Position numbers and translations under genes: made by a program. From Halalkalicoccus subterraneus (GTDB taxonomy: Archaea > Halobacteriota > Halobacteria > Halobacteriales > Halalkalicoccaceae), in the NCBI RefSeq assembly GCF_003697815.1, contig NZ_RDQG01000038.1, positions 1 to 46,360 of the forward strand: a DNA stretch of 46,360 bases. The letters run 5' to 3'. Under the pieces are notes generated by a model that had not been told where the DNA came from, did not search any database, and was given only the letters and a program-made list of their open reading frames with translations. Of this stretch, positions 1 to 46,360 are shown in pieces (within the stretch, counting starts at the first letter, position 1; each line of letters starts with the position of its first letter).

Positions 1-2
1 TC

Positions 3-2237
3 GACGCCGGCGAGTACCTCGTCAACTTCGGGGAGTTCGTCGAGAACAACCACCCGCTCGCGCCGGCGTCCTATACCTTCGAGTGGTGGATCCAGGAGTT
101 CGAAGAGAGCGAGGTGAACGTTCAAGCGCTCGCCGATTCCCCACGGATCGACCTCGAATCACCCGCCGTCGAGGAGGCCCTCGACTGGGCAACCGAGTAC
201 GACGCCCCGCTCCATCCCGAGTACACCTACCTCTGGCACGACCTTTCTACTACCCAGTTCGAGGCGCTCGGCGACGCCGTCGACGAGGGGACGGTCACAG
301 CGGGCGAACTCGAACTGACTCGAACACAAGTGGTTCGAGAGGCACTCGAAACCCTGCTGGTCGAACACCGCCAGACCGCAGAGACCCTTTCAATACCCGA
401 GTGGCGCGCGCTCGTCGCCACGATGGGCTTCTCCGAAGAGTTGACCCGCGAGTGGGACTCGCTCTCCGAAGCGGCCCACGCGTGGGACGGCGGACAAAAC
501 GCGATGAAGGCCGTCGAGGAGGTCGCACCGTTCGCCGTGCGGGAACGCGCCCCGACCCGAATCGGCAACCGGATGGGACGGCCCGAGAAGTCCGAGAAGC
601 GCGAACTCAGTCCGGCGGTCCATACCCTCTTTCCGATCGGCGAGGCCGGCGGCCCCCAGCGCGACGTCGCGAAGGCCGCCCGGTACGCCCCCGACATGCG
701 GGACAAACCCGGCGAAATAGAGGTGAGGGTCGGCCGTCGGGAGTGCGAGGACTGTGGCACCCACACTTTCCGTGGGGACTGTCCCGGCTGTGGGGCCAAT
801 ACGTTCCCCCATTACGAGTGTCCCGATTGCGACAGGGAACTCGAACCCGACGAGGCCGGTCGGGTCGAGTGTCCCCGCTGTGAGGTCGCGGGCACGAGCG
901 TCGACCGACGGATGATCGACATCGGCGACGCCTACCACGACGCGCTTGACGCACTCGGCGAGCGCGAGGGCTCCTTCGAGACGCTGAAAGGAGTCAAGGG
1001 ACTCACGTCGTCACACAAGACGCCCGAACCGATGGAGAAGGGCGTCCTCCGGGCGAAACACGGCGTTTCGGCGTTCAAGGACGGCACCATCCGCTACGAC
1101 ATGACCGACCTCCCCGTCAGCAGCGTCCGCCCCGAGGAACTCGACGTTTCGGTCGATGAGTTCCACCGACTCGGCTATCACGAGGACATCGAGGGGGCCC
1201 CGCTTGAACACGCCGATCAGTTGGTCGAGTTGAAGGTTCAGGACATCGTCCTCTCGGACGGCGCGGCCGAACACCTGCTCAAGACGGCCGATTTCGTCGA
1301 CGACCTCCTCGAGCGTTACTACGGCCTCGAACCGTTCTACGACGTCTCAGAGCGCGAGGAACTCGTCGGCGAGCTCGTTTTCGGGATGGCGCCCCACACC
1401 AGCGCTGCCGTGGTGGGCCGCGTGATCGGCTTTACGAGCGCCGCCGTCGGCTACGCCCACCCGTACTTTCACGCTTCGAAGCGCCGGAACTGTGACGGCG
1501 ATGAGGACTGTGTGATGTTGCTGATGGACGGCCTGCTCAACTTCTCGAAGGAGTACCTGCCGGACAAACGCGGCGGGCAGATGGACGCCCCCCTCGTGAT
1601 GTCCTCGCGGATCGACCCCGCCGAGATCGACGACGAGGCCCACAACATGGACGTCGTCGAGCGCTACCCCCTCGAATTCTACGAGGCGACCCGCGAGATG
1701 GCCGACCCCGGCGAGGTCGACATCAGGCTCGCGGAGGAGTCGGTCGGAACCGACGACCAGTACCGCGGGTTTGCCCACACCCACGACACCTCGAACATCG
1801 CGCTCGGACCGGACCTCTCGGCGTACAAAACCCTGGGATCGATGATGGAGAAGATGGACGCTCAGCTCGAACTCGCGCGAAAACTTCGCGCTGTGGACGA
1901 AACAGACGTCGCGGAGCGTGTCATCGAGTACCACTTCCTCCCCGACCTGATCGGGAACTTGAGAGCGTTCTCCAGCCAGGAGACGCGCTGTCTCTCCTGT
2001 GGGAAGAAGTATCGCAGAATGCCCCTCTCGGGCGAATGTCGGGACTGCGGCGGGGACGTGAACCTGACCGTCCACGAGGGGTCGGTCAGCAAGTACATGG
2101 ACACCGCGACCCGCGTCGCCGAGGAGTACGGCTGTCGCGAATACACCAAACAGCGCCTGAAGATCCTCGATCGCTCCCTCGAAAGCGTCTTCGAGAACGA
2201 CAAAAACAAACAGAGCGGGATCGCGGACTTCATGTGA
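3..2237 (+). CDS. polC: DNA polymerase II (PolD) large subunit DP2, C-terminal part
   Basis: The reading frame is open from base 3, so the gene begins upstream; 744 residues are present. PolD is the archaeal replicative polymerase, and DP2 is its polymerizing subunit. The catalytic motif NCDGDED at about 1488-1508 carries the two metal-binding aspartates (DGD), followed by a conserved block ending LLNFSKEYLPDKRGG. Cysteine clusters at about 745-885 (CEDCG, CPGCG, CPDC, CPRC) and 1990-2055 (CLSCGKKY, CRDCG) are zinc-ribbon modules. The protein ends QSGIADFM, which fits a PCNA-interacting (PIP) box. Haloarchaeal DP2 genes often carry inteins; the active-site region here is uninterrupted. The identification is very secure; the N-terminus cannot be judged. 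Confidence 0.97.
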   Translation, partial: DAGEYLVNFGEFVENNHPLAPASYTFEWWIQEFEESEVNVQALADSPRIDLESPAVEEALDWATEYDAPLHPEYTYLWHDLSTTQFEALGDAVDEGTVTAGELELTRTQVVREALETLLVEHRQTAETLSIPEWRALVATMGFSEELTREWDSLSEAAHAWDGGQNAMKAVEEVAPFAVRERAPTRIGNRMGRPEKSEKRELSPAVHTLFPIGEAGGPQRDVAKAARYAPDMRDKPGEIEVRVGRRECEDCGTHTFRGDCPGCGANTFPHYECPDCDRELEPDEAGRVECPRCEVAGTSVDRRMIDIGDAYHDALDALGEREGSFETLKGVKGLTSSHKTPEPMEKGVLRAKHGVSAFKDGTIRYDMTDLPVSSVRPEELDVSVDEFHRLGYHEDIEGAPLEHADQLVELKVQDIVLSDGAAEHLLKTADFVDDLLERYYGLEPFYDVSEREELVGELVFGMAPHTSAAVVGRVIGFTSAAVGYAHPYFHASKRRNCDGDEDCVMLLMDGLLNFSKEYLPDKRGGQMDAPLVMSSRIDPAEIDDEAHNMDVVERYPLEFYEATREMADPGEVDIRLAEESVGTDDQYRGFAHTHDTSNIALGPDLSAYKTLGSMMEKMDAQLELARKLRAVDETDVAERVIEYHFLPDLIGNLRAFSSQETRCLSCGKKYRRMPLSGECRDCGGDVNLTVHEGSVSKYMDTATRVAEEYGCREYTKQRLKILDRSLESVFENDKNKQSGIADFM

Positions 2238-2250
2238 TCGAGCCGGCCGT

Positions 2251-2466
2251 TCAATTGCTCCCGACTTGTCCTGTTACGATCCGCCAGGCGGCGACGACCA
2301 CGACGACGGCACCCGCAAGCGGCAGGCCGGCAATGACGGCCATCGCCAACGAGGAGACGAGGTTCCCGGTCGTGACGAACGTGACGATCGCATAGAACGC
2401 GAGCAAGAGTCCCACGAAGATCCCCCATTCGAGCCGCGTTCGCGGTGCGCTGACGTTCCAGTTCAT
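2251..2466 (-). CDS. Small two-TM membrane protein
   Basis: This 71-residue protein has a short charged N-terminus and two hydrophobic segments (about residues 14-33 and 40-63), so it should be a small integral membrane protein with both ends on the same side. It lies tail-to-tail with polC (14 bases between stops) and is divergent from the P450 gene. An AT-rich stretch at about 2478-2495 (TATA-like on the minus strand) lies at the right distance for a leaderless message. I do not recognise a family and assign no function. Confidence 0.65.
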   Translation of the reverse strand: MNWNVSAPRTRLEWGIFVGLLLAFYAIVTFVTTGNLVSSLAMAVIAGLPLAGAVVVVVAAWRIVTGQVGSN

Positions 2467-2557
2467 GAGTGATACTAAACCTATATTCTACTGTATGTTT
2501 CGGCCTCTTCTACTGACCCACAGAAGGTTGATGCGTGTCCCGATCCTACTGACAGTT

Positions 2558-3781
2558 ATGAGTTCAGCCGAACCGCAGGGGTTGCAGGCGTTTCCCGAGG
2601 CGCTCTCGACGCGCGAGACGTGGCTCGAACCGTTCGGGTGGTACCGCGAGATGCGCGAGAACGCGCCCGTTCGCTACGATTCCGACCGCAACTCGTGGGA
2701 CGTCTTCCGGTATGCCGACGTCAAACGGATCCTGAACGACGACGCGACCTTCTCGGTCGATCCCTCGAAGGCGACCGAGTTCGTCGAACCCGAGGGCGAG
2801 GGCGCGGGACTGATCCTCGATACGATGCTCTTCGAGGACCCGCCGCGCCACGACGAGCTTCGGGGGGTCGTCGAGGACTCGTTTCGTCCGCGGGCGATCC
2901 GTGAGCTCGAACCCCGGATCAGGGAGCTGACACGGGAGATCCTCGACGACGCCCTCGAAGGCGAGGGCGAGATCGATCTGGTTTCCGAGTTCGCTTATCC
3001 GCTACCGGTCGTCGTGATCGCCGAACTGCTGGGCGTGCCCGTCGAGGACCGCGATCGATTCAAGGAGTGGTCCGACGCCATCGTCTCCTCGGCGGGCGAC
3101 GACGAGGGCGGTGCGGAGTTCGCACAGCGCCAACAGGCGGTCCAACAGGAGATGGGGATGTATTTCCTCCAGCTTATCGAAGAACGCCGCGAGAACCCGC
3201 AGGACGATCTGATTTCGACGATCGCGACCGCCGAGATCGACGGCGAGCCCCTGCCCCGCGAGGAGGTACTGGGCACCTGTATACTGCTGCTCGTCGCGGG
3301 TAACATCACGACGACGAACCTGATCACCAACGCCGTCCGGTGTTTCGGGAACAACGGCCTGTTCGACGCCTACACCGACACGGGTAGGGTGCCGACGTCG
3401 GCCATCGAGGAGACGCTGCGCTACCGCGCGCCGGTGCAGGCGATGACCCGCATCGCGACCGAGGACGTGACCGTCGGTGGCGAGACCATCGCTTCGGGCG
3501 AGCGGGTGATCGTCTGGATGGGCTCGGCCAACCGCGACGACCGGCAGTTCTCCGAGGGCGACTCCTTCATCCCCGACCGCTCGCCCAACCAACATCTGGG
3601 CTTCGGCCACGGCACCCACTACTGTCTGGGCGCGCCGCTTGCCCGCTTGGAGGCCGAGGTCGCCCTTTCCGAGCTGTTCGACCGGCTCTCCCATGTCGAG
3701 TTCGCCGACGCGGAACTCGAACCGACCAGGAGCTCGTTCATCTACGGCGTCGAGTCGCTGCCGCTGCGATACTCCGTCTGA
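2558..3781 (+). CDS. Cytochrome P450
   Basis: A 407-residue soluble class I-type P450, a haem-thiolate monooxygenase whose substrate cannot be told from sequence. The ExxR motif (EETLRYRAP) and the haem loop FGHGTHYCLG, with the axial cysteine at about residue 356, are both present. The I-helix reads VAGNITTTNLI: the conserved threonine is there, but the acidic residue usually before it (AGxET or AGxDT) is isoleucine. An in-frame ATG exists at 2465, but it would add 31 residues of unlike composition; 2558 gives a typical start (MSSAEPQGLQAF). No ferredoxin or reductase partner lies nearby. Haloarchaea commonly carry such a gene (CYP174-like); that subfamily is my inference. Confidence 0.93.
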   Translation: MSSAEPQGLQAFPEALSTRETWLEPFGWYREMRENAPVRYDSDRNSWDVFRYADVKRILNDDATFSVDPSKATEFVEPEGEGAGLILDTMLFEDPPRHDELRGVVEDSFRPRAIRELEPRIRELTREILDDALEGEGEIDLVSEFAYPLPVVVIAELLGVPVEDRDRFKEWSDAIVSSAGDDEGGAEFAQRQQAVQQEMGMYFLQLIEERRENPQDDLISTIATAEIDGEPLPREEVLGTCILLLVAGNITTTNLITNAVRCFGNNGLFDAYTDTGRVPTSAIEETLRYRAPVQAMTRIATEDVTVGGETIASGERVIVWMGSANRDDRQFSEGDSFIPDRSPNQHLGFGHGTHYCLGAPLARLEAEVALSELFDRLSHVEFADAELEPTRSSFIYGVESLPLRYSV

Positions 3782-3789
3782 GGCGGGTC

Positions 3790-3795
3790 TTTATC
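3790..3795 (+). promoter_or_regulatory. TATA-like box of first DUF7130 gene
   Basis: TTTATC lies 25-30 bases before the ATG at 3820, the spacing expected for a leaderless haloarchaeal transcript. It favours the 3820 start. Confidence 0.55.
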
Positions 3796-3819
3796 TCCTA
3801 TAGGGTCGAATGGATCCCC

Positions 3820-4143
3820 ATGAGCAGTGGGGAGACACCGGACGAGGTGGACGAGGAGGAGCTCACCCGTATCGGCCTCGGCCAACCGGTCTTCGACGGG
3901 GACGGCAACCGCCTGGGAACGGTCAGGGGGTTCGACAGCGCGGGCTTCTATACTACGATGCGCGAGGGATACGAGGCCATGAGTGCCGAACACGCCCGTT
4001 CGGGCGGGGAGTTCGGGGAGGCCGAACTCATGTGGCGCTGTATGGAGTGTGGCGAGATGGGCCGCATCGACGAGGGCCTGCCTGAGGAGTGTCCCAACTG
4101 CGGCGAGTCCAGGGAGTCGCTGATGTACTGGACCGAGGACTGA
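3820..4143 (+). CDS. DUF7130-type rubredoxin-like protein (copy 1)
   Basis: A 107-residue acidic protein. The N-terminal half contains a PRC-barrel-like strand pattern (GQPVFDGDGNRLGTVRGF), and the C-terminal half is a rubredoxin-like zinc or iron ribbon, WRCMECGEMGR...EECPNCG, giving two CxxC pairs. It ends LMYWTED. It is a clear tandem paralogue of the gene at 4223. The four cysteines could bind Fe (electron carrier) or Zn; sequence cannot decide. It has its own TATA-like box and no leader, so the two copies need not be one operon. The DUF name is from memory of haloarchaeal annotation; the ribbon itself is directly visible. Confidence 0.85.
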   Translation: MSSGETPDEVDEEELTRIGLGQPVFDGDGNRLGTVRGFDSAGFYTTMREGYEAMSAEHARSGGEFGEAELMWRCMECGEMGRIDEGLPEECPNCGESRESLMYWTED

Positions 4144-4194
4144 CGATCCCGACGGGAACCCGCGACGAGTCCTCGCCCTGTCGCCACCGTAGCG

Positions 4195-4200
4195 TTTTAT
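4195..4200 (+). promoter_or_regulatory. TATA-like box of second DUF7130 gene
   Basis: TTTTAT ends 23 bases before the ATG at 4223. The spacing argues for that start rather than the in-frame ATG at 4199, which overlaps the box itself. Confidence 0.6.
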
Positions 4201-4222
4201 GGACGGCCGTCGAACTCCCTTC

Positions 4223-4552
4223 ATGGTCGGAGATAGCGGGGAGATCCCGGACGACGTGGACGACGACGAGATCGAACGCCTCGATATGGGCCAGCCCGTC
4301 TTCGACGAGGACGGCAACCGGCTGGGCAGCATTCGCGGCTTCGACAACGCGGGCTTCTACGTGACGATGCGCGAGGGCTACGAGGCGATGAGCGTCGAGC
4401 ACGCCCGATCCGGCGGGGAGTTCGGGGAGGCGAACCTGATGTGGCGCTGCATGGAGTGTGGCGAGATGGGCCGCATCGACGAGGGACTGCCCGAGGAGTG
4501 TCCCAACTGTGGCGAACCGCGCGAGGCGTTGATGTACTGGACCGAAGACTGA
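4223..4552 (+). CDS. DUF7130-type rubredoxin-like protein (copy 2)
   Basis: A 109-residue paralogue of the gene at 3820, nearly collinear over its whole length, with the same segment GQPVFDEDGNRLGSIRGF, the same ribbon (WRCMECGEMGR, EECPNCG) and the same ending LMYWTED. The differences concentrate in the acidic N-terminus. The ATG at 4223 aligns with the start of copy 1 and sits correctly after a TATA-like box, so I reject the ATG at 4199. The panE gene starts four bases after this stop codon, so the two may be co-transcribed. Function unknown; a small redox or metal protein is likely. Confidence 0.85.
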   Translation: MVGDSGEIPDDVDDDEIERLDMGQPVFDEDGNRLGSIRGFDNAGFYVTMREGYEAMSVEHARSGGEFGEANLMWRCMECGEMGRIDEGLPEECPNCGEPREALMYWTED

Positions 4553-4555
4553 GGG

Positions 4556-5446
4556 ATGGAGGTCGTCGTCTTCGGTGCGGGGAGTTTGGGGAGCCTTCTC
4601 GGGGGACTGCTCGCGCGCGAACACCGCGTCACGCTGGTCGGTCGCGACCCCCATGTTTCCGCGATCCGGCGGGACGGCTTGCAGATTTCGGGTACGATCG
4701 AGACCCACGTCTCTCCGGATGCAACAACCGACGGGATCGGCCTCGAAGCAGATCTCGCATTGGTTACCGTCAAGAGCTACGACACCGACGAGGCCGCCCG
4801 AACTCTTTCTACCGGCGAGTTCGGGGCCGTCTGCTCGTTACAGAACGGGTTGGGAAACGAACAGCGCCTCGAACGCGAACTCGACTGTCACGTGCTCGCC
4901 GGTACCGCGAGCTATGGCGCCCGACTGATGGGGCCGGGCGAGGTCGAATGTACCGGGATCGGGAGGGTGGCCCTTGGCCCGCCCGATGGCGGCGGGAGCG
5001 TCCTCGCGGCGGAAGTCGGTGAGGCGTTCACCGAGGCGACCGTCGAGACGACGGTCGCCGCCGACATGCCCCGGCGCCTCTGGGAGAAATGCGCCGTTAA
5101 CGCCGGGGTCAACCCCGTAACGGCGCTCACCGGGACGGAAAACGGCGCCGTTCTCGGCGAACCGGCGCGGCCGATCGCCCGTGAGGCCGCACGTGAGACC
5201 GCCCGCGTCGCCCGCGAAACCGGCGTCGATTTGCCCGACGAGGCGGCTACTAGCGCCCTCCACCGGGTCGTGCGGGCCACTAGCGAGAACACCTCCTCGA
5301 TGGCTCAGGACATCGAGCGCGGCCGTCGGACCGAGATCGACGCGATCAACGGCTACGTCGTCGAGCGCGCCGTCGAGCCGGTCCCGACGAACGCGCTGCT
5401 GGTCGGTCTGGTGAAAACGTTGGAGAACTCGCGCGAGTTGCGTTAG
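4556..5446 (+). CDS. panE: 2-Dehydropantoate 2-reductase (ketopantoate reductase)
   Basis: A 296-residue cytoplasmic NAD(P)H-dependent reductase making pantoate for coenzyme A. The N-terminal Rossmann motif VVFGAGSLGSLLGG binds the cofactor. The central LWEKCAVNAGVNPVTAL contains the lysine and asparagine characteristic of the PanE/ApbA active site, and the C-terminal SSMAQDIERGRRTEIDAING is the family's substrate-side signature. Length is normal. It follows the second DUF7130 gene by three bases and its stop overlaps the stop of the convergent NifU gene. Other ApbA-family reductases are possible, but the signature fits PanE best. Confidence 0.92.
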   Translation: MEVVVFGAGSLGSLLGGLLAREHRVTLVGRDPHVSAIRRDGLQISGTIETHVSPDATTDGIGLEADLALVTVKSYDTDEAARTLSTGEFGAVCSLQNGLGNEQRLERELDCHVLAGTASYGARLMGPGEVECTGIGRVALGPPDGGGSVLAAEVGEAFTEATVETTVAADMPRRLWEKCAVNAGVNPVTALTGTENGAVLGEPARPIAREAARETARVARETGVDLPDEAATSALHRVVRATSENTSSMAQDIERGRRTEIDAINGYVVERAVEPVPTNALLVGLVKTLENSRELR

Positions 5447-5811
5447 AACGGCGCCTGCGGGCCTTCGTCCGACGACTCGTCGTCGGTGGTTTCGCCGGGG
5501 AACGAGGGGCTCATGCCGCCACTGCCGCCCATCCCGCCGTCGCCGCCCATGCCGGTTTCGGCGTTGACCTTGTTGATCTCGGGGATCTCCTTGACCATCC
5601 GGCTCTTGATCGCCTGGATCGTCATCGGCGAGATCCCACAGCCGCTGCAGGCCCCGCCGAGCTGGATCGTCACCTCGCCGCTCTCGCGGTCGAGGTTCTG
5701 GATGGCGGCGCTGCCACCGTGCATCTGGATCTGCGGGAAGTTGCGCCGCAGGAAGTTACTGATGCGCTCTTCGAGGTCGTCAGCTTCCTGCGTTTCGGTG
5801 CTCATATTCAC
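5443..5811 (-). CDS. NifU-type Fe-S scaffold protein
   Basis: A 122-residue protein with a NifU C-terminal domain (about residues 12-85). The cluster-binding pair is in GGACSGCGISP, and the following MTIQAIKSRMVKEIPEI is typical. Such proteins assemble or transfer [4Fe-4S] clusters in the cytoplasm. The C-terminus is a flexible glycine/methionine-rich tail (GGDGGMGGSGGM) ending in acidic residues. An internal ATG at 5805 (MSTETQ) is the more usual start. The stop overlaps the panE stop on the opposite strand by four bases. Confidence 0.93.
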   Translation of the reverse strand: MNMSTETQEADDLEERISNFLRRNFPQIQMHGGSAAIQNLDRESGEVTIQLGGACSGCGISPMTIQAIKSRMVKEIPEINKVNAETGMGGDGGMGGSGGMSPSFPGETTDDESSDEGPQAPF

Positions 5812-5848
5812 GCATACGACGCGACCGTTCTTAGACCTTTGGACTGTC

Positions 5849-6172
5849 TCAGCGCTCGACCCCGAGCACCCGGTGAAGCTCCGCCTCGATCCGCTCGACG
5901 TAGACCTCGAGGATCTCGTCGAACCGATCGTGCTCGACGATCACGCCCTGTATTCGGCCGTAGGGGTCCTCTGGAAGAGCCACTGAGAACTCGCCGTGCA
6001 CCTCGTCGTACTGCGGTTCGCTCTCGTTCAACACCTGCTGGTCGATCGCGTGGACCAGCTCGGAGTCGTAGCGCTCGTTCATCTGCTCGAAGGCGTTCTT
6101 GTACGATCGCTGGAGCTCGTTGAAGTAGTGGACGTACTTGTCCTCGAACTTCTCGGGGTCGAAGTCGGCCAT
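5849..6172 (-). CDS. DUF5783-type conserved haloarchaeal protein
   Basis: A 107-residue acidic, mostly helical protein beginning MADFDPEKFEDKYVHYF. It resembles the haloarchaeal DUF5783 family, which has no assigned function that I know of. An ATG three codons upstream (6181) is possible, but a TTTTTA box on the minus strand at about 6196-6203 is correctly spaced for the 6172 start. No membrane segment, signal peptide or metal motif is visible. It is upstream of, and on the same strand as, the NifU gene with a 37-base gap, so co-transcription is possible. Confidence 0.8.
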   Translation of the reverse strand: MADFDPEKFEDKYVHYFNELQRSYKNAFEQMNERYDSELVHAIDQQVLNESEPQYDEVHGEFSVALPEDPYGRIQGVIVEHDRFDEILEVYVERIEAELHRVLGVER

Positions 6173-6604
6173 ACCGACCACTCGAACGGCGCGAGTAAAA
6201 ACGGGACGGTGTCGATATTTCTGGTTCTATATCGTCCAGCGTGATTTATCAGTTGGTGGGATCGTTGGTTCGCCGCTCTCGTGCACTGGACCGACCTGGC
6301 GTCCCGTGATTCGACCATCGCGGACGCTACCGAGCGATCCAGTCTTGTCAGCAACTCCACGAGGAGAGTTACCGAAACCGTTGATCGGTCACCAGTGACG
6401 CCAGCGGCTCGGATACCTCCAGGAGCGCGGAACCGATCGATCCGCCGATTAGCGTGGACTACACCTTCCACCGGAACAGACCGCCGCTCGAACAGTCGCC
6501 GTTCGCACCTTCTATCGATATTAAACTCTATACCGAGATATACAATCTCGATCGTCGCGCGACGATCCAACGGGCGTATTACCCGTCCCCACGTACCCCA
6601 CCGT
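6173..6604. other. Long intergenic region with dyads, no supported gene
   Basis: About 430 bases between two divergently transcribed genes. Frames through it translate into arginine/serine-rich sequence without family features, so I call no gene. It holds AT-rich patches and dyads: CGATAT-N10-ATATCG at 6213-6234, TATCGATA at 6513-6520 and CGAGAT-N5-ATCTCG at 6534-6550. The last lies 55-71 bases before the Bat-type regulator start. The promoter of DUF5783 is at its left end and that of the regulator (GTATTA, about 6576) at its right end. Confidence 0.5.
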
Positions 6605-7264
6605 ATGAGTGCTACGATCGTGGAACTCGAACTCCCTCTCGAGGAGTTCGCCCTCTCACGGACGTTTTCGGAACTCGACGAGATAGAGTGCGAAGTCGAG
6701 CGGTTCGTCGCCCAGGACGCCGATCACGTCATGCCGTTCGTCTGGATCACCGGCAACGACGGCGATCGGATCAAAGCGGCCCTCGATCGCGACGAGTCGG
6801 TCGAGAACCTCGAACTCGTCTCGGAACTCGACGGCGAGTGGCTCTATCGGATGGAATGGGTCGATCACATCGAGACGCTGATTCAGATCCTCGTCGAGGA
6901 ACAGGGCTCGATCCTCGCCGCGTTCGGCGACGAATCGGGCTGGCAGCTCCGGGTGCTTTTCGCCGAACGCGACGCGCTGTCACGAACCTACGACTACTGT
7001 CAGGACGCGGGACTCACGATAGACATCCGGAGCATCTACCAGCTCGACGACGGCCGCGAGGGCCGGTTCGGCCTCACGGACGAACAGCAAGACACCCTCG
7101 AAATAGCGTACGAACACGGCTACTTCGACGTTCCCCGGGAGATCACGCTCACCGACCTCGCGACGGAGATCGGAATCAGTCACCAGGCGCTCTCCGAGCG
7201 CCTCCGACGCGGCCAGAAGAGCGTCCTGAAGAACACGGTCATCATCGGCAGCGAGGACGAGTAG
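6605..7264 (+). CDS. Bat-type HTH_10 transcriptional regulator (copy 1)
   Basis: A 219-residue regulator of the haloarchaeal bacterio-opsin-activator class. Residues 1-150 form a sensor-like domain without a recognisable ligand motif; residues about 158-215 are the HTH_10 DNA-binding region (LTDEQQDTLEIAYEHGYFDVPRE, then ISHQALSERLRRG). The frame is open upstream, but the ATG at 6605 fits the paralogue at 13301 and lies 28 bases after a TATA-like box. Its target genes are unknown. It is the mirror of the regulator beside hemC. It ends one base before the end of the convergent membrane-protein gene. Confidence 0.9.
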   Translation: MSATIVELELPLEEFALSRTFSELDEIECEVERFVAQDADHVMPFVWITGNDGDRIKAALDRDESVENLELVSELDGEWLYRMEWVDHIETLIQILVEEQGSILAAFGDESGWQLRVLFAERDALSRTYDYCQDAGLTIDIRSIYQLDDGREGRFGLTDEQQDTLEIAYEHGYFDVPREITLTDLATEIGISHQALSERLRRGQKSVLKNTVIIGSEDE

Positions 7265-7265
7265 C

Positions 7266-7628
7266 TCACCGCCCGCGCGTGTACAGCACGACCAGTAGCG
7301 CGACCAAAACCACTTGTGCGAGTTTGTCGACCGCGTCGAGTACCCCGACCGTTCCGAGCGTCGGCCCCACGATGACGTACCAGAGGACGATCTGTCCCGC
7401 GGTAAACGGGATCCCCAGCAGGTAGACCAGCGGCCGGCGGTACTCCGCGAGTACGAGCCCGATCCCGACGAAGAAGCCGACACCGGCGACCAGGAAGCTC
7501 GCCCGTAGCGCGAGGGCGGGCACGATCACTCCCAGCAGGAGGTGGATCGCACCGCTCAGCGCCGCCAATGCGATCGCGATCCAGTGAACCGATGTCAACG
7601 GATTCGTGTCGAATCGTACCATATCCAT
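7266..7628 (-). CDS. Four-TM membrane protein
   Basis: A 120-residue protein with four hydrophobic segments at about residues 14-37, 41-60, 66-86 and 96-115, joined by very short loops. It begins MDMVRFDTNPLTSVHW, and the segment NPLTSVHWIAIALAALSG suggests a conserved haloarchaeal membrane family whose function I do not know. A second start two codons later is possible. It faces the RecJ-like gene's 3' end on the same strand (25 bases) and converges with the regulator gene. Confidence 0.72.
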   Translation of the reverse strand: MDMVRFDTNPLTSVHWIAIALAALSGAIHLLLGVIVPALALRASFLVAGVGFFVGIGLVLAEYRRPLVYLLGIPFTAGQIVLWYVIVGPTLGTVGVLDAVDKLAQVVLVALLVVLYTRGR

Positions 7629-7653
7629 CGTATAGTTGGCACGTACTTCGTTC

Positions 7654-9063
7654 TCACGCCAACTGCTCGCCGACGAGCCGATCCGCGTGGGCGACGAACG
7701 CTTCGATTTCGTCTTTCGGCACCGTCGCTCCGGCGGCGACGTCGTGGCCGCCCCCGTCGCCGCCGACCGCGCCCGCGGCCGTACCGACTACCGCCGAAAG
7801 GTCGAGCCCCCGGCGAACGAGGGCGTGTGTTCCCCGTGTCGAGACCTTCATGTGTTCCTCGTCCTTCTCGGCGAAGGCGACGATCGGTTTTTCCCTGCTG
7901 ATGCCGTCCGACCCGAGCGCCATCCCCGCGACGATCCCGACGATCGTATCAGGGATCCGGTCCCCGGCGTCGAACCACTGGAGGTGTCTTTCGCTTTCGA
8001 CGCCGGTTTCGTTCACCCACTGGAGCCCCTCCGAGAGGTTCCGGCGGTGGCTTCCCAGTAGCGTTCGGGCGGCATCGAGCGCCTCCTTGCGATCCCCGAG
8101 ACAGATCGCGAGGCCCACGTCCGCCCGCTCGTAGCGCGCGGTCGCGTTCAACACGGTCGAGAACTCGCTCGCATCGCGAAGCTCGGTGCCGGACTTCTCC
8201 CCGACGAGCGTGTAGGTCGTCCCGGTCAGCCCGTCGATCTTCTCGGCCGGGACGCCGCTTGCGACCGCTCGACGGATCAGCGCGCTTACGACCGTTTTTC
8301 GCTCGTCCCCGTCGAGATCCGCCCAGCAGCGCCACTCGCGGTCCTCGCGCAGATCGAGGTCGAGGTCGTCGAGGAACCTGAGAGTTCCGTTGGCATCGCC
8401 CGAAATCCCCGGAATCCCGATGTCGCTCGTGTACTCCAGTAGTTTGGGGAGCGGCCGGGTCTGGGTTCCGTAGAGCGCGAGGTCGGTGTTCGCTTCGAGG
8501 ACGCCCGCCTCGACGCCTTCTTCGACGATCGCCTCGTTCGCCCCGACGAGCCCGCCGTCGCTCGACTGCATGTCGCCGACCGCCCCGACGACCGCCAGCG
8601 CCGCGAGATCCCGATTGTCGGTGTCATCTTCGAGTGCGCGTGCGAGGAGATACGCGGTTCCGGCCCCCGAGAGCTCCGAGGCGCCGTTCAATCCCTCTAA
8701 CAAGGGGTTACAGTGGAACTCGGTGTCGGCGTCGGCGGGCTGGTGGTGATCGCAGATCACGGGGGTGAAATCACCTCGATTCTCGTGCTCGGCGATGAGA
8801 TCGAGCTGCCCGCTTCCGAAGTCGGTAAAGAGGACCGTCTCGGAGCGGTGGGTGGCAATCGTCTCCAGTTCGTCGGCGTCGAGCTGTTTCGCGAACGTCG
8901 TCTCGAAGGCGATCCCCGCTCTTTCGAGCGCGCTTGCGGCGATCCCTGCGCTCGTCAGCCCGTCGGCGTCGATGTGCGAGGCGAGCAACACCTCCTCGGA
9001 CGCGGCGATCCGCTCCGCGCAGGCGCTCGCTCGCTCGTCGAGTTCGGGGACCGGGCCGGTCAT
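7654..9063 (-). CDS. DHH-family phosphoesterase, RecJ/GAN-like
   Basis: A 469-residue protein of the archaeal RecJ-like DHH group, which includes single-strand 5' exonucleases and the GINS-associated nuclease. Visible metal motifs are SHIDADGLTSAG near residue 32, a DFGSG segment near 95 and CDHHQPAD near 115; the DHHA1 substrate domain ends with the glycine-rich GDGGGHDVAAGA near residue 440. The frame continues 38 codons upstream, but the arginine-rich extension looks untranslated, and TTTATA about 27 bases before 9063 supports the chosen leaderless start. Whether this copy is a nuclease or a structural PolD/CMG partner cannot be told. It is divergent from the 9146 gene. Confidence 0.9.
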   Translation of the reverse strand: MTGPVPELDERASACAERIAASEEVLLASHIDADGLTSAGIAASALERAGIAFETTFAKQLDADELETIATHRSETVLFTDFGSGQLDLIAEHENRGDFTPVICDHHQPADADTEFHCNPLLEGLNGASELSGAGTAYLLARALEDDTDNRDLAALAVVGAVGDMQSSDGGLVGANEAIVEEGVEAGVLEANTDLALYGTQTRPLPKLLEYTSDIGIPGISGDANGTLRFLDDLDLDLREDREWRCWADLDGDERKTVVSALIRRAVASGVPAEKIDGLTGTTYTLVGEKSGTELRDASEFSTVLNATARYERADVGLAICLGDRKEALDAARTLLGSHRRNLSEGLQWVNETGVESERHLQWFDAGDRIPDTIVGIVAGMALGSDGISREKPIVAFAEKDEEHMKVSTRGTHALVRRGLDLSAVVGTAAGAVGGDGGGHDVAAGATVPKDEIEAFVAHADRLVGEQLA

Positions 9064-9145
9064 TGCACACCCTTGGCCCGTCGTCGGGTATAAACTTCCG
9101 GAGTGAAGCGCCGACGTTAACCTCCGATCCCGCCTACCCGCACGT

Positions 9146-9472
9146 ATGCTCTCGGATTCGACGGTGACGCTCCTCACGAAACTGCTGGTCGTGGGCCTGC
9201 TCGCGGTTTCGCTCGTCTCGACGGTTCTGACGGTCCGGGAAGCGGGTCCCGTCGCCGCACTGCCGGGATTGGTCGGCGTCTACGTCACGCTCGTCCTCGC
9301 GGTTGGCGTCCTCGTCACGGGTCTGCTCGATCCGCGCTTTCAGGTCGCGTTCGCGCTCGGGCTGACGGCGTTCGGGGTTTCGATGTACGTTACCGAAAGC
9401 GCCCTCGTCGGCGTCCTGTTCGCAGTTGTTGGCCTGTTCACGCTGGGAACGAAGGGCCGCGAGCTCGCATGA
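9146..9472 (+). CDS. Hydrophobic membrane protein, 3-4 TM
   Basis: A 108-residue protein that is almost entirely hydrophobic, with segments at about residues 8-27, 36-60, 66-82 and 85-101. It begins MLSDSTVTLLTKLLVV and ends with a short basic tail. A GTTAAC box at about 9116-9122 lies 28 bases before the ATG. It shares a short divergent promoter region with the RecJ-like gene and is 39 bases before the S66 peptidase gene. No family recognised. Confidence 0.72.
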   Translation: MLSDSTVTLLTKLLVVGLLAVSLVSTVLTVREAGPVAALPGLVGVYVTLVLAVGVLVTGLLDPRFQVAFALGLTAFGVSMYVTESALVGVLFAVVGLFTLGTKGRELA

Positions 9473-9511
9473 AGGCGAAACCGAAAAACGCCCGCCTGCC
9501 GTGGCGTCGGT

Positions 9512-10528
9512 ATGAACGCCACCTACCCGCCACCGCTCTCCCGCGGCGACACCGTCGCCGTGATCGCACCCTCACACGCCGCCCCGAACGGCGCGCTCTC
9601 ACGGGGTATCGAGCGGCTTCGCTCGTTCGACCTCGACGTCGAACTGTTCGACACTGCGACCCGCACCACCGAGTGGCTCCGGGCGAACCCCGAAGGGCGC
9701 GCCGAGGACGTCCATCGCGCGTTCGAGCGCGAGGATATTCGGGGAGTGATCGCCGCGTTCGGGGGCAACTGCGAACTCCAGATGCTCCCGTATCTGGATC
9801 CCGACCGGCTTCGTGAGAACCCCACGCGGTTTTTCGGCGCGAGCGACAACACTCACCTGCACCTGTTTCTCGACTCCCTCGGACTCGTTTCGTTTTATGG
9901 CGCCCAGCTGTTCCCCGATTTGGTCGCCGACCCGCGGATGCATCCGACCACCCGCGAGTACGTCGAGCGCGCGCTGTTCGAGACGCCCTTCGGCTCGCTC
10001 GAGCCCACTGGGGAGTGGACCGACGAGTACTACGACCTCGCGAGCGACCTGCCCCGCACCTGGTTCGAAAGCGGGGGCTGGCGCTGGCACAACGCGACCG
10101 AGAAAGTCCTCACCGCACCCGTGGTCGGGGGCTGTCTCGCGATGCTCGAATCCCAGCTGCTGACCGACACGCCCTACTTCACTCGCGAGAGCTGCGAGGG
10201 GCGGATCCTCGCGGTCGAGACCTCCGGGGAGACCCCCGAGCCCGCGGTCGTCGAGCGGTTCTTCATGGCGCTGGGCGAACGGGGGATGCTCGAGGCCTGT
10301 GAGGCGCTCGTCGTCGGCAAGCCAGAAACGCCTGGGGGCGACGAACGGGATAAATATCGCAGCCGCCAACGGCGTACCATTGCGAACACCGTCGACGAGT
10401 ACGCCGACCTGCCGATCGTCTTCGACCTCGATTTCGGTCACCCCGCACCCGACCTTCCCCTCCCGCTGGGCGCCCCTATGACGATCGACCCGGCCGGGCG
10501 GGCGATCCGGTTCCCTCAGCCGCGATAG
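9512..10528 (+). CDS. S66-family peptidase (LD-carboxypeptidase / MccF-like)
   Basis: A 338-residue protein of the S66 serine peptidase family. The nucleophile elbow is FFGASDNTHLHL (GxSD serine near residue 112); the partner glutamate is in LAVETSGETPEP and the histidine in FDLDFGHPAPDLPLPLG near residue 312, so the Ser-Glu-His triad is intact. Bacterial LdcA trims murein tetrapeptides and MccF inactivates microcin C-type peptide nucleotides. Archaea lack murein, so an MccF-like or general peptide-amidase role is likelier. The cytosolic location is inferred from the lack of a signal peptide. Its 3' end overlaps the convergent hemD by 13 bases. Confidence 0.88.
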   Translation: MNATYPPPLSRGDTVAVIAPSHAAPNGALSRGIERLRSFDLDVELFDTATRTTEWLRANPEGRAEDVHRAFEREDIRGVIAAFGGNCELQMLPYLDPDRLRENPTRFFGASDNTHLHLFLDSLGLVSFYGAQLFPDLVADPRMHPTTREYVERALFETPFGSLEPTGEWTDEYYDLASDLPRTWFESGGWRWHNATEKVLTAPVVGGCLAMLESQLLTDTPYFTRESCEGRILAVETSGETPEPAVVERFFMALGERGMLEACEALVVGKPETPGGDERDKYRSRQRRTIANTVDEYADLPIVFDLDFGHPAPDLPLPLGAPMTIDPAGRAIRFPQPR

Positions 10529-11265
10529 CTCGGGGCGGCCCGCTCGACGACGTCGCAGGCCAGTTCCTCGAAGCTCGCCGCGTCGGGAACGACGTCCACA
10601 TCCACCCCCGCCCGTTCGGCCGTCTCGCGGGTCGGTCCCCCGATCGCGCCGACGACCGCAGTAGAAAGGCCCGTAATCGCCTCCTCGCGCAGCCCCCGCT
10701 CGGCCGCGGCAGCGAGGAAGTGCTCGACGGTCAGCGAGGAGGTAAACAGCGCGCCCTCCAACTCGCCGGCGGCGGCCCGCTCGGCCGAGACGCCCGATTC
10801 CGGCGGGCGGATCAGCCTGTAAAGCACCGTCTCATGGACGTACGCGCCCGCGTCGTTCAGCCCGTCGGTGAGGACGGAACTGCCGTGATCCGAGCGGGCG
10901 ACCTCGACGCGTGAGCCGGCGACCTCGCTTTCGAGTGCGTGGACGAGCCCCGCGGAGGAGAACTCCTCGGGGATCAGGTCGACCTCGTAGCCCGCCTCCC
11001 GAAGCGCTCTGGCCGTTCTGTCGCCGATCGCACAGACGGCTCCCGAGTCCGACGGGCGCCAGCCCGCATCGGCCGCCAACTCGACGCCTGTCTTGCTCGT
11101 CAGGACCGTGTAATCGGTGTCTTCCCGTGGGGTCGCGCCCGTGGGCTCGACCGCGAGCATCGGGTCGGCTATCGGATCGGCACCGAGCGATTCAAGGAGG
11201 TCGACGGCTTCAGCGAGGCGCTCGTCGTCCGGCCGGAAGACGGCGATCCGTGTCTCCTGGCTCAT
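10516..11265 (-). CDS. hemD: Uroporphyrinogen-III synthase
   Basis: A 249-residue cytoplasmic enzyme that closes and isomerises hydroxymethylbilane to uroporphyrinogen III. HemD is poorly conserved, but this has the expected two-lobed pattern: the N-terminal RIAVFRPDDERLAEAVDLL, the YTVLTSKTGVELAA segment, the AIGDRTARALREAGYEVDLIP turn and the C-terminal ALFTSSLTVEHFL and AVVGAIGGPTRETAERAG. Its position settles the call: it is the last gene of hemC-cobA-hemD, and its ATG overlaps the cobA stop by four bases. Confidence 0.93.
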   Translation of the reverse strand: MSQETRIAVFRPDDERLAEAVDLLESLGADPIADPMLAVEPTGATPREDTDYTVLTSKTGVELAADAGWRPSDSGAVCAIGDRTARALREAGYEVDLIPEEFSSAGLVHALESEVAGSRVEVARSDHGSSVLTDGLNDAGAYVHETVLYRLIRPPESGVSAERAAAGELEGALFTSSLTVEHFLAAAAERGLREEAITGLSTAVVGAIGGPTRETAERAGVDVDVVPDAASFEELACDVVERAAPSYRG

Positions 11266-12026
11266 CCGTCTCCCCCCGAGTTCTCCATCGAACCGTCCAC
11301 TCCGTCCGCGTACAGCCCCGCGACCCCGCCTATCACCGTCACCGCGGGCGGCTCGATGCCTTCCTCGTCGCGCACCGAAACGATCGTCTCGAGGGTGCCC
11401 GCGACCGCCCGCCCGTCGGGCCAGGTCCCGCGCTCGACCAGCGCGACCGGCGTCTCGGGGTCCATGCCGGCCTCACGCAGCGCGCGGGTGTACTCCGGCA
11501 GTTTGCCGACGCCCATCAGCACGACGATGGTTCCGCCCGTCGCGGCGAGCGCCTCCCAGTCGACCGCCGATTCGTCCTTGGTTGGGTCCTCGTGACCCGT
11601 GACGAACGAAACACTGGAAGCGTGATCGCGGTGGGTGACCGGGATCCCGAAGACGGCGGGGGCGGCGATGGGCGAGGTGATCCCGGGGACGACCTCGACC
11701 TCGATTCCGCGCTCGCGGAGGTACGCCAGTTCCTCGCCCCCACGCCCGAAGACGAACGGGTCGCCGCCCTTCAGCCGAACGACCGTCTTGCCCGCGCGGG
11801 CGAGTTCGAGCAGTCGCTCGTTGATCGCTTCCTGACCGGTTCGCTCGCCGCCCGCGCGCTTGCCCACGTCCTCGCGTTTCTCCTCCGGGATCGACTCGAT
11901 GATCTCCGGGCCTGGAAGCTTGTCGTGGAGCACGACGTCCGCGTCTTCGATCAACCGCTTTGCCTTCACCGTCAGCAGTTCGGGGTCGCCCGGCCCGCTC
12001 CCCACCAGATGAACGGTGCCGGTCAT
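11262..12026 (-). CDS. cobA: Uroporphyrinogen-III C-methyltransferase
   Basis: A 254-residue SAM-dependent methylase (SUMT) that makes precorrin-2, the branch point to sirohaem and cobalamin. The N-terminal VHLVGSGPGDPELLTVKA is the family's first signature. KTVVRLKGGDPFVFGRGGEE is the second, and the loop GITSPIAAPAVFGIPVTHRD is also typical. Length is normal and no CysG dehydrogenase/chelatase domain is attached. Its start overlaps the hemC stop and its stop overlaps the hemD start, each by four bases (ATGA), implying coupled translation. Confidence 0.96.
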   Translation of the reverse strand: MTGTVHLVGSGPGDPELLTVKAKRLIEDADVVLHDKLPGPEIIESIPEEKREDVGKRAGGERTGQEAINERLLELARAGKTVVRLKGGDPFVFGRGGEELAYLRERGIEVEVVPGITSPIAAPAVFGIPVTHRDHASSVSFVTGHEDPTKDESAVDWEALAATGGTIVVLMGVGKLPEYTRALREAGMDPETPVALVERGTWPDGRAVAGTLETIVSVRDEEGIEPPAVTVIGGVAGLYADGVDGSMENSGGDG

Positions 12027-13165
12027 TTCCCGTTCTCCCCGGTTCCGTCCTCCTCGGTTCGTTCCGGATCGACCTCCTCCTCGCTCGCTTCGCGCTTTGC
12101 CTCCTCGATCAGCTCGCGGGCGCCCCGATCTGCGAGCTCCTCGGCGAGCTCGCGGGCGGCCTCCGCGTGTCGTTCGACCGGGAGGTCGCGAGTTACCGAG
12201 ATGGTCGGCTCGCCCCCTCTGGCGAGTACCTGCACACGCGTGCGGACGTACTCACCCTGGATCACCGCGTGGATCCCGATCGGGGCGACACAGCCGCCGC
12301 CGAGCGTCGCGAGGACCGTGCGCTCGACGGTCGTCTCGACACGGCTCCGCGGGTGGTCGAGCGCGTCGTTGACCTCACGGGCGAGGTCGGTATCCGCCAT
12401 CGCCACCGCGAGGGCGCCCTGGCCCGCCGCGGGGACGAACGACTCCACGGGAAGCTCTCTCGTGGGTATCTCCCGATCCAGCCCCGAGCGTTCGAGCCCG
12501 GCCGCGGCGAGCACGATCGCGTCGAACGGCTCGCTTCGCTCGAACGCCCGGCGCTCGCGCTCGGAGAGCCCCTCGACCCACTCCTCGGGCCGTTGGTCGA
12601 ACGCCGGCTCGAAGTCCTCGTCCGTGTTGGCCTTTCGTTCCTCGTCGGCGGCGACCCGCCGGTCGTACTCCTCGTTGAGCGACTTCGAGAGCAGCTTTTC
12701 GACCCGGGTATCGACGTTGCCTCGCAGGGGTTCGACGGTCAGGTCCGGGCGCTGTGCGAGCAACTGGGCGCCCCGTCGGAGGCTGCCGGTGCCGACCGTC
12801 GCGCCCTCCGGAAGCTCCTCGAGGGTCGTCCCCTCTGGGGTCACCAGTCGGTCGCCGGGCGTTCCGCGTTTGGGGACGGCGGCGACCACCAGTTCCGACT
12901 CCTCGGTCGGCATGTCCTTCATCGAGTGGATCGCGCCCTCTACCTCTCCCTCCAGTACCTTCTCGTCGAGGCTGCGTACGAACGCCCCGGTCTTGCCGAG
13001 GCGGTGGATGAGTTCGTCGCTGATCCGGTCGCCAGTCGTCTCGACGGTGACGAGCTCGACCTCCCGGCGACGCCCCGAGAGCGCTCGCTTTACCGTCTCG
13101 GCCTGGGCGAGCGCGAGGTCCGATCCGCGCGTCGCCAGCCGAATCGGGTCCGATGGCGTGGTCAT
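12023..13165 (-). CDS. hemC: Hydroxymethylbilane synthase (porphobilinogen deaminase)
   Basis: A 380-residue enzyme that condenses four porphobilinogens into hydroxymethylbilane. It begins MTTPSDPIRLATRGSDLALAQ, carries the KDMPTE segment, the arginine-rich TGSLRRGAQLLAQRPDL and PLRGNVDTRVEKL, and the dipyrromethane-binding cysteine in LGGGCVAPIG (about residue 292). Compared with bacterial HemC (about 310 residues) it has an acidic insertion at about residues 155-195 and an acidic C-terminal tail. The frame is open far upstream, but a TATA-like AGTATATG about 27 bases before 13165 supports this leaderless start. It heads the hemC-cobA-hemD operon. Confidence 0.96.
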   Translation of the reverse strand: MTTPSDPIRLATRGSDLALAQAETVKRALSGRRREVELVTVETTGDRISDELIHRLGKTGAFVRSLDEKVLEGEVEGAIHSMKDMPTEESELVVAAVPKRGTPGDRLVTPEGTTLEELPEGATVGTGSLRRGAQLLAQRPDLTVEPLRGNVDTRVEKLLSKSLNEEYDRRVAADEERKANTDEDFEPAFDQRPEEWVEGLSERERRAFERSEPFDAIVLAAAGLERSGLDREIPTRELPVESFVPAAGQGALAVAMADTDLAREVNDALDHPRSRVETTVERTVLATLGGGCVAPIGIHAVIQGEYVRTRVQVLARGGEPTISVTRDLPVERHAEAARELAEELADRGARELIEEAKREASEEEVDPERTEEDGTGENGK

Positions 13166-13300
13166 ACCGGCGTTTCGGCCCCCGACGCACATATACTGCC
13201 GGTTATCGTCACCGCCGGCTTGTCCTCCCCGACCTCGCCACGAAACACACCTCATCCGACATTTACCCACCCTTATCCCGTCAGCCGTTTTGAACGAGAC
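13166..13300. promoter_or_regulatory. Divergent promoter region, hemC operon / regulator
   Basis: 135 bases between the two divergent starts. The hemC-side TATA-like box is at about 13190-13197 (minus strand) and the regulator-side box, CTTATCC, at about 13271-13277. Shared space makes mutual regulation plausible, but I see no obvious dyad. Confidence 0.5.
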
Positions 13301-13987
13301 ATGGGAACGATCGCGGAGCTCTCGGTGCCGACGACGGAGTTCGCGCTGTGCGAGACGCTCGCCGCCGTCCCCGACGCCGAACTCGAAGTCGAGCGCGTCG
13401 CCGCCCACGGCGAGCGGGCGCTCGTGCCGTTCGTCTGGGTCCGGACGAGCGAGTTCGAGCGCTTCGAGGCCGCTCTGGGGGACGACTCGTCCGTCGGGGA
13501 GTTCGAGTGTGTCTCGACGCTTGAGACCGAGCGCCTCTATCGGATGGACTGGGTGGGATCGACTCGCCTTCTGGTTCACGCCGTCCTCGAGGCTGACTCG
13601 ACGGTCCTCTCGGCGACCGGGAGCGACGACCACTGGCAGCTCCGCCTGCTCTTTCCCGATCACGACGCGTTGTCGACGGTCCACGATCACTGCCGAGCGG
13701 CCGACATCGAGTTCGAGATCACCAGCATCTACGAGCTCGAAGGACAGCGCCACAGACGCTACGGGCTGACGGCCCGCCAGCACCGAACGCTGATCGAGGG
13801 GGTCGAACGCGGCTACTACGAGATCCCGCGCGAGCTCACGCTCGGGGAGTTCGCCGAGCGACTCGACGTCTCACACCAGGCGCTCTCGGAGCGATTGCGT
13901 CGGGGCCACCGAAACCTCATCGAGTCCGGGCTGATCGCTGGTCGTGAGCCCTCCGGGTTCGAAGAAATCGATCGCGATGGGTCCTGA
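13301..13987 (+). CDS. Bat-type HTH_10 transcriptional regulator (copy 2)
   Basis: A 228-residue paralogue of the regulator at 6605: both start with a TI.EL..P..EFAL pattern, share RLYRM(D/E)WV, WQLR(L/V)LF, ITSIYEL/IRSIYQL and the C-terminal recognition region VSHQALSERLRRG. The sensor-like domain covers about residues 1-150 and HTH_10 about 160-215. The ATG at 13301 is 29 bases after a TTATCC box. It is transcribed divergently from the hemC operon, so control of tetrapyrrole synthesis is a reasonable but unproven inference. Confidence 0.9.
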   Translation: MGTIAELSVPTTEFALCETLAAVPDAELEVERVAAHGERALVPFVWVRTSEFERFEAALGDDSSVGEFECVSTLETERLYRMDWVGSTRLLVHAVLEADSTVLSATGSDDHWQLRLLFPDHDALSTVHDHCRAADIEFEITSIYELEGQRHRRYGLTARQHRTLIEGVERGYYEIPRELTLGEFAERLDVSHQALSERLRRGHRNLIESGLIAGREPSGFEEIDRDGS

Positions 13988-14026
13988 GCCGGACGGTCTC
14001 CCGTACCTCGCTCAGGGGCGGCGAGT

Positions 14027-15133
14027 CTACCGGCGCGTATCGTCGTCGTCGAGCAACCCGTCATCGTCGTTGCCGACGGTATCGTCGTTGTCGTCCAACA
14101 GACCATCGTCGTCGGTGATGCCGGTGTCGTCCGTCGAGCTGCCGGTACCGACGCCGGCGCCCGTTCCGGCCGTGCCGGCCGATGCGAGGCGTACTTCGCC
14201 GCCGGTGACCGACTCGACGGCTTCTTCCTGCAGCGGATAGGTGTCCTCGTCGCGGTCGTCCCAGCCGAGTTTCGACTTGATTTTGTTCGTCAACCCGGGA
14301 TCGGGGTCGACGTAGGCGGTACCGTGCTCGACATCAGCGATGATGCCGACGTCCTCGCCCTGGTCGTTGACGACGCTCTTGCCTTCGTCGTCCTCGGTGA
14401 ACGTGTGTGCCATCGCGACAGGAGATACACTCGGCCCGCGTTTCGTGACGGCGCTTGCACCGGCAACCAGTTTATCAGTGATCCGCCACGAGTACCGCAG
14501 AACCGTCGAACGCCGCAGGAGATAGTAGGCCGCAAGCGGCGGCTGGACGGGGGGAACGAGCAGGCTGAGAAACGCGAGCCCGAGGTAGAGTCCGGGGTTT
14601 GGTCGCCAGCCGGTGGTCGTCGTGTGGACGTACCGCGCGTCCCGGTAGATCGCGACGGGAAACACCGCCAGTGCGAGCGCCCCGAAGGTCGCCGGGATCG
14701 CGACCACCGACGCGGGCAACGCCAGCACGTACGCGATCAGAGCCACGGGGATCCCCGACAACGATCCACTGAGCGAGGCGGCGACGAGGACCCACCACCC
14801 GTCCCAGCCCGGCGCGACCGCGACCCGTTCGTGTCGCCGATAGAGGTAGACGATCCCGACCAGCGGTGCGGAGACCACCAGCGCCGCGAGTGCGTACAGC
14901 TGGTAGTTCACGCGCCACGATCCGCGCTTGCGAAGGTGACGGCCGTCGAAAAACAGGCAGATCGGGACCCCGATCCGGATCGCCAGCCCGCCGACGCTCG
15001 CCACCACGAGGATGGTTCGTCCGACGAGGGGGTCGGGATGGTCCTGCAGCAGACCGATGATCCCGACGCCGATCACGGGCGGAAGGGCGAACAGCAGGGT
15101 TTCGAGCAGGCGATACCACGATCCTCGCTCCAT
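14027..15133 (-). CDS. Multi-TM membrane protein joined to a PRC-barrel domain
   Basis: One continuous 368-residue frame with two unlike halves. Residues 1-230 contain about six hydrophobic segments (near 10-30, 38-60, 77-97, 113-133, 135-165 and 183-210). From residue 241, MAHTFTEDDEGKSVVNDQG begins a typical haloarchaeal PRC-barrel module that, in other genomes, stands alone with its own methionine; it continues through TAYVDPDPG and IKSKLGWDD. The tail is a glycine/threonine linker and a DDDGLLDD repeat present twice. The start codon directly abuts the hemL stop (TAG-ATG), indicating coupling to hemL. The second half may instead be a separate gene starting at 14413 (128 residues). Confidence 0.75.
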   Translation of the reverse strand: MERGSWYRLLETLLFALPPVIGVGIIGLLQDHPDPLVGRTILVVASVGGLAIRIGVPICLFFDGRHLRKRGSWRVNYQLYALAALVVSAPLVGIVYLYRRHERVAVAPGWDGWWVLVAASLSGSLSGIPVALIAYVLALPASVVAIPATFGALALAVFPVAIYRDARYVHTTTTGWRPNPGLYLGLAFLSLLVPPVQPPLAAYYLLRRSTVLRYSWRITDKLVAGASAVTKRGPSVSPVAMAHTFTEDDEGKSVVNDQGEDVGIIADVEHGTAYVDPDPGLTNKIKSKLGWDDRDEDTYPLQEEAVESVTGGEVRLASAGTAGTGAGVGTGSSTDDTGITDDDGLLDDNDDTVGNDDDGLLDDDDTRR

Positions 15134-16474
15134 CTACAGGGCGTGTTTGTACGCTTCGAGGGTCTCCTCGACGTCCTCCTCGGTATGCGAATCGCTCACG
15201 AACTGCGACTCGAACCCGTTCTGACTGAGGAATACCCCCTGATCGAACATCGCGGGCCGAAGCAGGCGGTTCCAGCGCTCGATTTCCGTCTTTCCGACGT
15301 CCGCGCCCGTCTTCGGACAGTGCGTGTAGCGCGCACAGTCGGTGCGCTGTTCACAGCCGCTCTCACACTGGCCCTCGCCTTCGACGGGTGTATCGCGCGT
15401 GAAGAGGACCTTGAAGACGCTGTCGGTCCCCGCGACGGTGTACTCGGGGGCCTGCTCGGCACAGATGTCGGTCAGGCCCGACCGTAACTGCTCGCCGAGC
15501 GCGTTCACGTGGTCGTAGACGCCGTTTTCGGCGGCGTACTTCAGCGTTTCCAGCCCCGCCGCCATCGTCACCGGGTGCCCCGAGAACGTGCCGGCCTGGA
15601 AGACGTCGCCCGACGGGGTGAACGACTCGATGACCTCCGCCCGGCCGCCGATCGCGCCGACCGGAAAGCCTCCCCCGACGATCTTGCCGAAGGTCGTTAC
15701 ATCGGGGGTGACGTCGAACTTCCCCTGTGCGCAGGCGAGCCCGCCGACGCGAAAGCCGGTGATGACCTCGTCGAAGATCAACAGCGAGCCGTGCTCGCGG
15801 GTGAGTTTTCTGAGTGTCTCGTGGTAGCCGTCCACTGGAGTGACGATTCCCTTGTTCGCGAGGATCGGCTCGACGAGCACGCCCGCGATCTCCTCGCCGC
15901 GCTCCTCGAAGACGCGCTCTACGGCTTCGGTGTCGTTGAACGGCACCGGGATCGTGTGCTCGGCAAAGGACTGGGGAACGCCCTTCGAACTCGGGGACGG
16001 ATCATCGGAATCGCCCTCGACCAGCGTCGACTCCTGGGCACCGTGATAGCCCCCTTGCATGACGACGATCTTCTCCCTCCCCGTGTAGCCCCGTGCGAGT
16101 CGCACGGCCGAGACGGTGGCCTCAGTACCCGAATTGACGAAGCGGACCTTCTCGACGCTCGGAACGTGACGGGCGACGAACTCCGCGAGCTCGACCTCGA
16201 TCTCGGTGGGCGCGCCGTACATCGGGCCGGCGCTGGCCTGTTTCTGGATCGCGGATTCGACCGACTGGGGCAGGTCGTGGCCCAAAAGCAGCGGCCCGAG
16301 CCCCATCACCCAGTCGATATACCGGTTGCCGTCGGCGTCGATGACGTGCCCGCCGTCGCCGCGCTCGACGAAGAAGGGGTACGGCTGGATCGAGGCTCTC
16401 ACTGGCGAGTTCACTCCTCCGGGAAGGACCGACAGCGCCCTGTCGTACAGCTCGCGGGAGTTCTCGAGGGTCAT
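15134..16474 (-). CDS. hemL: Glutamate-1-semialdehyde 2,1-aminomutase
   Basis: A 446-residue PLP enzyme making 5-aminolevulinate in the C5 pathway. The PLP lysine lies in [18 protein letters not shown] and the FDEVITGFR motif positions the cofactor. [13 protein letters not shown] and [14 protein letters not shown] are also characteristic. Compared with bacterial HemL, a cysteine-rich insert is seen at about residues 366-386 (CESGC, then C and C within 12 residues), a possible metal site. A GATTAAG box at about 16497-16503 gives a leaderless start at 16474. The membrane/PRC gene follows without a gap. hemA is not in the window. Confidence 0.96.
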
Positions 16475-16499
16475 ACCCCAATTCCGGGTTTCGGGCTAC

Positions 16500-17207
16500 T
16501 TAATCGGGACGGGTCGGCGTCGCGCGCGTCGCCGTCGCCTTGAACGAGACGACGACCGCCCGGCCGGGTTCGAGGCCGAGTCGCTCGACGCTCGCACGGG
16601 TCACGAGCGCGACCAGCACCGTTCCGTCCCCGACCCCGACTCGGACGTGGGCGACCGATTCGCCGCTCTCGACGCGTTCTACAGTGCCCTCGAATCGGTT
16701 CCGAGCACTCGTCTCGTCGGGCGCGGGCGCCTCCTCGGGCGGCGTCAGCGTGATCGCGTCCGAGCGGATCGCCACCGCGACTGCCTCGCCCTCCGGGGGA
16801 ACGAGCGCGCGAACCTCCCCCGGATCGCACTCCACGACGCCGAGTTCGCCCTCGCGCTCGATCACCCGACCCGAAAGCACCGTCTCCTCGACGGCCGTCA
16901 GCCCCTCCGCGGCGGTTTCGAGGCGGTCGAACCGTTCGAGCAACTCGCGTGCCCCGTCGGTGAGCGAACTCCCACCGCCGCCCGACCCGCCCCGTTGGCG
17001 TTCGACCAGCGGGCCGAGCGCCGCCTCCAGTTCGACGACCCGGCGCTGGGCGTGCGCGTAGGAGCGTTCCAACTCGCCTGTAGCCGCGTGGATCGAGCCG
17101 TGCTCGGCGATCGCACGGAGCAACTCGACGTCGCGGTCGGTGACGACCTCCTCGTCGACGGCCAACCCCGTTTCGACCGCGCTGCGGACGTCCCGGTCCT
17201 CGTCCAT
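16500..17207 (-). CDS. ModE-like Mo/W-responsive regulator with TOBE domains
   Basis: A 235-residue protein. Residues about 20-85 form the ModE N-terminal winged helix (DRDVELLRAIAEHGSIHAA, then SYAHAQRRVVELEAALG), with the glycine-rich GGSGGGGSSLTDGARELL wing usual in this family. Residues about 105-230 hold two TOBE/MOP-like modules that bind oxyanions, the second being FEGTVERVESGESVAHVRVG. Such proteins repress molybdate or tungstate uptake genes when the oxyanion is plentiful. The tup transporter 4 kb away and the formate-dehydrogenase-like genes are natural targets. No TATA-like box is evident at the expected distance. Confidence 0.9.
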   Translation of the reverse strand: MDEDRDVRSAVETGLAVDEEVVTDRDVELLRAIAEHGSIHAATGELERSYAHAQRRVVELEAALGPLVERQRGGSGGGGSSLTDGARELLERFDRLETAAEGLTAVEETVLSGRVIEREGELGVVECDPGEVRALVPPEGEAVAVAIRSDAITLTPPEEAPAPDETSARNRFEGTVERVESGESVAHVRVGVGDGTVLVALVTRASVERLGLEPGRAVVVSFKATATRATPTRPD

Positions 17208-17260
17208 GGGATACGCTATCTCCGACGGACGGGGGGATCAATCCAGCGATCAGTAGTGCG

Positions 17261-19780
17261 CTATCGGACCTCGAAGCGCTCCGAGAGGCGGACGTCCCGC
17301 GAGGAACTCCCCACGAGCAGTTCGAACGCGCCGGGTTCGGTCACCCAGCACTCGGATTCGTCGTCGTAATAACCCAGATCGTCGGCGTCGATACAAAGCG
17401 TGACGGCACACCGTTGGCCGGGCTCCAGCGTGACCTTCTCGAAGGCCGTGAGCTCCTTCGGTGGACGCTCGACGCTCGCTTCCTCGTCGCGGACGTACGC
17501 TTGGACGACCTCCTTTCCCGCCCGATCGCCGGTGTTCTCGACGTGGAGAACGGCGTTCACCTGCCCGTTTCGCGGGAGACGACCGGGGTCGACCCGCAGG
17601 TCCGAGTATTCGAAGTCGGTGTACGACTCGCCGTGGCCGAACGGGAACAGCGGTTCGACCCCGCGCTCGTCGAAGTCCCGGTAGCCGACGAAGACGCCCT
17701 CGTCGTAGTACACCGTCCCGTCGACGCCGGGGTAGGCCTCGGCCTCGTTCGGGAGGGTCGCGACCGCGCCGGGCAGGTAGTCCTCGACCGCCGCGGCGAA
17801 CGTCACCGGCGTCTTCCCGGAGGGGTTCGCGTGGCCGAAGAGCAGGTCCGCCACCGCCCGGCCTCCCTCCTGACCGGGGAACCACAGTTGCATCAGTGCC
17901 GATACCGAGTCGAGCCAGGGCATCGCGACCGGCGACTCGGTGTTCAGGAGGACGACCGTTTCGTCGGTGGCCTCCGAGACGGCGTCGATGACGGCGTTCT
18001 GGTTGCCCGGCAGGTCGAAGCGCTTGCGGTCGTCGCCGTAGCTCGTATCGGTCTTCGCGAGGACGATCGCCACGTCGGCGCCAGCGGCGACCTCGGCGAC
18101 GGTCTCGATCGCGCTCGGGCGGGTCCACTCGACCGTCACGGGCGCGCCGCCGTCTGTCTCGACGCGGACCGTGTACTCCTCGCCAGCCGACAGCTCGGTT
18201 GCGACCCGCTCGGTCTTCGGCCCGGCGAAGCCGCCGCCGAGGTTCTCGACGACCGCCTCGCCGTTGACGAAGAGGGTGCTCTCGCCCTGACTCGTGAGAA
18301 CGAACTCGAAGGCCCCCGACTCCTCGGGGCTGATCCGTCCTTCCCACTCGACCGAGACGGCCTCGCCCTCGAAAGCGATCTCGGACACCGTCCCCGTTTC
18401 GCTCGGCGAACCCGAGCGGTCATCGCTCTCGTAGTATGCGTAGGTGAAGCCGTCATCGGGCGCCAGCGGCTCCGACTCGTCCGGCGAGGCGGTCGTCACC
18501 GACACGTCGGCGACGCTCTCGATTCCCTCGACGGGGCCGACGTCCCTGATGGGATCGACCGCGTCGCTTCCCCCGACGCTGTTGACGAACGTCTCGGGCT
18601 CCCAGCCGATCAGCGCGACCTCGTCGATCTCCGTGTCGTCGAGCGGGAGCACGCCGTCGTTTTCTAGGAGAACGGTCCCCTCCTTGGCGATCCGGTGTGC
18701 GAGGTCGAAGTGGTCGTCGGTCCCGCGTACCGGGTCGTGGCCGAGTCGCTCTCCCGAGAGCGCGCCGATCGCCTCCTGGGAGCGCAGCCCCCGCTCGACC
18801 ATCCCGTCGACGACCGACTCGTCGAGTTCGCCGTCTTCGACCGCTTCTTCGAGTGCCTCGCCGAAGTACTCCGCGGCGGGCATCTCGATATCGAGCCCGT
18901 TTTCCGCGGCGTCGACGGTGCTGTGGGTCCCGCCCCAGTCGGAGACGACGAACCCGTCGAAGCCCCACTCGCCCTTCAGCACGTCGCGCAGCAGTTTCCG
19001 GTTCTCGCTGCAGAACGTGCCGTTGACGCGGTTGTACGCGGGCATGACCGCACCGGCATCACCCTCCGTGACGGCCGCCTTGAACGGTGGATAGTAGATC
19101 TCCCGAAGCGCCCGCTCGCCGACGCTGACGTCGTGTTCGGAGGTCGAGAAGTAGTCCTCGACGCCGCCGGTTCCCCGCGTCTGGTTGTACGCGACGAAGT
19201 GTTTCAGCGTCGCGATCACGCCCTCGGACTGGACGGCGCCGGTGTAGGCCGCGGCCATCGCCGCAGCTAGGTGTGGATCTTCGCCGTAGGTCTCCCCGGC
19301 GCGGCTGTGAAGCGGCTGACGGAAGACGTCCATCGAGGGGGCGAGGTGAACCGAGACGCCACCGTCCTTGGTCTCGCGTGCGATCGCTGCCCCCTGTTCC
19401 AAGACCAGGTCGGGCTCGAACGTCGCGGCCGACGCGACGGGGTGGGGGAAGTCGGTCGTCGGCTCGCCGAGCGACGCACCCGGTGGACCGTCGGCCATCC
19501 CCATCCCCGATACGTCGAGGCGCTCGATTCCCTGCAGGTAGCCGGCGATCCCTTCCGGTCCGTCCTCGGCGCCGTGGGTTCGACTCACCTTCTCCGCGAG
19601 GGTCATCTCCTCGATCAGCGCCCCGATGTCTTCATCCGCGCTCGGTTCCGCGCCCGCGATACCGACCGATCCGAGGCCGAGCCCCAGAACCGAGGTCGCC
19701 CCGGCCGCGAGAAACGTCCGCCGCGACGGACCGGTCGACTCGCTCCTCTCCTCCCCACGTGACTTTCGTGTGTCAGTCAT
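17261..19780 (-). CDS. Tat-exported GH3 beta-glucosidase with PA14 domain
   Basis: An 839-residue extracellular glycoside hydrolase, probably a beta-glucosidase. The twin-arginine signal (SRRTFLAAGATSVLGLGLG) is at residues 20-40. The GH3 N-terminal barrel follows, with the nucleophile aspartate in FVVSDWGGTH (about residue 281). A PA14-like insert at about residues 425-550 (from FTYAYYES; FVNGEAVV) sits inside the GH3 C-terminal sandwich, and a fibronectin-III-like domain ends the protein. The order GH3N-GH3C-PA14-GH3C-Fn3 is well known among beta-glucosidases. The frame can start two codons earlier at a TTG; the ATG at 19780 is preferred. A 19-base palindrome precedes it. No sugar transporter lies beside it. 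Confidence 0.93.
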   Translation of the reverse strand: MTDTRKSRGEERSESTGPSRRTFLAAGATSVLGLGLGSVGIAGAEPSADEDIGALIEEMTLAEKVSRTHGAEDGPEGIAGYLQGIERLDVSGMGMADGPPGASLGEPTTDFPHPVASAATFEPDLVLEQGAAIARETKDGGVSVHLAPSMDVFRQPLHSRAGETYGEDPHLAAAMAAAYTGAVQSEGVIATLKHFVAYNQTRGTGGVEDYFSTSEHDVSVGERALREIYYPPFKAAVTEGDAGAVMPAYNRVNGTFCSENRKLLRDVLKGEWGFDGFVVSDWGGTHSTVDAAENGLDIEMPAAEYFGEALEEAVEDGELDESVVDGMVERGLRSQEAIGALSGERLGHDPVRGTDDHFDLAHRIAKEGTVLLENDGVLPLDDTEIDEVALIGWEPETFVNSVGGSDAVDPIRDVGPVEGIESVADVSVTTASPDESEPLAPDDGFTYAYYESDDRSGSPSETGTVSEIAFEGEAVSVEWEGRISPEESGAFEFVLTSQGESTLFVNGEAVVENLGGGFAGPKTERVATELSAGEEYTVRVETDGGAPVTVEWTRPSAIETVAEVAAGADVAIVLAKTDTSYGDDRKRFDLPGNQNAVIDAVSEATDETVVLLNTESPVAMPWLDSVSALMQLWFPGQEGGRAVADLLFGHANPSGKTPVTFAAAVEDYLPGAVATLPNEAEAYPGVDGTVYYDEGVFVGYRDFDERGVEPLFPFGHGESYTDFEYSDLRVDPGRLPRNGQVNAVLHVENTGDRAGKEVVQAYVRDEEASVERPPKELTAFEKVTLEPGQRCAVTLCIDADDLGYYDDESECWVTEPGAFELLVGSSSRDVRLSERFEVR

Positions 19781-19809
19781 TTTCAACCAACTACCCTTGA
19801 CTTATCCAT

Positions 19810-19828
19810 AATGGTATTTAATACCATT
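19810..19828. promoter_or_regulatory. Perfect palindrome before beta-glucosidase gene
   Basis: AATGGTATT-T-AATACCATT: two 9-base arms around one base, 30-48 bases before the ATG. The AT core (TTAAATACC on the minus strand) may be the TATA element itself, so a bound dimeric repressor would block transcription. Confidence 0.6.
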
Positions 19829-19878
19829 CTTACCGGAACGATGGACCGTCGGACGCATCGGTGGGGAATGTAGCCGCC

Positions 19879-20652
19879 TCAGTAGATCAACTCGCCGTCG
19901 ACGAACTTCCGCACGCGATCGTCACGGGGGTTCTCGAAGACCCGGTCCGCGGAACCGATCTCGATGACCGCCCGGCCCAGCAGGACCGCGACGCGGTCCG
20001 CGATCCGCTCGGCCTGGTGCATGTCGTGGGTCGCGATGACGACGCCGATCCCCCGTTCGCTCGCCTTCCCGATCGCCTCTTCCAACACTGCCGTGTTGCG
20101 CGGATCGAGATCCGAGGTCGGCTCGTCGAGCAACAGCACGTCGGGATCGTACGCGAGCGCGCGGGCGAAGGCGACCCGCTGGGCTTCCCCGCCCGACAAC
20201 GACCGGGCGTTCTGGTCTTCCTTCCCATCGAGTCCGACAACCGAGAGTGCCTCCCGCGCCGTCTCGCTCGTCCCGTTCTCCCGCCCGACGAGATCCGCAG
20301 CACTCCGTTTGAGTCGTTCCGGCCAGGACTGGCGAACCCGCAGCCCGTATTCGGCGTTTCGCAACACCGGAGAATCGAACAGGCTGGCCTCCTGAAACAC
20401 CATCCCGACGTTTCGCCGCAGCGCCAGCCGCCGGTTCTCCGAGGCTTGCCAGACGTCGGTCTCCTCGTAGCTGACCGTCCCCTCGTCGGGACGCTCGAAC
20501 AGCGCGAGCAGGCGAAGCAGGGTCGACTTTCCGACGCCGGAGGGACCGATGATCGCGAGGACTTCGCCGCTGTCGACGGACAGCGAGACGTCATCGAACA
20601 CCGGCTCGTCGTAGGCGTGCCGGAGTCCATCGACCGACAGGACGTCGGTCAT
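19879..20652 (-). CDS. tupC: Tungstate ABC transporter, ATP-binding subunit
   Basis: A 257-residue ABC ATPase on the cytoplasmic face of the membrane. Walker A is GPSGVGKST, the signature is LSGGEAQR, Walker B is [12 protein letters not shown], and the switch histidine lies in [15 protein letters not shown]. The family resembles the TupC/ModC import ATPases, and context decides the substrate: it is the third gene after a TupA-like binding protein and its permease. Its ATG overlaps the permease stop by four bases. A C-terminal TOBE domain is absent. Confidence 0.9.
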
Positions 20653-21359
20653 CGCGTCCGCCCACCCCCACCGAGGCGCCCGACGATCGCGTTGACCAGC
20701 AAGACGATCGAGACGAGGATCGCCCCGAGGAACATCGCGGTCTCGTAGCGGCCCTGCCGGGCCTCCAGTGTGATCGCCGTCGTGATGTTGCGGGTGTAGG
20801 CCTCACCGTCGGCGTAGGCGATGTTGCCCCCGACGATCAACACCGAGCCCACCTCACTGATCGCCCGACCGAACCCCGCGAGGATCGCGGTCGCGATCCC
20901 GAAGCGCGCCTCCTTGATCACGACGAGCGCGACGTCGAGTCGGGTGCCACCCATCGCGTAGGCGGCGTCCCGAACCGACTGATCGATCCCCGTAACCGCC
21001 GCGAGGCTCACACCGGTGATCACCGGCGCGGCCAACACGAACTGGGACATGATCATCGCCTGTGGGGTGAACACGAGGTCCAGAAAGCCCAACGGCCCCT
21101 GGTTCGACACCGCAAACAGCACGACGAGCCCGACGACGACGCTCGGAAAGCCCATTCCCGTGTTGATGATCGCAGTCACGAGCCCCTTTCCGGGGAAGTC
21201 CTTGAACCCCACGAAAAGCGCGACGGGCAGGCTCACGAGCGTCGAGAGCACGACGGCGGTCACGCTCACGTACAGGGAAACGCGAACGATGCTCTTGACG
21301 TAGTTGCTCTCGAAGGGCATCCCGTCCAGGACCGCCAGTGCCGTCTCGAGGGCCATCAC
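20649..21359 (-). CDS. tupB: Tungstate ABC transporter, permease subunit
   Basis: A 236-residue permease with about five or six membrane segments and a binding-protein-dependent transport inner-membrane domain. The ATPase-coupling loop is [41 protein letters not shown] in character (EAA-like, with a conserved AISEVG end). The composition is typical of TupB rather than ModB in the short N-terminus and one domain. A double methionine leaves the start uncertain by one codon. It overlaps both neighbours by four bases. Confidence 0.9.
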
Positions 21360-22345
21360 TCGTCCGTGGCGTTGTCCTCGGTGGCGTTACCTCCGTTCTC
21401 GCCGTCGGGCTGCCAGTCCTCGGGGACGTACTGCTGGAAGTTCGGGTCCTCCGAGAGCGCCTGCGGGAAGAACAGCTGCTCGCCGTCAAGTTCGTACTCC
21501 TCGATGACCTGTTGGCCCTCCTGGCTCGTCAGAAAGCCGATGTAGGACATCGCGAGCTGGTAGTTGACGTCCTCGTGGACCGCGGGGTTGATCGCGAGCA
21601 CCCCGTAGGGGTTCGCGAGGATCTCCGGGCCGCCCTCGACGGGCCCCTGGACGAGGATCTCCAGTTCCACTTCGTCCTGCTGGGAGATGAACGTCCCCCG
21701 ATCCGAGAGGGTGTACCCGCCCTGCTGGCTCGCCTGGTTGAGCGTATCGCCCATTCCCTGACCGGTTTCGAGGTACCACTCGCCGCCGGGTTCGACGCCC
21801 GCTTCCTCCCAGATCTGCAACTCGGCCGTGTTGGTTCCCGAATCGTCGCCGCGGGAGGCGAACAGCGACTCGTTCTCGGCGATCGCCTGAAACGCTCCGA
21901 GCGCGTCCTCGCTACCCCCGATCCCGGCGGGGTCGTCGCTCGGCCCAACGATCACGAAGTCGTTGAACATCAGGTCCCGGCGGTTGATCCCATAGCCGTT
22001 CTGCATGAACTCGTCCTCCTGGCTCCGGGCGTGGACCATCACGACGTCACAGTCGCCGGCCCGTGCGGTTTCGAGGGCCTGACCCGTCCCTTGGGAGATC
22101 GCCTGGACCGGCGTGCCGAAGTTCTCCTCGAAGGCGGCGTTGACTTCGTCCAAGAGACCGGTGTCGTAGGTGCTGGTCGTCGTCGCGAGCACCAGTTCCT
22201 GCCCGGTGATCGAGCCGCCGGAACTGCTGTTGCTCTCGTTGCCGCTGCCATTCTCCCCGCCCGAAAACAACCCCGTACAGCCCGCCAGTCCGGCGGCCGC
22301 TCCCCCGCCGGCCAGCGTCAGGAAATCGCGCCGTTGTATCGCCAT
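21356..22345 (-). CDS. tupA: Tungstate-binding lipoprotein
   Basis: A 329-residue extracellular binding protein. The signal has a twin arginine ([20 protein letters not shown]) with a lipobox whose cysteine is residue 22, so it is Tat-exported and lipid-anchored, and a serine/asparagine-rich linker follows. The mature domain opens [19 protein letters not shown], whose TTTS motif is characteristic of tungstate-binding Tup[23 protein letters not shown] and [13 protein letters not shown] are also TupA-like. It is the first gene of tupABC, and a CTAAGTAG box lies 28 bases before the ATG. It probably feeds a tungsto- or molybdo-pterin enzyme such as the one at 29972. Confidence 0.93.
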
Positions 22346-22351
22346 AGGAAC

Positions 22352-22378
22352 AACGCTGGCGCGGAGCTACTTAGCGTT
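22352..22378. promoter_or_regulatory. Inverted repeat over the tupA promoter
   Basis: AACGCT-N15-AGCGTT; the half-site centres are 21 bases apart (two helix turns). It spans the region from TATA-like box to the expected start of transcription, a fitting place for a ModE-type repressor. Confidence 0.4.
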
Positions 22379-22466
22379 TGCTCATGGAGATAACGACGAA
22401 TAGTTACGAAACGCGACGAGAAAACCGTTCGCGTCGAAAAAGAAACCGCAGCCGATTACCTGCCGC

Positions 22467-24119
22467 TCAGACCGCGTCAGGACCGCGGTTGCCGGTACGC
22501 ACCTGCAGGGCGTCCTCGACGGGCATGACGAAGATCTTGCCGTCACCGGGCTCGCCGGTGTTGGCGCCCTCGCGGATCGCGTCGACGACCTCGTCAATCG
22601 GAATATCCGCGATGACACACTCGACTTTCACCTTCTGGTGGAGGTCGACGGTGTACTCCTCGCCACGCCATTGGCCCTTCTTCGCGGGCTGGCTGCCGCG
22701 TCCCGAGACGTTGGTGACCGTCAGCGAGGGTGCGCCGACGTTCGCGAGTTCGCGTTTGACATCACCGAGCCGGTCGGGGCGGATGATCGCGGTGATCATC
22801 TTGATTCCCGAGTCGGAGACGCCGCCGTCAGTTCGGACGATCTCGGGGCCGCCGTCGGTGGCGACGTCGGGGCCGCCGAACTCGGGGTAGGTGTCGACGC
22901 CGTGCTCGCTGACGTCGAGGCCGTCACGTTCGTGGCCGGGCGTAACGCGTGCCTGACCGAGCGCCTTGAGCGCACCCCAGATCAGTGCGGTCGCGCCGAC
23001 CGTCCAAGCCGTGATCACGACGACGCCGGCGACCTGCGCGAACACCGAAGGTGCTTCGCCGGGGATCGCGACGAACGGGATCGCGAGCATGCCGATGATG
23101 CCCGCGGAACCGTGGACGGGGAAGACCGCACAGACGTCGTCGATCTTCAGGGTCCGCTCGACGAACCGGAACACGAGCGGGAGCTGCACGCCGGCGATGA
23201 ACGCGACCAGCGCCGCGCCCCACCAGGTGACGATGTCCGCGATGCCGGTCACGGCGACCAGGCCCGCGAGCAGGCCGTTCGCGACGTAAAGCGTGTCGAC
23301 TTTCCCGGTGAGACCCAGCGAGATCGCGCCCGCTCCGATGGCGCCGAACGCCATTCCGAGCGTCGTCGCGAGCGCGACCCGCCCGACGTACTCGAAGGCA
23401 CCGAGTGCGAGTTCGCCGCCCTCGGCGGTGAAGACGGTCGCGGCGGTGCCGACGTTGAAACCGTACCAGCCGAAGGCCAGTACCAGAGTGCCAAGCACCG
23501 CGAACGTCATCGAGTGACCGGGGATGACGTTGACGGTGCCGTCGGCGTTGTAGCGGTCCATCCGCGGGCCGAGGATCCAGGCGGCCGTCAGCCCGGCGAT
23601 CCCGCCGACCGCGTGGACGATCATGCCGCCCGCGAAGTCGTGGAACCCGAGCACTGAGAGGTAGCCGCCGGCCCACGTCAGGCCGGTCACGACGGGATAG
23701 ATCACGGCCGCGAGCGCGACGGTGTAGGTGACGTACGCGCGGAGTTTCGCGCGACCCGCGACGGCTCCCGAAACGATCGTCGCCGCGGTCATCGCGAAGA
23801 CCGCGCCGAACAACCAGTCGACCCACGCCGTCGAGTCGCCGCCGATCGTGCCGGCGTAGGCGTCGGCGAGCGTAAACGAGCCGCCGCTGGTGATCGCGCC
23901 GACGATCGTGCTGATCGCCGCCCCGACGAAGAAGAACATCACGACGCCGACCGCCCAGGTCAGCAGGTTCTTCGTCAGCTGGTTCGCGACGTTCTTCGAG
24001 CGCACCTGTCCGGCCTCCAGCATCGCGAAGCCGGCATGCATGAAGAAGATGAGGAACGTTACCACGAGTACCCACATCATGTTGACGCCCTCCGCGAGCA
24101 CCGACGGATCTACCTGCAT
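22467..24119 (-). CDS. Ammonium transporter fused to a P-II (GlnK-like) domain
   Basis: A 550-residue fusion. Residues 1-405 are an Amt channel with about eleven membrane segments; the twin pore histidines lie in [16 protein letters not shown] and [15 protein letters not shown] roughly 30-residue linker leads to a complete P-II domain at about 436-550: [17 protein letters not shown], the T-loop [19 protein letters not shown] with the tyrosine matching the uridylylation site (about residue 489), and the nucleotide-binding [15 protein letters not shown] proteins normally are separate and plug Amt from the cytosol; here sensor and channel are one chain. A GAGGTG ribosome-binding site precedes the ATG. 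No frameshift or stop separates the parts. Confidence 0.93.
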
Positions 24120-24169
24120 TCGCCCACCTCGTCTGGACGTTCGTTACTGTTCGAACCGATTTCGGCCAT
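24110..24169 (-). CDS. Possible short upstream ORF overlapping the amt start
   Basis: ATG at 24169 begins a 19-codon frame that ends in a TAG ten bases inside amt, in another frame. It lies between the probable TATA box (24211-24217) and the amt ribosome-binding site. Translation is unproven; it could be a leader that modulates amt, or chance. Confidence 0.3.
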
Positions 24170-24453
24170 GGATGTGTTTTCGATCACGAATGAATGGATG
24201 GAAGTAGAGACATATAGATGTTAGCATTGTGATACATGGATTTTCAACGGGTGTAGTAGACGAACGTCAGATACTCAATGAGATAATAGCAATATAAGGA
24301 CGTTCTTCGAGGCAAGGGAACGACAAATACTGCCGCGAAACCGAACGTACGTCAACCGGCCGTGGAGGCTGTTTCGAACCGTCGTCGGGCGGCAACGCGA
24401 GCCGGATGCGCTCGAGTCCGAGGTGGTGGCCCACGGCGGATCACAGCTGACGG
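24120..24453. other. AT-rich amt upstream region
   Basis: 334 bases between amt and the hemB stop, with no supported gene apart from the short frame at 24110-24169. The stretch 24205-24320 is much richer in A and T than the surrounding genes. A minus-strand TATA-like CTATATG is at 24211-24217, leaving a leader of about 65-70 bases before the amt ATG, longer than most here. A short dyad, GCTGAC-G-GTCAGC (24446-24458), spans the hemB stop. Confidence 0.5.
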
Positions 24454-25440
24454 TCAGCCGGGCAGATCACGAGCGACCTGCTCGGCAAAATACGTCAGGA
24501 TCAGATCCGCACCCGCGCGCTTGATCGAGAGCAGCGACTCGTGTGCCACCTCCTCCAGGTCGAGCCATCCCTGCTCGCTCGCGGCGTGGAGCATCGCGTA
24601 CTCCCCGCTGACGTTGTAAGCGGCCACCGGCAGCTCGGTGGTCTCCCGGACGTCCCGAACGATGTCGAGATAGGGCAGCGCGGGCTTGACCATCAGGGCG
24701 TCGGCGCCCTGTTCGGCGTCGAGGCGGGCCTCCCGAATCGCTTCGCGTCTGTTGGCGGGGTCCATCTGGTAGTGTCTGCGATTCCCGAAACTGGGCGCGC
24801 CGTCGGCGGCATCTCTGAAGGGCCCGTAGAAGGCCGACTCGTATTTGACGGCGTAGCTCATGATCGGCACCTCGGTGAAGTCATCGCGATCCAGCGCGTC
24901 ACGAATGGTTGCGACCATGCCGTCCATCATCCCGCTGGGCGCGATCATGTCCGCGCCCGCCTCCGCCTGCGAGAGCGCCGTGCGCTCGATCAGTTCGAGG
25001 GTCGCGTCGTTGTCGACGGTCATGTGGGGGTCTTCCTCCGCTCCCTCCTCGATGATTCCACAGTGCCCGTGACTGGTGTACTCACAGAAACAGAGATCGG
25101 CGATGACGTAGGCGTCGGTCTCCTCGGAGATCTTTCGGAGGGCACGCTGGACGACGCCCTCGTCGGCCCACGCCCGAGTCCCTCGATCGTCCTTTTCCTC
25201 CGGGATTCCAAAGAGCATCACGGCCTCGACGCCGGTCTCCCGGACCTCCCGGACCCGCTCCGTGATCCCCTCGACGGGCACGCGCTCGTGGCCGGGCATC
25301 GACTCGATGGGGACGCGCTCGTCGGTCGTGGCGTCGACGAAGACCGGCGCGATCAGATCGCTGGGAGAGAGCGACGTCTCGCTGACCAGCGGGCGCACGC
25401 CGTCGCTTCGCAGGCGGCGCGGACGCTTCGTGATGTCCAT
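24454..25440 (-). CDS. hemB: Delta-aminolevulinic acid dehydratase (porphobilinogen synthase)
   Basis: A 328-residue enzyme joining two 5-aminolevulinates into porphobilinogen. The zinc cysteines are in ADLCFCEYTSHGHCG and the two Schiff-base lysines in SYAVKYESAFYGPFR and ALMVKPALPYLDI, so all catalytic parts are visible; this is the zinc-type enzyme. Length and start (MDITKRPRRLRSDG) are standard. It lies apart from the hemCD and hemL groups and is divergent from the TIGR00725 gene. Confidence 0.97.
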   Translation of the reverse strand: MDITKRPRRLRSDGVRPLVSETSLSPSDLIAPVFVDATTDERVPIESMPGHERVPVEGITERVREVRETGVEAVMLFGIPEEKDDRGTRAWADEGVVQRALRKISEETDAYVIADLCFCEYTSHGHCGIIEEGAEEDPHMTVDNDATLELIERTALSQAEAGADMIAPSGMMDGMVATIRDALDRDDFTEVPIMSYAVKYESAFYGPFRDAADGAPSFGNRRHYQMDPANRREAIREARLDAEQGADALMVKPALPYLDIVRDVRETTELPVAAYNVSGEYAMLHAASEQGWLDLEEVAHESLLSIKRAGADLILTYFAEQVARDLPG

Positions 25441-25510
25441 GTCCGATCTGGGTGCGTCGCGGCCAAAGGCGTGTCGGGAGGTCTTTGATCATGCCCGATG
25501 ATCCCCCTAT

Positions 25511-25948
25511 ATGCGAATCAGCGTCATCGGCGGCGGGACGATCGGCGACGAGGACACTACGGTCGCCCGTCGGGTGGGCGAACTGCTCGGCGAGCGCGGG
25601 CACACGCTGGTCTGTGGCGGTCGAACCGGCGTCATGGAGGCGGCCTGCCGCGGCGCGAAAGAAGAGGGGGGAGACACCATCGGCATCCTGCCCAGCACCG
25701 ACCCGAACGAGGCCAACGACTACGTCGACGTACCGATCGTCACCGGGATCGGCAACGCCCGAAACGTCCTCGTGGCGCTGAACGGCGAGGGTGTAATAGC
25801 CATCGACGGCTCCTATGGGACGCTCTCGGAGATCGCTCATGCCCTCGATTTCGGCCGGTCCGTCGCCGGACTCGGAACCCACGACGTCGCGGGCGTTCAG
25901 GCCGTCGCCTCGCCCGAGGCTGCCGTGAAGTACGTCGAGGACGCTTAG
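25511..25948 (+). CDS. TIGR00725-type Rossmann protein (LOG / Moco-carrier-like)
   Basis: A 145-residue protein of the SLOG superfamily: ISVIGGGTIG at the start, LVCGGRTGVMEAACRGA with the family's GG.TGVM motif, and a VIAIDGSYGTLSEIAHAL segment (GGxGTxxE variant). Relatives include the plant-type molybdenum-cofactor carrier and cytokinin-activating LOG enzymes. With tungstate uptake and a pterin enzyme nearby, a cofactor-carrier role is tempting but unproven. Its stop overlaps the convergent Fe-S oxidoreductase gene by four bases. Confidence 0.85.
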   Translation: MRISVIGGGTIGDEDTTVARRVGELLGERGHTLVCGGRTGVMEAACRGAKEEGGDTIGILPSTDPNEANDYVDVPIVTGIGNARNVLVALNGEGVIAIDGSYGTLSEIAHALDFGRSVAGLGTHDVAGVQAVASPEAAVKYVEDA

Positions 25949-28086
25949 TCCGCCGCGACCTCCCGCTTCGACTCGACGGCCTCGATCAGCAGTTCGGCCA
26001 CGTCGACGACCTCGAGTTCCTCCTCGAACCCGCCGGTCTTCCGCCCGTCCTCGAACATCGTGGTGCACATCGGGCAGGCGACGACGAACTTCTCGACTGC
26101 TCCTCCGGCTTCGGTGTCCTCCAAGGCCTCCCGGAGGCGTTCCTCGCTGGGTTTGGGGTCCTCGTCGAACTCCATCCAGAGGCCGCCCCCGCCGCCGCCA
26201 CAACAGAACGAATCCGCCCGGTTGCGCGGCATCTCGTGGAGGTCACACCCAGTCGCCTGCACGAGTTCGCGTGGAGCCTCGTACTCGTCGTTATATCTCC
26301 CGAGGTGGCAGGGGTCGTGGTACGTGACCGTGTAGTTGAGTTCCGTCCCCGAGAGTCCGAGCCGTCCTTCGCGGACGAGGTCTTCCACCGCTTGGGTCCA
26401 GTGCAGCACCTCGATCTCCCCCTCGGCGTTCCACCGCTCCTCGTACTCGAAGGGCATCATCGGGTCGTCGGCGAATTCTTCGAAATCGATCTCGGGGTAC
26501 TCGTTCTTCATCGTGTTGTACGAGTGTGGATCCGTACAGACGATCTTCTCGAACGCACACTCTTCGAACGTCTCGACGTGGTGGCCGGCGAGTTCGAGAT
26601 AGAGGAACTCCTCGCCGACCCGGCGCACGTCGTTACCGTCATATTTCTCGTCGTCGAAGAGGATGCCAAAGGAGACGTCGGCCTGCTCGAACAGTTTTGC
26701 GAGCGAACGTGCGACCCGCTTGTTTCGGTCGTCGAAGCTCGGGTAGTCCCCGACGTACCAGAGGTATTCGACGTCCTCCTCGCGGGCGTCCGCGATGTCG
26801 AACTCCAACTCCTCGGTCCACTTTGCCCGTTTGCGCTGGGGTTCCCCGAACGTGTTGCCCTTCTGCATTACGTCCTGGAAGACGCTCTGTACGTTGGAAT
26901 CGACGTCGCCCTGGTCGGTGAGCTGGCGGTTCATTCTGGTGAACGAACTGAGGTGCTCGATCTCGACGGGACAGGCGTCCATGCAGGCCATGCAGGCCAT
27001 ACAGGACTCCATCGTCTCGGCGTCGATCACCGAGGCTCCGCCGTCCGCGATGATGGGTCTGTCCTCGCTTCCGGCGTCGAGACTCTCCCGATAGCCCTTG
27101 AGATCCAAAATCACGTCGCGCGGGTCGAGCGGCCGTCCGGATGCCTTCGCGGGACAGACCGACGAACAGCGCCCGCACTTGGTGCAGGCGTCCTGGTCGA
27201 GCAGTTCCTTCCAGGTAAAATCGTCGATGGATTCCGCGTTGGTGGCGTCGAGGTCCGCCGGAACGTTCGGCAGGACCCTCCCCGCCTTTTCGTCGCGGGC
27301 CACGACGTTCGCAAAGGACGAAAGCATGTGGAAGGGCTTGGCGTACGGAACCCACGCGACGAAGGCCAGCGCGAGGAGCGAGTGGTGCCACCAGACCCAC
27401 GGATAGACGGCGGCCGCGCCCGCGGGGGTGAGCCCGCCCGCTTCGAGCAAACCGGCAGTGAAGACGCCGACGAAGCTCACGGTCTCCTCGGCACGGATCT
27501 CCTGGCCGACCATCCCGATACCCTGAACGAGAAAGCCGCCGACGCCGAGGAGAAAGAGCGTCCAGACGAACGCGTCGTCCTCCAGACTGGTGTGTTTCCC
27601 CCACAGGCGCTCGTTGCGGACGACATATCGCCGGTACATCGCCATGCCGAGGCCGACGACGAACAGCAGCCCGAAGGCGTCGAGGACGAGCGCGTAGGCC
27701 AGATAGAACTCCCCGACCCAGAACGACTCGCCGGTGAGGGGTCGGTAGAAGTCCATGTCGATGAAGAGAATGGTCGTCCCGATCAGGAGAACGAGAAAGC
27801 CCCACATGACGAAGGTGTGCATCAGCCCGCCGTAGAGGTCGCGGTCGAACTGCTTCTCGTTCGAGCCGACGATCCGCGCGGCGGTCACGACCCGCGATCC
27901 GAGATTGTCGAGGCGGTCGCGGGGGTCGGCGTCGCCACCGGTGTAGCGGGCGAAGCGCGCGTAGACGCCGTAGCCGAAGACCAGAAGTGCCACCGCGGAG
28001 AGGAAGTAGAACATCCCCTTTCCGAGAGGGCCGATCTGCCAGAACGTCTCGCGGGTGATCTCCCCGCCGGTCTGGAGGACCTGCAT
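25945..28086 (-). CDS. FadF-like membrane Fe-S oxidoreductase (HdrD/GlpC type)
   Basis: A 713-residue fusion. Residues 1-270 hold about six membrane segments of the NarI/HdrE b-type cytochrome kind. Two 4Fe-4S motifs follow: CTKCGRCSSVCP near residue 308 and CMACMACMDACP near 365. Two CCG-type regions end the protein. The second is intact (CHLGRYNDEY, FCCGGGGG, CPMCTTMF), but the first lacks its cysteines (DDEKYDGNDVRRVG). Similar proteins (B. subtilis FadF-like) are thought to pass electrons from electron-transfer flavoprotein to menaquinone in fatty-acid oxidation. GGTTTATG 22-29 bases upstream supports a leaderless start. No etf genes are nearby. Confidence 0.9.
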   Translation of the reverse strand: MQVLQTGGEITRETFWQIGPLGKGMFYFLSAVALLVFGYGVYARFARYTGGDADPRDRLDNLGSRVVTAARIVGSNEKQFDRDLYGGLMHTFVMWGFLVLLIGTTILFIDMDFYRPLTGESFWVGEFYLAYALVLDAFGLLFVVGLGMAMYRRYVVRNERLWGKHTSLEDDAFVWTLFLLGVGGFLVQGIGMVGQEIRAEETVSFVGVFTAGLLEAGGLTPAGAAAVYPWVWWHHSLLALAFVAWVPYAKPFHMLSSFANVVARDEKAGRVLPNVPADLDATNAESIDDFTWKELLDQDACTKCGRCSSVCPAKASGRPLDPRDVILDLKGYRESLDAGSEDRPIIADGGASVIDAETMESCMACMACMDACPVEIEHLSSFTRMNRQLTDQGDVDSNVQSVFQDVMQKGNTFGEPQRKRAKWTEELEFDIADAREEDVEYLWYVGDYPSFDDRNKRVARSLAKLFEQADVSFGILFDDEKYDGNDVRRVGEEFLYLELAGHHVETFEECAFEKIVCTDPHSYNTMKNEYPEIDFEEFADDPMMPFEYEERWNAEGEIEVLHWTQAVEDLVREGRLGLSGTELNYTVTYHDPCHLGRYNDEYEAPRELVQATGCDLHEMPRNRADSFCCGGGGGGLWMEFDEDPKPSEERLREALEDTEAGGAVEKFVVACPMCTTMFEDGRKTGGFEEELEVVDVAELLIEAVESKREVAAD

Positions 28087-28249
28087 GATCGTTCACCGGC
28101 GTAGTGGGCGCATAAACCTTGCCACTGAACGGATGAGCCGCGACGGGCGTCGGCATCAGCAGCCGAGAGCCACCGTGTCGGTTTCCTTCTCCAGTGTGTG
28201 CTGGAGCGTCGCCCGAACGGCTATGGACCGCGCCGGCAAAGGCGGATCC

Positions 28250-28354
28250 ATGCATCGACTGGTTCGGCTCATCGGTCTCCTCGCCGCGCTTGCGCTGGCG
28301 CTCGTCGTCGCCGTCCGACCGGCCAACGAGCGCCGGCTCGAACCCCCGTTCTGA
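28250..28354 (+). CDS. Possible 34-residue membrane protein
   Basis: A short frame starting MHRLVRLIGLLAALALALVV, one hydrophobic segment between basic ends, ending RLEPPF. A CTATGG element lies 28 bases before the ATG, as in other leaderless genes here, and the next gene starts 59 bases later on the same strand. The hydrophobicity pattern supports a gene, but the length makes chance possible. Confidence 0.4.
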   Translation: MHRLVRLIGLLAALALALVVAVRPANERRLEPPF

Positions 28355-28412
28355 GCGCGGGGTTGCTCCTGCAGTCCATGCCCTTTTTCGTCTCTGTCAC
28401 GACTGCTACCGC

Positions 28413-29975
28413 ATGACGATGGAGAGGGGAACGAGTGACGAGACGAGGGTTGTCAGGGTTTGTAGCGCCGACGGTGCCCGCCACGCGGACGTCCTCGAAT
28501 CCGCGCGCGAGGTCGCATCGTCGGTTCCGGTCGTCGAGGTAGGGTCGCTCGGCCATACGGCGCTCGCGCCCGTGGTGCTTGCGACCGACGGGGGCCGAAC
28601 CGGCTTCTACGTCGATTGCTCGCCGACCGAGGTGCGCGGTTTGGTCGAACGCATGGAGGACGGCGAGTTCCCGACCGAGGACGCCCGCCACGTCGTCGAG
28701 CACGACCCCGACATCCGACGACTGCCGACCCCGGAGACGGGACCGCTCGCGGTCGGCCGGCGCGAGGCGCTCGGACCCTGTGGGTGGCTCGCCCCCGCGT
28801 TCCCCGAGGACTACGGCCGGCTGATCGCCGAGGACGCCCGCGAGGACCCCGACGGACTGTGTGAGGACGTCGCAGCGCTCGGCCTGCTCGGTCGTGGCCG
28901 GGGCGACGGATGCCACGACGAGCCGATCGCCCCCGCCTGGGACGCAGTCCGGGAGGCCGACGGCGAGCCGGTGGTCGTCGTCAACGGCAACGAGGCCGAT
29001 CCCGCCGCCGCCGACCGGCTCCTGCTCGAGGGCGCGTCGGTCGCCGTCCTCGACGGGGCGCTCGCGGTCGCGGCCGCGGTCGGCGCCGAGGACGTCGTCG
29101 TCTACGCCAACGAGGCCGACGACCTCGCGTTCGAACGCTGCGAGACGGCGGGCGACGCCCTCGCCGAGGGAACGGACGTCGAGATCCAGGTCGCCGCCGG
29201 CCCCGACGAGTACCGGGCCGGCGAGCGGACGATGGCGCTCGAATCGCTCGAAGGCGCCGACCGGATCGAGGCCCGCCGGACCCCGCCCGGCCCCGAGGAA
29301 CACGGGCTGTTCGGGCGCCCGACGGCGATCCACACCCCCCGGACGCTGGCTCAGCTCCGGACGGCGTTGCTCGAACCCGACGACTTCGAACCCGACGACG
29401 CCGACCCCGGCACCCGGATCGTGACCGTCGCGGGCGAGGAGCGCGCGACCGTCGAGCTGTCGACCGGGAGTTCGCTGGAGACGGCGCTCGGAGCCGTCCC
29501 CAGGGAGGGGTTCAAGATCGCCTGCGTCGGCGGGCGCTTCGGCGGGTTCACCCGCTCGCTCGAGACCCCGATGAGCGCGCCGGCGCTTCGCTCGTCGAAC
29601 CTCGGGACCAACGGCGTTATCGAGCTGTTCGACGGGTCGCACTGTACCGTCGCACTCGCGGGCAAGCGCGCGAGCTTCGCCCGTGAGGCGAACTGCGGGC
29701 GCTGTGTCCCCTGTCGCGAGGGCTCGAAACAGCTCGTCGAACTGCTCCGGGCGATCTACGACGGCGAGTACGACACCGGTTCGATTCGCGAGCTCTCACG
29801 GGTGATGCGCCGGACGAGCACCTGCTACTTCGGCCGGGCCGCCTCCCGGCCCGTAACGACCGCGATGGACGCCTTCGAGACGGAGTTCGCCGCCCACGCT
29901 CGTGGGCAGTGTCTCGCCGGCGAGTGTACGGACGACCAGCCAGCTAGCCGCCCCGGATCCACAGTCGAATCATGA
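28413..29975 (+). CDS. NuoF-like (51 kDa) subunit of formate-dehydrogenase-like complex
   Basis: A 520-residue protein whose C-terminus is clearly NuoF/FdsB-like: NCGRCVPCREGSKQL near residue 428 and a later TSTCYFG supply the four 4Fe-4S cysteines. The central part keeps the outline of the FMN/NADH domain (NEADPAAADRLLLEG for NADEGDPGAFKDR; AGERTMALESLEG for CGEETALMNSLEG; FGRPTAIHTPRTLAQL). The FMN glycine loop GRGGAGFPTG has become GRGRGDGCHDE. The N-terminal 130 residues may be a relic of the 24-kDa (NuoE) thioredoxin fold. Its stop overlaps the next gene's start (ATGA). CTTTTTC about 27 bases upstream supports the leaderless start. Electron acceptor unknown. Confidence 0.85.
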   Translation: MTMERGTSDETRVVRVCSADGARHADVLESAREVASSVPVVEVGSLGHTALAPVVLATDGGRTGFYVDCSPTEVRGLVERMEDGEFPTEDARHVVEHDPDIRRLPTPETGPLAVGRREALGPCGWLAPAFPEDYGRLIAEDAREDPDGLCEDVAALGLLGRGRGDGCHDEPIAPAWDAVREADGEPVVVVNGNEADPAAADRLLLEGASVAVLDGALAVAAAVGAEDVVVYANEADDLAFERCETAGDALAEGTDVEIQVAAGPDEYRAGERTMALESLEGADRIEARRTPPGPEEHGLFGRPTAIHTPRTLAQLRTALLEPDDFEPDDADPGTRIVTVAGEERATVELSTGSSLETALGAVPREGFKIACVGGRFGGFTRSLETPMSAPALRSSNLGTNGVIELFDGSHCTVALAGKRASFAREANCGRCVPCREGSKQLVELLRAIYDGEYDTGSIRELSRVMRRTSTCYFGRAASRPVTTAMDAFETEFAAHARGQCLAGECTDDQPASRPGSTVES

Positions 29976-32900
29976 GTACTAACCCCACGCCACGCGTTCC
30001 CGAGATCGAGGACCCGCAACCGAACACGCCGCTGACCGAGGACTTCCGGACCGGGACGGCGAACGACCCGACCATCGACTACGAGGAGGGGATGGCTCAC
30101 CTCACGGTCGACGGCCAGTCCGTCGCCGTTCAGAAGGGTGCAACGCTGCTCGACGCCCTCGAAGCGGTCGAGACGGACGGCACCGTCCCCGCGGTCTGTT
30201 ACTACGACCGGGGCGACGAGGGCGACGCGGGCGATCACGGGCGCTTCGAGGTCGGCCCGCGAAGCGAGTGTCGCACCTGCGTGGTCGAAACGGAACAGGA
30301 GGGGCTCGTCCCCGCCTGTAGCCACCCCGTCGAGGACGGGATGACTGTCAGAACGGACACCGGCGACGCGAGTGAGGCCCGTGACGTGAACCTCGATCTG
30401 CTGCTCTCGAACCACAACCTCCGGTGTACGACCTGCTCGCAGAACGGCCGGTGTGAACTGCAGGACGCCTCGATCGAGAACGACGTCGAGCACCCTCGGT
30501 ATGGCGTTTTCGACGAGCGCGACGCCTACGAGCCGATCGACGACACCTCCTCGTTCATCCAGATCGACCGCAACAAGTGTATCCTCTGTAACCGCTGTGT
30601 CGAGGCCTGCAACGACGTGCAGGTCGAGGGCGTCCTGCGGATCGAGGGGACGGGCCCCGACACCCGGATCGGCTTCCAGAGCGAGGCCGAGACGATGGAC
30701 GACTCGACCTGTGTCTCGTGTGGCCACTGCGCGACGGTCTGTCCGACCGGATCGCTCACCGAGAAGGGGTTGGTCGATCAAACGACGCTGCCGCTGCCGG
30801 GGTTCACCCAGAAGAACTCCATCGGGACGGTCATCGAGCGCGAGCCCGCAGAGACCATCGAGACCGCCGAGGCGCCCAACCGCGAGCTCCGGGGCCGCCG
30901 GCCCGACGACGAACTCGAAGGGAAGTCCGGCGTCGCGACGATGATGGCCCGCGCGAAGCGCGAGGCCGCCGACGCCCGCGAGTCCGCCGGCAAGCGCGCC
31001 CACGACGTCGTCGACGGGGCGATGGCGGACGTCGAGCACGCCGCGGAGTTCACCGCGGCCAACTCGATGCCCGAGGGCGCGCTGTTCGACATCGGGAAGT
31101 CGGTCGGCAAGGCCCGCCTCTCGCGGATGGACAAGGCGGAAACCACCTGTGGGTACTGCGCGGTGGGCTGTCGGTTCGAGCTCTACGGGAAGGACGACGA
31201 GGTGCTCGCCGCCCGGCCCGCCGAACCGGAGGCGACGCCCGCGAACGACTTCTCGACGTGCGTGAAGGGGAAGTTCGGCTACGACTACGTCAACAGCGAC
31301 GAGCGCCTGGATCAGCCCCTCGTCAAGGAGGACGGCGAGTTCCGCGAGGCCAGTTGGGGCGAGGCGCTCGACCGGGTCGCCGAGGGTCTTTCGGACGTCC
31401 AGGACGAACACGGCCCCGATACCGTCTCGGTGCTTTCGTCCTCGAAGACGACCAACGAGGAGAACTTCGCGATCCAGAAGTTCGCCCGGCAGGTCCTGGG
31501 CACCAAGAACGTCGACAACTGCACGCGGCTGTGTCACTCCTCGACGGTCGCGGCGCTGAAACAGACCGTCGGCTACGGCGCGATGACCAACCGGATCGAG
31601 GACATCGGCAACACCGACTGCTACCTGATCACGGGCGCCAACACCACCGAGAGCCACCCCGTGCTCGCGACCCGGATCAAACAGAACGCCCGCGACGGTG
31701 CGGACATGTTCGTCTTCGACCCCCGGAAGATCGAGCTCGCGGAGCACGCAGACCAGTACACCCGCACCGAGGGCGGCCACGACATCGCGTGGATCAACGG
31801 GATGCTACGGTATATCATCGAGAACGACCTTCAGGACGACGAGTTCATCGCAGAGCGCACCCGGAACTTCGAGGCCGTCGAGGAGAAAGTCGAGGAGTTC
31901 ACCCCCGAGAAGGTCGAGGAGCTGACGAACGTCTCGCCGGAGGAGTTGAAGAACGCCGCCGAGACGATCGCCGAGGCCGACACCTGCGTGTTCGGTTGGG
32001 CGATGGGCATCTCCCAGCATACGTACGGAACGCAGACGGTGCTGGCGCTCGCCGATCTGGCGCTCGCGACGGGGCATCTGGGCAAGGAAAACGCCGGCCT
32101 CTCGCCGTTCCGCGGCCAGAACAACGTCCAGGGCGGGGGCGGGGACATGGGTCCGATCCCGGACAACCTGCCGGGCTACCAGGAGCTTTCGGATGACGAC
32201 GTCCTCGCGAAGTTCGAGGACGAATGGGGCGTCCGACCGCCCGACGAGCCCGGCCTGCGCGTGACCGAGATGTTCGACGAGGTCGACGCTGGCAACCTCC
32301 GGGGGATGTACGTCGTCGGGGAGAACCCCGCGATCTCCGAGCCCGACCTCACGAACGCCCGCGAGAGCTTGGAGGAGCTCGACTTCCTCGCGGTTCAGGA
32401 CCTCTTCATGACCGAGACCGCCCAGTACGCCGACGTGGTGTTGCCGGCGGCGGCGATCACCGAGAAATACGGGACGGTCACCAACACCGAGCGCCGGGTC
32501 CAGATGGTTCGACCGGTCGCCGACCCGCCGGGGAAGGCCCACGCCGACTGGGAGATCGTCCAGAAGCTCGCCGAACGGCTGGGCTTCGACTGGGGCTACG
32601 AGAACCCCACGCAGATCATGGACGAGATCAACGAGCTGGTGCCGATCTACGGCGGGATCACACACGAACGCCTCGAAGAGCGCGGGGAGGGCCTGCAGTG
32701 GCCCTGTCCCGACGAGGACCACCCCGGGACGGCGAACCTCTACACCGAGGAGTTCAACTTCGAGGACGGCAAGGCCCGCTTCGTCCCTGCCGATCTGGGC
32801 GATCCCACGGAGCTCCCCAACGAGGAGTTCCCGATCGCGCTGACCTCCGGGCGGGTGCTGTATCACTGGCATACCGGCCAGCTCACCCGGCGCGACGAGG

Positions 32901-33238
32901 GCCTGATGGGCCACGTCGGCGAGAGCTTCGCCGAGATCCACCCCCAGACCGCCGGCACGGTCGGCGTCGCCGACGGGGAGTACGTCGAGGTCGAGTCGAA
33001 CCGGGGATCGATCGTCGTCAAGGCCAAAGTCACCGAACGCACCGCCCCGGGCAAGGTGTTCATCCCGATGCACTTCGCAACGGGGGCGGTCAACGAGCTG
33101 ACCCAGGAGGAGCTCGACCCCATCAGCCGGATCCCGGACTACAAGATGGCGAGCGTCAAAGTCACCTCGATGGGGGCCGACCCCGAGCGCGAGCCGCTCG
33201 GCACGCCCGGCGCGGCGGGCGAACCTGCCGACGACTGA
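29972..33238 (+). CDS. Formate-dehydrogenase-like Mo/W-bisPGD oxidoreductase, NuoG-type N-terminus
   Basis: A 1088-residue enzyme. Residues about 45-170 form a 2Fe-2S and His-Cys3 ferredoxin region (SECRTC, LRCTTCSQNGRCELQ). About 190-275 has two 4Fe-4S motifs (CILCNRCVEAC, CVSCGHCATVCP). A roughly 100-residue helical linker is followed by the pterin domain at 388-1088, opening CGYCAVGCRFELYG. The metal ligand is the cysteine in CTRLCHSST (about residue 521), replacing selenocysteine. The formate-site arginine is in PFRGQNNVQG, and a molybdopterin dinucleotide domain follows GRVLYHWHTGQLTRR. Cytoplasmic: no Tat signal is present. Formate is the likely substrate, tungsten or molybdenum the likely metal. 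Confidence 0.92.
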   Translation: MSTNPTPRVPEIEDPQPNTPLTEDFRTGTANDPTIDYEEGMAHLTVDGQSVAVQKGATLLDALEAVETDGTVPAVCYYDRGDEGDAGDHGRFEVGPRSECRTCVVETEQEGLVPACSHPVEDGMTVRTDTGDASEARDVNLDLLLSNHNLRCTTCSQNGRCELQDASIENDVEHPRYGVFDERDAYEPIDDTSSFIQIDRNKCILCNRCVEACNDVQVEGVLRIEGTGPDTRIGFQSEAETMDDSTCVSCGHCATVCPTGSLTEKGLVDQTTLPLPGFTQKNSIGTVIEREPAETIETAEAPNRELRGRRPDDELEGKSGVATMMARAKREAADARESAGKRAHDVVDGAMADVEHAAEFTAANSMPEGALFDIGKSVGKARLSRMDKAETTCGYCAVGCRFELYGKDDEVLAARPAEPEATPANDFSTCVKGKFGYDYVNSDERLDQPLVKEDGEFREASWGEALDRVAEGLSDVQDEHGPDTVSVLSSSKTTNEENFAIQKFARQVLGTKNVDNCTRLCHSSTVAALKQTVGYGAMTNRIEDIGNTDCYLITGANTTESHPVLATRIKQNARDGADMFVFDPRKIELAEHADQYTRTEGGHDIAWINGMLRYIIENDLQDDEFIAERTRNFEAVEEKVEEFTPEKVEELTNVSPEELKNAAETIAEADTCVFGWAMGISQHTYGTQTVLALADLALATGHLGKENAGLSPFRGQNNVQGGGGDMGPIPDNLPGYQELSDDDVLAKFEDEWGVRPPDEPGLRVTEMFDEVDAGNLRGMYVVGENPAISEPDLTNARESLEELDFLAVQDLFMTETAQYADVVLPAAAITEKYGTVTNTERRVQMVRPVADPPGKAHADWEIVQKLAERLGFDWGYENPTQIMDEINELVPIYGGITHERLEERGEGLQWPCPDEDHPGTANLYTEEFNFEDGKARFVPADLGDPTELPNEEFPIALTSGRVLYHWHTGQLTRRDEGLMGHVGESFAEIHPQTAGTVGVADGEYVEVESNRGSIVVKAKVTERTAPGKVFIPMHFATGAVNELTQEELDPISRIPDYKMASVKVTSMGADPEREPLGTPGAAGEPADD

Positions 33239-33293
33239 GCCGACCGGCCATCGCACGCACCAGAACTATCCTTTTCGTCGTCGGACCTCGACC

Positions 33294-33503
33294 ATGGTAA
33301 ACGAACTCACTGACGACCTGATCGGGAAGGACGTCGAGACCCACGACGGTCAGCAGGTCGGTACCGTCTCCGACGTCGAGGGCGAGCAGTTCTACGTGAA
33401 CTTCACCGGGACGGAGATGGAAAAGGAGCGCCAACAGGAGGTCCACGCCGGCGACATCGACGAGGTGGCCGGCGAGACGATCGTCCTCGTCGAAAGCACC
33501 TAG
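33294..33503 (+). CDS. Small PRC-barrel-like protein
   Basis: A 69-residue, all-beta acidic protein. The pattern LIGKDVETHDGQQVGTVSDV followed by FYVNF is the PRC-barrel fold found in ribosome-maturation RimM and many small haloarchaeal proteins. A CTATCC box at 33266-33271 is correctly spaced. It follows the formate-dehydrogenase-like gene by 55 bases, and its stop overlaps the stop of the convergent bioN by four bases. Binding partner unknown. Confidence 0.8.
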   Translation: MVNELTDDLIGKDVETHDGQQVGTVSDVEGEQFYVNFTGTEMEKERQQEVHAGDIDEVAGETIVLVEST

Positions 33504-34198
33504 TAGAGCGCCGCGAGCCCGAGCCCGGCCGCGAGCGCCAGTGCGGGCAGATCCGCACGCGAGAACGCGAGCCGCGGGAGGGTGGGGTTCCACGCGAAAC
33601 ACCGCGCACGAAGCGCCAGCGAGACACTCTCGGCTCGCGACAGCGCCCGGTTTACACCTGTGACCGCCAGCAGCGCCATCCGCTCGTGGACGGGCCGCTC
33701 GCCCGCCAGCCGGACGGCCATCGCCTCGCGGACGCGCTTCAGATCCGCGATCAGTAGCGGCAGCAGCCGGAAGACGACGGCCGTACCCATCCCGAGGAAG
33801 GCTCCCGGCTTCCCAGGCACTGCCCACTGGATCGCCGCGCGCGATTCCCTGACGGGCGTCGAGCGGACGTAGGCCGCCGAAACCAGCAGGATCAGCAGTA
33901 CGCGATAGCTCGCGAGTCCCGTCCCGAACGCTCTATCGAAAGCGAACCCCGAGAGCGTCACGCCCTCGATTAGCGGGCCGACCAGCAGGACGGGCAGGGC
34001 GAAGCGGTAGGCGTAGAGCGCCCGAAGCGCCGAGAGGCGCGCGATCGCGAGCACACAGAGTGCGAGGACGGTCAGGACGGCGAGTCCCGCCGGTGTGGTG
34101 TGAGCGAAGGCAGCGGCGACGAACCCGATCTGGACGGCGAGCTTCGTCCGAGGATCGAGCCGGTGAGCCAGCGAGTCCTCGGGGACGTAGCTCAACAC
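33500..34198 (-). CDS. bioN: ECF transporter transmembrane subunit EcfT (BioN)
   Basis: A 232-residue CbiQ/EcfT family protein with about five membrane segments. It opens SLAHRLDPRTKLAVQIGFV, and the cytoplasmic coupling helices carry the ARG-like motifs AMAVRLAG and LALRARCF (normally ending A-R-G). It joins the BioY substrate subunit to the ATPase to import biotin. Its start overlaps the bioM stop by seven bases. The substrate is inferred from bioY. Confidence 0.92.
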   Translation of the reverse strand: MLSYVPEDSLAHRLDPRTKLAVQIGFVAAAFAHTTPAGLAVLTVLALCVLAIARLSALRALYAYRFALPVLLVGPLIEGVTLSGFAFDRAFGTGLASYRVLLILLVSAAYVRSTPVRESRAAIQWAVPGKPGAFLGMGTAVVFRLLPLLIADLKRVREAMAVRLAGERPVHERMALLAVTGVNRALSRAESVSLALRARCFAWNPTLPRLAFSRADLPALALAAGLGLAALY

Positions 34199-34887
34199 GG
34201 TGGGCGCACGCCGAGTCCCGAGAGTGCAACCGATTCGGGCTCCCCGTCGCGGACGACCTGTCCGTCGGCGAGGACGACCAACCGGTCGGCGAGGTCGAGG
34301 ACGTCACGCAGGTCGTGGGTGACGACGACCACGCCCGTGCCCGCCCGCCGGAGGGCGTCGAGGTGATCGAGAACCGCCACCCTCGCGGGTTCGTCGAGGC
34401 CGGTAAACGGTTCGTCGAGCACGAGATGGGCGGGCTCCATCGCCAGCGCGCCCGCGATCGCCAGCCGTTCCTGCTCGCCCCCCGAGAGCGCCTCGATCCG
34501 CTCGTCGCCCCGCCCGCCGAGGTTCACCGCCGCCAGTGCCTCCTCGACCCGGCGGTCGATTTCGCTTCGAGCCAATCCGAGGTTCTCGGGGCCGAACGCG
34601 ACGTCCGCACCGACGGTCGCGGCGACGAAGCCGTCCCGCGGGTTCTGGAAGACCATTCCTACCCTGGTACGCGCGGCCACGAGGTCCTCCTGTACCTCCG
34701 TCCCGTCGACCAGTACCGCCCCGGAACCGGGTTCCAACAGTCCGTTCCAGTGGCGGATCAGCGTGCTCTTACCCGAGCCGTTGGATCCCGCGAGTACCAG
34801 AAACTCGCCGTCCGCGACGGTCAACGAGACCCCGTCGAGTGCCCGCACCCCGTCGTACTCGTGGACCAGTTCGCGCGTCTCGATCAT
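34192..34887 (-). CDS. bioM: ECF transporter ATPase (BioM)
   Basis: A 231-residue ABC ATPase of the ECF class. Walker A is GSNGSGKST, the Q-loop is GMVFQNPRDGF, the signature is LSGGEQERLAIAGAL, Walker B is LVLDEPFTGLD, and the switch histidine is in VVVTHDL. One ATPase gene is present, so it should form a homodimer, as in BioMNY systems. It overlaps bioY by four bases and bioN by seven. Confidence 0.93.
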   Translation of the reverse strand: MIETRELVHEYDGVRALDGVSLTVADGEFLVLAGSNGSGKSTLIRHWNGLLEPGSGAVLVDGTEVQEDLVAARTRVGMVFQNPRDGFVAATVGADVAFGPENLGLARSEIDRRVEEALAAVNLGGRGDERIEALSGGEQERLAIAGALAMEPAHLVLDEPFTGLDEPARVAVLDHLDALRRAGTGVVVVTHDLRDVLDLADRLVVLADGQVVRDGEPESVALSGLGVRPPC

Positions 34888-35462
34888 GCGGCGGTCAGGC
34901 GGTCGCTGCGAACGATTCCGACGGCGGCGGCCAGCTTCAGTGCCTCGGCGGGCAGGAACACGACCGCGCCCGTCACCACTGCGTTGGGCAGTGAGAGCCC
35001 GAGCACCGCCATCAACCCGGTGACGCCGACCGCGTAGATCACGCAGACGCCGACCGTGCAGGCTCCGAGCAGGCGCCCGACACTGACCCGGTCGAGGGGG
35101 CCTACGGTCCGTCCGTGGACGAGCGCGCCGACCGCACCCGTCGCGAGCGGGTACGACCAGAGGTAGCCCGCCGTCGGCCCGACGAGCGATCCGATACCGG
35201 CCTCGCCGCCCGAGAAGACGGGCGCGCCGACCGCCCCCGCCGTGAGATACAGCACCATCGCCGCCCCGCCCCAGACCGGCCCCAAGAGGACGCCCGCGAG
35301 GAACACTCCGAGCACCTGCAGGGTCACCGGCGCGGGCGAGAGCGGATAGGGAAACGAGACGTACGCAAAGGCGCCGGTCAACGCGGCGAACAGCGCCGCC
35401 CGCGCGACGTTGTTCACGGTTTCGTCCCCGACCAGATCGACCGACTCCGTTCCCGTACTCAT
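34884..35462 (-). CDS. bioY: Biotin ECF transporter substrate-binding subunit BioY
   Basis: A 192-residue membrane protein with about six segments, binding biotin from outside. The motif YPLSPAPVTLQVLGVFLAGVLLG, here seen in its key parts (PAPVTLQ; GAPVF.GG.AG), is diagnostic for BioY. The frame extends ten codons further to 35492, but that start lies in the operator; the ATG at 35462 (MSTGTESVD) is preferred. It is first in bioY-bioM-bioN, and an operator-like palindrome sits at its promoter. Confidence 0.93.
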   Translation of the reverse strand: MSTGTESVDLVGDETVNNVARAALFAALTGAFAYVSFPYPLSPAPVTLQVLGVFLAGVLLGPVWGGAAMVLYLTAGAVGAPVFSGGEAGIGSLVGPTAGYLWSYPLATGAVGALVHGRTVGPLDRVSVGRLLGACTVGVCVIYAVGVTGLMAVLGLSLPNAVVTGAVVFLPAEALKLAAAVGIVRSDRLTAA

Positions 35463-35486
35463 GGACCCATCACGTCCGAGTATCTC

Positions 35487-35515
35487 CGTCAACCGATTTC
35501 AATCTTCGGTTGACG
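35487..35515. promoter_or_regulatory. BirA-like operator before bioY
   Basis: CGTCAACCGA-N9-TCGGTTGACG: perfect 10-base arms. Read as GTCAACC-N13-GGTTGAC it resembles the bacterial biotin operator (GTAAACC spaced from GGTTTAC by about 16). It covers the expected TATA position 25-53 bases before the bioY ATG. Confidence 0.6.
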
Positions 35516-35539
35516 AGCCTGCACGCGCCGCCGACAGGC

Positions 35540-35545
35540 TTTATA
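35540..35545 (+). promoter_or_regulatory. TATA box of the 35573 gene
   Basis: TTTATA about 28-33 bases before the ATG at 35573. It rules out the longer frame beginning at 35510, whose start lies upstream of the box. Confidence 0.65.
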
Positions 35546-35572
35546 CGCTGGTCGTCCGAGAGAGGCGGTACG

Positions 35573-36166
35573 ATGGACGAGAAAACGGAGGAACTGCGCG
35601 ATCTCTTCCTCGATGTCACCGACGACGGGACCGTCACCGAGACCCAGGAGGAGACCCCCGGATCCCTGACCGACGAACAGCCCGAAGACGAGCGCCTCGA
35701 CGACGTCATCGACCGGATGGAGGAGCGCTACGCGTTCGAGACCGACTGGAATCACGGGGAGTATCGGCGCCTCGTGCGGGGGTTCTTCGACGAGGAGTCG
35801 GACGCGGCCCTCGCCGAGGAACTCGATGCCGACGAGGGATCGGTCGTCCGGGCTCGGATGGACCTGCACCTGCTTCGCGAGAGCGACACCGAGTTCCCGT
35901 TCGAGCTGCGGGAGTTCCGCCGGCTGCGAGCCGAGGAGGAGGACGTCGACCTCTCCGAGGAGCTTGACACCGACGAGGCGACGATCGAACGGGCGATCTG
36001 TGTGACCGAAACTCAGGACGAGGCCCGAACCGCCAACGACCGGTTTCGCGACGAGTTCGAGGAGATCGTCACCGACGGCGAACTCTCCTCGCAGCTCGCC
36101 GGCGAGACCCGCGAGGACGGCCTCAAGGAGGCCACCGAGGGGATGGAAAACGACCTCTCGATGTGA
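35573..36166 (+). CDS. Conditioned-medium-induced protein 4-like
   Basis: A 197-residue, very acidic protein starting MDEKTEELRDLFLDVTDDGT. It resembles the haloarchaeal family annotated as conditioned medium-induced protein 4, named for induction in spent medium; its molecular role is not known to me. The middle has two helix-turn-helix-like repeats (DEESDAALAEELDADEGSVV and VDLSEELDTDEATIERAI), so a regulatory or DNA-binding role is possible. The TATA box fixes the start. It is divergent from bioY, so the BirA-like site could also affect it. Confidence 0.82.
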   Translation: MDEKTEELRDLFLDVTDDGTVTETQEETPGSLTDEQPEDERLDDVIDRMEERYAFETDWNHGEYRRLVRGFFDEESDAALAEELDADEGSVVRARMDLHLLRESDTEFPFELREFRRLRAEEEDVDLSEELDTDEATIERAICVTETQDEARTANDRFRDEFEEIVTDGELSSQLAGETREDGLKEATEGMENDLSM

Positions 36167-36170
36167 GGGT

Positions 36171-36176
36171 TTTTAT
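36171..36176 (+). promoter_or_regulatory. TATA box of Cas4-like gene
   Basis: TTTTAT lies 24-29 bases before the GTG at 36200 and supports a leaderless GTG start. Confidence 0.6.
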
Positions 36177-36199
36177 CGGGTGACGGGTCCAGCGGCTCC

Positions 36200-36853
36200 G
36201 TGCACGCCGTAAGCGACCTCTCGACCGCCGCCTACTGCCCCCGGCAGCTCTACTACCGCCGCGACGACGACTGCGAGATACCCCCATCGGTCGCCGACCG
36301 CCGCGAACTGGCCTTCGAGTACGACGACCTGCTCGATGCCGACGACGCGATGCTCGCCGAACGGCCGATCGAACTCCCGCCCGAACAGTACCGCGCAACG
36401 CTCGACCGGACCCGCGAGCGCATCGAACGGTGGGACGAGCTCGCCGACCCGCCCCACAGGGAGGTCCTGCTCACGGGACGGGAGTGTCGCGGGATCGCGA
36501 GCAAGGTCCTCGAATCTCCCCTCGCACCGTCGTACGTCTCCCCGGGCGCCCCGCCCGAACGGGGCGTCTGGGAGCCCCATTCGGTGCGCGCGGTCGCGCT
36601 GGCGAAGGCCCTTTCGTGGGAGCGCGAGGAGCTGGTCGAAACGGCGTTCGTCGAGTACCCCGCCTACGGTACGGTTCGCGAGCTCTCGCTCACCACCCGC
36701 CGCAAGGCCGGCTATCGGGCGGCGATCGGTGCCGTCGAGCGGATGGACGGGCCGCCCTCACGCCTGACAAACAGCGCCAAATGTGACGCCTGTGAGTACC
36801 GCGAGCGCTGCGGGACGCGCACGCGCTCGCTTCGCTCGTTACTGGGCCTCTAA
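36200..36853 (+). CDS. Stand-alone Cas4-like protein (catalytic residues not seen)
   Basis: A 217-residue protein starting at GTG. Its ends match Cas4/Dna2 nucleases: AAYCPRQLYYRR with cysteine 13, and CDACEYRERC with cysteines 195, 198 and 204, together the usual four-cysteine Fe-S site. Between them, the region that in Cas4 carries the GxxD and ExK of the PD-(D/E)XK core reads GIASKVLESPLAPSYVSPG, without the aspartate or ExK. It may be an inactivated nuclease or have a shifted active site. No cas gene or repeat array is nearby. Its 3' end overlaps the convergent sua5 by 15 bases. Confidence 0.82.
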   Translation: MHAVSDLSTAAYCPRQLYYRRDDDCEIPPSVADRRELAFEYDDLLDADDAMLAERPIELPPEQYRATLDRTRERIERWDELADPPHREVLLTGRECRGIASKVLESPLAPSYVSPGAPPERGVWEPHSVRAVALAKALSWEREELVETAFVEYPAYGTVRELSLTTRRKAGYRAAIGAVERMDGPPSRLTNSAKCDACEYRERCGTRTRSLRSLLGL

Positions 36854-37417
36854 CCAGCCCTCGATCTCCTCGGCGAGCGTTCCGCGCCGATGGATCACGC
36901 CGCGTTCGACATCGACGACGGTGCTCTCGGTGCCGCCCGTCTCGCCCCCGTCGAGCACCTGTGTGGCGGCCTCGCGGATCTCCGGATCGAGCGCGTCGGC
37001 TCGCCGGACGCTCGGCCGTCCGCTGACGTTCGCACTCGTGGCGGTGATCGGGGCAGCCTCGTCGAGAAGCGCCAGGGCGAGTTCGTGATCCGGGATCCGG
37101 ATCCCGACCCGATCCCGCCCCGCCGTGAGCTCCTCGGGCACGTCGGGACCGGCCGCAACGATCGCGGTCACGGGTCCCGGCAGGAACTCCTCGATGAACC
37201 GCCGCTCGCGCTCGGTGAGGTGCGTGTACTGGGCGGCGCTCTCGACCTCGGGAACGGCCATCGACAGCGGTTTCGACCTGTTTCGTCCCTTCGCCTCGTA
37301 GACCCGCTCGACGGCCGCCGGATCCAGTGCATCGGCTCCGAGCCCGTAGACCGTCTCGGTGGGGTAGACGACGAGCCCGCCGTCGTGGATCGCGCGAACC
37401 GCACGGTCGATTTCCAT
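36839..37417 (-). CDS. L-threonylcarbamoyladenylate synthase (Sua5/TsaC)
   Basis: A 192-residue YrdC-domain enzyme that makes threonylcarbamoyl-AMP for tRNA t6A37. The segments GGLVVYPTETVYGLGADAL, KGRNRSKPLSMAV, FLPGPVTAIV, RVGIRIPDH and ITATSANVSGRPS cover all nucleotide- and substrate-binding motifs. No Sua5 C-terminal domain follows, so this is the short TsaC form. The frame is open 26 codons upstream, but MEIDRAVRAIHDGG at 37417 is the natural start. It follows the redoxin gene by 23 bases. Confidence 0.94.
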   Translation of the reverse strand: MEIDRAVRAIHDGGLVVYPTETVYGLGADALDPAAVERVYEAKGRNRSKPLSMAVPEVESAAQYTHLTERERRFIEEFLPGPVTAIVAAGPDVPEELTAGRDRVGIRIPDHELALALLDEAAPITATSANVSGRPSVRRADALDPEIREAATQVLDGGETGGTESTVVDVERGVIHRRGTLAEEIEGWLEAQ

Positions 37418-37440
37418 ACCGCCCGTTCGGCCGCCCGGTC

Positions 37441-37947
37441 CTATAGCGATTCGATCGCGTCCTCGACCGCGTCGTAGTCGGGGAAGTCGGGCCACTCGTT
37501 TGCGACCCAGGCGTACTCGACGGTGCGCTCGTCGTCGAGGACGAACACCGCGGGGCGGGGCTCGGTGATCCCGGCCATCCCGTCGAGGGCGTGGTCGATG
37601 CCGTACTCGCGGGCGACGCCGTTGTTCGGATCACTGAACAGCGCGTGATCGATGTCGCGCTCCTCGATGAGCGTCTTGTGCTCGTAGGGCGTCGAGATCG
37701 AGAGTCCGACTACCCGTATGGAATCTCCCCACTCGCGGTCGCGGATCTCGTTCCAGACGTACGTCGCCGGGAACGCCCCGTCCATCGGGGTAAAGACGAG
37801 CACCAGGGGCTCATCCGAGGCGAGCTCGGAGAGCGAGGCGTCCTCCCAGTACTCGCGGCCCACCAGCGGCCGGGTGAAATCGGGCGCCGTCTCCCCCACT
37901 TCGGGGTGGTCGGACGGTTCGAGCTCGACGACGTCGAACTCGACCAT
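37441..37947 (-). CDS. Redoxin-domain protein lacking cysteine
   Basis: A 168-residue thioredoxin-fold protein of the AhpC/TSA kind: GETAPDFTRPL, then ASDEPLVLVFTPMDGAFP where peroxiredoxins have FxPxxxTxxC, then LFSDPNNGVAREYGI. The peroxidatic cysteine position is not a cysteine, and no cysteine occurs anywhere in the protein, so thiol peroxidase chemistry is impossible. Its ATG overlaps the glutaredoxin stop by one base (TGATG), so the two are coupled. Haloarchaea have related redoxins; a chaperone or scaffold role is my guess. Confidence 0.85.
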   Translation of the reverse strand: MVEFDVVELEPSDHPEVGETAPDFTRPLVGREYWEDASLSELASDEPLVLVFTPMDGAFPATYVWNEIRDREWGDSIRVVGLSISTPYEHKTLIEERDIDHALFSDPNNGVAREYGIDHALDGMAGITEPRPAVFVLDDERTVEYAWVANEWPDFPDYDAVEDAIESL

Positions 37948-38219
37948 CAGGCTTCACCTCCGTTACCGTCGCCGTAGGTCCGGTCGAGGTACTCGACGAC
38001 GTTTGCGCTCTCGGCCATCCTCACGCCGGTTCGCTCGTCGACGATCACCGGTACTGTCCGGACGCCGCTTTCGCGCTTGACCGCGTTCCGTTCCGAATGC
38101 AGCGGTTCGATGAACCGCGAGTGATACTCGAGTCCGAGTTCGTCGAGCCGTCGGACGACCCGTTCGCAGTACGGACACGCCTGCAGCCGGTAGAGCGTGA
38201 TCTCTGGTCTGTCGGCCAT
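37947..38219 (-). CDS. Glutaredoxin
   Basis: A 90-residue glutaredoxin: ITLYRLQACPYCERVVRRL has the CPYC active site, RTVPVIVD is the cis-proline segment and MAESANVVEYL is the GST-N-like glutathione/gamma-glutamylcysteine-binding end. Haloarchaea use gamma-glutamylcysteine rather than glutathione, so the partner thiol may be that. CTAAAC (TTTAGG on the minus strand) about 27 bases upstream gives a leaderless start. It leads the redoxin gene. Confidence 0.93.
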   Translation of the reverse strand: MADRPEITLYRLQACPYCERVVRRLDELGLEYHSRFIEPLHSERNAVKRESGVRTVPVIVDERTGVRMAESANVVEYLDRTYGDGNGGEA

Positions 38220-38305
38220 GGAGTCACTACGTGGGCGTTCGGCCTAAACGCTTTCCCGCGGCGGAGAAACGCTTAATCCCGCCGCGTTTGAAGAACGGGT
38301 ACTGA

Positions 38306-39658
38306 ATGGATCTCTCGATTCTCGCTCAAACGGACCTCTTCGGATTCGAACTCACGACGACGATGATAACCGTCATCGGCAGCCTCGCGATCGTTGTACT
38401 CATCGCGCTCTCGGCGTTTTTCTCCTCTTCGGAGATCGCGATGTTCTCGCTCGCCGAACACCGCGTCGACGCGATGGCCGAGGAAGGGCTTCCGGGCGCG
38501 GAGATGGTCGCGGCACTCAAGGAGGATCCCCATCGGCTGTTGGTGACGATCCTCGTCGGCAACAACCTCGTCAACATCGCCATGACCGCGATCTCGACGA
38601 GCCTTCTCAGTCTCTATTTCGGTGGCGCGATCGCTGCGGTTCTCTCGACGTTCGGCATCACCGCCCTCGTGTTGCTGTTCGGCGAGAGCGGCCCCAAGTC
38701 GTATGCCGTCGAGCACACTGAGACGTGGTCCCGTCGGGTCGCCCGCCCGCTGAAGGTCGCCGAGTACGTGATGTACCCGCTCATCGTCGTGTTCGATTAC
38801 CTCACCCGGCAGATCAACCGCCTGACCGGGAGTCAGGGCGGAGCGATCGAAGAGCCCTACGTCACCCGCTCGGAGATCCAGGACATGCTCGAAACCGGCG
38901 AGCGCGAGGGCGTCATCGAGGAGGACGAACACGACATGCTCCAGCGGATCTTCCGGTTTACCGATACCATCGCGAAGGAGGTAATGACGCCCCGCCTCGA
39001 CATGACCGCGGTGTCGGCCGACGCCACGATCGAGGAGGCGATCCAGACCGCCGTCCAGAGCGGCCACGAGCGCCTCCCGGTCTACGACGGCAACCTCGAC
39101 AACGTCATCGGTATCGCCACCATCCGGGATCTGGTGCGCGAGCACAACTACGGCGATCCAGACATCGCGCTCGCGGACCTGACGACGCCGACGCTTCACG
39201 TCCCCGAGTCGAAGAACGTCGACGAGCTGCTGGCGGAGATGCGCGAGGATCGCCTGAAGATGGTGATCGTCATCGACGAGTTCGGCACCACCGAGGGGCT
39301 GGTGACGATGGAGGACCTGGTCGAGGAGGTCGTCGGCGAGATCCTCGAAGGCGGCGAGGACGAACCCGTCGAACACGTCAACGAGACCACCGTCGTCGTC
39401 CGCGGCGAGGTCAACATCGACGAGGTCAACGAGGCGTTGGAGATCGACCTCCCCGAAGGCGAGGAGTTCGAGACCATCGCGGGGTTCGTCTTCAACCGGG
39501 CCGGCCGCCTGGTCGAGGAGGGCGAGTCGATCGCCTACGGTGACATCGAGATCACGGTCGAGACCGTCGAGAACACCCGGATCATGAAAGCCCGCGTCGA
39601 GAAAGGGGCGGTCGAGCCCCCCGAGGACCCGGAGGAGATCGATCAGGAGATCGAGTGA
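38306..39658 (+). CDS. CNNM/CorC-type CBS membrane protein
   Basis: A 450-residue protein. Residues about 1-195 are a DUF21 (CNNM) membrane domain with three or four segments and the SAFFSSSEIAMFSL start. A CBS pair follows at about 215-335 (VMTPRLDMTAVSADATIEEA; VITID-like MVIVIDEFGTTEGLVTMEDL), then a CorC_HlyC domain to residue 430. Relatives are linked to Mg2+ or Co2+ export or sensing; the older label hemolysin is misleading. A TTAAT box at 38273-38277 is correctly spaced. The acidic tail is usual for the lineage. Confidence 0.93.
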   Translation: MDLSILAQTDLFGFELTTTMITVIGSLAIVVLIALSAFFSSSEIAMFSLAEHRVDAMAEEGLPGAEMVAALKEDPHRLLVTILVGNNLVNIAMTAISTSLLSLYFGGAIAAVLSTFGITALVLLFGESGPKSYAVEHTETWSRRVARPLKVAEYVMYPLIVVFDYLTRQINRLTGSQGGAIEEPYVTRSEIQDMLETGEREGVIEEDEHDMLQRIFRFTDTIAKEVMTPRLDMTAVSADATIEEAIQTAVQSGHERLPVYDGNLDNVIGIATIRDLVREHNYGDPDIALADLTTPTLHVPESKNVDELLAEMREDRLKMVIVIDEFGTTEGLVTMEDLVEEVVGEILEGGEDEPVEHVNETTVVVRGEVNIDEVNEALEIDLPEGEEFETIAGFVFNRAGRLVEEGESIAYGDIEITVETVENTRIMKARVEKGAVEPPEDPEEIDQEIE

Positions 39659-39665
39659 CGGGGAC

Positions 39666-40859
39666 TTACAGCACCGCCAACGCAGCCCAGAGGATGCCGT
39701 AGGCGAGCACGATGGAGAGCACGAGCGATCCGATCCACGCCAGGACGGTATAGCCCATCTTTGCCTTGCTTACGCCACCCCCGCCCGCCGCGTAGCCCGC
39801 TCCGATGACCGCGCTGACGATGATCTCGTTGAAGGAGACGGGGATGCCGAACAGCACGGCCGCCTGTGCGATCGCAAAGGAGGGGATCAGCGCGGCGATC
39901 GACCGTCGCGGCCCGAGCGAGGAGTAGTCCTGTGCGATCGCCTTGATCATGCGTGGTGCGCCGGTCCAGGACCCCGCGAGTAGCCCGATCCCGCCGCCGA
40001 CGAGGATCGCGGTCAGCGAGAGGTCGAACGGGTCGAGCAGGGGAAGCAGCGGGCCGATCGCGAGGCCGACCTGACTGCCGCCAGCCGAGAAGGCGACGAG
40101 CCCACCGAGTACGAGCAGGAACCGTCGCTGTGCCCCGGCGGCGTCGCCCCGGATGTCCCGATACAACAGGAGCCCGCAGGCGATCGCGGCGAGGAGGGTA
40201 ACGCCGCCGACGCCGACCTCGATTCCGGCGACCGCCGGCGACCCGAGCGCGATCGAGACGGTTTCGGCGACCGACTGGCCCACGTCCGGCGGGCCGAGCA
40301 GCGCGAACTCGATGTTCGCGAGGATGAGCCCGACGACCCCGGCGAGTATGGGCACCGTATAGCGTTCGGGGACGTCCTCGGCGCGCAGTACCCTGGCGGT
40401 CCCGTACGCGATCCCGCCGCCGACGAAGGGCGTCAGCACCCAGAGCGTGCCGATCTCCGTGTACTTCGCCCAGGCGGGATCGCCGCCGAGCGCCAGCCCG
40501 ACGCCGACGATCGCCCCCGTGACGGTGAACGCGGTGGCGATCGGGTAGCCGGTGAAGACGCCGATCGCGACGAGGGTCGCGGCGGTGAGCAAACCGACCG
40601 CCGCGGCCTCGCCGCTGAGCGTGACTCCCGAGATCAGCTCGCGGCCGACCGCCTCGGAGACGTTCGCGCCCTGGAGGACGGCCCCGAGAAACCCGAGGAT
40701 CCCAACGAAAAAGCCCGCCCGCATGACCGAGATGGCGTTCGCCCCGACCGCGGGGGCAAACGGCGTCGAGCCACTGGAGCCGGCGCCGATCGCCCACGCC
40801 ATGAACAGACTCGCAAGCGCGGCGATGAGAACGGTGAGAAGGGTTGCGGCATCGACCAT
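39666..40859 (-). CDS. PiT-family inorganic phosphate permease
   Basis: A 397-residue permease with about ten membrane segments and two inverted repeat halves, resembling haloarchaeal PiT proteins. The repeat signatures are divergent: FAPAVGANAISVMRAG and QGANVSEAVGRELISG in the first half, GSWTGAPRMIKAIAQDYSSLGPRRS in the second, with PVSFNEIIVSAVIGAGYAAG. Phosphate with Na+ or H+ is the likely substrate; sulphate or another anion is possible. No PhoU-like DUF47 gene is adjacent. CTTAATG about 28 bases upstream supports the start at 40859 over 40919. Confidence 0.85.
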   Translation of the reverse strand: MVDAATLLTVLIAALASLFMAWAIGAGSSGSTPFAPAVGANAISVMRAGFFVGILGFLGAVLQGANVSEAVGRELISGVTLSGEAAAVGLLTAATLVAIGVFTGYPIATAFTVTGAIVGVGLALGGDPAWAKYTEIGTLWVLTPFVGGGIAYGTARVLRAEDVPERYTVPILAGVVGLILANIEFALLGPPDVGQSVAETVSIALGSPAVAGIEVGVGGVTLLAAIACGLLLYRDIRGDAAGAQRRFLLVLGGLVAFSAGGSQVGLAIGPLLPLLDPFDLSLTAILVGGGIGLLAGSWTGAPRMIKAIAQDYSSLGPRRSIAALIPSFAIAQAAVLFGIPVSFNEIIVSAVIGAGYAAGGGGVSKAKMGYTVLAWIGSLVLSIVLAYGILWAALAVL

Positions 40860-40884
40860 CAACCGCCAGTCGCGGGCTCCGGCA

Positions 40885-41700
40885 TTAAGTCCTGTCGTTC
40901 GACTGCTCGGCGACGGCACTCGCCGTCTCGCGCTCGCGCTCGGTGGTCTCGTGGCCCTCGACCAGTTCGGCCCCGTTGATGTGCTCGATCAGCTCGTCGG
41001 CAGGGCTCTCGACGTCCTCGGGGTCGGCTGTCGACGCCTCGATCTCGGCGTCGGTCGGTTCGACGCCCTCTGCGGCCTGAACCGTCGTGACCTCCTTCTC
41101 GCTCCCGACGTGCCAGCGGTCGATCTCCTCCTCGTACTCCGCGAGGCGCTCCGAGACCTCCGCCTTTTTCCCGTCGTCGTTGATGTTGACCTCGAAGACG
41201 AACTCGGGCACCTCGCCGCGGGTGGTGCGCTGGAGGTTCGCGCTCACGAGTTCGTTGTCGAAGTAGTACGGCGCGAGCTGGGTCATCACCTTCTTGTAGA
41301 CGGTGTCCTCGACGGCCCGAAGCGCCTTCCGACTCGCCGAATCGGCCGCCCGTGCGACGTACCCGACCGATTCTCCCCACTTGTCGATCGCACCCTCGGT
41401 GTCGTCGGCCTCGAGGCTCTCGTAGGACTCCGTGAGGCGTTTGCCCGCCGACTGGAGGTCCTCGTCGGGCTCTTTGCCTTCCTTCTCGCCCTCGCCCTCG
41501 CCGACGCTGGCCTGCGCGGCGGTCTTCTCGCTGACGTCCGTGTCGATCCGCTCGTGGGATTTGGGCCGCCACTCGTTCCACTCCTCGAATGCCGGGCCCG
41601 AAACGCCCGACTCGCGCAGGGCCCGACTGATCCGCTCGCCGTGCTCGACGACGTCGGCCCACCGACCGCGACGTTTGAAACCGGCGATTGTCTCTTCCAT
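40885..41700 (-). CDS. DUF5828-type haloarchaeal protein
   Basis: A 271-residue soluble acidic protein starting MEETIAGFKRRGRWADVVEHG. It resembles the DUF5828 family; no function is known to me. The N-terminus is compact, an unstructured Glu/Gly/Lys stretch lies near residues 65-80, a helical part (SAGKRLTESYESLEADD) and a beta-rich part (PEFVFEVNINDDGKKAEVSERL) follow, and the tail is disordered. A CTATATATTC box on the minus strand at 41721-41730 gives a leaderless start. Upstream of, and 25 bases from, the PiT gene. Confidence 0.82.
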   Translation of the reverse strand: MEETIAGFKRRGRWADVVEHGERISRALRESGVSGPAFEEWNEWRPKSHERIDTDVSEKTAAQASVGEGEGEKEGKEPDEDLQSAGKRLTESYESLEADDTEGAIDKWGESVGYVARAADSASRKALRAVEDTVYKKVMTQLAPYYFDNELVSANLQRTTRGEVPEFVFEVNINDDGKKAEVSERLAEYEEEIDRWHVGSEKEVTTVQAAEGVEPTDAEIEASTADPEDVESPADELIEHINGAELVEGHETTERERETASAVAEQSNDRT

Positions 41701-41720
41701 TATATTATGTAACTCGTTCT

Positions 41721-41730
41721 GAATATATAG
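41721..41730 (-). promoter_or_regulatory. Strong TATA box of DUF5828 gene
   Basis: CTATATATTC on the minus strand, 21-30 bases before the ATG at 41700. One of the clearest archaeal TATA elements in the window. Confidence 0.65.
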
Positions 41731-41747
41731 CTCTTCACCTTGCGCGG

Positions 41748-41951
41748 CTATCGGCCGTAGACCAGTCGTTCGCCGACCGAATCGAACCACGCTTTCGCGC
41801 GGCTCGCGGCGACGTGGTGCATCGAGAGGCGGCGGACCTCGGTTTCCTCGACCTCGATCCGGTCTCCCCCGTAGGGATCGCGCCCGTCGGTCAGATCGAC
41901 GACACTGGTGACGCTACACCGGCCACACGCTTCGGTGTTCTTTCCGCTCAT
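41748..41951 (-). CDS. Small CxxC protein, unknown
   Basis: A 67-residue protein. The N-terminus has ACGRC, one CxxC pair and no second pair, so a full zinc finger is not seen unless it dimerises. The rest, VDLTDGRDPYGGDRIEVEE and MHHVAASRAKAWFDSVGE, looks like a small alpha/beta domain. GTATAAC on the minus strand at about 41980-41986 fits a leaderless start. It is divergent from the cupin gene. Family not recognised. Confidence 0.65.
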   Translation of the reverse strand: MSGKNTEACGRCSVTSVVDLTDGRDPYGGDRIEVEETEVRRLSMHHVAASRAKAWFDSVGERLVYGR

Positions 41952-42025
41952 CTCGGCTCCCCGTAGTGGCTCATGCCGGTTATACTTTCCTCATGGTTTT
42001 TACCGGTCGCGGTCCTGCGCCCGGT

Positions 42026-42403
42026 ATGGGCTATCAGGTTCTCGATCCCGATGCGATCGACCCGACGCCGGACAGGCCGTGTGTCCACCGGGCGGTCGGC
42101 GACGCCGTCGGACTCTCGGAACTCGCGATCAACGTCTACGAGGCCGACCCCGGCGAACAGTTGCCGCTCGTTTATCACTACCACGACGAACAGGAGGAGG
42201 CGTTCTACGTCCTCGAGGGCAAGTTGGTCGTCGAGACCCCCGAGCGCGAGTACTCGGTCGACGCCGGGGAGGTCTTCGTCGCCGACCCCGACAGCCCCCA
42301 CCGGGCGCACAACCCCGACGACGCGACGGCGACCGTTCGCGTCCTCGCAATCGGCGCGCCGCCGGTCGAGGACGACGCCCACCCCTACGAACCCGAGCGA
42401 TGA
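42026..42403 (+). CDS. Cupin_2 domain protein
   Basis: A 125-residue single-domain cupin. The metal-binding motif is seen in YHYHDEQEEAFYVLEGKLVVE (two histidines and a glutamate) and in the second half (GEVFVADPDSPHRAHNP, with histidines). Such proteins range from isomerases to dioxygenases; none can be chosen. The frame is open to 41966, but ATG 42026 (MGYQVLDPDAID) is 26 bases after a TTTTTA box. It overlaps the next gene by four bases. Confidence 0.88.
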   Translation: MGYQVLDPDAIDPTPDRPCVHRAVGDAVGLSELAINVYEADPGEQLPLVYHYHDEQEEAFYVLEGKLVVETPEREYSVDAGEVFVADPDSPHRAHNPDDATATVRVLAIGAPPVEDDAHPYEPER

Positions 42404-42978
42404 GCGCCGAACCCGACCGCGAAGTCCCCGACTGGGAGGACCCGTACCTCGACCGGGTCGCGGACCGGATCGCGACCAACTACGACCTCGAAAAGGACTT
42501 CCGGGTCCGGGGCGAGCGCTTCGACCTCCACGGAGAGCTCTCGGTGCGCAACCAGAAGCAGTTCCTTCACCCCTCGATCTCGTTTGCGCGTCACGACTCG
42601 ACCGAGCACCTATTGGCCCGTCGGGCCGAAACGGTCCGGGAGGAGGACCTCGAACGCCTCGTCGGGCTGGGTCACGAACTGGCCGACGAGTGGATCACCC
42701 CCTCCGACGAGCACTTCAGCACCGACTTCACCTTCGCGCTCGTGGCCGCCGATCTCGACGAAGCGGCCCGCGAGTACGTCGCCGGGTTCTCGGATCGCAC
42801 CCTGTTGAAGCTCGGCTACCACGGCCACTACGAGATCAACCTCGTCGTCGCGTGCCCCGATGAGGAGGACCTCGTCGCGAGCGAGAACGCCGACGTGGCG
42901 GCGGCGTTCTCGCTGTGGGAGCCGGTCGAACGCGAGCGATCGGGACTGCTGGGACGACTCGCGAGCCGGTTGCGATAG
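42400..42978 (+). CDS. Conserved haloarchaeal protein, unknown
   Basis: A 192-residue soluble protein. It opens MSAEPDREVPDWEDPYLDRV; a central FRVRGERFDLHGELSVRNQKQ and LHPSISFARHDSTEHLLARR look conserved, and the C-terminus is basic (GLLGRLASRLR). No membrane segment or cysteine cluster appears apart from a single cysteine. The start codon overlaps the cupin stop (ATGA), so the two are co-translated and may act together. I do not recognise the family. Confidence 0.75.
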   Translation: MSAEPDREVPDWEDPYLDRVADRIATNYDLEKDFRVRGERFDLHGELSVRNQKQFLHPSISFARHDSTEHLLARRAETVREEDLERLVGLGHELADEWITPSDEHFSTDFTFALVAADLDEAAREYVAGFSDRTLLKLGYHGHYEINLVVACPDEEDLVASENADVAAAFSLWEPVERERSGLLGRLASRLR

Positions 42979-43040
42979 CGCTCGACTGCGTTCGACCCCC
43001 GGTGGCCGCCCGGGGATCGACCCGACCGGCCGGAACGGCT

Positions 43041-43059
43041 ATTATATATCATATATACT
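43041..43059 (+). promoter_or_regulatory. Very AT-rich promoter of the 41-residue gene
   Basis: A run made only of A and T except two C residues, containing TATATATC and ATATATAC, ending 8 bases before the ATG at 43067. The left half is about 26 bases from the start, as expected for TATA. Confidence 0.6.
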
Positions 43060-43066
43060 ACCTCTT

Positions 43067-43192
43067 ATGTGGCTGCTACAACTCCCCGGTGGACAGGAGC
43101 TCGGAGTGATCGCGCTGTTCGCGTTCGTGCTGTTCGCTCTCGCGTACACGGTCCAGCAGTTCGTGGGTGGGTTGCGTATCGATCGTGAATAG
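43067..43192 (+). CDS. 41-residue single-TM membrane protein
   Basis: A 41-residue protein, MWLLQLPGGQELGVIALFAF and onward, with one membrane segment (about residues 12-32) and a charged tail GLRIDRE. The PGGQEL entry resembles TatA-type N-termini, but no amphipathic helix follows, so TatA is rejected. A strong TATA-rich promoter and no leader argue that it is real and well expressed. It converges with cstA. Function unknown. Confidence 0.65.
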   Translation: MWLLQLPGGQELGVIALFAFVLFALAYTVQQFVGGLRIDRE

Positions 43193-43260
43193 GGTTTGAG
43201 TCGGCTCGGAACGTTCGTCTCACACCCTTCTCTCGAAGTGACTGTACTCCGTGAGTCCGG

Positions 43261-45090
43261 TCAGTCGTCTTCGGTCCCGCCGTCGGCCGCGACGGTTTCG
43301 CCGCCCCGTCGGGCCGACTGGACGTTCCCGTAGCCGATCCTGAACAGCGACAGCGCGAGCCCGAGCAGGGTGATGATGATGAGCACCTGCGCGACCGCCG
43401 AGACCTGTCCCAACAGCGTGGTCTCGGCCTCGGCGGTGATGCCCAACAGTCGCCCGCCGATGATCTGGTAGCCGCCGACCCACACGAGGCCGGCGAAGGT
43501 GATGACCGCCATCACTGCCGTCGGGACGCCGGTGCTGAGCAGCTGTTTGGACTGGTCCCAATTCGCGAGCCAGATCGTCCCCGTCAGGAGCGCCAGCGCA
43601 GCCAGCAGCTGGTTCGCGCCGCCGAAGAGCGTCCAGAGGTCCTCCCATCGGCCGGAGCCGAGCAGGAAGAAGGCGACGATCGCGATCACGCTCGTGTTGA
43701 CGTACTTGTTCGCGGCGACGCTCTCGACGGTCGTCTCGGGAGTGCCGACAATCTCCTCCATCATGTATCGCCCCAGGCGCACGGCGGTGTCCATGCTCGT
43801 CAGCAGGAAGCTCGCGAGCACGAGTGCCATGAACACCTCGCCGGTCAAAAGCGGGACGCCGAGGCCGGTCAGGATGATCCCGCCACCCTCCGCGAAGTTC
43901 GGCAGTGCCAGCCCGATTCCGCCGGAGCTGGCCGGAATGGCGATCAGCGAGACCGCACACAGTGCGACCGCCGCCAGCAGCCCCTCGGCGAGCATTCCAC
44001 CATAGCCGATCAGTTTGGCGTCGCTTTCCTTGTTGAGCTGTTTCGCCGTCGTCCCCGAGGAGACGAGCGAGTGAAAGCCGCTGATCGTCCCGCAGGCGAT
44101 GGTGATGAACAACAGGGGAAACAGCGGCATCATCGCCGGGAGGAACTCCGCGAGCGGGCTGCCCTGTGCGAAGAAGCCGTACCATGCGCCGATCTGGATC
44201 TCTAGGGGCTCCGCGGTCGACGTCACGAACGTCCCGGCGATCACCGCGAGCACCGAGCCGCCCACGCCCGTATACAGCAGGAACGACGAGAGGTAATCAC
44301 GGGGCTGCAGCAGCATCCATACCGGGAGGACGCTCGCCGCGCCGCCATACACGAGCATCGTGACGACCCACGCGGCGATGTTCTGGCTTTCGAGCAGGGC
44401 GATCGGGAACCCACCGAAGAGGACGGTCGTTCCCGCGGGGTAGTCGCCCGGCACGAGTGCGACGGGGTACTGGATGCCCACCCAGACCGAGGCGAAGACG
44501 CCCGCGACGAAGATCAGCGTCCCGACGGAGAAGGGGAGCCCCAGTTGGTAGAGCCAGATCCCGAACAGCACCGCCAGCCCGACGTAGATGACGCTCGCGG
44601 TCGCGGCCTGCGGGTAGGCGTCGAAGACGACGCCGATGACCAGCGCGAACACCGCGACCACGAGGATGATGAGCAGAAAGGCAAACCACAGCAGCATGTC
44701 CTTGCCCCGTTCGCCGACGTACTCGCCGATGATGTAGCCGATGGACTTGCCGTCGTGGCGCAGGCTCGCCGACAGCGAGGTGAAGTCGTGGACCGCACCC
44801 ATCAGCGGGTTGCCGATGGCGACCCACAACACCGCGGGCAACCAGCCCCACGTCAGCGCCGCCGTGATCGGGCCGACGATCGGCGCCCCGCCCGCGATAC
44901 TCGAATAGTGATGTCCCAGCAGGACGGGTTTCGTCGCCGGGACGTACTCTTGGCCGTCTTGATACTTGTGTGCGGGCGTCTCGCGGGTGTCGTCAAGGCC
45001 GATGAATTGCGAGAGATATCGCCCATAACCGATATACGCGACCGTGAACGTCACCAGTACGATCGCGACGATCCAGATAACTCCTGCCAT
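43261..45090 (-). CDS. cstA: CstA-family carbon starvation transporter
   Basis: A 609-residue membrane protein with about sixteen segments. Core family motifs are seen: GRYLSQFIGLDD, HHYSSIAGGAPIVGPITAA, WGWLPAVLWVAIGNPLMGAVHDF, SGFHSLVSSGTTAKQLNKES and LFGGANQLLAALALL. CstA proteins take up pyruvate or peptides during carbon limitation. Length is between E. coli CstA (701) and shorter archaeal forms. The frame continues 14 codons to 45132, but TTATATC at about 45122-45128 indicates transcription starts after that, leaving 45090. Confidence 0.93.
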   Translation of the reverse strand: MAGVIWIVAIVLVTFTVAYIGYGRYLSQFIGLDDTRETPAHKYQDGQEYVPATKPVLLGHHYSSIAGGAPIVGPITAALTWGWLPAVLWVAIGNPLMGAVHDFTSLSASLRHDGKSIGYIIGEYVGERGKDMLLWFAFLLIILVVAVFALVIGVVFDAYPQAATASVIYVGLAVLFGIWLYQLGLPFSVGTLIFVAGVFASVWVGIQYPVALVPGDYPAGTTVLFGGFPIALLESQNIAAWVVTMLVYGGAASVLPVWMLLQPRDYLSSFLLYTGVGGSVLAVIAGTFVTSTAEPLEIQIGAWYGFFAQGSPLAEFLPAMMPLFPLLFITIACGTISGFHSLVSSGTTAKQLNKESDAKLIGYGGMLAEGLLAAVALCAVSLIAIPASSGGIGLALPNFAEGGGIILTGLGVPLLTGEVFMALVLASFLLTSMDTAVRLGRYMMEEIVGTPETTVESVAANKYVNTSVIAIVAFFLLGSGRWEDLWTLFGGANQLLAALALLTGTIWLANWDQSKQLLSTGVPTAVMAVITFAGLVWVGGYQIIGGRLLGITAEAETTLLGQVSAVAQVLIIITLLGLALSLFRIGYGNVQSARRGGETVAADGGTEDD

Positions 45091-45228
45091 GCGTAGCTCT
45101 ATCGCCGAATCGTTCAGGATTGATATAAGCATACCCCATTCTTTCAGCGATCAATCGTTCGCGTCTCCATGTCGATTGTTCGAAATAGAGTACGTGCGCG
45201 TCCTGTTACGATGATCAATTCACCCGTC

Positions 45229-46173
45229 TCAGATCTCGACGGCGAGTTCCGCGGCGACCTCCTCCAGTAGGTCGCCCTTGACCTCCCGCACCCGCGTCTC
45301 GATCTCGCCGACGATCGGCGCGTCGAAGGAGTCGTGCATCTCGTCGACCCGCTCGCGCTCGGTCGCGACCTTCTCGCGGAGGAAGCGCGCGCCGCGGCCC
45401 TCCTCGTGGGCCTCCGGTTCGGGCGTTCGCTTGTTGATCACGACCCCTGCGACCGAGAGGCCGTACTCGCGGTGGGTCGAAAGCGAGCGCTCGGTCTCGC
45501 GCACCGAGAGCTCGTCGGGCGTACAGACCAGGTAGAACGCGCTCTCGCGAAGCGCCTCGCCCGCGAACGCGAAGCGCTCCTTTCGTCCCTGCAGTCGCGC
45601 GAGGATCGGATCGCCCTCGCGGACTCGGCGGGGCTCCTGCTCGCCGATGGCCGCCATCTCGAAGTAGTCAATGCTCTTCTCGCGCTTGTGGGCGAGCCGG
45701 TCGATCCACTTCTCCAAGAGATCCGGAAGCGAGAGCAATCGCAGCGTCGAGCCCGTCGGCGAGGTGTCGAAGACCACGCGATCACAGTCGGCCTCGCGCA
45801 TCACGTCGATGAACCGGTCCAGAAGTGCCGCCTCGTACGCTCCGGGGGTTCGATGGGCCATCTCGATCTGGAGGTCGATCTCCCCGGCCATCGAGGGGCT
45901 GAGCTGCTCGCCCAGCGCGCGTTTGGTCTCCTGGAGGTGTTCTTGCACTTCGCTCTCGGGGTCGATCTCTAGCGCCTGCAGGTTCTCGATCCCCTCCACG
46001 GGGCGGGGGTCGTCCCCGAACTCCTGATCGAAGACATCCCCCGTGCTGTGGGCCGGGTCCGTCGAGACGACGAGCGTTTCGAGGCCCGCCCGTGCGCATT
46101 TGAGCGCGTAGGCGCTGGCGACGGTGGTCTTTCCGACGCCCCCTTTTCCGCCGAAGAAGACGTACTCGGCCAT
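45229..46173 (-). CDS. ArsA/Get3-family ATPase
   Basis: A 314-residue deviant-Walker ATPase. The P-loop is FFGGKGGVGKTTVASAYAL; the switch I area is STDPAHSTGDVF; the A-loop-like DTSPTGSTLRLLSLPDLL corresponds to DTAPTGHTLRLL. Get3 inserts tail-anchored proteins and ArsA drives arsenite efflux; archaeal members are usually Get3-like. I see no ars genes beside it, and the CxxC of the Get3 dimer interface is missing. The start abuts the stop of the upstream gene (TAG-ATG), so it is the second gene of an operon. Confidence 0.9.
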   Translation of the reverse strand: MAEYVFFGGKGGVGKTTVASAYALKCARAGLETLVVSTDPAHSTGDVFDQEFGDDPRPVEGIENLQALEIDPESEVQEHLQETKRALGEQLSPSMAGEIDLQIEMAHRTPGAYEAALLDRFIDVMREADCDRVVFDTSPTGSTLRLLSLPDLLEKWIDRLAHKREKSIDYFEMAAIGEQEPRRVREGDPILARLQGRKERFAFAGEALRESAFYLVCTPDELSVRETERSLSTHREYGLSVAGVVINKRTPEPEAHEEGRGARFLREKVATERERVDEMHDSFDAPIVGEIETRVREVKGDLLEEVAAELAVEI

Positions 46174-46360
46174 CTAGAAGTGGTACTGCTGGCCCTTACG
46201 CTCGATGAGCGAGTCGCGATCCCACATCCGCCGCTGCCAGGCCTCGTACTCGTCGGTGAGGTGGGGCAGCAACTCGGCGGTGTAGTACGAGACCGGCGAG
46301 GGGATGCCGAAGGCGTCGGGGAAACACGCGAGCATGAACTCGTCCTCCAAGTCCTCGGCC
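46174..46360 (-). CDS. 3' end of an unidentified gene upstream of the ArsA-like gene
   Basis: The last 61 residues of a gene that begins beyond the window. They include DEFMLACFPDAFGIPSPVSY, then LLPHLTDEYEAWQRRMWDRD, and end GQQYHF. The conserved-looking tryptophans and the lack of disorder suggest a folded haloarchaeal protein. The stop codon directly touches the ArsA-like start. I do not recognise the family. Confidence 0.75.
   Translation of the reverse strand, partial: AEDLEDEFMLACFPDAFGIPSPVSYYTAELLPHLTDEYEAWQRRMWDRDSLIERKGQQYHF

Follow-up and report, generated by a model that had tools for sequence, protein, structure and literature searches.

P-II proteins of the GlnK type regulate ammonium channels of the Amt family. 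From the work on AmtB-GlnK, Arg47 is presumably the T-loop residue that plugs the Amt, and we take Gln39, Lys58, the B-loop and Arg103 to be the residues that hold the ligands ATP and 2-oxoglutarate. Uridylylation of Tyr51 by GlnD is a proteobacterial trait and is not common to all P-II proteins. Other Amt proteins carry a module of a different kind: Sd-Amt1 (8qj3) is assumed here to have a C-terminal output domain. Among the haloarchaea, free GlnK was found by co-immunoprecipitation to bind AmtB1 after an ammonium shock in Haloferax mediterranei, as described in an extract of PMC3831643. The extract of PMC5764959 cites a 2009 review of the Amt/Rh family for Amt modules joined with other domains, and places an ammonium site of Ks-Amt5 at Q24, E31, N47, D50, T51, T109 and T112, with F27, Y30 and F34 as blockers. 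Among the titles and opening lines of abstracts listed by searches of the open-access literature, none describes a fusion of Amt with P-II. This architecture is nonetheless common in public genomes, and the present analysis deals with one example, from the haloarchaeon Halalkalicoccus subterraneus.

A single gene for channel and P-II protein

The window, meaning the whole stretch of 46,360 nucleotides that was analysed, contains one uninterrupted reading frame on its minus strand that runs from ATG to TGA and encodes 550 amino acids. Its parts are as follows.

22467..24119, minus strand: amt-glnK fusion gene, 550 amino acids, stop codon included (open reading frame and Pfam)
22887..24077, minus strand: Amt ammonium channel domain, residues 15-411 (Pfam)
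22887..22922, minus strand: motif of the Amt cytosolic C-terminal region, residues 400-411, 12 residues (sequence)
22806..22886, minus strand: Gly/Asp-rich linker, residues 412-438, 27 residues (sequence comparison)
22470..22805, minus strand: P-II (GlnK) domain, residues 439-550 (Pfam)
22641..22697, minus strand: P-II T-loop, residues 475-493, with Q477 (Gln39), R485 (Arg47, the presumed pore plug) and Y489 (Tyr51)
22536..22559, minus strand: P-II B-loop nucleotide-binding stretch TGEPGDGK, residues 521-528 (residue comparison)

An earlier note on this DNA had described a full Amt and a full P-II in one chain, and both Pfam domains are indeed complete. Ammonium_transp (PF00909) matches residues 15-411 over positions 1-399 of its 399-position profile (E 3.8e-90, 302.9 bits against a cut-off of 23.2), and P-II (PF00543) matches residues 440-543 over positions 2-101 of 102 (E 1.8e-26, 92.9 bits against a cut-off of 25). 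The NCBIfam model TIGR00836 scores the fused protein at 317.4 bits, under its stricter cut-off of 343.3. The best solved relative of the P-II part in a sequence search is 4ozj. The linker, expected to be acidic and of about 30 residues, has six Asp or Glu residues and one Arg, for a net charge of -5, and is rich in glycine with "TDGG" units; the T-loop tyrosine was correctly placed at residue 489, the counterpart of GlnK Tyr51. The predicted one-to-one ratio of Amt to P-II subunits follows from the single chain.

A single-chain AlphaFold2 model built from 54 fused sequences has a mean pLDDT of 77.9 and shows the expected Amt helices and P-II strands. Confidence is low at residues 407-436 (the linker) and 470-494 (the T-loop), with linker and T-loop pLDDT under 50, and as a model of one chain it says nothing on contact between the domains. 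The best Foldseek matches of the model are Amt structures, among them, through the Amt part, the AmtB-GlnK complexes 2nuu and 2ns1.

A genome-wide search of the host (3.61 Mb, 95.27% complete) gives a single match each for P-II and Amt, and both are the fusion gene; the check for a free glnK that the earlier note had proposed thus found none. The neighbouring genes lie on the same strand. Directly downstream is a three-gene ABC importer (19879-22345, minus strand), with a binding protein and a permease similar to the tungstate proteins TupA and TupB at scores under the NCBIfam equivalog cut-offs; further on is a glycoside hydrolase of family 3 whose C-terminal catalytic region encloses a PA14 domain (17261-19786, minus strand). 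The upstream neighbour (24454-25440, minus strand) is the porphobilinogen synthase gene hemB (PF00490, NF006762).

Distribution of the fusion

Three congeners (G003, G004 and G005) match the fusion over its full length at 88-92% identity, and a fourth (G002) likewise carries a fusion, whose linker is longer. Of the named relatives, Halalkalicoccus paucihalophilus is the nearest, at 91% identity over the full length. Matches to the window protein were present in 46 of the 59 genomes of a first search that included the host genome, and 80 haloarchaeal loci show 66-91% identity to the query in the best segment. The spread was then counted in 194 genomes of the order with a completeness of 95% or more, the host again included. 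P-II was found in 182 of these, the same 182 that match the window protein, and the remaining 12 of the 194 searched gave no P-II match. A fusion is present in 123 of the 182 genomes, free P-II alone in 57, and only degraded pieces in two; these states were read from open frames and matches together with open-frame checks of 80 regions, in tables compiled by hand. The fused kind is the sole P-II in 112 of the 182, the host among them (one genome, G092, was set aside in this count since its additional matches are fragments located on other contigs), and it occurs together with a free P-II in 10; second P-II matches under the Pfam cut-off in G145, G155 and G194 were left uncounted. The earlier note could not judge the spread of this domain order in haloarchaea; by these counts the fusion proves to be the commoner state. 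It is thus ordinary in haloarchaea, and the window protein is a plain member of the haloarchaeal Amt-P-II group.

Several genomes depart from the simple pattern. The two with degraded pieces retain just broken amt-P-II fragments (G038, C1:118557-120111; G062, C16:25011-25504) in otherwise complete genomes. One locus (L180, in G132) has two fused Amt-P-II genes side by side that belong to different Amt clades, and two genomes (G122 and G151) have two P-II matches each, in long open frames.

The search outside the order covered 246 genomes of the phylum, with a match counted as co-aligned when it reached residue 544 or beyond of the query. All 40 of the amt-glnK places among the matches listed carry at least one stop inside, and three long Amt frames (L218-L220) showed no P-II in their translations, split matches being considered. 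Matches from a plasmid collection include single coding sequences of the Amt-P-II kind in the Bacillota, with both Pfam domains over cut-off, in Monoglobus pectinilyticus (36% identity to the query), Enterococcus raffinosus (33%) and Ruminococcus albus (32%); all three are annotated merely as "ammonium transporter". A Paenibacillus candidate for a fourth was ruled out, as it consists of two open reading frames. Because the archaea outside the order are unfused among the matches listed, the Bacillota fusions most likely had a separate origin.

Origin of the linker and history of fusion and fission

The comparison of fused and free genes drew on 198 distinct amt-P-II pairs: 125 fused ones and 73 free ones, the latter from haloarchaea (67) and outgroups (6). 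Linkers in the fused proteins range from 20 to 71 residues with a median of 33 and are in frame in all 125, and the tails of free haloarchaeal Amt proteins have a median of 32 residues. Linkers and free tails are nearly equal in composition, with Asp/Glu fractions of 0.24 and 0.25 and a Gly fraction of 0.21 in both, and every one of the 125 linkers and the 67 free tails has PEF at its beginning and DG[GS] inside. A distal N-x-G-x occurs in 62 of the 125 linkers and in 21 of the 67 N-terminal extensions of free GlnK. Since the linkers share motifs and composition with the free Amt tails and GlnK N-termini, they would most simply be the old Amt tail joined to the old GlnK N-terminus by removal of a stop and a start. 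In several free pairs (G120, G182, L106, L164 and L178), amt and glnK share a reading frame that a stop interrupts between the two genes.

Such pairs bear on a trivial explanation, an error of sequencing, as the earlier note had raised, or of assembly, that would mask a stop codon and a fresh start in the linker. In its favour, the neighbouring genes of G120, G182, L106 and L178 are unfused and one in-frame stop separates amt from glnK. The same join is nevertheless present in all four congeners and, at varied linker lengths but always in frame, in the 125 distinct haloarchaeal fusions, which makes an error vanishingly improbable; the lost-stop candidate was rejected. The earlier note had also held that a free-standing glnK at this locus in near relatives would speak against the fusion. 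Free genes are present there in other genera, but they reflect recurrent fusion and fission and not an artefact.

The history was traced on a tree of 145 representatives, 90 fused and 55 free. Only 15 changes between the fused and free states are needed, at least 9 of them on well-supported branches, versus 44 with shuffled labels; trees of the single domains give 16 changes (Amt alone) and 12 (P-II alone). This was a quick tree with long outgroup branches, so the exact numbers are soft and the repeated change is firm. Under a two-rate model with free outgroups at the root, the reconstruction gives a free haloarchaeal ancestor (P fused 0.005) and a fused one for the main Amt clade, with P 1.000 when two long basal rows are left out and 0.757 with them included. 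A model that forbids fission is far worse (lnL -75.2 vs -49.7). Most members of a second Amt clade (about 50-55% identical) are free, and its fused proteins fall on two distinct branches. Because the tree interleaves the two, fused and free forms are, on this evidence, states that interchange repeatedly and replace each other within one gene family.

Conservation of channel and P-II residues

Alignment to solved structures identifies in the Amt part the twin histidines H169/H336, the phenylalanine gate F108/F221, D161 and W149/T225. None of H169, H336, F108 and D161 varies among 90 fused and 50 free haloarchaeal representatives, and F221 is invariant in alignment A1 (54 rows), as are G400, L401, D402, E405, H406, G407, T410 and Y411 of the C-terminal motif. 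The selectivity-filter serine is Thr225 in the query.

The P-II part is similarly well preserved. Among the haloarchaeal pairs, Arg47 and Lys58 are each present in 125 of 125 fused and 67 of 67 free proteins and Gln39 in 124 of 125 and 66 of 67, and Gly87, Asp88, Gly89 and Lys90 of the B-loop and Arg103 occur in all. Position 101 is Gln, not Arg, in 125 of 125 fused and 66 of 67 free proteins, the query included. Gln at 101 and Thr225, either of which may affect function, are points against the main reading given below.

Of the 125 fused proteins, 104 have Tyr at position 51 and 21 have Phe, and all 67 free haloarchaeal ones have Tyr. The Phe occurs in Halorubrum, Halobellus and genus g6 (e.g. 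L058, L060, L062 and L085), making tyrosine modification impossible in the Halorubrum and Halobellus fusions; the tree counts four changes at this site, including Met in two outgroup rows. A profile search of the host genome detected no GlnD domain (PF08335), and the control search had matches in E. coli, Caulobacter and C. glutamicum and none in Haloferax volcanii. The absence of a detected GlnD and the Phe-bearing fusions together suggest that Tyr489 is probably not a working modification site. Uridylylation of GlnK is cited for Haloferax mediterranei in the extract of PMC3831643.

A general relaxation of constraint on P-II after fusion was considered and rejected, as the fused and free proteins of clade A have nearly the same mean site entropy (0.622 and 0.599, respectively). 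Single sites differ, most of all position 82 (residue 520 of the fused protein), which is His in 5 of 90 fused versus 32 of 50 free representatives, and nine independent pairs show about 6 changes in one direction and 0.1 in the other (median sign-test p 0.03), a lead only, as the site was chosen post hoc from all 112. The difference suggests that the constraint on fused P-II is not wholly identical to that on the free protein. The same independent-pair test did not reach 0.05 at P-II sites 100, 86, 72, 5, 52 and 7.

A model for the tethered pair

What was observed directly (the fusion itself, its spread, the conserved plug, ligand and channel residues, and a linker matching pre-existing tails) is well explained if the protein is an ordinary assimilatory ammonium channel that carries its own GlnK-type P-II on its C-terminus, with the classical plug tethered in cis. 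We regard this as quite probable, and the best reading is that no new mechanism is needed for the fusion. By analogy with AmtB-GlnK, from which we infer the trimer geometry, the gating in cis and the response to ligands, three chains would assemble into the Amt trimer, with a trimer of their P-II domains beneath it. When 2-oxoglutarate is low because ammonium is plentiful, the T-loops would plug each of the three pores with Arg485 (GlnK Arg47) and stop uptake. With ATP and 2-oxoglutarate bound, the T-loops would refold and the P-II trimer would lift off, while staying on a leash of about 27-30 residues. Such a tether may alter the gating of the channel. Because fused and free forms swap between close relatives, the tether appears compatible with normal function, and the frequency of fission implies that it is not required for it.

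A different role would follow if the Amt part were an ammonium receptor like Ks-Amt5, with P-II as its output module. The structures of Ks-Amt5 (6eu6) and Sd-Amt1 (8qj3) are the best solved relatives by sequence, ahead of AmtB and Af-Amt1, and in the fold comparison they take first place and, together with 8qj4, the third and fourth places; Ks-Amt5 E31, N47 and T109 also have identical counterparts in the query (E35, N51 and T114). The decisive positions differ, however: D50, the second acidic residue of the ammonium site, and T51 are replaced by Thr54 and Trp55, two of the three bulky pore blockers are absent (Tyr30 is Leu34 and Phe34 is Gln38), and the P-II domain retains a plug residue for which a mere output domain would have no need. 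A receptor-type Amt was rejected on these replacements and is very improbable. Somewhat less remote, though still improbable, is a role in which the tethered P-II mainly holds glutamine synthetase at the mouth of the channel, where incoming ammonium would be assimilated on the spot. The fusion is so often the sole P-II (112 of 182 genomes), the host has one Gln-synt_C gene, and the extract of PMC3831643 reports activation of glutamine synthetase by free GlnK in vitro for Haloferax mediterranei. Against such an anchor stands the account in the extract of PMC11957540, in which no influence of Methanosarcina mazei GlnK1 on the synthetase could be detected in the conditions tested and direct control of the enzyme by 2-oxoglutarate is reported for methanoarchaea and haloarchaea.

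The gene might also yield a free, soluble P-II, through an internal start or proteolysis of the linker. An ATG does stand at the third P-II codon in 104 of the 125 fused genes, preceded by Shine-Dalgarno-like (SD-like) motifs in 35 of the 125 (28%) versus 19% of other linker windows, and one genome (G176) has a tandem free P-II adjoining the fusion. The last 20 linker codons, on the other hand, are without ATG, GTG or TTG in 104 of the 125 genes and contain an ATG in just 6; 21 of the 125 have no start codon in P-II codons 1-3, and initiation at these codons would trim the first strand of the domain. With no start conserved in the linker, the internal start was rejected, and a free product by either route is unlikely.

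The extra P-II frames merit separate description. In G176 (L198, 1281-1919, minus strand), the second frame follows immediately after the fusion and repeats its PNDGELKM join, and it looks like a tandem copy of the 3' end of the fused gene. At the corresponding position in another genome (G163, L179) there are two additional P-II frames.

Possible consequences for soluble P-II signalling

With the fusion as the only P-II found in it, the host should have no soluble P-II left to reach glutamine synthetase, and P-II signalling to soluble targets would take place at the membrane or be lost. The reported direct control of the synthetase by 2-oxoglutarate would make such a loss bearable. We tentatively suggest, at somewhat less than even probability, that in most haloarchaea the sole P-II is bound to the channel and is no longer a soluble messenger, that it either gates the channel alone or commands the synthetase from the membrane, and that fission and refusion amount to the regain and loss of soluble signalling. 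If this is true, sites such as His82 should track the state of soluble P-II signalling. The alternation of fused and free forms between close relatives, often without any other P-II, offers a natural experiment on the purpose of soluble P-II, in which fused-only and free-only haloarchaea can be compared for control of glutamine synthetase and for the response to ammonium shock. The fusion also supplies structural studies with a ready-made one-to-one version of a channel-plug complex whose parts normally separate.

Comparison with known systems

The AmtB-GlnK pairs (E. coli 2nuu/2ns1; Haloferax mediterranei AmtB1 with GlnK1/2) share with the query the same families, Arg47 and the ligand residues, and the Amt C-terminal motif. 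The query differs from them in being one chain, in a genome with no free P-II and no GlnD detected. Other haloarchaeal fusions (Halalkalicoccus paucihalophilus, Natrinema, Halorubrum and Haladaptatus) have the same domain order and the same DGG-type linker, and differ among themselves in linker length (20-71) and in the Phe for Tyr51 of Halorubrum and Halobellus. The Bacillota coding sequences have the query's domain order at 32-36% identity. The histidine kinase Ks-Amt5 (6eu6) and Sd-Amt1 (8qj3) likewise combine an Amt trimer with a C-terminal cytosolic module. These two are receptors, whereas the haloarchaeal protein is without key residues of the receptor site and its module is of the kind that serves as the classical channel plug.
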